Of a stretch of 39,098 nt of DNA, positions 1 through 39,098 are shown piece by piece (within the stretch, counting starts at the first letter, position 1; every line of letters starts with the position of its first letter). The position numbers were made by a program, and so were the translations under genes. The notes below the pieces were generated by a model. It ran no database searches. It worked only from the letters and a program-made list of their open reading frames with translations, and was not told where the DNA came from. Source of the stretch: Emergencia sp. (GTDB taxonomy: Bacteria; Bacillota; Clostridia; Peptostreptococcales; Anaerovoracaceae); assembly GCA_022767345.1 (NCBI GenBank), contig JALEOD010000014.1, positions 1-39,098 on the forward strand, read 5' to 3'.

Positions 1-1
1 T

Positions 2-229
2 GAGTTGATAAATTCTGAAGAATTACAGCCTATTATAGCTATACTGAGTAAAGAAGTAGAGGTCAATACAGAACAGGCGAAAACCATTTTCCGTTCATTA
101 TTCCTGATTGCACACGGATATGCAAGTATGTTTGCAAATAACGAAATGACCTATGACGAACAGACGATTATATCTGATTTAGAGTTGGTATTTGATGGAA
201 TAATTTATTCATTAAAAGGAGGATTATAA
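2..229 (+). CDS. TetR-type regulator, C-terminal part (cut by window edge)
   Basis: The frame is open to the first base, so the true start lies upstream; the TTG at 5 is probably internal. About 75 residues remain. They are helical and include a stretch reading LIAHGYASMFANNEM, which resembles the ligand-binding and dimerisation end of TetR-family repressors from Clostridia. The DNA-binding domain is not in the window. Its stop overlaps the ATG of the CPBP protease, so the two are probably co-transcribed. The regulator may control that gene; this is inference. Family assignment is moderate because only the variable half is visible. Confidence 0.55.
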   Translation, partial: ELINSEELQPIIAILSKEVEVNTEQAKTIFRSLFLIAHGYASMFANNEMTYDEQTIISDLELVFDGIIYSLKGGL

Positions 230-975
230 TGTATCGTTTATATAAGAAAAATGAATTAAATTTCTCATTGGTTTGGATTGTTTCCTATGTTGTTTTGTTT
301 AGTGTTGCTGACAGCTTTTCTGCTTCGCTTGGCACTGAAAAAATAATTGCTGCACCCGTTGCTATAGTTTTTACATCGCTTCTTTTAGTTTTTGTGAGTA
401 AACACAACTTAAAAGAAAAATACGGTCTGTGTTCTTTTGATGGAAGCCTTAGAAATTTCTTATATTTTACTCCGCTACTTCTAATTATGAGTATTAACCT
501 ATGGAATGGCGTTACGATGAAGCTGTCTGTTTTAGAAACTGTGTTATATATTTTAAGTATGCTCTGCGTTGGATTCATTGAAGAAATTATTTTTCGTGGA
601 TTTCTGTTCAAAGCATTATACAATGACAATGTAAAGTTGGCGATTGTTATCTCAAGTGTTACTTTTGGAATTGGACATATTGTAAACTTACTGAACGGAA
701 AAGATTTAATACCTACACTCTTACAAGTTTGTTATGCAATCGCAATAGGTTTTCTTTTTACAATTATTTTTTACAAAGGAAAGAGCCTTTTACCGTGTAT
801 TATTGCACATAGTTTTGTAAATTCTTCGAGCGTTTTTGCTGTTGAAAATTCTTCAATGAGGGTTCATATTATTTCAAGTGCAGTATTATGTATTGCTAGC
901 TTAAGTTACGCACTGTGGATATTGAAAAAAACAAAACAATTTGATGAATATGAAAATCATGCTTGCCGTCAGTAA
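229..975 (+). CDS. CPBP family intramembrane metalloprotease
   Basis: A polytopic membrane protein of 248 residues with several hydrophobic segments. Family motifs are present: EEIIFRG (the EExxxR motif) near residue 118, FGIGHI (FxxxH) near 147 and HSFVN (HxxxN) near 194. These are the metal-binding and catalytic motifs of the CPBP/Abi (CAAX-protease-like) family, whose members process prenylated or other membrane proteins and often act in bacteriocin immunity or resistance. The ATG shares a base with the stop of the upstream TetR-type gene, and the ribosome site AAAGGAGG sits just before it. Both genes are AT-rich compared with the core genes downstream, which suggests transfer. The substrate is unknown. 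Confidence 0.85.
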   Translation: MYRLYKKNELNFSLVWIVSYVVLFSVADSFSASLGTEKIIAAPVAIVFTSLLLVFVSKHNLKEKYGLCSFDGSLRNFLYFTPLLLIMSINLWNGVTMKLSVLETVLYILSMLCVGFIEEIIFRGFLFKALYNDNVKLAIVISSVTFGIGHIVNLLNGKDLIPTLLQVCYAIAIGFLFTIIFYKGKSLLPCIIAHSFVNSSSVFAVENSSMRVHIISSAVLCIASLSYALWILKKTKQFDEYENHACRQ

Positions 976-1303
976 ATAATTATGCATACTGCCGCTATGG
1001 GTAAAATCATAACGGCGGCTGTCGGTTTCCTGCTGACTTGGTATTCCCACTCAGCAAGGTCACGGTTGTACTGTTTAACAACGCTTTTCGCTCTTTGCCT
1101 TTGAAAAGTTCCTTTGTATCGGCAAGCTGGAATTTGTCAATGTAGGAAATTTATCGCCCTGAAGTCTTCTGATAAATTTTTTGGAAATCGGTAAAAAGCA
1201 GGAATAAAACCGGAATTTACTGTTATAATAGACTGTAGATGGTGAGCGGAAACCGCAGGAATCTGCAGCGATAAAGAAACTTCAAAAAAAGTAGAAAAAG
1301 ATA
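976..1303. other. Non-coding gap with an eroded minus-strand coding fragment
   Basis: No intact gene is seen. On the minus strand between about 1140 and 985, two reading frames joined by a frameshift give a plausible charged protein tail (DKFQLADTKELFKGKERK, then VVKQYNRDLAEWEYQVSRK). I cannot name its family. It looks like the decayed end of a gene, perhaps from a mobile element, next to the tRNA cluster. The rest up to 1303 shows nothing I recognise. Confidence 0.35.
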
Positions 1304-1333
1304 TTGACAATAGTTGGGTTACTGTTGTATAAT
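1304..1333 (+). promoter_or_regulatory. Sigma-A promoter of the tRNA operon
   Basis: Consensus -35 TTGACA (1304-1309) and consensus -10 TATAAT (1328-1333) are separated by 18 bases. Transcription should begin near 1340. A small hairpin, CCGTC-N6-GACGG (1342-1357), lies in the leader just before tRNA-Asn. A fully consensus promoter is expected for stable RNA. Confidence 0.85.
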
Positions 1334-1365
1334 AATATCTGCCGTCAGGAATGACGGAACACTGT

Positions 1366-1440
1366 TCCGAGATAGCTCAATGGTGGAGCAACCGGCTGTT
1401 AACCGGTAGGCTGTGGGTTCGAGCCCCACTCTCGGAGCCA
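1366..1440 (+). tRNA. tRNA-Asn (GTT)
   Basis: A complete cloverleaf. The 7-bp acceptor stem TCCGAGA/TCTCGGA closes at 1366-1372 and 1430-1436. The anticodon arm ACCGG-CTGTTAA-CCGGT carries anticodon GTT. The T-arm is GTGGG-TTCGAGC-CCCAC, the discriminator is G, and CCA is encoded at 1438-1440. Confidence 0.97.
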
Positions 1441-1466
1441 TTTTTTTGACAGATTTGTATTGATGT

Positions 1467-1555
1467 GCCGGAATGGCGGAATTGGCAGACGCACAGGACT
1501 TAAAATCCTGCGATCCTTACCGATCGTACCGGTTCGACCCCGGTTTCCGGCACCA
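1467..1555 (+). tRNA. tRNA-Leu (TAA)
   Basis: A class II tRNA with a long variable arm. Acceptor stem GCCGGAA/TTCCGGC (1467-1473 and 1545-1551), anticodon arm CAGGA-CTTAAAA-TCCTG giving anticodon TAA, discriminator A, and an encoded CCA at 1553-1555. It is second in the tRNA operon. Confidence 0.97.
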
Positions 1556-1580
1556 ATTTCTTATCTGTACAATTTAATAT

Positions 1581-1656
1581 CGCGGGGTAGAGCAGTTGGT
1601 AGCTCGTCGGGCTCATAACCCGGAGGCCGCAGGTTCAAGTCCTGTCCCCGCAACCA
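1581..1656 (+). tRNA. Initiator tRNA-fMet (CAT)
   Basis: The acceptor stem starts CGCGGGG and ends CCCCGCA, so the first pair is a C1-A72 mismatch, the hallmark of bacterial initiator tRNA recognised by the formyltransferase. The anticodon stem has the three consecutive G-C pairs (CGGG-CTCATAA-CCCG) needed for P-site entry. CCA is encoded at 1654-1656. A 16-base inverted copy of its T-arm and a degenerate copy of its 3' end lie just downstream. Confidence 0.96.
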
Positions 1657-1659
1657 GAG

Positions 1660-1697
1660 AAAAGGAAACACCGTTCTGATGAATGGTGTTTTCTTTT
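1660..1697 (+). terminator. Rho-independent terminator of the tRNA operon
   Basis: A hairpin of about 17 bp with two G-U pairs (1660-1676 with 1681-1697) and a 4-base loop TGAT. Its descending arm is T-rich, so it works as stem plus T tract. Confidence 0.8.
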
Positions 1698-1715
1698 TCT
1701 ATCGTTATGTTCTTA

Positions 1716-1866
1716 GGACAGGACTTGAACCGATAGGCGTGACCTGAAGCGAAGCAGTTCGGTGAACTGATGAGCAGGTCACGGTCCAAGCAGGCTGAGG
1801 GAGCCTGCGCAGGACGGCGGTTTTGTATAACAAAAGCGCGCAATGGGCTGTCCACACAACCAGAGA
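1716..1866. other. Multi-hairpin element between degenerate tRNA-fMet copies
   Basis: No gene, but very dense secondary structure. An outer pair GGACAG (1716-1721) with CTGTCC (1848-1853) encloses three units: a 9-bp stem CGTGACCTG/CAGGTCACG (1738-1746 and 1775-1783) holding CAGTTC/GAACTG (1755-1769); GTCC/GGAC around GCAGGCT/AGCCTGC (1784-1815); and TTTTGT/ACAAAA (1821-1835). Bases 1716-1731 are an exact inverted copy of the tRNA-fMet T-arm at 1632-1647. Bases 1847-1866 match the tRNA 3' end and flank (1641-1660) at 17 of 20 positions. This could be an integration scar, a small structured RNA, or both. Confidence 0.5.
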
Positions 1867-2227
1867 ATATTGAAATTTCAAGGTTCATATCGTATATACA
1901 CCTTGCATTTTTTTTGTTTTTTGAGAGATTAACCACTTATTAACCACTTAGTTTTCGATGACAAAGGATTTGAATCAATTAAATATATAATTAATCCATT
2001 TATTCCTGATAAAGGAAAATTTTTTTCCAGCGCTCCTAGAGATGGAAAAATATGTTATTGATACAAGAGTCAGCAATCCATAAATCACATAAAAAGGGGA
2101 ACTTTATAAAATTTTTTCCCCATACATTCCAATGGTTATGGGGAATTGTAAGTTTTTTCCCCTTTCTTTTTAGAAAAAAGTCGGATACAATGGCGCAAAG
2201 AAAAGGAAACGATTAGGAGGAATCATC
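1867..2227. other. AT-rich gap with an 11-bp tandem repeat and a coding remnant
   Basis: A perfect tandem duplication of TTAACCACTTA lies at 1929-1950. The frame running from it encodes about 40 residues (fragments VFDDKGFESIKY and PDKGKFFSSAPRDGK) before a TGA near 2060, with no start codon. It looks like the tail of a lost gene. An 8-bp hairpin TTCCCCAT/ATGGGGAA lies near 2115-2142. A weak -10 TACAAT (2186-2191) and the ribosome site AGGAGG before 2228 belong to the next gene. Confidence 0.4.
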
Positions 2228-2836
2228 ATGACAAAAGGTAAGGCTCGAAGGGGATTCATAGTGTGGATTGCTCTTATATTATTGTCTACGCAGTCGGTAT
2301 GTGCAGAAGGAAAGACTGAGAGCATCCAGCCGGCGGCAGTACAGGAAGCAGCTGATGCGGAGGAGAAGCTGACCCAATCGGTTTATGCAAAGCGTTATCA
2401 GCGGGAAGCTTTGAAACTGCTTAACGAGTATCGCAGGGCTCATGGAGTAAAAACTCTTTCTCTCAGCAAGAAGCTGCAGAAAGCAGCGGATTTGAGAGCA
2501 AAGGAAGCACTAAAGTATCCTGACCTAAGCCACAAGCGCTATAATAGGAAAGGCGAGCTGCGTAGCTTTTCCAGCGTGTATGCTGATTTAAAATTGCGCA
2601 TCCGCTATCGGGGTACTGGAGAAAATTTAGCATGGAGAGCTTATCAGGCTTCACCAGAGGTTGCGGCGAGGGGTATGTTTCAGCAGTGGAGGCAGTCGCC
2701 GGGTCACCGCAAAAACATGCTGGATTCCAGATATGATGCGGTGGCTGTTGCTATCGCTTATGATAGAACAGGCAGCAGAGGATATGAGTATGGAGCGGCC
2801 TCGGTACAGCTTTTTATCAGCAGCAGGAAGCAGTAG
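2228..2836 (+). CDS. Secreted CAP/SCP-domain protein
   Basis: The protein has 202 residues. Residues 1-26 form a signal peptide (KARRGF, a hydrophobic core, then VCA-E). The CAP (SCP/PR-1-like) domain spans about 58-200: an N-terminal helix EALKLLNEYRRAHG, a histidine in LSHKRY (residue 101), GENLAW (131-136) and WRQSPGHRKNML (154-165, His160). These histidines and acidic residues form the CAP cavity. Bacterial CAP proteins are secreted or wall-associated and their activity is mostly unproven. AGGAGG precedes the ATG. It stands alone between two repeat-rich gaps. Confidence 0.88.
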   Translation: MTKGKARRGFIVWIALILLSTQSVCAEGKTESIQPAAVQEAADAEEKLTQSVYAKRYQREALKLLNEYRRAHGVKTLSLSKKLQKAADLRAKEALKYPDLSHKRYNRKGELRSFSSVYADLKLRIRYRGTGENLAWRAYQASPEVAARGMFQQWRQSPGHRKNMLDSRYDAVAVAIAYDRTGSRGYEYGAASVQLFISSRKQ

Positions 2837-2851
2837 GGTTGCGAACATTAG

Positions 2852-3103
2852 ATTCTAGTACCTATTCCGTTTTTTTGCAAAAAAGGTATCAAAAATTAGG
2901 AGTTATTTTGTACTAACTAAAAGGTTTTGAGCAAATTAACCAAAATCGAAATCAAATTCTTTGTTCTTTTTGTTTTCTAAGCAGATATGTTCATGAAAAC
3001 CTGCCATATTATGAAGGTTAATTCCTTGACTTCCATATAATGGATGTCATGATTTGAAGGATTTGATACCTTTTTCACAAAAAACTTTTAAAAGTACTAA
3101 TGA
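2852..3103. repeat. Element bounded by 42-bp imperfect inverted repeats (MITE-like)
   Basis: The left arm (2852-2893) and right arm (3062-3103) are inverted copies. The inner 23 bases match at 21 positions around an AAAAAGGTATCAAA core, and the outer ends share TAGTAC. Gapless identity over 42 bases is 29/42. The interior is AT-rich with no open frame. No clear target-site duplication is seen, so a transposon origin is inferred from the arms only. This accounts for most of the 411-base gap before 3248. Confidence 0.5.
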
Positions 3104-3150
3104 TATGTTTCGTGCGTTTGCCGTGAGCAGCCTAAAAGAAGACATAGGTT

Positions 3151-3211
3151 TTCTTAAAAATTCTTAAATCTCAGAAATCCTATATATTTTCCCCTAAGAA
3201 AGTTGTAGAAT
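3151..3211 (+). promoter_or_regulatory. Candidate response-regulator site and promoter of the DUF4358 operon
   Basis: Two copies of TTCTTAA (3151-3157 and 3161-3167) lie 10 bp apart, the one-turn spacing typical of OmpR-family response regulator sites. About 40 bp downstream is TAGAAT (3206-3211) as a possible -10, without a good -35. That arrangement suits an activated promoter. This is pattern-based only. Confidence 0.4.
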
Positions 3212-3247
3212 GAATTTTGCAGAGAAAACTTTGGGAAAGGGGAAAAT

Positions 3248-3748
3248 ATGAAGAGACTTATAAAAAACGTGACGCTGGCAACTTGTATACTGTTTGCTGC
3301 GAGTTTGCTTTACAGCTGCGGAAGCAGTCAGCAGGAAGCACGCTGCAGCGAGGCTGTTTCAGCAGTGATGGAACAGTTCAGTGAATCGCCGATAGATACC
3401 ACAGTCAGCCATGGAGAAGATGTGTATGCTGACAATTTTGAGCGGCTTTATAATTTTTCCATGAAAAAAATCGACAGCGGTACGATTGCTTACGCAGCAG
3501 ACGGCGGCAAGGCAGACGAGATTTCTATCGTCAGAGCTGTGGACAATGCTGACGTCAGTGAAATCAAAAAATACATGGAAGCAAGACTGGAAAAGAGACT
3601 TCATGATTTTGAGAACTATAAGCCGGAAGAAGTGTATAAGCTGGAAAATGCTCGGGTTGTAGTATCAAAGAATTATGTATTTCTGGTGATTTCAGACCAG
3701 GCGGAAGAAATGATAACAGTAATACAGGGTGTATTGAATCAGGATTAA
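3248..3748 (+). CDS. DUF4358 family lipoprotein
   Basis: The protein has 166 residues. It starts with a lipoprotein signal ending LLYSC (lipidated Cys24), so it should be anchored to the outer face of the membrane. The rest is a compact alpha/beta domain matching DUF4358 in pattern: a DADNFERLYNFS-like segment, a charged SEIKKYMEARLEKRLHDF helix, and a final strand ending VFLVISDQAEEM. DUF4358 proteins are commonly found next to MBOAT and DHHW acetylation genes, as here. The 15-base gap to the next gene suggests an operon. Biochemical role unknown; I infer an accessory role in surface acylation. Confidence 0.75.
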   Translation: MKRLIKNVTLATCILFAASLLYSCGSSQQEARCSEAVSAVMEQFSESPIDTTVSHGEDVYADNFERLYNFSMKKIDSGTIAYAADGGKADEISIVRAVDNADVSEIKKYMEARLEKRLHDFENYKPEEVYKLENARVVVSKNYVFLVISDQAEEMITVIQGVLNQD

Positions 3749-3763
3749 CAGGAGACGAAGAAA

Positions 3764-4759
3764 ATGACAAAGAAATCTAAAATTATTACGGGTATTTTAA
3801 TCGGTATGCAGGGGATTTTGTTGGTTGCGGTAGCCGGAGTATTTTTACAGAATAACGCGCTGGCAGATATGATGAAAGCGTATGTGGCTTCAAACGGTGA
3901 AATTCACGAAATTTACGATGACACGAAAGTGGTGGAAGCATACAAGTCCGGCAATGAGGAAGGGCTCGATGAGCAGGACAAATATGTGCTGAAACAGGCG
4001 AAGAAAGTCATCGATGAGAATATTAAGGATGGCATGACCGACTACGAAAAGGAAAAAGCGATTTATGACTGGCAGGTGGCATACACAGCATATAACGATA
4101 ACTCGTTGTCTCCCATTGCAAGCGGTGACCAGTACAGCCACCTTCCATACGGTGTGTTCAAGTATCATCAGGCGATTTGTGTAGGTAATGCGACTACTTT
4201 TAAACTGCTGATGGATATGCTGGATATCGACTGTAAAATTATTCATTCCACAGAGGAAGGGGAACATGCCTGGAATCTTGTAAAGCTGGATGATGAATGG
4301 TATCACTGTGATGTGACTTTTGACGGAGGCAGTGCTGAAAAGCCGGGTTATACATACTTTAACGTGCCGGACAGCGTCAAAGATGATGGAAGCTATCCAT
4401 GGAATCACGAAGAAATTCCGGCGGCTGATGGTATAAAGTACTGTTATCTTGCTGATCATGCAGGGGACCTTAAGGATATTTATGATATTCCGGAATACGT
4501 AAAGAAGCAGTTGGATGAGGGAAGTCGGAAAATCGCATTTACTTTAAAAGATGCTAAGGGCTATAACGGAGATGTTGCAAATTATATTACCAGTGCGTTT
4601 AATGATGGCATGACGGAGCTGTATCAGAGCAACACCCTGCAGATCGGGAACAAGGCTATTTATACGATAGAAGCATATCAGCCGGATGAAGGCATGGGTG
4701 GTCAGGTTGATCCGGAAGTCTTAGAAAAACTGCAGGAGATTATCGATGGTCTTCAGTAG
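3764..4759 (+). CDS. Extracytoplasmic transglutaminase-like protein
   Basis: The protein has 331 residues with one N-terminal membrane anchor (about 7-28). The transglutaminase-like core spans about 90-200. Visible triad: Cys139 in HQAICVGNATTF, His168 in GEHAWNLV and Asp183 in HCDVTFD. Families with this core act as protein cross-linkers or, more often in bacteria, as peptidases or amidases acting on the envelope. The C-terminal 130 residues carry no domain I recognise. The next gene starts inside its last codons (14-base overlap), which implies translational coupling with the MBOAT protein. I infer that it belongs to the same surface-modification cassette. Confidence 0.78.
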   Translation: MTKKSKIITGILIGMQGILLVAVAGVFLQNNALADMMKAYVASNGEIHEIYDDTKVVEAYKSGNEEGLDEQDKYVLKQAKKVIDENIKDGMTDYEKEKAIYDWQVAYTAYNDNSLSPIASGDQYSHLPYGVFKYHQAICVGNATTFKLLMDMLDIDCKIIHSTEEGEHAWNLVKLDDEWYHCDVTFDGGSAEKPGYTYFNVPDSVKDDGSYPWNHEEIPAADGIKYCYLADHAGDLKDIYDIPEYVKKQLDEGSRKIAFTLKDAKGYNGDVANYITSAFNDGMTELYQSNTLQIGNKAIYTIEAYQPDEGMGGQVDPEVLEKLQEIIDGLQ

Positions 4760-6116
4760 TACAGTCTTTCTGCTGGCATTTTTGCCAGCCACAGCCATTT
4801 TGTATTATCTTGTACCAAAGAGCACGCGAAACAGCGTGCTTCTTTTGGGCAGTCTGCTGTTTTACGGCTTCGGGGAGCCGAAATATCTGCTGGTAATGGC
4901 AGTATCGATTCTGTTCAATTACGGGTGCGGACTGGCAATATCCAAGAAGCCGCAGCGGCTTATGCTCGCTTTGGCTGTAATTGGGAATTTATCAATATTG
5001 GGGTATTTTAAATATGCGGGCTTTTTCTTTGGAAGCTTCGGCTTTGGGCAGGTGGTGCTGCCAATTGGTATTTCTTTTTATACGTTCCAAGCCATGTCCT
5101 ATGTGATAGACGTGTACCGTAAAAAAGCCGCGCCCCAGAGGAATCTGTTCCGCTTCGGACTTTATATCACGCTGTTTCCGCAGCTCATTGCAGGGCCTAT
5201 CGTCCGCTATGTAACCATTGAAGCTCAGCTTTCGGAGAGGGACAGCAGCTTAGAAAACTTTGCAGAAGGGACGAGGCGCTTTATCGTTGGCCTTGGCAAA
5301 AAGGTGCTCCTTGCCAATCAGGCGGGACTTCTTTGGGACGAAATTTCAGCCATGGACGCGGGCAGTATGCCGGCGGCAACGGCTTGGCTTGGCGCAATCG
5401 CCTTTACCTTTCAGATTTATTTTGATTTCGGCGGCTACTCGGATATGGCAATCGGCCTCGGCAGGATGTTCGGCTTTCACTTTGAGGAGAATTTCAACTA
5501 TCCGTACACCGCAAAGAGTATTACAGATTTCTGGAGAAGATGGCACATTTCTCTGAGCACGTGGTTTAAAGAGTATGTGTATATTCCTCTGGGTGGAAAC
5601 CGCAAAGGCCTATTAAGGCAGGTTGTGAATATATTGATTGTGTGGGCGCTGACCGGATTCTGGCACGGCGCCAGCTGGAATTTTCTGTGGTGGGGTGTAT
5701 ACTTCGGCGTTCTTTTGATTTTGGAAAAAGTCTGGCTGCTGCGCCGCCTTGAAAAACTGCCCGGCTTGCTGCAGCATGTTTACGCCCTGTTTTTCATCGT
5801 GCTGGGCTGGGTCATTTTTGCCCTGACTGACGGCACGGCATTCTTTTCCTACCTGAAAGCTATGGCATTTTGCGGCGGACTTTGGGACGGGCGAAGCGGC
5901 TACTTCCTTGCTACAGCAGGGGTACTCCTTGTCATCATGACCTTCGCTTCTACGCAGATTCCCGCAAAGTGTGCAAAGTCGGTGCTGGAAAAGCTGCAGA
6001 ACAAACCGGCGGTTTATCTGATTGTAAAAAATCTTACATATTTGCTGATTTTGACGGCGTCTATGGCGTTTTTAGTCAGCGACACCTATAATCCGTTTCT
6101 GTATTTCAGGTTTTGA
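4746..6116 (+). CDS. MBOAT family O-acyltransferase (AlgI/DltB-like)
   Basis: The protein has 456 residues and about 11 membrane segments. Family signatures: PIGISFYTFQAMSYVIDVYR near 106-125, DFWRRWHISLSTWFKEYVYI at 261-280 with PLGGNRKG, and TGFWHGASWNFLWW around 303-316 with catalytic His307. MBOAT proteins of this type move acyl groups across the membrane for transfer onto extracellular polysaccharide or teichoic acid. The start overlaps the end of the transglutaminase-like gene, and the DHHW partner follows at once, the usual AlgI plus AlgJ/X-like pairing. The acceptor polymer is not indicated in the window. Confidence 0.93.
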   Translation: MVFSSTVFLLAFLPATAILYYLVPKSTRNSVLLLGSLLFYGFGEPKYLLVMAVSILFNYGCGLAISKKPQRLMLALAVIGNLSILGYFKYAGFFFGSFGFGQVVLPIGISFYTFQAMSYVIDVYRKKAAPQRNLFRFGLYITLFPQLIAGPIVRYVTIEAQLSERDSSLENFAEGTRRFIVGLGKKVLLANQAGLLWDEISAMDAGSMPAATAWLGAIAFTFQIYFDFGGYSDMAIGLGRMFGFHFEENFNYPYTAKSITDFWRRWHISLSTWFKEYVYIPLGGNRKGLLRQVVNILIVWALTGFWHGASWNFLWWGVYFGVLLILEKVWLLRRLEKLPGLLQHVYALFFIVLGWVIFALTDGTAFFSYLKAMAFCGGLWDGRSGYFLATAGVLLVIMTFASTQIPAKCAKSVLEKLQNKPAVYLIVKNLTYLLILTASMAFLVSDTYNPFLYFRF

Positions 6117-6133
6117 TAGGAGGTTTGCAGGAG

Positions 6134-7282
6134 ATGAGAAAAAAAGACGACATAATTATGACTGTTGTGTTTGCCGGATTTCTGCTGATTCTTCTTCTGG
6201 GAGGAATTTTCATGAAGGACAAGCATTTTTCGGAAAACGAAAACAGGATGCTCCAGCAGGCGCCGGAACTTACCGCAGAAAGGGTGCTCAGCGGCGCTTT
6301 TGAGTCGGAACTTCAGCAGTATATGGACGACCAGGTGCCGTTTCGCAATCAGTGGATTACCGCAAAGACGACCATGCAGCGGCTGATGTTAAGAAAAGAT
6401 ATAGGTGGTGTTTATCTGGGAAAGGACGGCTGGTTCATAGAAAAGCTCACGCCGGAGGCGATGCATCACCAGCAGTTTTTAAAGAATTTGCAGTCGGTGA
6501 AAGATTTCTATGAGGCGCTGCCTTCCGATATGGGAAAATCCGTCATGGTGGTGCCGACCACCGGTGCAGTGATGGAGGATAAACTGCCTAAAGGCGCTGC
6601 CCGCTTTGATGAAGCGGCTTACGCGAAGGAAGCGGCACAGCAGCTGATAAACTGCGGTTATGTGGACCTTTACGAAACCTTTGCGTCCATCGCAAAAGGT
6701 GAAAATACCCAGCTTTATTACAAAAAAGATCACCACTGGACCACCGACGGTGCGGCTCTTGCCTTTGGGGTGTGGAAACCGTGGCTGGATTTTTTGGGAA
6801 CAGAAAAACAGGTGCTCACTGAGGATTTTCAGGGCACGCTGTACTCCAAAGTTCTTTGGGACGACGGCATGCGGGATTCTATCAGCGCATTGACTGCGCC
6901 GGAGCAGGAGGTTTACAAAGTGACGGCAGACGGCAAGGCACTTACCGGTGGCATGTACCAGAGAGCGTTCCTTGAGAAAAAAGATAAATACAGCGTGTTC
7001 TTCGGCGGAAACTACGGCAGACTTTCCATTGAAACGGGAAAGAAAGAAACCGGGCAGAATCTTTTAATCATCAAGGATTCTTTCGCCAACTGTTTTGCGC
7101 CTTTGGCTGCGTATCACTACGACAATGTGTATATGGTGGATTTGCGCTACTTCAGCGGGAATCTGGCAGAATACGCGAAGGAGATGGGCGTTACTGAAGT
7201 ACTGCTCCTTTACAGTATGGAGAATATGATAAACGACAGGAACTTGTCCGCACTTTCAGCAGGGGGAATGATTCTTTCCTAA
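6134..7282 (+). CDS. DHHW family protein (AlgJ/AlgX-like acetylation partner)
   Basis: The ATG at 6134 is preferred over an in-frame TTG at 6113 because AGGAGG at 6118-6123 sits 10 bases before it. The protein has 382 residues with one N-terminal membrane anchor (about 8-27). The family signature DHHWTTDGA is at 199-207, in the position of the catalytic Asp-His of AlgJ/AlgX SGNH-like enzymes. IIKDSFANCFAPL near the C-terminus would supply the serine. It probably accepts the acyl group delivered by the MBOAT protein and transfers it to an extracellular glycan. Last gene of the 3248-7282 operon. Confidence 0.88.
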   Translation: MRKKDDIIMTVVFAGFLLILLLGGIFMKDKHFSENENRMLQQAPELTAERVLSGAFESELQQYMDDQVPFRNQWITAKTTMQRLMLRKDIGGVYLGKDGWFIEKLTPEAMHHQQFLKNLQSVKDFYEALPSDMGKSVMVVPTTGAVMEDKLPKGAARFDEAAYAKEAAQQLINCGYVDLYETFASIAKGENTQLYYKKDHHWTTDGAALAFGVWKPWLDFLGTEKQVLTEDFQGTLYSKVLWDDGMRDSISALTAPEQEVYKVTADGKALTGGMYQRAFLEKKDKYSVFFGGNYGRLSIETGKKETGQNLLIIKDSFANCFAPLAAYHYDNVYMVDLRYFSGNLAEYAKEMGVTEVLLLYSMENMINDRNLSALSAGGMILS

Positions 7283-7297
7283 AAAGAAAACTTCCTC

Positions 7298-7326
7298 TTG
7301 AAAGTCGGGCGGATTTGTCGCATAAT
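7298..7326 (+). promoter_or_regulatory. Candidate sigma-A promoter of the metA-aspartate kinase operon
   Basis: TTGAAA (7298-7303) and CATAAT (7321-7326) are separated by 17 bases. The start site would be near 7333, only a few bases before a terminator hairpin, so the transcript would begin with that hairpin. Confidence 0.6.
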
Positions 7327-7336
7327 AGTAATGATA

Positions 7337-7382
7337 GGACTGTTTGTCCCAGAGCAAAAGGAGACGGACAGTCCATTTTTTT
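7337..7382 (+). terminator. Rho-independent terminator, possible leader attenuator
   Basis: GGACTGT (7337-7343) pairs with ACAGTCC (7368-7374), followed by seven Ts (7376-7382). It lies five bases before the ribosome site of the metA fusion. It may end the upstream acetylation operon, but because the best promoter is upstream of it, it may also attenuate the fusion gene. I see no SAM riboswitch or T-box in the short leader. Confidence 0.7.
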
Positions 7383-7402
7383 AGTAGAGGAGGCGTTTGT
7401 TT

Positions 7403-9670
7403 ATGCCAATTAAAGTACCAAACAATTTACCGGCTATTGAGACACTGACTGCGGAGAACATCTTCGTCATGACCGATACCCGCGCCATGACACAGGACAT
7501 CAGACCGCTGCAGATTTTGATTCTCAATCTGATGCCGACTAAAATAGATACAGAGACACAGCTGACAAGACTCCTTGGAAATACACCGCTGCAGGTGGAA
7601 CTGGAACTTTTGCAGACCAGCACCCACAAAGCGTCCAATGCTTCTGAGGAGCATATGATTGCTTTTTACAAGACCTTTGATCAGATTAAACATAAAAATT
7701 ACGACGGTATGATTATTACCGGCGCGCCGGTGGAACTGCTGCCTTTTGAGGAAGTGGACTACTGGGATGAACTTTGCGAAATTATGGAGTGGTCCAAACG
7801 CCACGTTCACAGTACCTTCCATATCTGCTGGGGCGCTCAGGCGGGCCTCTACTACCATTACGGCATTGAAAAGAGAAAACTGCCGAAGAAGCTTTCCGGC
7901 GTGTACAAGCATACTTTGGACTACAAGAAAGGCATGCTGTTCCGTGGCTTTGACGATGAGTTCTATGTGCCCCATTCCAGAAATACTACGGTGGACAGGG
8001 AAGATGTGGAAAAGATTCCGGAGCTGGAAATTATCTCCACTTCTGATGAAGCAGGAATTTACGCCATTAAGTCCAGAAACGACAGACAGATTTTTATCAT
8101 GGGTCATTCGGAGTATGACGGAGACACTTTGCTGAAGGAATATCTGCGTGACAAGAATGCGGGGATTCACCCTGACGTGCCGTGCAACTATTTCCCTGAC
8201 GATGACGACACCAAAGAACCTACTGTAAAGTGGCGCTCATCTGCTAACCTGCTGTACTGCAACTGGCTCAACTATTTCGTATATCAGACGACCCAGTATG
8301 ACGTGAACCAGATTAACGATGAATCCCTTGCAGACGCTTTTACCCAGAAAGCAGACTGCAAAGTCGCCAAGTTCGGCGGCACATCTCTTGCTGACAGCGG
8401 GCAGTTTAAAAAGTGCGCAGCTATCATAAAAGAAGATGAGGCGAGAAAGTATATCGTCGTATCAGCGCCGGGAAAACGGTCTGCTGACGACGTGAAGGTG
8501 ACGGATCTGCTCATTTCCTGCACGGAAAACAAGGGTGAACAGGCGGAAGAAATTCTCGCCAAGATTCAGTCCAGATATAAAGTTTTGGTCAGAGGACTGG
8601 GCGTTAAAATAGACATCGATGAGGAGTTTAGCAGAATTCGGGCGGCTCTGGGCGATGAATCCAGGAAGGATTACATCATCAGCAGAGGGGAATATCTCAA
8701 CGCCAAGATTATGGCGGCATACCTGGGAGTTGATTTTATCGATGCCGAAGGACATATTTTCCTAAAAGAAGACGGCACCTACGATGAGGAAAAGACTAAG
8801 TCGGTGCTTGGTAAAGCTCTGGCAGAAACGAAGCGGGCAGTCCTTCCGGGTTTTTACGCAAGCCTTCCTTGCGGTGCAGTGAAAACCTTTGCAAGAGGCG
8901 GCTCAGATATTACAGGTGCTGTCGTCGCCGCAGTAGCCGGCGCGGACCTTTACGAAAACTGGACCGATGTGTCAGGTCTTCTCATGGCTGACCCTCGGAT
9001 TGTGGACAAACCGCGCAGCGTGCCGGTGATTACCTATAAAGAGCTTCGCGAGCTTTCCTACATGGGCGCGGCGGTGCTTCATGAGGATACGGTTTTTCCT
9101 GTAGTAAAACTGGAAATTCCAATTAATATCAGAAATACCAATAAGCCGGAGGACCACGGCACTTTAATTGTAAAGAATGCGGACTATTATCAGTCCAGTC
9201 TGGAAATTTCCGGTATTTCCGGAAAGACTGGCTATACGGCAATCTTGATAGAAAAAGGAAAGATGAGCGAGGAACCGCAGCTGCGTGCGGAGATTCTGGA
9301 AATCTTTGACGAGAGAAAAATTGCGGTCAAGAATATCCTGTCCAGCATAGATTCCCTCAATATCATCGTTCATGAATCCGACGTAAGAAACTGCATTTCT
9401 GAGCTTACCGAAGAGATTTGGGACAAAGTACCCCAGGGCACAGTGACTGTAACCGGCGATGTGGCTTTAATCGCTGTCGTCGGACGGGAACTTGGCACTT
9501 CACCTGCCGTTGCCGTAAAGGTGCTGGGCGCCCTTGCCAACCGCAAAATCAACGTAAAGCTCATCGACCACGGCGCGCAGAAAATCAATATGATGGTCGG
9601 CGTGGACAGCGCGGATTACATGGCGGCAGTACAGGCGATTTATACAGAATTTGCGAAAGTAGAACAGTAA
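7403..9670 (+). CDS. Homoserine O-acetyltransferase - aspartate kinase fusion
   Basis: One 755-residue frame holds two enzymes. Residues 1-300 are MetA: Cys142 in HICWGAQAG, His235 and Glu237 in MGHSEYD, and Glu111 in GAPVELL. In characterised MetA, Glu at 111 favours acetyl-CoA over succinyl-CoA. Residues about 319-755 are aspartate kinase: [11 protein letters not shown] at the start, [21 protein letters not shown], and two C-terminal ACT-type domains (about 605-755) that usually bind feedback amino acids. A linker of about 17 residues joins them. The two reactions are the first step of the aspartate family and the first committed methionine step, with two reactions between. Start chosen at ATG 7403 because AGGAGG is 9 bases before it. 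Confidence 0.93.
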
Positions 9671-9673
9671 ACA

Positions 9674-10672
9674 ATGATCATAAAAAAAGCAATTTTACAT
9701 ATTATGGACTTTAACTCGGACATCTGTGTCTTTTCCCAGAAAGAACTGGAAATCGGCGATTATGGTACGGGTGAGTTCATCGAAAAGCATTTGTCGCGCA
9801 TTATGGAAGACGGCGCGAAGAAGAAAGGCGAGTTTTTAGAGTACAGTATTCTGAAACAGACCCTTGAGCGGTATCTTTCCGGAAATATCGACTTTGCGGA
9901 GTTTTCCACGGCGGCAGGCAACCTGCTCCACGACCAGATTTCACAGGCTGACGAGCCGGAGTCCATGGACTTTCTGGTGTGTCAGTTTACGGAGGAGAGC
10001 AGAGAGTACATCGGTCTTCTGCTCCTTCCAAATAAAACGGCTTACACCCATCAGGTGGAAAACGGACAGGAGGGTGTTGCCAACAAGATTATCCGCTATT
10101 TTACCATGCTGCCGGGAACTAATCAGAAGATTTCCTGCTATGCGCTCATCGATACGGAGGATTTGTCGGTGGTGCTATGCGACAAGAAAAGAGCTATCAA
10201 CGGCGACGAGGTCATGGTGCTGCCTGATAAGGTTCTGCAATGTACCTACGGTCAGTCGGCACGGGAAACGGTGCGCATGATTAAAAAAATCACCAGCGAG
10301 GTGGCGGAGGAATACGGCAGCAATTCAGCTGTGGCGGTGAGCAGGGCGAAGAACTGTATCATCGAGCGGGCAGAGCAGAACGTACCTTTTACACCGTCGG
10401 ATCTTTGTGAAGAGGTATTTCACGACAACGAAGTGATGAAGAAAACCTTCCGGCAGAAGGCGATGGAGGCAGATATGCCGCCGAAGCTTTCTGTGGAAAA
10501 TCCAAAAGTGGTCAAGAGCATTAGAAGCCACAAGATAAAAACCGACACCGGCATTGAAATTAAAATCCCGACGGAGTATCTGGAAAACAGCAGATATGTG
10601 GAATTTATCAACAATCCGGACGGAACCATTTCCATTGCCCTGAAAAACATCGGAAAGATTGTGAACAGATAA
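9674..10672 (+). CDS. Nucleoid-associated protein, NdpA/YejK family
   Basis: The protein has 332 residues and is soluble. The N-terminal pattern IIKKAILHIMDFNSDICVFS, the central GLLLLPNKTAYTHQVE segment and the overall size match the 37-kDa nucleoid-associated protein family (NdpA/YejK, PF04245). Known members bind DNA and localise to the nucleoid, with a poorly defined role. It begins 4 bases after the metA fusion and its stop overlaps the ATG of the DUF1848 gene, so all three genes probably form one transcript. No functional link to methionine synthesis is evident. Confidence 0.78.
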   Translation: MIIKKAILHIMDFNSDICVFSQKELEIGDYGTGEFIEKHLSRIMEDGAKKKGEFLEYSILKQTLERYLSGNIDFAEFSTAAGNLLHDQISQADEPESMDFLVCQFTEESREYIGLLLLPNKTAYTHQVENGQEGVANKIIRYFTMLPGTNQKISCYALIDTEDLSVVLCDKKRAINGDEVMVLPDKVLQCTYGQSARETVRMIKKITSEVAEEYGSNSAVAVSRAKNCIIERAEQNVPFTPSDLCEEVFHDNEVMKKTFRQKAMEADMPPKLSVENPKVVKSIRSHKIKTDTGIEIKIPTEYLENSRYVEFINNPDGTISIALKNIGKIVNR

Positions 10673-11607
10673 TGATTTTAAATACAGGAAACAGAACAGA
10701 CATTCCGGCCTTCTACAGCAAGTGGTTTTACCGCCGCCTCAAGGAAGGCTTTGTCTTTGCCAGAAACCCATATCAGCCCCAGCAGGTGACCCGCTACTTA
10801 TTGGAGCCGTCTACCATTGACTGCATTACTTTCTGTACAAAAAATCCGGCGCCTATGCTGGAAAATCTAGCGCAGCTGTCGCCGTTCCGCCAGTTTTGGT
10901 CGGTGACGATTACCCCTTACGGCAGGGATATTGAGCCATACGTGCCGCCGGTAGATGAGGTGATAGAAAGTTTTCGCACTTTGTCGCGGCACGTGGGGAA
11001 AGACTGCATCAGCTGGCGATACGATCCTATTTTTATTACGGAGCAGTATTCGGAGGATTACCATATCTCCGCCTTTGCAAAGATGGCTGAAAAACTGTCA
11101 GGCTATACGCAGCACTGCGTCATCAGCTTTTTGGACCTTTATGATAAGACGAAACGGAATTTTCCGGAAGGACGGACGGTACTTCGGGAGGAACGGCTGA
11201 GGCTAGGTGAGGCCTTTGTTCAGCTTGCAGAGAAGGCGGGCATGACCCTTTACCCTTGCGGGGAGGGGGATGAACTGGCTGAATTTGGCGCGGACTGCGG
11301 CGGATGCCAGAGTCAGAAAGTGCTGGAAAAAGCTATGGGCCTGCCGATGACAGTGCCAAAATCCGCTATGACAAGAGAGGAATGCAGCTGTATTTTGGGA
11401 AGTGATATCGGTGCTTACAATACCTGCGGTCACGGCTGTCTCTACTGTTATGCCAATTATGACAGGGAGACAGTGGAATACAACATGAAGCAGCATGACC
11501 CATTTTCTCCCTTTTTAATCGGAGATTTTATGGACGGGGATATCATTAAATCCTGCGACCAGGAAAGCTGGATTCGCTGGCAGATGTCGCTGGATGAACT
11601 GCTGTAA
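10672..11607 (+). CDS. DUF1848 family protein
   Basis: The protein has 311 residues. It begins ILNTGNRTDIPAFYSKWF and contains SWRYDPIFIT, which I recognise as typical of DUF1848. The C-terminal part is cysteine-rich: CGGCQSQK, ECSCILGSDIGAYNTCGHG, then CLYCYANYD. The last cluster resembles an iron-sulfur or radical-SAM-like Cys pattern, though it lies at the C-terminus rather than the N-terminus. Function is not established for the family. The ATG overlaps the stop of the NdpA-type gene by one base. Confidence 0.78.
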   Translation: MILNTGNRTDIPAFYSKWFYRRLKEGFVFARNPYQPQQVTRYLLEPSTIDCITFCTKNPAPMLENLAQLSPFRQFWSVTITPYGRDIEPYVPPVDEVIESFRTLSRHVGKDCISWRYDPIFITEQYSEDYHISAFAKMAEKLSGYTQHCVISFLDLYDKTKRNFPEGRTVLREERLRLGEAFVQLAEKAGMTLYPCGEGDELAEFGADCGGCQSQKVLEKAMGLPMTVPKSAMTREECSCILGSDIGAYNTCGHGCLYCYANYDRETVEYNMKQHDPFSPFLIGDFMDGDIIKSCDQESWIRWQMSLDELL

Positions 11608-11648
11608 GCAGGAATGCACGGAAATACATAGATTTGAAAAAAATCGTT

Positions 11649-11836
11649 AAAATATGCACGAGACTGTACGTAAAATCAAGAAAATCATCAAAAATATGCA
11701 CATCTGAGGTGATTTTCATTGAGAAAACCGCTCATGCTAAGCAAGCACGTGCATATTTTCGCTGGTTTCTTCAAAAATACGCACAACTTCCGAGCTGGAT
11801 GTGCATATTTTGAGAGAAATTTTGAATTCTATGCAC
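11649..11836. repeat. Cluster of AAAATATGCAC motifs in both orientations
   Basis: Exact forward copies lie at 11649-11659 and 11691-11701, exact inverted copies at 11749-11759 and 11801-11811, a one-base variant at 11774-11784, and a shorter TATGCAC at 11830-11836. The pair 11774/11801 folds as a hairpin around a 16-base loop region. An extra stem GAAAATCA/TGATTTTC (11680-11687 and 11710-11717) encloses the second copy. This fills the middle of a 337-base gap. It could be an operator array, an RNA structure or a repeat family. Confidence 0.65.
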
Positions 11837-11944
11837 ATGAGTGATCCATGAAGACCTTGCTGTGAAGAAGTATATGGGCGGGCTTTTCTTTAGGCCTGAC
11901 TTATGATAGAATAAATATATTGTATTAGAAAAGGAGTTTGAGCA

Positions 11945-12382
11945 ATGCAAATTACAGACAGAGTAAAAAACTGCAATGGCTGTGAGGCTTGCACTGTGGG
12001 TTGCAAGTACGCCTGCATTAAAATGGAACGGGATGAAAACGGATATAAGAAGCCGGTAATCAATGAGGACGGCTGTAGCAAGTGTAATAACTGCGTTCTT
12101 TACTGTCCGGTGTTCAACCCGGTTGATTTGCCGGAATTTGAGACTTTTTATGAATATAAAGATGAGTATTACGAGCGTGACATGGCAAAGGTTTACAGAG
12201 AAACCATGCGTCAGGTCAAAGCCGGCACTACGACTGAGTTTGTAGGAACGCTGTGCCAGATTGCCGGTCTGAAATCTCTGATGGGAGATAAGCTGAGTCA
12301 CGATCTTCGGATTTTTCCGCTGCACTGCGACCCGGAAAATCCAAGAAGACCGGAGTGCGCGGCATGTCCTTTTTATAAGTAA
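11945..12382 (+). CDS. Small dicluster iron-sulfur protein (FrhB-like N-terminus)
   Basis: The protein has 145 residues and two ferredoxin-type clusters: Cys10, 13, 16, 20 (CNGCEACTVGC) and Cys44, 47, 50, 54 (CSKCNNCVLYCP). After these comes GTLCQIAGLKSLMGD, like the GTPCQI loop of the F420 hydrogenase/dehydrogenase beta (FrhB) family, and a late pair CAACPFYK. It is far shorter than FrhB proteins and looks like a condensed version. Likely role: electron transfer with an unknown partner. AAGGAG precedes the ATG. Its stop overlaps the ATG of the AEC transporter gene. Confidence 0.7.
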   Translation: MQITDRVKNCNGCEACTVGCKYACIKMERDENGYKKPVINEDGCSKCNNCVLYCPVFNPVDLPEFETFYEYKDEYYERDMAKVYRETMRQVKAGTTTEFVGTLCQIAGLKSLMGDKLSHDLRIFPLHCDPENPRRPECAACPFYK

Positions 12383-13322
12383 TGCTTAGTAATTTTATCA
12401 TAGCCTTAGAGGCAGTGCTTCCCATGTTTATTCTCATGGCTATTGGAGTGCTGGTGAAAGAGCGTAGACTCATGGAACCGCCGGAAATCAAGAAGATGAA
12501 CCACATGGTTTTTGTGGTGTTTTTCCAGCCATGATGTTTCACAGCCTTTACGGAAAGGACCTTGCGGAAGCATTTAACGGAAAGCTGCTGGCTTTTGGTG
12601 TTGTCTCCGTGCTGGTAATCTATGCCGCTTCCATGGCGGCGGCCTTTGTGACAACGAAAAATTCTAAAAGCAGAGGTGCGATGATTCAGGGACTTTATCG
12701 GAGCAATTTTGTCATCATGGGGCTGCCTATTGCGGCCAATCTTCTTGGTAGAGAGAATTTAGGCGTAACCGCTGTGATGGTGGCTGTAATTGTACCGCTG
12801 TATAATGTAATGGCGGTCATCACCCTGGAGGTTTTTCGCGGCGGAAAGCCCAGCCTTAGAGAAACCGTAAAAAAAGTTGTCACCAACCCTTTAATTCTGG
12901 GGGCGGCGGCAGGTCTTATTACGGTGGTTTTCAGAATGAGGCTTCCGGAGGTACTGGAAGAAGTCATCAGCGATATGGCGGCGGTAACGACGCCTCTGGC
13001 TCTGATTATTTTGGGCGCATCTATTGATTTTAAGGAAATGGGAAGCAGCGGGAAGAATCTTCTGGTCTGCGTCATCGGGCGGCTTGTGGTGATACCGGCT
13101 ATTGGTCTTTGGGCGGCAGCCCTTTGCGGTTTTCGGGGCATTGAGTTTGTGACCCTTCTCGCCATGTTTGCATCGCCTGCGGCAGTGTCTTCTTTTACGA
13201 TGGCACAGTCCATGGAAAGCGACGCCCAGCTTGCCGGCGGCATTGTGATTTTTACCACGGCATTTGCCAGTTTTACGATGTTTCTATGGATATTCCTGTT
13301 TAAAAACCTGGGAATGTTTTAA
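12382..13322 (+). pseudogene. AEC family transporter, frameshifted
   Basis: The first frame from ATG 12382 encodes an AEC (auxin efflux carrier-like) N-terminus (ALEAVLPMFILMAIGVLVK) and stops at a TGA near 12532. The rest of the protein, starting PAMMFHSLYGKDL, continues in the -1 frame to 13322. Adding one base in TTTTTCC near 12524-12530 restores a 313-residue protein with the usual ten membrane segments and reads FFPAMMF. Family members export or import small organic acids or amino acids. It is either a genuine 1-base deletion or a sequencing error. The local codons do not form a good slippery heptamer, so programmed frameshifting is unlikely. Confidence 0.75.
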
Positions 13323-13354
13323 AATATCAATGAGAGATAAAGGAGAAAAAAGCG

Positions 13355-14173
13355 ATGAGTGATTGTAATCATGATTGTGGATCCTGCAGTGCAACCTGCG
13401 GAGAAAGACAAGAAGATCCGGGCATCAAGAAAGCCCCGATGAACGATTTGTCTGATGTAAGAAAAGTAATAGGTGTTGTCAGCGGTAAGGGCGGCGTAGG
13501 TAAATCCTCCGTAACTTCCATGCTGGCAGTTGCTGCAAAGAGACAGGGAAGGAACGTTGCCATTTTAGATGCGGACATCACAGGCCCGTCTATTCCAAAG
13601 GCTTTCGGCCTTACCGAAAAAGCCCAGGGCAACGACCAGATGATTCTTCCGTCTGTAACTGGAAGTGGTATTAAAGCCATGTCCATCAACCTGCTTCTGG
13701 AAAATGAAACCGACCCGGTTGTCTGGAGGGGTCCGATTCTGGGCGGCGTAATCGAGCAGTTCTGGAGCGATGTATGCTGGGGCGATGTAGATGTGATGTT
13801 TGTTGACATGCCGCCGGGAACCGGTGATGTGGCGCTGACTGTATATCAGAGCCTGCCTGTTGACGGCATTATTATCGTAACTTCCCCGCAGGAACTTGTA
13901 GGCATGATTGTTGAAAAGGCCGTAAAGATGGCGGAACTGATGGATATCCCTGTTCTTGGAATTGTAGAAAACATGTCCTACTTCAAATGCCCAAGCTGCA
14001 ATGAAAAGCACATGATTTTCGGCGAAAGCCACATCGAGGAAGTAGCTGCAAAGCATGGTATTCCAAACGTTGCAAAGCTTCCGATGGATATGGAAGTCGC
14101 TAAGGCTTGCGACAGCGGCCGTATCGAAGATTACGTAAGTGAAGAAATGGATCAGCTGGCAAAAGAGCTGTAA
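13355..14173 (+). CDS. Mrp/NBP35-type iron-sulfur carrier ATPase
   Basis: The protein has 272 residues. The N-terminus has a CX3CX2CX3C cluster motif (Cys4, 8, 11, 15), as in NBP35/Cfd1-type carriers. The Walker A motif SGKGGVGKSS is at 43-52, the deviant P-loop of MinD/Mrp proteins. DMPPGTGD (151-158) is the family signature, and the C-terminal CPSC (212-215) is the dimer-bridging cluster site. The protein loads [4Fe-4S] clusters onto target enzymes in the cytosol. It lies near an iron-sulfur protein gene but is separated from it by the broken transporter. Confidence 0.93.
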   Translation: MSDCNHDCGSCSATCGERQEDPGIKKAPMNDLSDVRKVIGVVSGKGGVGKSSVTSMLAVAAKRQGRNVAILDADITGPSIPKAFGLTEKAQGNDQMILPSVTGSGIKAMSINLLLENETDPVVWRGPILGGVIEQFWSDVCWGDVDVMFVDMPPGTGDVALTVYQSLPVDGIIIVTSPQELVGMIVEKAVKMAELMDIPVLGIVENMSYFKCPSCNEKHMIFGESHIEEVAAKHGIPNVAKLPMDMEVAKACDSGRIEDYVSEEMDQLAKEL

Positions 14174-14183
14174 GGTGAGTGCC

Positions 14184-15164
14184 ATGAGAAAGAACTTTGT
14201 TAAGAAACTGGTCCTTTGCCTGATGATTTTCACTGCGGTTCTTGCCTTTTGTGCCTGCGGAGATGAGGAAGTAGCCCTGCAGATGGGTGAAACCACCGTG
14301 ATTTCCGAAAAGGCAGAGATTACCCCGAAAAACGTGCTGGTTACACCGCAGGTTTATGCGCCTTTGACCCAGTCTTTCAGCATGGGCTGGGAAGCAGAAG
14401 AAGGTGAACTCTTTGTCGTAGTAGAAGCAAGGGTGAAAAATCTGGCAGCAGAGGATATGTCCCTTGCGGATATCTGCGCCTTCAGGCTGGAACGTGACGA
14501 GGAAAACTTTACAGAGCAGATGACGGCAGCTGTAGATGAAGGCGGCAGGAAACTGACTTCTTACCCGACCATCAAAGCCGGTAAGGAAAGCACTGTATAC
14601 TTTGTCACAAAGATGGAGGACGCAAAGGTTGGTGCAGACAGTATGACAGCAGCATTTGCCTTTGATACTGATAAGGAAAAAGCGTCCTATAACTACAGAC
14701 TTTCGATTGATACATCGGCACCGGTGGCAGTGTACCAGAAACCGAAGCTGAAGGAGAAGATTACGATAGATGGCAGCTGTGAGCTAACGCCGAGCAAACT
14801 GCGCTTTACGAAGAAGATTGAACCGGAAAACCCGGGTTATTTCTACAATTACTTCAAAGCCAGCAATGATGACGAAAGACTTCTTGTGCTTGATGTAAAG
14901 GTGAAGAATCTTTCCGGCGAAAAAAAGGACGCGGACAGTTTCTACGGCATTCGTATTGTGATGGAAGACGGCAGGAACTATATCGGGAGTGTAGTGGCCG
15001 ATGATGAAAATAAAGCCAATATTACCGCCTATGAGGATATCGGAAAAGGAAAGAGCCGCCAGACTTACGGCATAGCGAGCATTCCAAAAGCAGCAGGAGA
15101 CGGCAAGTGCAGTCTGTATCTGTATGCGGGCGGAAACTACTATTTGTATGAATATGAGAAATAA
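14184..15164 (+). CDS. Lipoprotein with two similar extracellular domains
   Basis: ATG 14184 is preferred because it opens a lipoprotein signal (MRKNFVKKLVLCLMIFTAVL, then AFCAC; Cys25 likely lipidated) after AGGTGAG. The protein has 326 residues. Two segments look alike: ELFVVVEARVKNLAAEDMSL (about 75-95) and LLVLDVKVKNLSGEKKDADS (about 235-255), each followed by a strand-rich part with a tyrosine-rich end. This resembles the DUF4352-type immunoglobulin-like fold. Function unknown. It follows the Mrp gene by 10 bases and ends at a strong hairpin. Confidence 0.6.
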   Translation: MRKNFVKKLVLCLMIFTAVLAFCACGDEEVALQMGETTVISEKAEITPKNVLVTPQVYAPLTQSFSMGWEAEEGELFVVVEARVKNLAAEDMSLADICAFRLERDEENFTEQMTAAVDEGGRKLTSYPTIKAGKESTVYFVTKMEDAKVGADSMTAAFAFDTDKEKASYNYRLSIDTSAPVAVYQKPKLKEKITIDGSCELTPSKLRFTKKIEPENPGYFYNYFKASNDDERLLVLDVKVKNLSGEKKDADSFYGIRIVMEDGRNYIGSVVADDENKANITAYEDIGKGKSRQTYGIASIPKAAGDGKCSLYLYAGGNYYLYEYEK

Positions 15165-15170
15165 ATAAAA

Positions 15171-15199
15171 AAAGCCCCCGGCAGTGCGTCCGGGGGTTT
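15171..15199 (+). terminator. GC-rich terminator after the lipoprotein gene
   Basis: CCCCCGG (15175-15181) pairs with CCGGGGG (15190-15196), with an A run before and only TTT after. It should end the 13355-15164 transcript. The A run would also give some termination in the other direction. Confidence 0.75.
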
Positions 15200-15605
15200 G
15201 CTGCTGCTTGCAAGTATGTGAAGAAAGCACGGAAGATAATACGCAAGTACGAAGAGGCACTTTAACCTAAATCGTTATTTTTCTAAAAAGGTGTATAAGA
15301 AGGTGGGGAATTCTTAACCGAAAAACAGAAAGCATTGAAAAAGTGTATAAGTCAGGGTAAGGTGTATTGAGGTGCATCGTGAATTTTCCTTAAATCCTTA
15401 TAGATTATGCAAGAATATCGAGATGTTGAGAAGTATCTTGCAGAAAATGCAAGCCATGCAGTGGTGGAAGGCAAAAGTTTTATACATTTTTCAGGTAAAA
15501 ATAGAAAATGGGTTAAACGAGGTGCTAAAAAACAGCAAATCAACCAACGGTTCCTGTTCAAAAAAGCACATTGCTCTATAATAAAAAGGTAAGGAGGAAG
15601 AAATT
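15200..15605. other. Gap without a convincing gene; promoter of the XRE gene
   Basis: Small overlapping open frames at 15372-15592 lack ribosome sites and recognisable domains, so I do not call them. GTGTATAAG occurs twice (15291-15299 and 15343-15351, 52 bp apart) and a variant begins at 15362, possibly binding sites. A consensus -10 TATAAT is at 15577-15582, 24 bases before the start of the XRE gene, without a clear -35. AGGAGG lies at 15592-15597. Confidence 0.45.
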
Positions 15606-16073
15606 TTGAATCAAGTAAAAATCGGCAGATTCATAGCAGACTGCCGCAAAGAGAAACACATTACCCAGGTGCAACTTGCGGAGAAATTGAACATTACCAA
15701 TAGAGCGGTATCTAAGTGGGAAACAGGAAAGAGTATGCCGGACGTATCTATTATGGTTGAGCTATGCGGCATTTTGGGTATTACGGTCAATGAGCTTTTG
15801 AGCGGAGAAAGGATTGCCATGGAGCATTATCAGAAAAAAGCAGAAGAAAATTTAATTGAACTGCAGGAGAAAAAAGAAAAAGCAAGAAAGGCCCTAAACC
15901 GGGTGGAATTGATTTGGACTATCGCTGCCCTATTGCTGGCACCCGTTCATTTTATGATTAACTATTATTATCCGCAAAATAATGGAACAGGCATCGGCTT
16001 GTTAATCTTACTGATTGGTCTGTTCCTGTTTACGGGATATTTTCTGCGATATTATGAATTGCGGCTGAAGTAG
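15606..16073 (+). CDS. XRE family regulator with two membrane segments
   Basis: The protein has 155 residues and a TTG start (AGGAGG is 8 bases upstream and no ATG is near). The helix-turn-helix domain at about 5-60 reads IADCRKEKHITQVQLAEKLN and NRAVSKWETGKSMPD, the classic Cro/CI-type pattern. A charged coiled segment follows (75-98), then two hydrophobic segments near 103-120 and 127-147. Membrane-attached XRE regulators of this design are common in Clostridia; their signal is usually unknown. It is convergent with the crcB gene. Confidence 0.85.
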   Translation: MNQVKIGRFIADCRKEKHITQVQLAEKLNITNRAVSKWETGKSMPDVSIMVELCGILGITVNELLSGERIAMEHYQKKAEENLIELQEKKEKARKALNRVELIWTIAALLLAPVHFMINYYYPQNNGTGIGLLILLIGLFLFTGYFLRYYELRLK

Positions 16074-16089
16074 TCTGGTTATGCTGCTG

Positions 16090-16461
16090 TCAGCTAAGTG
16101 TTTTTACTGCGGCAAATTGACCTGCGTAAACACCTAAAACACAGCAAAGCACGCTGAGCACAGCGTAAATGATTCCGATGGAAAACTTTCCCTCCTCAAA
16201 GAGGGTGAGTGTTTCCAGTGAAAAAGTAGAAAATGTGGTAAAACCACCGCACACGCCGACTTTCAGAAAGAGCATGAGGGTCGGCGATACGTCTTTTTTG
16301 ACTGAAACCATGCCAAACAGAAATCCGATGGCAATCGCACCGAAAAGATTGGTGATAAAAGTCTGAAAAGGAAAAACGTGTTTTATTTCAATGAGACTGA
16401 TTGCGTATCTGGCACAGGCGCCGGCGGCACCGCCAAGGGCAACGAATAAAAAATTTAACAT
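16090..16461 (-). CDS. crcB: Fluoride channel CrcB/Fluc
   Basis: The protein has 123 residues and four membrane helices. Family motifs: GGAAGACARY near the start, TFITNLFGAIAIGF, and GGFTTFSTFSLE at about 75-86, with the phenylalanines that line the fluoride pore. It exports fluoride by passive channelling as a dual-topology dimer. It lies 17 bases after the DtxR-type repressor on the same strand, so the two are probably co-transcribed. I see no fluoride riboswitch ahead of it, so control probably comes from the repressor's promoter. Confidence 0.93.
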   Translation of the reverse strand: MLNFLFVALGGAAGACARYAISLIEIKHVFPFQTFITNLFGAIAIGFLFGMVSVKKDVSPTLMLFLKVGVCGGFTTFSTFSLETLTLFEEGKFSIGIIYAVLSVLCCVLGVYAGQFAAVKTLS

Positions 16462-16478
16462 AAAAATCCTGCCAATCT

Positions 16479-16844
16479 TTACAGTTTATCCAAATAATTT
16501 TTAATCGCCTCAAAGCTGATATCGCTGATGCAGTGCTCCATGCGGCAGGCATCTTCATAAGCAAGGGATTCTTCCACCCCTAAAAGCATGAGGGCTTTTG
16601 CCAGCACGTTGTGCTTTTCGTAGGTTTTTTCTGCGATGTAAAGCCCCTGCTTTGTCAACTCAATCTGCCCGTCATCGTCTACTGTAACAAAACCGTTTTC
16701 GCGGAATTTTTTCATGGCGACGCTGACAGTAGGCTTGGAAAATCCCATTTCATTGACAATATCAATCGCGCGTACAGAACCGTTGCGTTTCTTTAAAATG
16801 TATATGGTCTCAAAATAATCCTCTGCAGACTGTTGAATTTTCAT
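16479..16844 (-). CDS. DtxR/IdeR-type metal-dependent repressor (short form)
   Basis: The protein has 121 residues. A winged helix covers about 1-65 (AEDYFETIYILKKRNGSVRA, then GFSKPTVSVAMKKF), followed by the metal-binding dimerisation domain. Cys100, Glu103 and His104 (CRMEH) match the DtxR/IdeR metal site, where MntR has Glu in place of Cys; this argues for iron rather than manganese. There is no SH3-like third domain. It is divergent from the feo operon with overlapping promoters, and three palindromes of one type lie in the feo region. Likely it represses iron uptake and itself when iron is replete. Confidence 0.88.
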   Translation of the reverse strand: MKIQQSAEDYFETIYILKKRNGSVRAIDIVNEMGFSKPTVSVAMKKFRENGFVTVDDDGQIELTKQGLYIAEKTYEKHNVLAKALMLLGVEESLAYEDACRMEHCISDISFEAIKNYLDKL

Positions 16845-16870
16845 GATTTATCCTCGCTTTGTTTTTTTCT

Positions 16871-16953
16871 ATTCTATCATAAAAAAAAAGTGTTGACAAG
16901 GAAGTTAGTTTATGCTAACCTGTGAATGCGAGCGAAGTTAGTTATAACTAACT
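16871..16953. promoter_or_regulatory. Divergent overlapping promoters with two DtxR-type operators
   Basis: Rightward: TTGACA (16893-16898) with a -10 near 16916-16921. Leftward: TTGTCA (complement of 16894-16899), 17-base spacer, then TAGAAT (complement of 16871-16876). The two -35 boxes overlap. Operator 1 is GTTAG-N6-CTAAC (16904-16919), between the rightward -35 and -10. Operator 2 lies in the exact 18-bp palindrome AGTTAGTTATAACTAACT (16936-16953). The sites lie 33 bp apart, about three helical turns. Repression by the adjacent DtxR-type protein is inferred. Confidence 0.8.
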
Positions 16954-16982
16954 AAAGCGGCAACGGAAAAGGAGGTAAAACG

Positions 16983-17279
16983 ATGAGTGTTGTAATTATT
17001 GGCGGACATGAGCGAATGGAATACAGATATCAGAAAATCTGTGAGGAATATGGCTGCACTGCAAAAGTCTATACGAAAGAAAAGGGCGCAATGAAGAAAA
17101 AAATTGGTTCACCGGATTTATTAATTTGTTTTACCACTACAGTATCACATAAAATGGTACATACCGCCGCCCAAGAGGCAAAGAGAGGCGGCTTTCCAAT
17201 TGCACATTGTCACAGCAGCAGCGGGTCTGCTTTAGCGGAAGTGCTAAAGAATCAGGGACTCGTATCTTTTAAATCGTGA
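16983..17279 (+). CDS. DUF2325 family protein of the feo operon
   Basis: The protein has 98 residues. It begins MSVVIIGGHERMEYRYQKIC, and HCHSSSGSALAEVL near the end is typical of DUF2325. Conserved His and Cys residues (HERM, CHSSSG) suggest metal or redox sensing, but no biochemistry is established that I can cite. It is the first gene after the DtxR-regulated promoter, with AAAGGAGG before the ATG, so it should be expressed when iron is scarce. A third operator follows its stop directly. Confidence 0.82.
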   Translation: MSVVIIGGHERMEYRYQKICEEYGCTAKVYTKEKGAMKKKIGSPDLLICFTTTVSHKMVHTAAQEAKRGGFPIAHCHSSSGSALAEVLKNQGLVSFKS

Positions 17280-17295
17280 GTTAGTAAAGGCTAAC
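17280..17295 (+). promoter_or_regulatory. Third DtxR-type operator, before feoA
   Basis: GTTAG-N6-CTAAC starts one base after the stop of the DUF2325 gene and has the same half-sites and spacing as the two sites at 16904 and 16937. An internal operator suggests a second regulated start for feoA-feoA-feoB. I do not see a clear promoter pair around it. Confidence 0.7.
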
Positions 17296-17325
17296 CTGAG
17301 TAAATTGAGGAAAAAAGGAGGAACT

Positions 17326-17538
17326 ATGATGCCTTTATCTATGGCAAAGCCGGGTGAAACCGTGACGATAAAAAAAATAGGGGGCAAACCCGAAGTCCGT
17401 CAGCATATGGCGGAGCTGGGGTTTGTGATTGATGAAAAAGTAACTGTTATCAGTGAAGCCGGCGGCAGCCTGATTCTGCAGGTAAAAGACAGCAGAATTG
17501 CTTTGGGCAAAGATATGGCTGTAAAAATTATGTTTTAA
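17326..17538 (+). CDS. feoA: FeoA-type SH3-like protein (first copy)
   Basis: About 71 residues: MPLSMAKPGETVTIKKIGGK, then HMAELGFVIDEKVTVI and DSRIALGKDMAVKIMF, the typical FeoA beta-barrel. AAGGAGG lies at 17315-17321, so the second ATG (17329) may be the real start. FeoA is a small cytosolic partner of the ferrous iron transporter FeoB. Two consecutive feoA genes are common in Clostridia. Confidence 0.9.
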   Translation: MMPLSMAKPGETVTIKKIGGKPEVRQHMAELGFVIDEKVTVISEAGGSLILQVKDSRIALGKDMAVKIMF

Positions 17539-17552
17539 ATTTGGAGGTAGTA

Positions 17553-17774
17553 ATGCGAACTTTAAAAGATGTCAACGTAAAAGAAACTGTAACCGTAGAG
17601 AAAATCAATGGGGCAGGCGCAATTAAGAGAAGAATTATGGACATGGGACTAACCAAAGGAACAGTAGTTTATGTGCGTAAGGTGGCACCTCTGGGCGATC
17701 CCATTGAGCTGACAGTCAGAGGTTACGAACTTAGTATCAGAAAAGCAGACGCTGAAATGATAGATGTGAAATAG
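17553..17774 (+). CDS. feoA: FeoA-type SH3-like protein (second copy)
   Basis: The protein has 73 residues. ATG 17553 follows GGAGG; an in-frame TTG at 17541 overlaps the ribosome site and is rejected. RRIMDMGLTKGTVVYVRKVAPLGDP and the ending RGYELSIRKADAEMI are the classic FeoA signature, closer to the textbook family than the first copy. It sits 14 bases before feoB, whose product it presumably contacts. Confidence 0.92.
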   Translation: MRTLKDVNVKETVTVEKINGAGAIKRRIMDMGLTKGTVVYVRKVAPLGDPIELTVRGYELSIRKADAEMIDVK

Positions 17775-17788
17775 GGGAGGAAGAAAGA

Positions 17789-19960
17789 ATGCAATATAAA
17801 ATAGCCCTTGCCGGAAACCCTAACAGCGGCAAGACAACTCTGTTTAATGCCTTGACAGGAAGTTCACAGTATGTGGGTAACTGGCCTGGCGTAACTGTAG
17901 AGAAGAAAGACGGAAAATTAAAAGGTCACAGCGATGTAGTCATTCAGGATTTACCTGGTATTTATTCTCTGTCACCGTATACTTTGGAAGAGGTTGTATC
18001 CAGAAAGTATCTGGTCAATGAAAAACCTGACGCAATTTTAAACATTATTGATGGAACTAATATTGAAAGAAATCTGTACTTAACCACACAACTCATTGAG
18101 CTGGGGATTCCTGTGCTTGTGTGTGTCAACATGATGGACCTTGTCAGAAAGAATGGAGATAAGGTTGACCTTGGCAAACTAAGCAAAGAACTGGGATGTC
18201 AGGTGGTTCCGATTAGTGCCTTAAAAGGCGAGGGCTGCATTGAGGCAGCAGAAAAGGCGCTGAAAATTGCCGAGGCACACAAAACTGTAGATATGCCTCA
18301 TGTTTTTACAGGAAGTGTAGAACATGCGCTGGCTCACATTGAGGAATCTATTTCTCTAATGGTAGAACCTGGATTTTTACGCTGGTATGCTATTAAAATC
18401 TTTGAACGCGATGAGGATGTGCGGGAAAATCTTCGCATAGACGCAGATCTTTTAGCACATCTGGAGGAGCACATCACAGACTGCGAAGATGAGCTTGATG
18501 ACGAAGCTGAAAGCATTATTACGAATCAGCGATACAGTTATATCAGCAAAGTGGTAGAACGTGCGGTAGTTAAAAAAGAGAGAAGAGAAAACCTGACTGT
18601 CTCTGACAGAATTGACAAGGTTGTAACGAATAGAATTGCAGCCCTTCCGATTTTCATCGGGGTTATGTGGCTGGTATACTACATTGCAATGTCTACAGTT
18701 GGTGCAATGGCAACGGATTGGACCAACGATGTGCTCTTTGGGGATATCGTGCCGCCAGCGGTTTCCGGATTTTTGGAAGGCATCGGCTGCGCAGACTGGT
18801 TAGTCGGACTCATTGTAGATGGTGTTGTTGCCGGCGTAGGCGCAGTACTGGGCTTCGTGCCGCAAATGCTGGTGCTTTTCATCTTGCTGGCATTTTTGGA
18901 AAGCTGCGGCTATATGGCAAGAATCGCTTTCATTATGGATAGAATTTTCCGCAGATTTGGGCTTTCAGGAAAGTCCTTTATCCCAATGCTGGTTGGCGTT
19001 GGCTGTGGTGTACCGGGGGTTATGGCGTCCAGAACCATTGAAAGCGACCGCGACAGAAAAATGACTGTTATGACAACAACCTTTATTCCATGCGGCGCAA
19101 AGATGCCTATCGTAGCGCTGATTGCAGGCGCGCTCTTTGACGGTGATGCATGGGTAGCAACCAGTGCTTACTTTGTAGGTGTTGCAGCTATCGTAATTTC
19201 AGGAATTATCCTGAAGAAGACAAAGATGTTTGCGGGAGAACCTGCACCGTTTGTGATGGAACTTCCGGCTTATCATATGCCGACCATCGGTACACTTCTT
19301 AGAAGAATGTGGGAAAGAGGCTGGTCATTTATCAAAAGAGCTGGTACAATTATCTTGTTATCCACAATCGTAATCTGGTTCCTGTCCAACTTCAGTGTAG
19401 AGGGCGGATTCCATATGATTTCTGATGTACTGGAACAGGATACGACACTGCTTGCAAATCTGGGAGCACTTCTTGCGTGGATTTTCGTTCCTCTTGGATT
19501 CGGAAGCTGGAAAGCGACCGTTGCGGCTATTACCGGTCTTGTAGCAAAGGAAAACGTAGTTGGTACGTTCGGTGTACTTTATGGATTTGCGGAGGCTTCA
19601 GAAGATGGTGCAGAGTACTGGAGTGCATTATCTGCAGACTTTACTGCAGCAGCGGCTTACGCGTTCTTAGTATTCAATCTGCTTTGCGCTCCGTGCTTTG
19701 CAGCAATGGGTGCAATTAAGAGAGAAATGAACAACACCAAGTGGTTCTGGTTTGCAATTGGTTATCAGACAATACTTGCTTATCTGGTATCCATGTGTGT
19801 ATATCAGTTCTGGACAGCTTTCGCCGGCGGCGGATTTGGAATCGGAACAGTTGCAGCAATTGCAGCGGCAGCGTTCATCATTTATATGCTGGTTCATCCG
19901 GCGTCTCAGAGCACTGAGAGCATCAAAAAAGTTGCTTATAAGAATAGTAAAGCAGCATAA
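17789..19960 (+). CDS. feoB: Ferrous iron transporter FeoB
   Basis: The protein has 723 residues. The N-terminal G-protein domain shows G1 GNPNSGKTT (9-17), switch residues NWPGVTVEKK, DLPGIYSLSP (G3), VNMMD (G4) and SALKGEG (G5). A helical GDI-like spacer follows (about 170-270). The membrane part has two Gate regions, with GCGVPGVMASRTIE near 405-420 and CGAKMPIVALI near 435. It imports Fe(II) across the cytoplasmic membrane. It lies downstream of two feoA genes and three DtxR-type operators, with the Cys-rich tail peptide 23 bases after. Confidence 0.98.
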   Translation: MQYKIALAGNPNSGKTTLFNALTGSSQYVGNWPGVTVEKKDGKLKGHSDVVIQDLPGIYSLSPYTLEEVVSRKYLVNEKPDAILNIIDGTNIERNLYLTTQLIELGIPVLVCVNMMDLVRKNGDKVDLGKLSKELGCQVVPISALKGEGCIEAAEKALKIAEAHKTVDMPHVFTGSVEHALAHIEESISLMVEPGFLRWYAIKIFERDEDVRENLRIDADLLAHLEEHITDCEDELDDEAESIITNQRYSYISKVVERAVVKKERRENLTVSDRIDKVVTNRIAALPIFIGVMWLVYYIAMSTVGAMATDWTNDVLFGDIVPPAVSGFLEGIGCADWLVGLIVDGVVAGVGAVLGFVPQMLVLFILLAFLESCGYMARIAFIMDRIFRRFGLSGKSFIPMLVGVGCGVPGVMASRTIESDRDRKMTVMTTTFIPCGAKMPIVALIAGALFDGDAWVATSAYFVGVAAIVISGIILKKTKMFAGEPAPFVMELPAYHMPTIGTLLRRMWERGWSFIKRAGTIILLSTIVIWFLSNFSVEGGFHMISDVLEQDTTLLANLGALLAWIFVPLGFGSWKATVAAITGLVAKENVVGTFGVLYGFAEASEDGAEYWSALSADFTAAAAYAFLVFNLLCAPCFAAMGAIKREMNNTKWFWFAIGYQTILAYLVSMCVYQFWTAFAGGGFGIGTVAAIAAAAFIIYMLVHPASQSTESIKKVAYKNSKAA

Positions 19961-19983
19961 AAAAGATAGAGGGGTGATATGAT

Positions 19984-20142
19984 ATGAATGCAGCGACAAT
20001 TATTGTACTTTTGCTTGTGATAGTACTGGCAGGCCTCGCCCTCTGGTCCATTATAAAGACTAAAAAAAACGGCGGCGGCTGCGCGGGCTGTGACGGCTGC
20101 TGCGGCGGCTGCAGTCACTGCGGAACGCAAAAGGGAAAATAA
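19984..20142 (+). CDS. FeoB-associated Cys-rich membrane peptide
   Basis: A 52-residue protein, easily missed because of its size. One membrane segment covers about 5-24 (ATIIVLLLVIVLAGLALWSI), then a short KTKKNGGG linker and a tail with seven cysteines (CAGCDGCCGGCSHC). This is the design of the FeoB-associated Cys-rich membrane proteins found after feoB. The tail probably binds iron on the cytosolic side. A GGGGTGAT ribosome site precedes the ATG. It ends the feo operon. Confidence 0.88.
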   Translation: MNAATIIVLLLVIVLAGLALWSIIKTKKNGGGCAGCDGCCGGCSHCGTQKGK

Positions 20143-20161
20143 CGAGAAGAAAACATAACTG

Positions 20162-20202
20162 AAAAGGACGGTGCGTACGTATCAATGCACCGTCCTTTTT
20201 TT
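20162..20202 (+). terminator. Terminator of the feo operon, bidirectional
   Basis: AAAAGGACGGTGC (20162-20174) pairs with GCACCGTCCTTTT (20187-20199) and Ts continue to 20202. The A run on the left would also serve the converging nitroreductase gene, whose stop overlaps the last bases. Confidence 0.93.
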
Positions 20203-20812
20203 AAATAATATCTGCGATTTCCTCAAAACTCTTTTTCTTTAAAACAGGAAGTTTGTAGCCAGGATCAGGTTTTCCCACAACCAGAACCATAACCGGCGTT
20301 TCGCCTTCCGGACGTCCCAGCAGAGTACGCAGGAAAGTCGGCGGGGCAGGTGTATAGGTCAGACTGGCAAGACTGGCATTGCGCAGAGCGTTAATCAAAA
20401 ATCCGATGGAGATACCGATGGATTCGTTGACGTAGTAGTTCTGGTCTTTGGTGCCGTCTTCTAGTGTCTTGTACCATTCCTTGAAAATAACGATGAGGCA
20501 GGGCGCTTCTGTCAGAAACGGCTTTTCCCAAGTTACACTGAGCTTATCAAGGTCAGCCCGCCATTCATCAGTAATCTTGCTTTCGTAAAATTTCTTTTCT
20601 ACCTTTTCGGCTTCTTCACGAATTTTAGCTTTCATGGCAGGGTCAGTGACAATGCTGAAATGCCAAGGCTGTTTGTCTGCGCCGTTAGGTGCAGTTCCCG
20701 CGGTTAAAACGCAGTTCCTGATGACTTCCATGTCGATTGGTTCCGGCAGGAACTCTCTGTAAGTGCGGCGTTTGCGGGATTCTTCCAAAAGTTTCCGCGA
20801 TTTTTCTCTCAT
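20201..20812 (-). CDS. Nitroreductase-family flavoprotein, iodotyrosine-deiodinase-like
   Basis: The protein has 203 residues. RRTYREFLPEPIDMEVI near the start and TAPNGADKQPWHFSIVTDP are nitroreductase-fold FMN-binding segments. FLTEAPCLIVIFKEWY, NYYVNESIGISIGFLINAL, LTYTPAPPTFLRTLLGRP and VLVVGKPDP follow the layout of the iodotyrosine deiodinase subgroup rather than classic NfsB. That subgroup reductively removes halogens from halotyrosines or carries out other flavin reductions. The substrate in this organism is open. It is convergent with the feo operon and has its own ribosome site (AGGAGG on the minus strand). Confidence 0.85.
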   Translation of the reverse strand: MREKSRKLLEESRKRRTYREFLPEPIDMEVIRNCVLTAGTAPNGADKQPWHFSIVTDPAMKAKIREEAEKVEKKFYESKITDEWRADLDKLSVTWEKPFLTEAPCLIVIFKEWYKTLEDGTKDQNYYVNESIGISIGFLINALRNASLASLTYTPAPPTFLRTLLGRPEGETPVMVLVVGKPDPGYKLPVLKKKSFEEIADII

Positions 20813-20934
20813 GAAAAAATTCCTCCTGTAAAATAACTAAGAAAAGAATAACACAGTTTTTTAGACAAGGTAAGGAGTAATTGTTGTATCTAAACAAAAA
20901 AATACATCATATGTTGTAACTTTGAACATGGAAT

Positions 20935-20960
20935 GCTGTTGCTCTGTATAGTGCAACAGC
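20935..20960. repeat. 8-bp inverted repeat GCTGTTGC/GCAACAGC
   Basis: GCTGTTGC (20935-20942) and GCAACAGC (20953-20960) flank 10 bases, in the gap between the nitroreductase gene and hrcA. The same CTGTTGC/GCAACAG arms with a 6-base gap occur at 33064-33083. It may be an operator half-site pair or a small hairpin. Confidence 0.5.
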
Positions 20961-21015
20961 GACTTGCATTCACTAAAAACACACAAAAATAACATAAAAA
21001 AATATGAAAATCCTG

Positions 21016-21044
21016 TTGACATTAGGGCAGAATAGGACTATATT
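21016..21044 (+). promoter_or_regulatory. Sigma-A promoter of the hrcA operon
   Basis: TTGACA (21016-21021), 17-base spacer, TATATT (21039-21044). The start site would be about 21051, so the CIRCE operator covers the first bases of the transcript. Confidence 0.88.
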
Positions 21045-21055
21045 ATATATAGTGA

Positions 21056-21082
21056 TTAGCACTCGTAAGAAGTGAGTGCTAA
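21056..21082 (+). promoter_or_regulatory. CIRCE operator
   Basis: TTAGCACTC-N9-GAGTGCTAA, a perfect match to the consensus bound by HrcA. It lies between the promoter and the hrcA ribosome site (AAGGAGA at 21084-21090), so HrcA represses its own operon until heat or misfolded protein ties up the chaperonin. Confidence 0.98.
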
Positions 21083-21096
21083 TAAGGAGAAGCGTA

Positions 21097-22140
21097 ATGG
21101 AATTAACAGATAGAAAATTGAAGATTTTACAGGCCATTATCAGCGACTATGTCAGGTCTGCAGAGCCTGTGGGTTCCAGAACCCTCTCGAAGAGATTTGA
21201 TCTCGGAATCAGTCCGGCGACCATTCGTAATGAGATGAGCGATTTAGAAGAGATGGGGTATCTGACACATCCGCATACTTCTGCAGGTAGAGTTCCTTCT
21301 GATAAGGCTTACAGATTATATGTCAATAATCTGATGGAGAAACGGGAGTTGAGTCCCATTGAGAAGAACCTCATTGCCGAGAAGCTAAGGTCCGATGTTA
21401 CTGAGTTTGATGAGACCATCAAGCATGCAGCCAGAATCCTTTCAGAGATTACTAATCTTACCTCTTTTGCCATGACACCGAGCAAGAGTGAGGATACGCT
21501 GAAGTTTATCAATCTTTTGCCGGTAGACGAGAATACTGTTGTGTTGATGATTGTATCTGAGAGCGGCAAGATTTCCAATACAGCCCTAAGAATGCGGGTT
21601 CCTTATACTGAGGAAGGTTTGCAGATTCTGGCAAAGAATATGACATATAACTTTAACGGCAAGAAGATAACGGACGTTCTGAGAGAATACATTATCGCAA
21701 GCTTTGAGTCCGATATAGAGGCGATGAGCAAGCTTGCTGAGAATATCATGCCGAACTTTATGAAGACGCTGGAGGATATGCTCAATGTGAATCTCTACAT
21801 GGACGGACTGACCAATATATTCGATATTCCTGAATACAATGATTTGGAAAAGGCGAAGAGCTTTCTTTCACTTCTTGATAAGAAGGAAGATTTTGCAAAG
21901 AAGTTAATGGAGAGAGAAGATGGTATCATCGTAACCATCGGAGATGAGAATGCTGACGATTTGATGAATGATTGTTCCATGATTACGGCAACCTATCATG
22001 TAGACGGTAAGATGGTCGGTAAGATTGGCGTCATCGGTCCGACTCGTATGAAGTACGGCGAGATTACATCAATTATCGAGTATCTGACAGAGAATCTCAG
22101 CAGTACATTTCAATTGGAAGGCGGTGAAGACGAAGAGTGA
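21097..22140 (+). CDS. hrcA: Heat-inducible transcription repressor HrcA
   Basis: The protein has 347 residues; ATG 21097 follows AAGGAGA. The N-terminal winged helix (1-95) shows DRKLKILQAIISDYV, AEPVGSRTLSKRF, ATIRNEMSDLEEMG and HPHTSAGRVPSDKAYR, all diagnostic. The middle and C-terminal domains end with IGVIGPTRMKYGEI. It binds CIRCE, directly upstream, and is the first gene of the operon; its last bases overlap the start of grpE. Confidence 0.97.
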   Translation: MELTDRKLKILQAIISDYVRSAEPVGSRTLSKRFDLGISPATIRNEMSDLEEMGYLTHPHTSAGRVPSDKAYRLYVNNLMEKRELSPIEKNLIAEKLRSDVTEFDETIKHAARILSEITNLTSFAMTPSKSEDTLKFINLLPVDENTVVLMIVSESGKISNTALRMRVPYTEEGLQILAKNMTYNFNGKKITDVLREYIIASFESDIEAMSKLAENIMPNFMKTLEDMLNVNLYMDGLTNIFDIPEYNDLEKAKSFLSLLDKKEDFAKKLMEREDGIIVTIGDENADDLMNDCSMITATYHVDGKMVGKIGVIGPTRMKYGEITSIIEYLTENLSSTFQLEGGEDEE

Positions 22141-22730
22141 GTGAGGAGACTAAGGTGAATCAGGAAGAATTGAAAGAAGAACAGAAAGCAGAAGACCTGG
22201 AGCGTGCAGCCGGGGAAGCTGAGGCAGAGAAAATGCCGGAAGATGATGCAGCAGAGGCTGAAGCCTCCGGGGAATCCGATGAGAAGGAGGAAGATGCCAA
22301 GGCTGAGAATACAGAAGAAGATGAAGCACTGAATACTAAATATCTTCGCCTGATGGCAGATTTCCAGAACTACAAGAGACGGGCAGAGAAAGAAAAAGGC
22401 GACATATACGCCTATGCCAACGAGAAAATTGTCGTAGAGCTTTTGGACGTTCTGGATAACTTTGAAAGAGCGCTGCAGCATGAAGCTGCGGACGAAAGCT
22501 TTGCGGAAGGTATGAGGATGATTTTCAAACAGCTGACGGATGTCTTAGAAAAATCCGGGCTGGAAGAAATAAAAGCACAGGGAGAGGAATTCGATCCCAA
22601 CTTCCACAATGCAGTCATGACGGAAGACAATCCCGACTATGAAAGCGGAAAAGTCACTGCAGTGCTGCAGAAAGGGTATTTACTCAATAAGAAGGTTATC
22701 AGGCCTTCGATGGTCAAAGTCAACAATTAA
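22137..22730 (+). CDS. grpE: Nucleotide exchange factor GrpE
   Basis: The protein has up to 197 residues from GTG 22137, which overlaps the hrcA stop. GTG 22155, six bases after GAGGAG, is an alternative start. The first 65 residues are very acidic and low in complexity. The conserved part begins YLRLMADFQNYKRRAEKEK (coiled coil), then VVELLDVLDNFERAL and a C-terminal beta wing GYLLNKKVIRPSMVKV. GrpE releases ADP from DnaK. Confidence 0.95.
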   Translation: MSEETKVNQEELKEEQKAEDLERAAGEAEAEKMPEDDAAEAEASGESDEKEEDAKAENTEEDEALNTKYLRLMADFQNYKRRAEKEKGDIYAYANEKIVVELLDVLDNFERALQHEAADESFAEGMRMIFKQLTDVLEKSGLEEIKAQGEEFDPNFHNAVMTEDNPDYESGKVTAVLQKGYLLNKKVIRPSMVKVNN

Positions 22731-22735
22731 CGACC

Positions 22736-22838
22736 TTTTTTCCGCATTACTTCGGATTTTTTCAATGACTGCGAAAGTTACGTATCTAAAGTACGCGCCT
22801 GTCGCAGCATTTCAAAGTCCTGTGTACTGCGAAAAAAA
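22736..22838. repeat. Long imperfect hairpin repeat, copy 1 (grpE-dnaK)
   Basis: About 100 bases that fold on themselves: CCGCATTAC at the left end pairs with GTACTGCG at the right, ACTGCGAAA with the internal GTCGCAGC region, and CGTA with TACG near the centre. It shares CCGCATT-CTTCGG at the left, AGTACGCGC in the middle and CTGTG-ACTGCGAAAA at the right with the element after dnaK. I infer an intergenic repeat family that may also modulate transcript levels. Confidence 0.65.
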
Positions 22839-22925
22839 TCTTCGTTAATTGAGTTTTATAACTTTGAGAAAACATAATAAAGTAAAAAAAGTAAATTTAA
22901 CATAAACCAAAAGGAGGAATTTAAA

Positions 22926-24809
22926 ATGGCTAAAGTAATCGGTATAGATTTAGGAACAACAAACAGCTGCGTATCCGTACTGGAAGGCGGCGATCCTGTC
23001 GTAATTGCAAATGCAGAGGGTAACAGAACCACACCGTCTGTAGTAGGTTTTGCAAAGAACGGCGAAAGACTGGTTGGCGAAACTGCAAAGAGACAGGCAG
23101 TAACCAATCCGGAAAGAACTATCGCGTCCATCAAGAGACACATGGGTGAAGATTACACTGTAGAAATCGACGGAAAGAAATATACACCGCAGGACATTTC
23201 TGCAATGATTCTTGCTAAACTGAAAGCAGATGCTGAAAGCTATCTGGGAGAAAAGGTAACAGAAGCGGTTATCACCGTTCCTGCATACTTCTCCGATGCA
23301 CAGAAGCAGGCAACCAAAGACGCAGGCAAAATCGCGGGACTTGAAGTAAAGAGAATTATCAACGAGCCGACTGCTGCTTCACTGGCATACGGTCTTGATA
23401 AAGAAGAGGGGTCTCACAAGATTCTGGTATATGACCTGGGCGGCGGTACCTTCGATGTATCCATTCTGGAACTGGGTGACGGCGTATTTGAAGTACTGGC
23501 AACCAACGGTGATACACACCTGGGCGGCGACGACTTTGACAACGCAGTGATGAACTTCCTGGCTGACAGCTTTGCGAAGGAAAACGGCGTAGACCTGCGT
23601 GCTGACAAGATGGCGCTGCAGAGATTGAAAGAAGCTGCCGAAAAAGCAAAGAAAGAGCTGTCCAGTGCACAGACCACCAACATCAATCTGCCGTTCATTA
23701 CAGTAACTGCAGATGGTCCTCTGCACCTGAACATGGATTTAACCAGAGCAAAATTTGACCAGCTGACTGCTGATCTGGTAAAGAAGTCCATCGAGCCGAT
23801 GAAGAAGGCTATGGCAGACGCAGGCGTTTCCAATGCTGATATCGCAAAGGTAATCTTAGTCGGCGGTTCCACAAGAATTCCGGCTGTACAGGAAGCTGTA
23901 AAGAATGTAACAGGAAAAGAACCGTTTAAGGGCATCAATCCTGACGAATGCGTATCCATCGGCGCAGCAATTCAGGCCGGCGTACTGACTGGTGAAGTCA
24001 ACGATGTACTGCTGCTGGATGTAACTCCGCTGTCCCTGTCCATTGAAACACTGGGCGGCGTAGCGACTAAGCTGATTGAAAGAAATACAACGATTCCGAC
24101 TAAGAAGAGTCAGATTTTCTCCACAGCTGCTGACAATCAGACTGCTGTAGATATTCACGTAATGCAGGGTGAACGCGAAATGGCTTCCGGCAACATCACG
24201 CTGGGTCGTTTCCAGCTGACCGGTATCGCGCCGGCTCCTCGCGGCATTCCGCAGATTGAAGTTACTTTCGACATCGATGCAAACGGTATCGTAAACGTAA
24301 GCGCAAAGGATTTGGGCACCGGCAAAATGCAGAATATCACAATCACTTCTTCTACGAACCTGTCTGAAGATGAAATCAACCAGAAGGTAAAAGAAGCAGA
24401 ACAGTATGCAGAAGAAGATAAGAAGAGAAAGGCTGAAATCGAAGAGAGAAACAAGGCTGAAAATCTGGTATACGAAACAGAAAAGGCTTTAGGTGAATTA
24501 GAAGGTAAGATTTCCGAAGAAGAAAAGAAATCTGTTGAGGAAGCAAAGGATGCCCTGAAGAGCGCTCTGGAAGCAAACAATCCGGACGATATCAAGGCTA
24601 AGACTGAAGCTCTGACCGAAAAGTTCCACGCAATTTCCACGAAGCTTTATGAACAGGCTGCACAGGCACAGCAGGCTGCAGGCGGAGCAGGATTTGATCC
24701 GAACATGGCAGGCGGATTCAATCCGAATGCCGGCGCTGCAGGTGATGCTGCAGGTCCTGCAGGAGATAATGTTGTGGATGCGGACTATGAGGTTGTTGAC
24801 GAAGACTAA
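22926..24809 (+). CDS. dnaK: Chaperone DnaK (Hsp70)
   Basis: The protein has 627 residues, full length. ATPase domain: [12 protein letters not shown] (phosphate 1), [25 protein letters not shown]. The linker [12 protein letters not shown] precedes the substrate domain (about 390-500), then the helical lid and a Gly/Ala-rich tail ending [17 protein letters not shown] precedes the ATG. It binds and refolds unfolded proteins with DnaJ and GrpE. Hairpin repeats on both sides separate it from its partners. Confidence 0.99.
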
Positions 24810-24821
24810 GGCGCACTTGCT

Positions 24822-24923
24822 AAATTTCCGCATTGCTTCGGTTTGCTTTCATTCGTGTTCGCTTACGTACTTCAAGTACGCGCACTCACACTCTTTCGGC
24901 AAGCCTGTGCACTGCGAAAATTT
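24822..24923. repeat. Long imperfect hairpin repeat, copy 2 (dnaK-dnaJ)
   Basis: About 100 bases. AAATTTCCGCATTGC at the left pairs with GTGCACTGCGAAAATTT at the right through several mismatches, with CGTACTT/AAGTACG at the tip. Compared with copy 1, many differences leave the pairing possible, as expected if the fold rather than the sequence is kept. Confidence 0.7.
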
Positions 24924-25043
24924 CCCGGCGTGCGTTTAGGGGAAAAACAATTTCCCGGCGCATTTGTAAAACGACTGGCGCCAGCTGCTTGGATGAAATT
25001 TATGAATTTGCTCACGGCGGGAGAAATCCGCCGCGGGCAAATT
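24919..25043. repeat. 12-bp direct repeats and a second hairpin before dnaJ
   Basis: AATTTCCCGGCG occurs at 24919-24930 and 24949-24960, 30 bp apart. Further on, AATTTGC (25005-25011) and GGCGG (25016-25020) pair with CCGCC (25028-25032) and GCAAATT (25037-25043), a stem of 12 pairs with one internal loop. Together with copy 2 this fills the unusually long dnaK-dnaJ gap. No gene is seen. Confidence 0.6.
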
Positions 25044-25082
25044 TCTGCGTTATTGTAAATTAAGTAATGGAAGGTGAAAGGA

Positions 25083-26228
25083 ATGGCAGAAAAACGAGAT
25101 TATTATGAAGTCCTGGGTCTGCAAAAGGGGGCCAGCGACGATGAAATTAAAAAAGCCTTCCGAAAGATGGCGATGAAGTATCATCCAGATAGAAATCCGG
25201 GTGATAAGGAAGCCGAAGAAAAATTCAAAGAAGTGAATGAGGCTTACGGCGTTCTGTCCGATGCTGATAAAAAGAGCAAATATGACCGTTTTGGTCATGC
25301 CGGTGTGGATCCTAATGCTGGATTTGGAGGCGGCGGCTTCGGCGGAGGCGGCGGCTTTGATGATATCTTTGATATTTTCGGTAGCATGTTCGGTGGCGGA
25401 GGCGGCGGCTTTGGCGGCGGCGCAGCCAGAAGAAACGGACCTAAAAAGGGTCGTGATCTTCAGAAGGCGATTACCATCGAATTTGAAGAGGCTGCTTTCG
25501 GAACGAAGAAGGAAATCAGCATTAATAAATATGTAAAATGCAATACCTGCAGCGGAGAGGGAAATGCACCGGGCACAGAGAAAAAGACCTGCGCAAACTG
25601 CGGAGGAACCGGTCAGGTGCACACCGTGCAGAGAACGCCTTTTGGTCAGTTCCAGAGCACCGGTCCGTGCCCTGAATGCGGCGGCAAGGGTACGATTATC
25701 GAAACGCCTTGTCCGGACTGCGGAGGAACCGGCAAGGTGCGCAAGAATATCAAAATCAATGTGGATATTCCTGCCGGCGTGGACAATGACAGCGTAATTC
25801 CAATCAGAGGCCAGGGAGAGCCGGGTGAAAACGGCGGTCCAAACGGCGACCTCTACGTTGTAATTACCGTAAAACCGCACAAAGTATTCAGACGTGAACG
25901 CGATAACTTATACTTAGATATTCCAATCACATTCAACCAGGCCGCTTTAGGCGATGAAATCACCGTTCCGACTTTGGACGGCAAGGTTTCTTACAAAATA
26001 CCTGCAGGAACGCAGCCGAACACGGTGTTCCGTTTAAAAGGCAAGGGCATGAAGAATGTGCGCAGCGGCCGCATGGGCGACCTTTATGTGAAAGCTGTGC
26101 TGGAAGTTCCTACAAAGCTTAATGCAAAGCAGAAAAAAGCAATTGAGGATATGGGCAAGGCCGTAGACCACAAGTGCTATCAGAAAAAATCCAGCTTTGC
26201 GGAAAAGATGAAGGAACTGTTTAAATAA
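25083..26228 (+). CDS. dnaJ: Chaperone DnaJ (Hsp40, type I)
   Basis: The protein has 381 residues from ATG 25083; a GTG at 25074 is in frame but sits in the ribosome site. The J domain includes YHPDRNPGD with the HPD motif near residue 34. A Gly/Phe-rich linker (about 78-115) follows, then four zinc repeats [24 protein letters not shown] and CPDCGGTG, and the C-terminal substrate domains. It activates the DnaK ATPase. The usual Bacillota followers prmA and rsmE are absent; an AT-rich accessory block comes next. Confidence 0.98.
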
Positions 26229-26284
26229 GAGGGGAAAATTTTTTAGGGATAGAGAAAAACTTAAAAGACCATACGAAAAATGAC

Positions 26285-26325
26285 AACACACCTATTAACC
26301 TGAAATTGGCTGGTAGGTGTGTTTT
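26285..26325 (+). terminator. Terminator after dnaJ
   Basis: ACACACCTA (26286-26294) pairs with TAGGTGTGT (26314-26322), followed by TTT. It ends the heat-shock operon. Confidence 0.85.
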
Positions 26326-26386
26326 GCTTAATATTTGCTCTGTTGTTATCATAAAAGAAGCTTTTGTTTGTAACGATCTTTTTTCA

Positions 26387-26415
26387 TTGTACATTTTCGT
26401 GAAACTGTGTATAGT
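26387..26415 (+). promoter_or_regulatory. Promoter of the MNT/HEPN pair
   Basis: TTGTAC (26387-26392), 17-base spacer, TATAGT (26410-26415), 32 bases before the ATG and ahead of the ribosome site AAAGGAGA. Confidence 0.7.
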
Positions 26416-26447
26416 AATTGTAAAGAAAAAGAGAAAGGAGATATGTA

Positions 26448-26774
26448 ATGTCGCTAATTGAGCAGAACGAATTGGTTGAAGGATTACTTTCCATTGTTGG
26501 TAAACGAATCGCAAGAATCGTACTTTATGGCTCTGTAGCACGCGGTACAGCTACTGTGGATTCAGATGTTGACATTGCAATACTTCTTTTTTCTTCTTTA
26601 GATAAGGAGCTTGAGAGTCAGCTTTCGGATTTTATTGTAGACATGAATTTAAAGTATGATAAGGTATATTCTGTAATCGATATAGGGATTGAAGAGTTTG
26701 AAGAATGGAGTAGCACTATTCCGTTTTACCGCAATGTTAATCAGGAGGGGATTGTATTATGGAAAGCCGCTTGA
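26448..26774 (+). CDS. MNT-type nucleotidyltransferase (MntA-like antitoxin)
   Basis: The protein has 108 residues. GSVARGTATVDSDVDIAIL (28-46) fits the GSX10DXD signature of minimal nucleotidyltransferases, with Gly28-Ser29 and metal ligands Asp40 and Asp42. In characterised type VII systems, the MNT protein adds AMP to a tyrosine of the HEPN toxin and silences it. The neighbour is a HEPN gene whose ATG overlaps the last 16 bases of this gene, as in those systems. AT content is higher than in the chaperone genes, suggesting transfer. Confidence 0.88.
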   Translation: MSLIEQNELVEGLLSIVGKRIARIVLYGSVARGTATVDSDVDIAILLFSSLDKELESQLSDFIVDMNLKYDKVYSVIDIGIEEFEEWSSTIPFYRNVNQEGIVLWKAA

Positions 26775-27160
26775 TTGAACTTTCAAAATATTGATATGAA
26801 AGAGCGGTAGAATCTCTGAAAGACGAAGAATTGCTATGCATTGAGATGCGTTACAGCTCAGCTGTGAACCGTGCTTATTATGCTATTTTTCATGCATTGC
26901 GTGCAGTAACGGCACTTGATGGTTTTGATTCAGGAAAACATTCAGGTGTGATAGCATATTTTAATCGTAATTATGTAAAAAATGGAATTTTTAATAAAAG
27001 GATTTCAAAAAATATTGATATGTCATTTCGCTTAAGAGAAAAAACTGATTATCAGGACTTGATTAATAGGGAAATGGCAGAAGAGCAGATCAATAAGGCC
27101 AAGGAAGTATTGTTAGAAGTTAAGCCGTATGTAGTATCTATTTGGGGAAAGGAAGAATAA
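26759..27160 (+). pseudogene. HEPN-domain protein (HepT-like toxin) with an early TGA
   Basis: From ATG 26759 the frame reads MESRLIELSKY, then TGA at 26792-26794 (codon 12), then YERAVESLKDEELL and a complete HEPN domain to 27160. A CGA (Arg) to TGA change would explain it. The core RAYYAIFHA has an R-x6-H arrangement typical of HEPN RNases. No good alternative start follows; TTG 26831 would lose the first helix. The toxin is therefore probably silent, unless the base is a sequencing error. The paired MNT gene is intact. Confidence 0.75.
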
Positions 27161-27179
27161 AACTGGAAAAGTATAAGAG

Positions 27180-27203
27180 CACCTGGTTTTGCTAGGTGTT
27201 TTT
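27180..27203 (+). terminator. Terminator after the HEPN gene
   Basis: CACCT (27180-27184) pairs with AGGTG (27194-27198), followed by five Ts. Short stem, but a good T tract. Confidence 0.7.
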
Positions 27204-27205
27204 GT

Positions 27206-27558
27206 GTTTTTGTATGACCACAGCAAGCCTTTGAAAACTTGGTTTTGCGGATTCTGACCGTATTTGTCCTATTTTGCTGTTGTGCGGTCAGATTTTGTAA
27301 TTTGCGGAAAAGGAACTACGGCGGCTTGTCTTTTGTGTAACAAAAGTGATACAGCCGTTTTTAGATGTGCACCATGGAGGCATTGAAGAATTGGAAGGAA
27401 TCTGAAGTTAAAGTACAAAATAGATTCAAATTGAGAATAATTAGAAATAATAAGTACAAAAAATATTTTTATAATATATATGAAGTTGAAATTTATTAGA
27501 AATTAATATACAATGCATATATAAAGTGTAAAATTATATATCATAGGGGGGAAGGGGA
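27206..27558. other. Gap with two structured segments and an AT-rich promoter zone
   Basis: TCTGACCG (27253-27260) pairs with CGGTCAGA (27285-27292). Next, ACGGC (27318-27322) pairs with GCCGT (27354-27358), enclosing CTTTTGT/ACAAAAG (27330-27346) and followed by Ts: a terminator shape. The ACGGCGG plus TTTTGTRTAACAAAAG combination also occurs at 1814-1836. From 27400 the sequence is very AT-rich with repeated ATTAGAAAT and leads to GGGGGGAAGGGG, the ribosome site of the sigma factor gene. No gene is seen. Confidence 0.5.
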
Positions 27559-28104
27559 ATGTTTTTTTCGATTATACAGATTATTGCAGACACCATTGAA
27601 GAGGTTGAAGAGCTATATCGGAATATGATGAATGCTGTGGCATATCGTGTTCTGCAAAACTATCACAGTGCGGAGGATGCTGTGCAGGAGGCGTTGTTTA
27701 GTTTGTCCCAGAATATGAACAAACTGGATAATATCCATTCAGATCGGAGCCGGAACTATATCTATACTGTGACGCAAAATGCCGCACTGAGCCTTTTGCG
27801 CAAAGAAAAAAGGCAGAATGGAGGAAACGATAACGGCAATGATGACGATATCGAGAATTTTCCCGGACAACTGGATATAGATGCTTTTGTCAATAGATAC
27901 GGATTCAGTTCTCAGGTGACCGAGGCTTTGGAGCAGCTTAAGCCTTTGGATCGGGATATTCTTTGTTACCGCTACGGTGCGGGCTATAGTGTAAAGGAAA
28001 TTGCAAAGTATATCGGTCAAAGCAGAGATTTTGTGTATAAGCGCATGCAGCGCGCTGAAGTTAAACTGGCTGAAATTCTTAGCAGAAAGGAGACGAACCA
28101 GTGA
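27559..28104 (+). CDS. ECF-like RNA polymerase sigma factor
   Basis: The protein has 181 residues. The sigma-2 region covers about 15-85 (LYRNMMNAVAYRVLQNYHSAEDAVQEAL, then RNYIYTVTQNAALSLLRKEKR), a variable acidic linker follows, and sigma-4 covers about 118-175 (ALEQLKPLDRDILCYRYGAGY and VKEIAKYIGQSRDFVYKRMQRA). It directs polymerase to a small regulon. The next gene starts within its stop codon and encodes a membrane protein, the usual place for an anti-sigma partner. Targets may include the secreted proteins downstream; this is inference. Confidence 0.87.
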   Translation: MFFSIIQIIADTIEEVEELYRNMMNAVAYRVLQNYHSAEDAVQEALFSLSQNMNKLDNIHSDRSRNYIYTVTQNAALSLLRKEKRQNGGNDNGNDDDIENFPGQLDIDAFVNRYGFSSQVTEALEQLKPLDRDILCYRYGAGYSVKEIAKYIGQSRDFVYKRMQRAEVKLAEILSRKETNQ

Positions 28105-28730
28105 ATGCGAAGAGACAGGCAAAAAAGATCTTGAAACTTTATGGTAAATCGGAGTATCAGGCTCGAATTGATTATATGAAAGGATTTTTCCCAGAGGAAC
28201 CTTCATATGTAGGCCGTATCGAATGGAAACATCTTGGCAAACGCTGTCTGATGATTGCCTTCATTCTGACCCTGACTTTGGCTATGGCTGTAGTGGTTGC
28301 CAGTGCTTTCGGTGTTCAATTATTTGGATTTAACCTTTTTGAGTACTCTGATCATACAGAAATCAGCAGAGACAAGGAAGTGGTGATAGAGGGTGAAACC
28401 CGGTTCTACAAGCCGACCTATGTACCCGAAGGGTATGAGCTGATTAATACTGACGAGTTCTTTGATGAAAGTATCGACCATGTATATGAGGATAAACAGG
28501 GAAATTATCTGTATATTGAACAGAGCGCTGCGGATAGTCTTTCGGCTAATGTAAATAATGAAGATTGCGTCAGAGAAAATAAAGAGGTAGATGGTATGGA
28601 GATTTTGGTATATCGATATACCGATGGCAGCGGAAGCATGTGGATGTTCGTAAAGGGGAAGAACTATTGCGATATATACAGCATTTTGCCAGATGAGGAA
28701 ATCGAGAAAATTATAAAGGGACTGCAATGA
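28101..28730 (+). CDS. DUF4367 membrane protein, probable anti-sigma partner
   Basis: The protein has 209 residues; the GTG start overlaps the sigma factor stop. A cytosolic basic segment (1-45), one membrane helix (about 50-70, LMIAFILTLTLAMAVVVASAF), then an extracellular DUF4367-like domain: FYKPTYVPEGYELINTDEF, a strand-rich middle, and YCDIYSILPDEEIEKIIKGL at the end. DUF4367 proteins are commonly encoded next to ECF sigma factors and resemble sensors or anti-sigma factors. There is no zinc-binding ZAS motif in the cytosolic part, so sigma binding is unproven. Confidence 0.75.
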   Translation: MNAKRQAKKILKLYGKSEYQARIDYMKGFFPEEPSYVGRIEWKHLGKRCLMIAFILTLTLAMAVVVASAFGVQLFGFNLFEYSDHTEISRDKEVVIEGETRFYKPTYVPEGYELINTDEFFDESIDHVYEDKQGNYLYIEQSAADSLSANVNNEDCVRENKEVDGMEILVYRYTDGSGSMWMFVKGKNYCDIYSILPDEEIEKIIKGLQ

Positions 28731-28931
28731 GGAAAATATTCATAGGTAACTTGTGGCGATTTTACTTTCTATTGGAATGATACAATATGCCTTAACCAAA
28801 AAAGAATTAATTCCAGTAAAAAATTTTATGAAAAATTTTCATAATTTGTCCAATTTCTTAAAAATGCTGCGTTTACATAGCAGAGGGATAAATTTAAAGG
28901 AAAAGAGAGAATGGAAGGGGGGTGAACTTTT

Positions 28932-29354
28932 ATGAGAAAGTTGCTATGTGTCATATTATCGACTGCCATGGTATTAGCTACCTGTGTATGTAGCTTTGGT
29001 GCAATGAAACCGGCTGACGGAGTGACAGAACCTCAATATGTTTCAACAGAAAGGGTTACTTCAGCTACTGTCATTTCGGAAAGTACTGCGTCTTATTATG
29101 CCAAGTTTGCACCGAAAGCAGGACAAAACATAAGTTATGTCAAAGCCACGCTGAAACTGGTTAATAGTGCAGGAACGGTTGTAAAAACCAAGTCAGAAAT
29201 GATTTATAATGTAGGCGGATATTTCAAAATATCCGATACAAAAGCGTTATCTGCAAAAGGAACCTATCACGCGGAGTATACTTTAAAAGTGTATGACAAG
29301 TCAGATAGTCTGATAGAAACCATTAAGGGGCAATCAGGTACGGCTAGGTATTAG
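28932..29354 (+). CDS. Small secreted protein of unknown function
   Basis: The protein has 140 residues. A signal peptide (about 1-24, ending CSFGA-M) precedes a strand-rich domain without cysteines, suggestive of an immunoglobulin-like fold (YVKATLKLVNSAGTVVKTKS, YHAEYTLKVYDKSDSL). No family recognised. GGGGGGTGAAC precedes the ATG. It lies downstream of the sigma/DUF4367 pair and may be a target of it. Confidence 0.65.
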   Translation: MRKLLCVILSTAMVLATCVCSFGAMKPADGVTEPQYVSTERVTSATVISESTASYYAKFAPKAGQNISYVKATLKLVNSAGTVVKTKSEMIYNVGGYFKISDTKALSAKGTYHAEYTLKVYDKSDSLIETIKGQSGTARY

Positions 29355-29503
29355 GTTCTACAAGAAAGAGTTTTTCAGAAATAGATCCAGTGTTGGGAGC
29401 ACATAAAAACTATTTAGAAAAACTCCTAGACTCATTATAGTTGATGACGGTTTTGAAATCAATGAGATTTTGAAACATTTTTAGAAAATCGGGAGGTAAA
29501 ACG

Positions 29504-30199
29504 ATGGCAAGCAATAAAGGTTTTAAAGCAATTACGCTGACACTCTGTATGGTATTGTTGGTGGGTCTAGTTCCAAGCATGGCGTTTGCGGAAACAGAAT
29601 CCATGCAGACGCAGAATGCGCAGCAGATTCAGGAAGAATATCAGGTTGTCGATGGGCAGGCTGTAAAAGTGATGCATAGGAATACAGAAACCACGGGACA
29701 GGGTAAGGCTGTTGAACTGGACGGGTATACTCGTTACGTTGCAAATTGTTCTGAAGATGAAATCGTTGTAAACGGCAATTCGGTTATATCGATTACAACG
29801 GAAGGCGACGAACCAGGTGTACAGCCTAGAAGCAGAACGAGACAATCTACACCGGCTTATGGTAGTGCGAAAGACTATACTGTAAAAGTGGGTACGGTGA
29901 CTAAAAACATTGAATTTGAAAAAGCGATTTGTAAACTGGCTGTAAGTGCAGTTTTTACAGGTATAGGAATATATTTACCAGCCGCTTTTAGTGTGTATAG
30001 TTACGTTGCAGAAAAGATTATTGATGCAGCAATAGATGGATGCAGGGATTCAAAGATATCTGTCTTAAAAGAAACGACTTATAGAACAAAGGATATGGGA
30101 GCGCTGTATAATAAATTTAATCAGGAATGGTATGTGAAAAAGAGTGATGGCAGCTTAAAGCACGCGTCATCATCAGTTTGCTACGATTATTTTTGGTAA
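29504..30199 (+). CDS. Secreted protein with a central hydrophobic segment
   Basis: The protein has 231 residues. A signal peptide (about 1-29, ending MAFA-E), a polar Gln-rich region (30-120), then a long hydrophobic stretch at about 143-172 (KLAVSAVFTGIGIYLPAAFS is its core), and a polar, aromatic C-terminus ending CYDYFW. A buried hydrophobic segment after a signal peptide can mean membrane insertion, as in some bacteriocin-like or pore-forming proteins, but no family is recognised. GGGAGG precedes the ATG. It lies in the AT-rich block with the sigma factor. Confidence 0.6.
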   Translation: MASNKGFKAITLTLCMVLLVGLVPSMAFAETESMQTQNAQQIQEEYQVVDGQAVKVMHRNTETTGQGKAVELDGYTRYVANCSEDEIVVNGNSVISITTEGDEPGVQPRSRTRQSTPAYGSAKDYTVKVGTVTKNIEFEKAICKLAVSAVFTGIGIYLPAAFSVYSYVAEKIIDAAIDGCRDSKISVLKETTYRTKDMGALYNKFNQEWYVKKSDGSLKHASSSVCYDYFW

Positions 30200-30216
30200 T
30201 ATTCAGGTGCAGTTTG

Positions 30217-30251
30217 TTTAGAGTCGGAAAAATTTTCTTTCCGACTCTAAA
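30217..30251 (+). terminator. 14-bp perfect hairpin after the secreted protein gene
   Basis: TTTAGAGTCGGAAA (30217-30230) pairs exactly with TTTCCGACTCTAAA (30238-30251) over a 7-base loop. There is no long T tract after it, so termination strength is uncertain. It may instead protect the mRNA end. Confidence 0.6.
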
Positions 30252-30282
30252 TTATAGAAGCTAACCGAAAGGAATGCGTAAA

Positions 30283-31365
30283 ATGAGTAAAAAGCAAAAA
30301 GGTGAAAAAGAGGGAATTGGATGGAAATGGAGCATTGTAGTTTTTATAGGTGCTCTGATCCTTACTTTTATCGTATATCCAAATATGCGAGAACTTTTGG
30401 ACCCAAATAAGTACGAAGGGGAAGATATCTGCATTGTCAGCAAAAATGATGAATACTTCTTTGTTAATTTCGAAAATAAAATTGTAACGCCGGAAAAGTA
30501 TGATTATATAGCAGGTCTCAATCAGAAAGGGTATTATCGGTATTTACAAGATAATAAATGGGGCTATTTGAGCGGAGTTTTAGAAGTGCGTATGGAAGCC
30601 CAATATGATGACTGTGGTAGTTTTTCCAATGAATTGGCGCCGGTATCAAAGGATAACAAGTGGTGGTATATTGATTTGTTCTTCAACGATAAAATTGAAG
30701 GCCCTTTTGATTGGGCAGGCGAATTTTACGGTGGGAAAGCCATTGTAAAGAAAGAAAAGGAATTCTTTATTATTGACCAGGATGGAAAAGAATTGGATGG
30801 ACCGTTTTATTCGTGCGACAGAGTATACGAGAATGGTTTTTTGATTCGCAGGACAAAAGAGGATAAGCTCACATTGTTAGATCAAAATTTATCTGAAGTA
30901 AAGTGGAAAGGTCGGTCCATATCAGATCCTATTTTTGTAACGAAAACAATGACTGCGATGACTTACCGTGAGGGAGAACAGACAAAATGCAGGTTGATTG
31001 ATTTGGAGACTGATAAAGTGTTGCTGGATAATATGGACACGATTGTAATTAGTCTGGACAAAAAGATTATTTGCAAAAAAGGTAAACAATGGATGTTTGC
31101 CTATCCGCAGACAGGAAAATTTATCAATTTTGATGCTGAGGAGATTGCCGCAAACTCAAAGAATTTATATCCTATAAAAAAGGATGGTTATTGGGGAGCT
31201 GTAAATGAAAAAGGGAACATTGTGATAGAACCTGCATATGAGATGATAGGACCATTTGAGGATGGCTTTGCGTCTGTAAAGGCCGAAGGTAAATGGGGCG
31301 TTATTGATGAGAATGGAGAAATTCTTCTTCCTTGTGAATATGATTTTGCAGAATATACCCAATAA
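30283..31365 (+). CDS. Membrane-anchored WG-repeat protein
   Basis: ATG 30283 is chosen because GAAAGGA lies about 9 bases before it; ATG 30274 is too close to that site. The protein has 360 residues. One membrane helix (about 14-33, SIVVFIGALILTFIVYPN) is followed by a series of repeats of about 35-45 residues carrying KWGYL, KWWYI, YWGAVNEKGNIVIEPAYEMI and KWGVIDENGEILLP. These are WG beta-propeller-like repeats. Such proteins often bind ligands or proteins at the cell surface. Role here unknown. Confidence 0.83.
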   Translation: MSKKQKGEKEGIGWKWSIVVFIGALILTFIVYPNMRELLDPNKYEGEDICIVSKNDEYFFVNFENKIVTPEKYDYIAGLNQKGYYRYLQDNKWGYLSGVLEVRMEAQYDDCGSFSNELAPVSKDNKWWYIDLFFNDKIEGPFDWAGEFYGGKAIVKKEKEFFIIDQDGKELDGPFYSCDRVYENGFLIRRTKEDKLTLLDQNLSEVKWKGRSISDPIFVTKTMTAMTYREGEQTKCRLIDLETDKVLLDNMDTIVISLDKKIICKKGKQWMFAYPQTGKFINFDAEEIAANSKNLYPIKKDGYWGAVNEKGNIVIEPAYEMIGPFEDGFASVKAEGKWGVIDENGEILLPCEYDFAEYTQ

Positions 31366-31443
31366 GATTATACCAAATTTTTAATTGCCTTATAAAAGAT
31401 AGTATAGTTATAATACCAAAAAGTTTATTAGAGGAGCAGCAAC

Positions 31444-31700
31444 ATGAAGATAAAAAGTAAGATTATCATGATACTTTGTATTTTTTGGCAGGGGGAATGC
31501 TGTATCAATATATGGATTACAAAAACACGGTGCCTGTACCGGAACTCGCATATTCTCAGGAGTATACAGCCGGAACAGGAAATATTAAAGGCGACGTGAG
31601 AGTGGAGTATTTTGAATCACATGGCAAGGCATTTGAAATAGGCGCTAACAGCTATGGTTATGCTGTGTTCAAAGATCCAAAAGAAAAAGGTGCGGATTAG
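31444..31700 (+). pseudogene. Small membrane-anchored protein, frameshifted at a T run
   Basis: ATG 31444 follows GAGGAG and opens MKIKSKIIMILCIF, but the frame fails at the six Ts of 31481-31486. The -1 frame continues LAGGMLYQYMDYKNTVPVPE to 31700. One extra T gives an 85-residue protein with a single hydrophobic anchor and a short polar domain. It is either a true deletion, a homopolymer sequencing error, or a phase-variable tract. No family recognised. Confidence 0.6.
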
Positions 31701-31771
31701 GTGGAGTTTATACTTTCTTTTTTAGACATATATGATAACAGTTTTCCTTATGAGGGATAGTAACCGACACG

Positions 31772-31816
31772 GCTTCAGGCAATAAAAAACTGGGGCCGTT
31801 TTTTATTGCCTGAAGC
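31772..31816. terminator. 18-bp perfect inverted repeat, probable two-way terminator
   Basis: GCTTCAGGCAATAAAAAA (31772-31789) pairs exactly with TTTTTTATTGCCTGAAGC (31799-31816) over a 9-base loop. The A and T runs sit inside the stem. It stops one base before the sigma-54 -24 element of the next gene, so it insulates that promoter from the accessory block. Confidence 0.7.
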
Positions 31817-31832
31817 TGGCATATTTCTTGCT
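31817..31832 (+). promoter_or_regulatory. Sigma-54 (RpoN) promoter before the alcohol dehydrogenase
   Basis: TGGCATATTTCTTGCT: GG at 31818-31819 and GC at 31830-31831, with the obligatory 10 bases between. The start site would be near 31843. The first half TGGCA and second half TTGCT match the -24/-12 consensus closely. Confidence 0.75.
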
Positions 31833-31898
31833 TCTAACTAATTTATACACGGCAATCACAAACAACCATAAACAATTAAAAAATACGGAGGTAAGTAT

Positions 31899-33074
31899 AT
31901 GTACGATTTTCATTTTAGTATTCCTACGGAAATATATTTTGGAAAAGAAAGTGAGATGAAGGCCGGCGCGCTGATGGCACAGCAGGTCGGAAAAGGGGGC
32001 AGGGTACTTCTGATTTATGGCAGTGAGCGAATTTTTCATACAGGATTGGGAGATAAACTGGTTTCATCACTGCAGGACGCAGGCTGCACGGTATTTAAGC
32101 TGGGCGGCGTGAGGCCTAATGCGGATGCCGCATATATCAGGAAAGCCATTGACGTCGTTCGCAAAGAGGGCATAGACGGTATACTGGCAGTAGGCGGCGG
32201 CAGTGTCATAGACTCGGCGAAGGCTGCCGCCGCAGGCGCTTTTTTTGACGGCGATATCATAGCGCTTTATCAAAACCCCGAGCGTTGTCCGGAAAAGTTT
32301 CTTCCGGTTGGAGCGGTTGTGACCTTGCCGGCGACAGCCAGTGAGTCTAATGCGATGTCAGTCATCAGTGACGATGTAACCGGAAAGAAAATCGCGAGGG
32401 TGTTTGAACGGTCTAAACCGAAATTTGCACTGCTCAATCCGGCGCTGACGATGTCGGTCAGCAGCTTTCAGACGGCCAGCGGGGGATTTGATATCTTTGC
32501 CCATGCTTTTGAGCGGTACTTTGATCTGAACAGAAAGAGCAGCCTCCTTGACCGTATGACTTTGGCGCTGATGAAAGAGATTGTCGGGACATTGCCAAAG
32601 ACGCTGCAAAATCCCGGTGATGAGGCTCTTCGCGGTGAACTGATGCTGGCGGCTGCGGTTGCGCACAATGATATGCTGGGACCGGGTGGAGATTTTGCCT
32701 GTCACGAGATGAGCCATCAGATTACGGAAACCTTTCATGTAGCCCACGGCGCAGCCCTTGCCATGCTGATACCGGCATGGTGTGAATATGTCAGTCATCA
32801 GGCGCCGGCGCGGTTTGCGGCTTTCTATCAGGAAGTCTTTGATGTGCAGGGAGAGCGGCCGCAGGATATTATAGAGAAAGGAATTTCCGCTCTTCGCAGA
32901 TTTATTGACAGTCTGGAGCTTTTGCAGACAATAGAAACAACAGAACAGCTTGACCTTGCCGCGCTTGCGGTGCAGACTTTAGACGGCAGACCATTTATCG
33001 GATGGGGACTCACCGGTCTGACCGCCTTTGACATAGAGCAGATATACAGGAAAATCATCCGAACTGTTGCGTAG
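31899..33074 (+). CDS. Iron-containing alcohol dehydrogenase
   Basis: The protein has 391 residues. The Rossmann-like part includes AVGGGSVIDSAKAAA (97-111), the NAD(P)-binding glycine motif; PATASESNAMSVI follows. Metal ligands are likely Asp198 and His202 (GGFDIFAHAFE), His269 (CHEMSH) and His283 (HVAHGAALA). The layout is that of the butanol dehydrogenase/YqhD group, which interconverts aldehydes and alcohols. GGAGG precedes the ATG. A sigma-54 promoter lies 70-80 bases upstream, so expression should need an enhancer-binding activator. The aldehyde is unknown. Confidence 0.93.
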   Translation: MYDFHFSIPTEIYFGKESEMKAGALMAQQVGKGGRVLLIYGSERIFHTGLGDKLVSSLQDAGCTVFKLGGVRPNADAAYIRKAIDVVRKEGIDGILAVGGGSVIDSAKAAAAGAFFDGDIIALYQNPERCPEKFLPVGAVVTLPATASESNAMSVISDDVTGKKIARVFERSKPKFALLNPALTMSVSSFQTASGGFDIFAHAFERYFDLNRKSSLLDRMTLALMKEIVGTLPKTLQNPGDEALRGELMLAAAVAHNDMLGPGGDFACHEMSHQITETFHVAHGAALAMLIPAWCEYVSHQAPARFAAFYQEVFDVQGERPQDIIEKGISALRRFIDSLELLQTIETTEQLDLAALAVQTLDGRPFIGWGLTGLTAFDIEQIYRKIIRTVA

Positions 33075-33125
33075 CTGCAACAGCATAGCGGCTCAGCCGC
33101 AACAAAATTGTTATTTTCATAACAA
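33064..33125. repeat. Palindromes upstream of the second sigma-54 promoter
   Basis: CTGTTGC-N6-GCAACAG (33064-33083, overlapping the end of the dehydrogenase gene), GCGGCT-C-AGCCGC (33088-33100) and TTGTTA-N6-TAACAA (33108-33125). The first and third share the same arm length and 6-base gap. They lie about 30-90 bases upstream of the -24 element, a possible place for an enhancer-binding activator. Confidence 0.5.
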
Positions 33126-33154
33126 ATTCCCGCAAAAAATGCCTTTTTTCCTGT

Positions 33155-33170
33155 TGGCACACTTTTTGCT
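33155..33170 (+). promoter_or_regulatory. Sigma-54 (RpoN) promoter before the DUF362 operon
   Basis: TGGCACACTTTTTGCT: GG at 33156-33157 and GC at 33168-33169 with 10 bases between, an almost perfect -24/-12 promoter. The start site would be near 33181, 40 bases before the ATG of the DUF362 gene. Confidence 0.85.
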
Positions 33171-33221
33171 GTAGATAAGAGTGTCATTATAAATACGTTA
33201 TAATTTTTAAGGAGGAAAGAT

Positions 33222-34514
33222 ATGAGTAAAGGGAAATCATTGGTTGCTCTTGCAAAAGGCGATGATATTCAGGCAAATGTAACGAAAGTTTTTGACTTGA
33301 TGGGCGGTGTTACCAGCGTGATTCGCAAAGGTACTACTGTCGTTCTGAAACCCAATGCCGGACATGCAGAACCGCCGGAAACTTCTGTATGTACCAATCC
33401 TGAGGTAGTAAGGGCTGTCATCCGTGAGGTGAAGAAGGCTGAACCGAAACGAATCATCGTAGCAGAAGCAGCTGCAATCGGCTGTGATACCATGGAATGT
33501 TTCAAAGTAAGCGGAATCCAGGCAGTCGCCGAGGAAGAGGGCGTTGAACTGATGGATATCAAGCGGGATAAGGACCTGGTAAAAGTCGCTGTTCGCGGTT
33601 ACCGTTCCAATATCGATTCCGTAAAGCTGCCCAGATTTTTACTGGAAGCAGATCATTTAATCAATCTGCCAATTCTGAAAGCCCATGCTTCTATGGTATT
33701 CTCCGGCGCTCTTAAGAATATCAAAGGCGTTGTACAGGATAAAGTACATATGGATATGCACAAGCAGAATCTGACTATGGCAATGATGGACGTTTGGTCC
33801 GTATGCCGTGCGGATATCAACATTATGGACGCACATCGCGCTGCATCGGGATATAGCCCTCATATGCCGGTTCCTATTGAGTCCCACATGATTTTAGGCT
33901 CTAAAGACCCAGTTGCTATCGACCGTGTTGCATGTGAGGTTACCGGTATTGATACCACCGCTGTAGACTATTTTAAGGTTGCAGAGGAAACAGGTCTAGG
34001 CAATTACGATATGAATCAGATTGAAGTTGTCGGAAACACAATCGAAGAATCCTATATGAAGATGTGGATTCCGTATATCGGTGATATGAGCACCAGATGG
34101 CCGGAATACGATGTAAGATGCAAGGGCGGCTGCTCCAGCTGTCAGGCACTTCTTGCCATCAACATGGAAGAATTGAAAGCGGTAAACGCTTACGATGAAA
34201 ATGCCGGTATGACTGTTGTAATCGGCGGACTCAATGAAATTCCGGATGATATTCCAGATGAGAAAATTGTACTGCACGGAAACTGCACTAAGAAATATCT
34301 GAAACAGCATCCGGGTGCATATCACATTCTGGGATGCCCTCCCAATGAACCGGCTCTGTACCTGACCATTCAGAGACATGAAACCATCGACGGAACAGGG
34401 GATCAGGAAGATGAAATTATTCGTCCATGCATGGCAAGAGACGCGCAGGTATGGCACGACTACGTTTTCGCTAAGTTCGAAGAATACAAAAAGGAAAATC
34501 CGGAGGCAAAATAA
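33222..34514 (+). CDS. DUF362 domain protein
   Basis: The protein has 430 residues. VVLKPNAGHAEPPETSVCTNP near 46-66, INLPILKAHASMVFSGALKNIKGVVQD near 148-174, and LGSKDPVAIDRVACEVTGID near 227-246 are the DUF362 core. A cysteine group CKGGCSSCQ near 305 may hold a metal or cluster. DUF362 proteins are uncharacterised; many carry or accompany iron-sulfur clusters. First gene after the better sigma-54 promoter, with AAGGAGG before the ATG. Its stop overlaps the ATG of the next gene. Probably part of a catabolic or uptake operon; the chemistry is unknown. Confidence 0.85.
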   Translation: MSKGKSLVALAKGDDIQANVTKVFDLMGGVTSVIRKGTTVVLKPNAGHAEPPETSVCTNPEVVRAVIREVKKAEPKRIIVAEAAAIGCDTMECFKVSGIQAVAEEEGVELMDIKRDKDLVKVAVRGYRSNIDSVKLPRFLLEADHLINLPILKAHASMVFSGALKNIKGVVQDKVHMDMHKQNLTMAMMDVWSVCRADINIMDAHRAASGYSPHMPVPIESHMILGSKDPVAIDRVACEVTGIDTTAVDYFKVAEETGLGNYDMNQIEVVGNTIEESYMKMWIPYIGDMSTRWPEYDVRCKGGCSSCQALLAINMEELKAVNAYDENAGMTVVIGGLNEIPDDIPDEKIVLHGNCTKKYLKQHPGAYHILGCPPNEPALYLTIQRHETIDGTGDQEDEIIRPCMARDAQVWHDYVFAKFEEYKKENPEAK

Positions 34515-34786
34515 TGGACGGTTATATCAGAGTAAAAGCTGGTAAGGAGTTCTGGGATATTCTGGATATCATTTTTACCGATGAATTCATGCAGAAGCAT
34601 ACCAACTTTGAGAGCTTTGAATACTTTCGCTACTCCAGCGCGGTAATGTGCAACTGGGGCGGGGAATATATGATTTATCCGGAAACTGTTTTCAACAATT
34701 TCGTCATTGAAAGCACCGAATTTCAGACCTGGGACGAAATGGTCATGAAAGCGGCGGACGAAAGATTTGCGAAAGAAAAACAATAA
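34514..34786 (+). CDS. 90-residue protein of unknown function in the DUF362 operon
   Basis: Its ATG overlaps the DUF362 stop, so translation is coupled. The protein is soluble and acidic with many aromatic residues (FWDILDIIFTDEFM, FEYFRYSSAVMCNWGGEYMI, FQTWDEMVMKAADERFAKEK). No motif recognised. The coupling suggests it is a partner or subunit of the DUF362 protein. AGGCAAAATA is the only ribosome-site-like sequence, consistent with coupled initiation. Confidence 0.7.
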   Translation: MDGYIRVKAGKEFWDILDIIFTDEFMQKHTNFESFEYFRYSSAVMCNWGGEYMIYPETVFNNFVIESTEFQTWDEMVMKAADERFAKEKQ

Positions 34787-34816
34787 CCCAAATAATAAGA
34801 GACGAGGTAATTACAA

Positions 34817-36136
34817 ATGGCTGACAATAAACCAAAACTCCAGTCTGAAAATACCAAATCCAACTTTGGTAAAGGCTGGCTGATCATTTTTTACTCAATG
34901 ATTATGTTTTTCTTCCTGATCGGTTTCTCTATCGACGGGCAGAATATCGTAATTGATCAGTGGATTAATGCAAACGGCGGCAGCGCAGATCCGGCAGAAT
35001 TAAAACCGCAGCTGCTCAAATTAGCGATGTATGCCGGATTTATCGGTGTAGTTGCGTACTTTGTAATCGGAAGAATTCTGGTCATGGTTGGCGGAAGAGC
35101 GCTTTCTGCAGTATGCCTTGCTTTAGCAGGCGCTTCCTACATCTATTATGGACATTCAACGACTACCACGGGATATTTCATCGGTTTAACCCTGGTTACA
35201 GTATTTATCAACGGCGCTGCTTACATCGGCGGCGGCAATCTGGTAACACAGTGGTTCCCGAAGAAAAAGGGTCTGGCAAACGGATATACCACCATGGGTC
35301 ACAATCTGGGTTCTGCATTTTATGTACCTCTGATCAGCGGATTGATTGGCGCGTTCGGCATCGCGAAAGGTATGACGATGCCTGGCATCGCTGCGATTAT
35401 TATCGCTGTAATCGCTTACTTCATTGTAAGAAACACGCCGCAGGAAAGAGGCATGTATCCTGACAATGTGTCAAAGGAAGTATATGAAGCTGAATATGCA
35501 CAGGAGGCAGAAAACGGCGAACCAAGATGGACAGTCGCTAAGCTCTTAAAGACCAAAGAGATGTGGTTCGTTGCCATCATCATCGGCATCAACCAGCTGG
35601 TCACCACCGGTGTAATGAGCCAGATGGTTCCAAGAAACATCGAACTCGGTTTTGCGCCTGAAAAGGCTGTATGGTTAATGACAGTCTGTGCCGTTGTCGG
35701 TGTCTGCGGATCTTATGGATTCGGCTGGCTGGATCAGAAGCTGGGTGTTAAGAAGGCGGTACTCATGTTCCTGGTATGGTACTGTGCAGCGCTGGCTGTG
35801 AATTACGTCCTGAACAGTATGTTAGGTGGATATATCTGCGTAGCAATGGTAGGCGTAGCCATCGGTGCCGCTGCCAACTTCATGACTTCACTTCCTGCAT
35901 CCGTATTCGGAAGACAGAGTTTTGACGTTGTATACTCCATCTACTTCCCGGTTATGCAGATTGTATTGATGATGAACTACTACATCAACGCAAAGGCGCT
36001 GGAACTGACAGGATCCCTGAGAGGCGCTTACCTGGTATTCATTGGCCTGCTGGTTGTCAATATTGTATTGATTAATTGTTTCGACACGAAGAAGTACAAC
36101 CTGGACTATAAGAAGGAAGAAGAATTGAACGCATAA
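34817..36136 (+). CDS. OFA-type major facilitator transporter
   Basis: The protein has 439 residues with 12 predicted membrane helices. Loop 2-3 after GRILVMVGGRALSAV and NLVTQWFPKKKGLANGYTTM near 137-156 are typical of the oxalate:formate antiporter (OFA) branch of the MFS, as is the long cytosolic loop near 205-235. Such carriers exchange or symport small carboxylates. It follows the 90-residue gene by 30 bases in the sigma-54 operon and probably brings in, or exports, the acid handled by its neighbours. Substrate not deducible. Confidence 0.85.
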   Translation: MADNKPKLQSENTKSNFGKGWLIIFYSMIMFFFLIGFSIDGQNIVIDQWINANGGSADPAELKPQLLKLAMYAGFIGVVAYFVIGRILVMVGGRALSAVCLALAGASYIYYGHSTTTTGYFIGLTLVTVFINGAAYIGGGNLVTQWFPKKKGLANGYTTMGHNLGSAFYVPLISGLIGAFGIAKGMTMPGIAAIIIAVIAYFIVRNTPQERGMYPDNVSKEVYEAEYAQEAENGEPRWTVAKLLKTKEMWFVAIIIGINQLVTTGVMSQMVPRNIELGFAPEKAVWLMTVCAVVGVCGSYGFGWLDQKLGVKKAVLMFLVWYCAALAVNYVLNSMLGGYICVAMVGVAIGAAANFMTSLPASVFGRQSFDVVYSIYFPVMQIVLMMNYYINAKALELTGSLRGAYLVFIGLLVVNIVLINCFDTKKYNLDYKKEEELNA

Positions 36137-36169
36137 GAGGCTTTAGAAAAGCTCAGCGCTTTATTGGAT

Positions 36170-36225
36170 ATATTGATATCAATATTTGAAATCTGGACAG
36201 GCTGCTTCCGCTGTGAAGCGGCCTG
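36170..36225 (+). promoter_or_regulatory. Palindrome and hairpin between transporter and thiolase
   Basis: A perfect 16-bp palindrome ATATTGATATCAATAT (36170-36185) may be an operator. CAGGCTGCTTC (36198-36208) pairs with GAAGCGGCCTG (36215-36225) through one T-G pair, with no T run, so it looks more like an mRNA stem than a terminator. The thiolase gene may be read both from upstream and from a local start. Confidence 0.45.
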
Positions 36226-36258
36226 CCCTCATATATGAACAGAAAGGTAGATTTTCAC

Positions 36259-37437
36259 ATGAGAAACGTAGTGATTACAGCGGCCTGCAGAACGCCAATC
36301 GGTACTATCGGCGGCCAGTTTAAAACTTTAACTTCCCTGGATCTTTCCATTCCGGTTATGCAGAATCTTGTCGAAAGAGCAGGTATCAATCCGGCTATGA
36401 TTGAAGACGTTATCTGGGGATGCAATTATCAGAGAACCTATAAAGAGAACAATCTTGCCAGAGTGGCAGCAGTAAAAGCGGGACTTCCTGATTCAGTTCC
36501 CGGCATTACCATTCACAGAAACTGTACATCTTCCATGTCATCGATTCAGTTCGGCTACTACCAGATTAAAGCAGGAGAAGCAGACTGCATTATGGCTGGC
36601 GGAGCTGACAGTATGAGTACAGCGCCTCATATGGTATTTAATGCTCGTTATGGACAGAAATACGGTCATATGGAGCTGCGGGATTCCATGTGGGATTCTC
36701 TGACCAATCTCGGTGTAGGTCCGGCTATGGGCATTACGGCAGAGAATGTAGCCGATGAATACGATGTAACCAGAGAGCAGATGGACGCCTATTCTCTCCG
36801 CTCTCAGCAGAGAGCCGTGGCCGCTATCGATGCGGGCAAATTTAAAGATGAAATCATTCCGATCATCGTAAAAGGCAAAAAGGGTGATACCATCATCGAC
36901 ACAGACGAATATCCGCGGCGCGATGCCAGTCTGGAAAAGCTGGCAAAGCTGAAGCCGACTTTCAAGGAAGACGGCAGAGTAACAGCCGGCAATGCTTCTG
37001 GCATGAATGATGCGGCTTCCGGTGTAATCCTCATGGAGGAAGATAAGGCGAAGGAGCTTGGTGCTCCGATTTTGGCAAGAATTAAAGCGGTAGCAACTAC
37101 AGGGGTTGCGCCTGAGCTGATGGGAATCGGACCCATTAGTGCATCACAAAAGGCACTGGAAAAAGCCGGTCTTACGGTAGAGGATATTGATCTCTTTGAA
37201 ATCAACGAGGCTTTTGCAGCACAGTGTCTTGCCTGCCAGAAAACTTTAGGGATTCCTGATGAAAAACTCAACGTCAACGGCAGTGGCATTTCTCTGGGAC
37301 ACCCTGTAGGCGCAACCGGTTCCAGGCTGGTCATTACCTGCATGTATGAGCTGATGAAGAGAAAGCAGAAGTATGGCCTTGCGACACTTTGCGCCGGCGG
37401 CGGCATGGGCACGGCTGTCATCATTGAGATGGTGTAA
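36259..37437 (+). CDS. Thiolase family acetyl-CoA acyltransferase
   Basis: ATG 36259 gives MRNVVITAACRTPIG, the usual thiolase start; ATG 36235 would add eight unlikely residues. The protein has 392 residues. Nucleophile Cys in HRNCTSSMSSIQFG near residue 87-91, NEAFAAQ near 315, GHPVGATGSR near 347, and CAGGGMGTAVIIE at the end with the second catalytic Cys. It condenses or cleaves acyl-CoA with CoA. The loop after the nucleophile reads CTSSMS rather than the common CGSGM, so chain-length preference may differ from standard acetyl-CoA acetyltransferase. Its stop overlaps the next ATG. Confidence 0.92.
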   Translation: MRNVVITAACRTPIGTIGGQFKTLTSLDLSIPVMQNLVERAGINPAMIEDVIWGCNYQRTYKENNLARVAAVKAGLPDSVPGITIHRNCTSSMSSIQFGYYQIKAGEADCIMAGGADSMSTAPHMVFNARYGQKYGHMELRDSMWDSLTNLGVGPAMGITAENVADEYDVTREQMDAYSLRSQQRAVAAIDAGKFKDEIIPIIVKGKKGDTIIDTDEYPRRDASLEKLAKLKPTFKEDGRVTAGNASGMNDAASGVILMEEDKAKELGAPILARIKAVATTGVAPELMGIGPISASQKALEKAGLTVEDIDLFEINEAFAAQCLACQKTLGIPDEKLNVNGSGISLGHPVGATGSRLVITCMYELMKRKQKYGLATLCAGGGMGTAVIIEMV

Positions 37438-38765
37438 TGAACGCTAAGGATAAAAATGGATTGAAATATCGTCTGGATGATGCCGTTCCCTTTGGTGAAA
37501 ATCTGATGTACGGATTTCAGCAGATTGTTCTGTTTGTTGCGTCGGCTGTAGTGATGCCGGTGGTCGTAGGATATGCCCTGGGTCTGTCTCAGGCGGAGGT
37601 TGCGGCCATGCTGCAGCGGACTTTTGTTCTCTGCGGGGTGATGACCTTGCTGCAGCTCAGATGGGGCCATCGCTTTCCCATTCAGGACGGTCCGGCAGGC
37701 CTCTGGTCGGGACTGTTTCTGCTGATGGTATCCTCTGCGCCGGCCCTTGGTATTTCTCTCGGCGTTCTGCGCACGAATCTGGAAATGGGGATGCTTCTTG
37801 CAGGAGTTATGGTGATGGCACTTTCCGCCAGTGGTCTGATCTGTCTCATGGCAAAGCTGTTTACGCCAATCATCAATGGCCTTCTGATTCTTCTTATGGT
37901 GCTGCAGATTAGTTCCAGCATCGTAAAGGGGATGCTGGGTGTCAGCGATTCGTCCCGGCAGATTGATGGAACCTCTTTTCTTGTTGCGGTTTTTACCATG
38001 ATAGTGATTCTCCTCATCAATCTGTTTACAAAGGGATTCATTCGCAGTATTGCGACATTTATCGGAATGGTAGCAGGTTGGATTCTGGCGGCGGTTCTTG
38101 GCGTTACCGACAAAGTGGATTTTTTCCAAAATGGTCTGATTACGCTGCCAAAACTTTTTGCCTGGGGAAAACCCACTTTTGACGGAGGTATCACTCTGAC
38201 TTGTTTAATCAGTGCTTTTGTGCTGATTTCCATGGTGTTCGCCAGCATTAACGGTATGGGCGCCATGGCGGGAGAAGAGATTACGGAAAAGAAAATGCAG
38301 CGGGCTATCTTTTTTCACGGGATGGCAGCCTTTATGACAGGTGGATTTTCTTCGATTGCGTTTATGCCGTATGTATCTTCTATCGGGGTTGTGGAAATGA
38401 CTGGTGTTGCATCGAGAAGACCGATGTATCTGGCGGCAGGCGGTATGATTTTCATGGGACTGATTGCGCCATTTGGCGCGCTCTTTGCAACCATTCCCGC
38501 CTGCGTAGGAAACGGCGCGCTTATCATTATCTTTGCCTTGTGTATCGGGCAGGCACTCCGTGAATTTAACAAGGTGCAGTTTGAAAGCAGGGAAAACCTG
38601 ATTGTAGGATTGTCTATAATCATCGGCTGCGGCATCATGTTTCTGCCTGCAGGAACATTCAGCGCCATGCCCGCGGTGGCAGCATGTCTTTTATCCAACG
38701 GGCTGATAGTGGGAATGGCGGCGGCGTTTCTGCTGGAACATGTAGTGATGCGGAAAAAATTGTAG
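37437..38765 (+). CDS. NCS2 family nucleobase/cation symporter
   Basis: The protein has 442 residues and about 12-14 membrane helices. FGENLMYGFQQIVLFVASAV near the start and FPIQDGPAGLWSGLF near 80-95 resemble the TM1 and TM3 regions of the purine and uracil/xanthine permease family. ASINGMGAMAGEEIT (about 264-278) carries the TM8 glutamate that binds base in this family, and SIAFMPYVSSIGVVEMTGVASR matches its TM10 signature. The ATG overlaps the thiolase stop. A purine carrier behind a thiolase is unusual; a non-purine substrate is possible. Confidence 0.85.
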   Translation: MNAKDKNGLKYRLDDAVPFGENLMYGFQQIVLFVASAVVMPVVVGYALGLSQAEVAAMLQRTFVLCGVMTLLQLRWGHRFPIQDGPAGLWSGLFLLMVSSAPALGISLGVLRTNLEMGMLLAGVMVMALSASGLICLMAKLFTPIINGLLILLMVLQISSSIVKGMLGVSDSSRQIDGTSFLVAVFTMIVILLINLFTKGFIRSIATFIGMVAGWILAAVLGVTDKVDFFQNGLITLPKLFAWGKPTFDGGITLTCLISAFVLISMVFASINGMGAMAGEEITEKKMQRAIFFHGMAAFMTGGFSSIAFMPYVSSIGVVEMTGVASRRPMYLAAGGMIFMGLIAPFGALFATIPACVGNGALIIIFALCIGQALREFNKVQFESRENLIVGLSIIIGCGIMFLPAGTFSAMPAVAACLLSNGLIVGMAAAFLLEHVVMRKKL

Positions 38766-38790
38766 TTTTAAAGAAACTTTAGAGTTTAAG

Positions 38791-38829
38791 AAGCCGCCCG
38801 CAGTTATTGATGAACTGCGGGCGGCTTTT
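38791..38829 (+). terminator. Strong terminator after the NCS2 gene
   Basis: AAGCCGCCCGCAGTT (38791-38805) pairs with AACTGCGGGCGGCTT (38813-38827) over 7 bases, followed by TT. The T tract is short because the group II intron begins right after it. Confidence 0.95.
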
Positions 38830-38831
38830 GT

Positions 38832-39098
38832 GTGTGCCAGGCATGGCACAATTCTAACGGGTGAAAGTCCCGAGTGCGCGTAGGCAACGACGAAGCACAT
38901 AGCCGAACAGCAAGGGTGTCCACCGCGAGACGGAATCTGAAAGAAGCTGTAAGCAAACCTCTGACCTGACGGACAGGAACCGCATATAAGGCTCGGAAAT
39001 ACGGATAAGGTGGCAAAAGGCACTGAAGTCCAAAAGGTTGCCGGAAGTACGAGTAAATGCGGCAGGTACATGGAGGAAAAGAACACGCACCTTAACTG
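38832..39098 (+). mobile_element. Group II intron, 5' part (cut by window edge)
   Basis: The sequence begins GTGTG (the GUGYG start; 38830 is the alternative first base) followed by the stem GTGCC/GGCAC and AACGGGTGAAAGTCCCGAG, then AAGGGTGTCC and the GACGGACAGGAACCGCATAT region, all typical of domain I of bacterial group II introns. No reverse transcriptase frame is in the window; it should lie downstream. The insertion sits within a few bases of a terminator hairpin, the site preference known for the group IIC class. The class itself is not proven from this part. Confidence 0.85.

Follow-up and report, generated by a model that had tools for sequence, protein, structure and literature searches.

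Aspartokinase (AK) is the main control point in the synthesis of lysine, threonine and methionine. In ThrA (AK-HSD I) and MetL (AK-HSD II) it is joined to an enzyme of its own pathway, homoserine dehydrogenase (HSD), and in aspartokinase/diaminopimelate decarboxylase (model NF006515) it is likewise fused to a non-adjacent branch enzyme, here one of the lysine branch. Both kinds of bacterial fusion are named in the consulted parts of PMC2705460, in which a fusion of AK with MetA is absent; the consulted part of PMC12940168 gives Fusobacterium metL1 and metA as separate genes, and a term search within PMC3766115 returned no MetA-AK fusion. An earlier note on this DNA knew of no described fusion of this kind, in agreement with our search of open-access PMC (titles and abstracts, subscription literature lying outside its scope), where no description was found. 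Known separate enzymes include the MetA homoserine O-acetyltransferases (NF047918; structures 2h2w, 2ghr and 2vdj) and the standalone AKIII-like AKs of Clostridia (PRK09034; structure 3tvi).

The window, that is, the whole stretch of 39,098 nucleotides analysed here, contains a gene in which these two enzymes are joined. Its MetA half has the full length and the catalytic residues of the known MetA enzymes, with its C-terminus continued into an AK whose kinase motifs and ACT layout are those of the standalone AKIII-like enzymes. It may be compared with known AK fusions such as MetL, from which it differs by its N-terminal MetA and by the absence of an HSD domain. The features of the locus are as follows.

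7298..7326, + strand: candidate own promoter, TTGAAA-17-CATAAT
7337..7382, + strand: leader hairpin followed by T7, between the promoter and the ribosome-binding site (-21.5 kcal/mol for the leader)
7387..7393, + strand: ribosome-binding site GAGGAGG, 9 nt ahead of the ATG
7403..9670, + strand: metA-AK fusion gene, 755 aa plus stop (ATG at 7403, stop ending at 9670)
7403..8299, + strand: MetA domain (homoserine O-acetyltransferase-type HTS), residues 1-299, with K47, E111, C142, H235, E237 and R249
8300..8356, + strand: linker, residues 300-318, 19 residues between the Pfam matches
8357..9136, + strand: aspartokinase kinase domain, residues 319-578 (PF00696), with KFGG lysine K323 and RGGSD at 498-502
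9212..9412, + strand: ACT1-like region, residues 604-670 with bounds set by the analyst, in which the standalone-type pocket signature is lost
9458..9655, + strand: ACT2 region, residues 686-751 as drawn, with the ACT_9 match at 690-750

The earlier note had described one uninterrupted protein of 755 residues, and this was confirmed both by the open reading frame check (755 codons, internal stops absent) and by relatives joined in frame. Matches to Pfam were obtained for HTS (residues 2-299), AA_kinase (319-578) and ACT_9 (690-750), so that the AK with C-terminal ACT domains described earlier was recovered; the joint, put at about 17 residues, is indeed in frame, but the gap between the domains measures 19. 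No Homoserine_dh or NAD_binding_3 match was found in the window protein with Pfam, its scores for the AK-HSD models were below cut-off (226.7 versus 726 and 125.4 versus 582), and the same applied to NF006515 (141.8 versus 802). The closest solved structures were 2h2w for MetA and 3tvi for aspartokinase. A structure prediction for the fusion, based on 11 sequences only, was too weak for domain arrangement (mean pLDDT 62, pTM 0.40).

The earlier note had also proposed a search for this architecture in Clostridia together with a comparison of synteny; the search showed that the fusion is conserved in the family, and its neighbours were compared as well. Within the genus, the fusion was full length in 12 of 13 genomes, and in the thirteenth (G010) the match starts at contig base 3. 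Within the family, a one-frame fusion was found in 60 of 296 genomes, belonging to 13 of 92 genera. Chance or misassembly is ruled out as its cause by this recurrence in one frame at both levels. Of the 296 family genomes, 58 gave a single row covering the full length, its frame open over 754 aa or more; in seven of these rows one stop is counted, which from the frame lengths lies at the end of the match. In G262 and G184 insertions split the match, yet the frame reads through both domains. Exceptions in the family draw were G056, in which metA and AK lie next to each other as two genes, the partial matches of G010 and G213, and G267 (L117), in which a frame change breaks the fusion inside the kinase at about L117 2519-2618 (- strand). 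The matches included a Mogibacterium MAG (L025), of a genus placed in Anaerovoracaceae, and a Candidatus Avanaerovorax (L026). In one fusion (L115:2291-4777, + strand) a GNDGD-like low-complexity repeat is inserted within the kinase domain. Among the matches listed for the order (297 genomes), class (391) and phylum (398), draws which overlap, no full-length fusion of this ACT-bearing type was found outside the family.

A second design consists of MetA and the AK kinase domain without ACT, in proteins of about 600 residues matching to about query residue 590. Among the matches listed, it occurred in 14 genomes from four other families (codes f10, f2, f42 and f121): G315, G304, G380, G351, G318, G417, G798, G698, G781, G678, G510, G832, G593 and G921, at loci L173-L178, L181-L187 and L241. 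The two ACT-less proteins submitted to Pfam (L173 and L241) contained HTS and AA_kinase only. These proteins join metA to an upstream pathway enzyme, as in the window, and so does a third design, MetA-HSD, of which a single case was found among the matches listed (G718/L188; L188:4638-6950, - strand, 771 aa; HTS 10-307, NAD_binding_3 399-501, Homoserine_dh 512-690). This last protein, with metY upstream of its gene, brings two adjacent pathway steps together on one chain.

Both halves probably retain their activities. The MetA half scored 459.9 bits against PF04204 (HTS; cut-off 27) and 487.1 bits against NF047918 (MetA_acetyl, NCBIfam; cut-off 460.5), and remained under the cut-off of TIGR01001 (MetA_succinyl; 445.2 versus 495). 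Glu111, Cys142, His235 and Glu237 all stand at the canonical numbers given for them in the earlier note. We take Cys142, His235, Glu237 and Lys47 to be catalytic and Glu111 to denote acetyl; the MetA half would acylate homoserine, probably by acetylation. The AK half passed the cut-offs of two aspartate kinase models, PRK09034 (NCBIfam; 461.2 versus 434) and TIGR00657 (246.8 versus 208.7). The KFGG lysine, RGE and RGGSD are, on our assumption, the aspartate kinase motifs with functional roles. In an alignment of 53 distinct ACT-type and 13 ACT-less fusions, made without L117, L188 and L241, the MetA residues K47, E111, C142, H235, E237 and R249 and the AK residues K323, R428, G429, E430, R498, G499, G500 and D502 were invariant (53/53 and 13/13). 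One half could instead be inactive and serve the other as scaffold or regulator, which would account for the joining of non-adjacent steps; given invariant active sites in both designs and enzyme NCBIfam cut-offs passed by both halves, we find this hardly credible. In the same alignment, linker columns 300-319 held 20-22 residues in ACT-type fusions and eight in all 13 ACT-less ones.

The reading that we favour, with some confidence, is that the fused AK works as an isozyme of the methionine branch, separate from the standalone AK and tying precursor supply to methionine demand. One chain would carry homoserine acylation by MetA and an aspartokinase feeding the aspartate pathway; AK and the enzyme that opens the branch would be produced in equal amounts, so that the supply of aspartyl phosphate would follow methionine demand, and the standalone AK would be left to serve the other branches. 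According to the consulted part of PMC10464499, E. coli has such a methionine-repressed isozyme in AKII, and it is this role that is proposed here for the fused AK. The two steps are non-adjacent, and our data support the earlier view that simple channelling is an unlikely explanation; it is not the obvious reason for the fusion. The earlier idea that the ACT domains control both halves fails as a general reason, owing to the ACT-less fusions in four other families; since such forms exist, the value of the fusion is independent of ACT sensing.

Gene neighbours and RNA leaders give the ACT-less design its connection to methionine. A metY gene lies directly upstream of 10 of the 14 ACT-less fusions (L173, L174, L176, L177, L178, L182, L185, L186, L241 and L175, the last with only the end of metY on the contig), and downstream are hom and asd in L173, L177 and L178, and asd in L241. 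A SAM riboswitch precedes two of the 14 (L173 and L174) and a T-box eight (L176, L177, L178, L181, L183, L184, L185 and L241); no leader was found at gathering score for L175 (contig end), L182, L186 and L187. In the alignments, as read by the analyst, all eight T-boxes carry GAA-C/G-AUG-G at the specifier place, corresponding to the methionine codon, provided that the specifier is correctly placed. The ACT-less form would thus be controlled at the RNA level, through a SAM riboswitch or a tRNA-Met T-box. The upstream metY, the downstream hom and asd, and the AUG T-boxes or SAM riboswitches are among the grounds for the methionine-isozyme reading.

Such leaders are lacking in ACT-type fusions: no SAM riboswitch or T-box was found upstream on the same strand in 22 cases, versus 10 of 14 in ACT-less ones. 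The scan covered 23 ACT-type genomes (the window, L005, L006, L021, L023-L026, L097, L104, L108, L112, L113, G232, G139, G007, G104, G072, G183, G127, G141, G023 and G044), of which L108, with 56 nt upstream, was dropped; the others had at least 1355 nt and the window more than 7 kb. At L249 a T-box is present on the strand opposite the fusion. In the window, positions 7100-7600 held no known leader at gathering, the sole match being a weak one to an lncRNA family (E 0.94). The hairpin at 7337-7382, missed by a terminator scan with a loop limit of 8, is a possible attenuator without Rfam match; its sequence is shared only with a 93% relative (L003). Of 53 upstream stretches, 12 show the promoter pattern, with CATAAT or TATAAT as second hexamer; they belong to the nearer relatives. 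At the end of the window (38919-39089, + strand), a group II intron D1-D4-3 match of 132 bits was recorded.

No methionine gene was found among the ten ORFs scanned around the window gene, which encode CAAX protease-like, CAP, DUF4358, transglutaminase-like, MBOAT, DHHW/AlgX-like, nucleoid protein NA37, DUF1848, 4Fe-4S and membrane transporter proteins, and most ACT-type loci are likewise devoid of the neighbours tested (metY, hom, asd and metK alone). The methionine role of the window fusion therefore rests on its MetA half and on its ACT-less cousins, and the lack of methionine neighbours and of a known leader counts against the methionine-isozyme reading. The metY gene is directly upstream of three ACT-type fusions (G205, G094 and G179) and is intact and above cut-off, away from the fusion, in 12/12 other genomes of the genus; both observations argue for the methionine-isozyme reading. 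In the window genome itself no intact metY was found, only a remnant of 96 residues, mid-contig (L239, about 5979-6266, - strand, equal to G000:C17:31978-32265), which is counted against this reading.

The ACT region is kept in 53/53 distinct ACT-type fusions (lengths 748-822), and its sequence departs from that of standalone AKs. Four positions, picked after viewing the alignment, so that the contrast is descriptive and not a blind test, distinguish the two groups in ACT1: Gly626 (24/24 standalone AKs versus 6/53 fusions), an acid, E or D, at 643 (23/24 versus 7/53), His644 (23/24 versus 5/53) and Pro646 (24/24 versus 0/53). All four positions of this signature (G626/E643/H644/P646 in the AKIII-like enzymes) are present in 23 of 24 standalone AKs, and fusions keep none of them in 38 of 53 cases, one in 12 and two in three. 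Asp650 is common to all 53 fusions and all 24 standalone AKs. In the ACT2 loop, 43 of 53 fusions have H723 where every standalone AK (24/24) has Q. An alignment of the standalone AK of the window genome with the Arabidopsis aspartokinase 2cdq places its Gly-Phe and acid on GF and D. By this alignment the signature would be linked to lysine, 2cdq being an enzyme that binds lysine and SAM; Gly626 would correspond to G323 of E. coli AKIII. Substitutions G323D, T344M and S345L make that enzyme lysine-insensitive, according to the consulted part of PMC10464499. The usual shut-off by lysine is thus probably weakened or lost in the window AK, which would be insensitive or would answer another effector instead. 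The label 'feedback-type' given in the earlier note is therefore doubtful, and ACT control of both halves is weakened by the complete absence of the signature in 38 of 53 ACT-bearing fusions. Conversely, the retention of the ACT_9 region in 53 fusions counts against its use being wholly lost. The loss of the standalone signature and the conservation of the checked catalytic residues are further grounds for the methionine-isozyme reading.

It could be imagined, as a sharper version of the idea in the earlier note, that the ACT region has been retuned, so that it binds methionine or SAM, either singly or together with another amino acid, and thereby inhibits AK and, via the chain, MetA. The region is present in all 53 fusions with a pocket and an ACT2 loop consistently unlike those of standalone AKs, the distribution of methionine leaders would fit a shift of control to the protein itself, and a relative in the PDB, 2cdq, binds lysine and SAM. 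However, variability among the three fused-AK regions compared is highest in ACT1, with a mean entropy of 1.93 versus 1.40 in the kinase and 1.54 in ACT2 (standalone AKs: 1.33, 1.04 and 1.08, respectively), and several changed positions are non-uniform, unlike what a new shared pocket would show. We consider such retuning rather unlikely. Equally doubtful to us is the broader proposal of two controls on one design, an RNA leader in ACT-less forms or, without leader, an ACT region re-specified from lysine to a methionine metabolite; if true, a single ligand would gate the entry enzyme and the branch enzyme in the form found in the window. In the favoured methionine-isozyme reading, the AK of the ACT-bearing form, without such a leader and with a changed ACT1 pocket, would be insensitive or would respond to another effector.

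The AK complement of the genomes was also considered. Exactly two AKs of the window genome exceed the TIGR00657 cut-off, the fusion and one standalone enzyme; three HSD-like genes and one dapA-like gene are present as well. A second AK match was found in 13/13 genus genomes (as two pieces in G009). No second AK match was found in the fusion genomes G210, G226 and G237 (77-85% complete), which is counted against the methionine-isozyme reading. A kinase-domain tree, built with every third ACT-type row and every second earlier standalone row (of the 20 new AKs, 19 passed the motif filter and L306 was missed), split 28 fused rows from 32 standalone or tandem AKs with a support of 97. This separate lineage, along with the presence of a second AK, is a further ground for the methionine-isozyme reading. 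When the AK tree was rooted on two distant AKs, without L014 and L117 and with ACT-type rows thinned from 53 to 45, ACT-less fusions fell outside. In MetA trees, ACT-type fusions were placed among standalone Clostridia MetAs, apart from ACT-less fusions (group supports 94-99); in one tree rows were thinned at an identity of 90% (ACT-type) or 80% (standalone), and in another every second one of the earlier rows of both kinds was included. In a third, from which six long or unsure rows were dropped, a constraint holding both fusion types together survived the AU test as one clade (p-AU 0.165). One or two fusion events are both compatible with these trees.

Unfused neighbours also exist: metY-metA-AK at L118, with metA and AK in one frame separated by one stop and a 6-nt gap, SAM riboswitch-metA-AK-hom at L179/L180 and SAM riboswitch-metK-AK-metA at L202. 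(Neighbours checked with NCBIfam were metY in L173, L241 and L118, hom in L173 and L179, asd in L173, L177, L178 and L241, and metK in L202.) L118 was considered as a direct ancestor and rejected, its AK and its MetA grouping with standalone ones in the trees. These arrangements, and the MetA-HSD case showing that metA has joined more than one pathway partner, would suit a frozen operon accident, in which the stop between metA and a neighbouring AK was lost, giving equal enzyme amounts and no special regulation; the fused AK is, however, a separate lineage with its own ACT changes, and persistence in 13 of 92 family genera seems wider than a neutral fate would suggest, so that we judge such an accident improbable. 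In four family genomes with separate MetA (L198, L202, L203 and L204), the order SAM riboswitch-metK-standalone AK was observed, and a division into standalone AKs for lysine and fused AKs for methionine is consequently not clean.

In this group of Clostridia, the enzymes that open the aspartate pathway and its methionine branch are made as a single protein, apparently a private AK for methionine. Together with its ACT-less counterpart, mostly preceded by methionine-type RNA leaders, it offers a natural case for comparing how one enzyme is controlled at the protein and at the RNA level, and the fused AKs may be a source of AKs that escape lysine inhibition.
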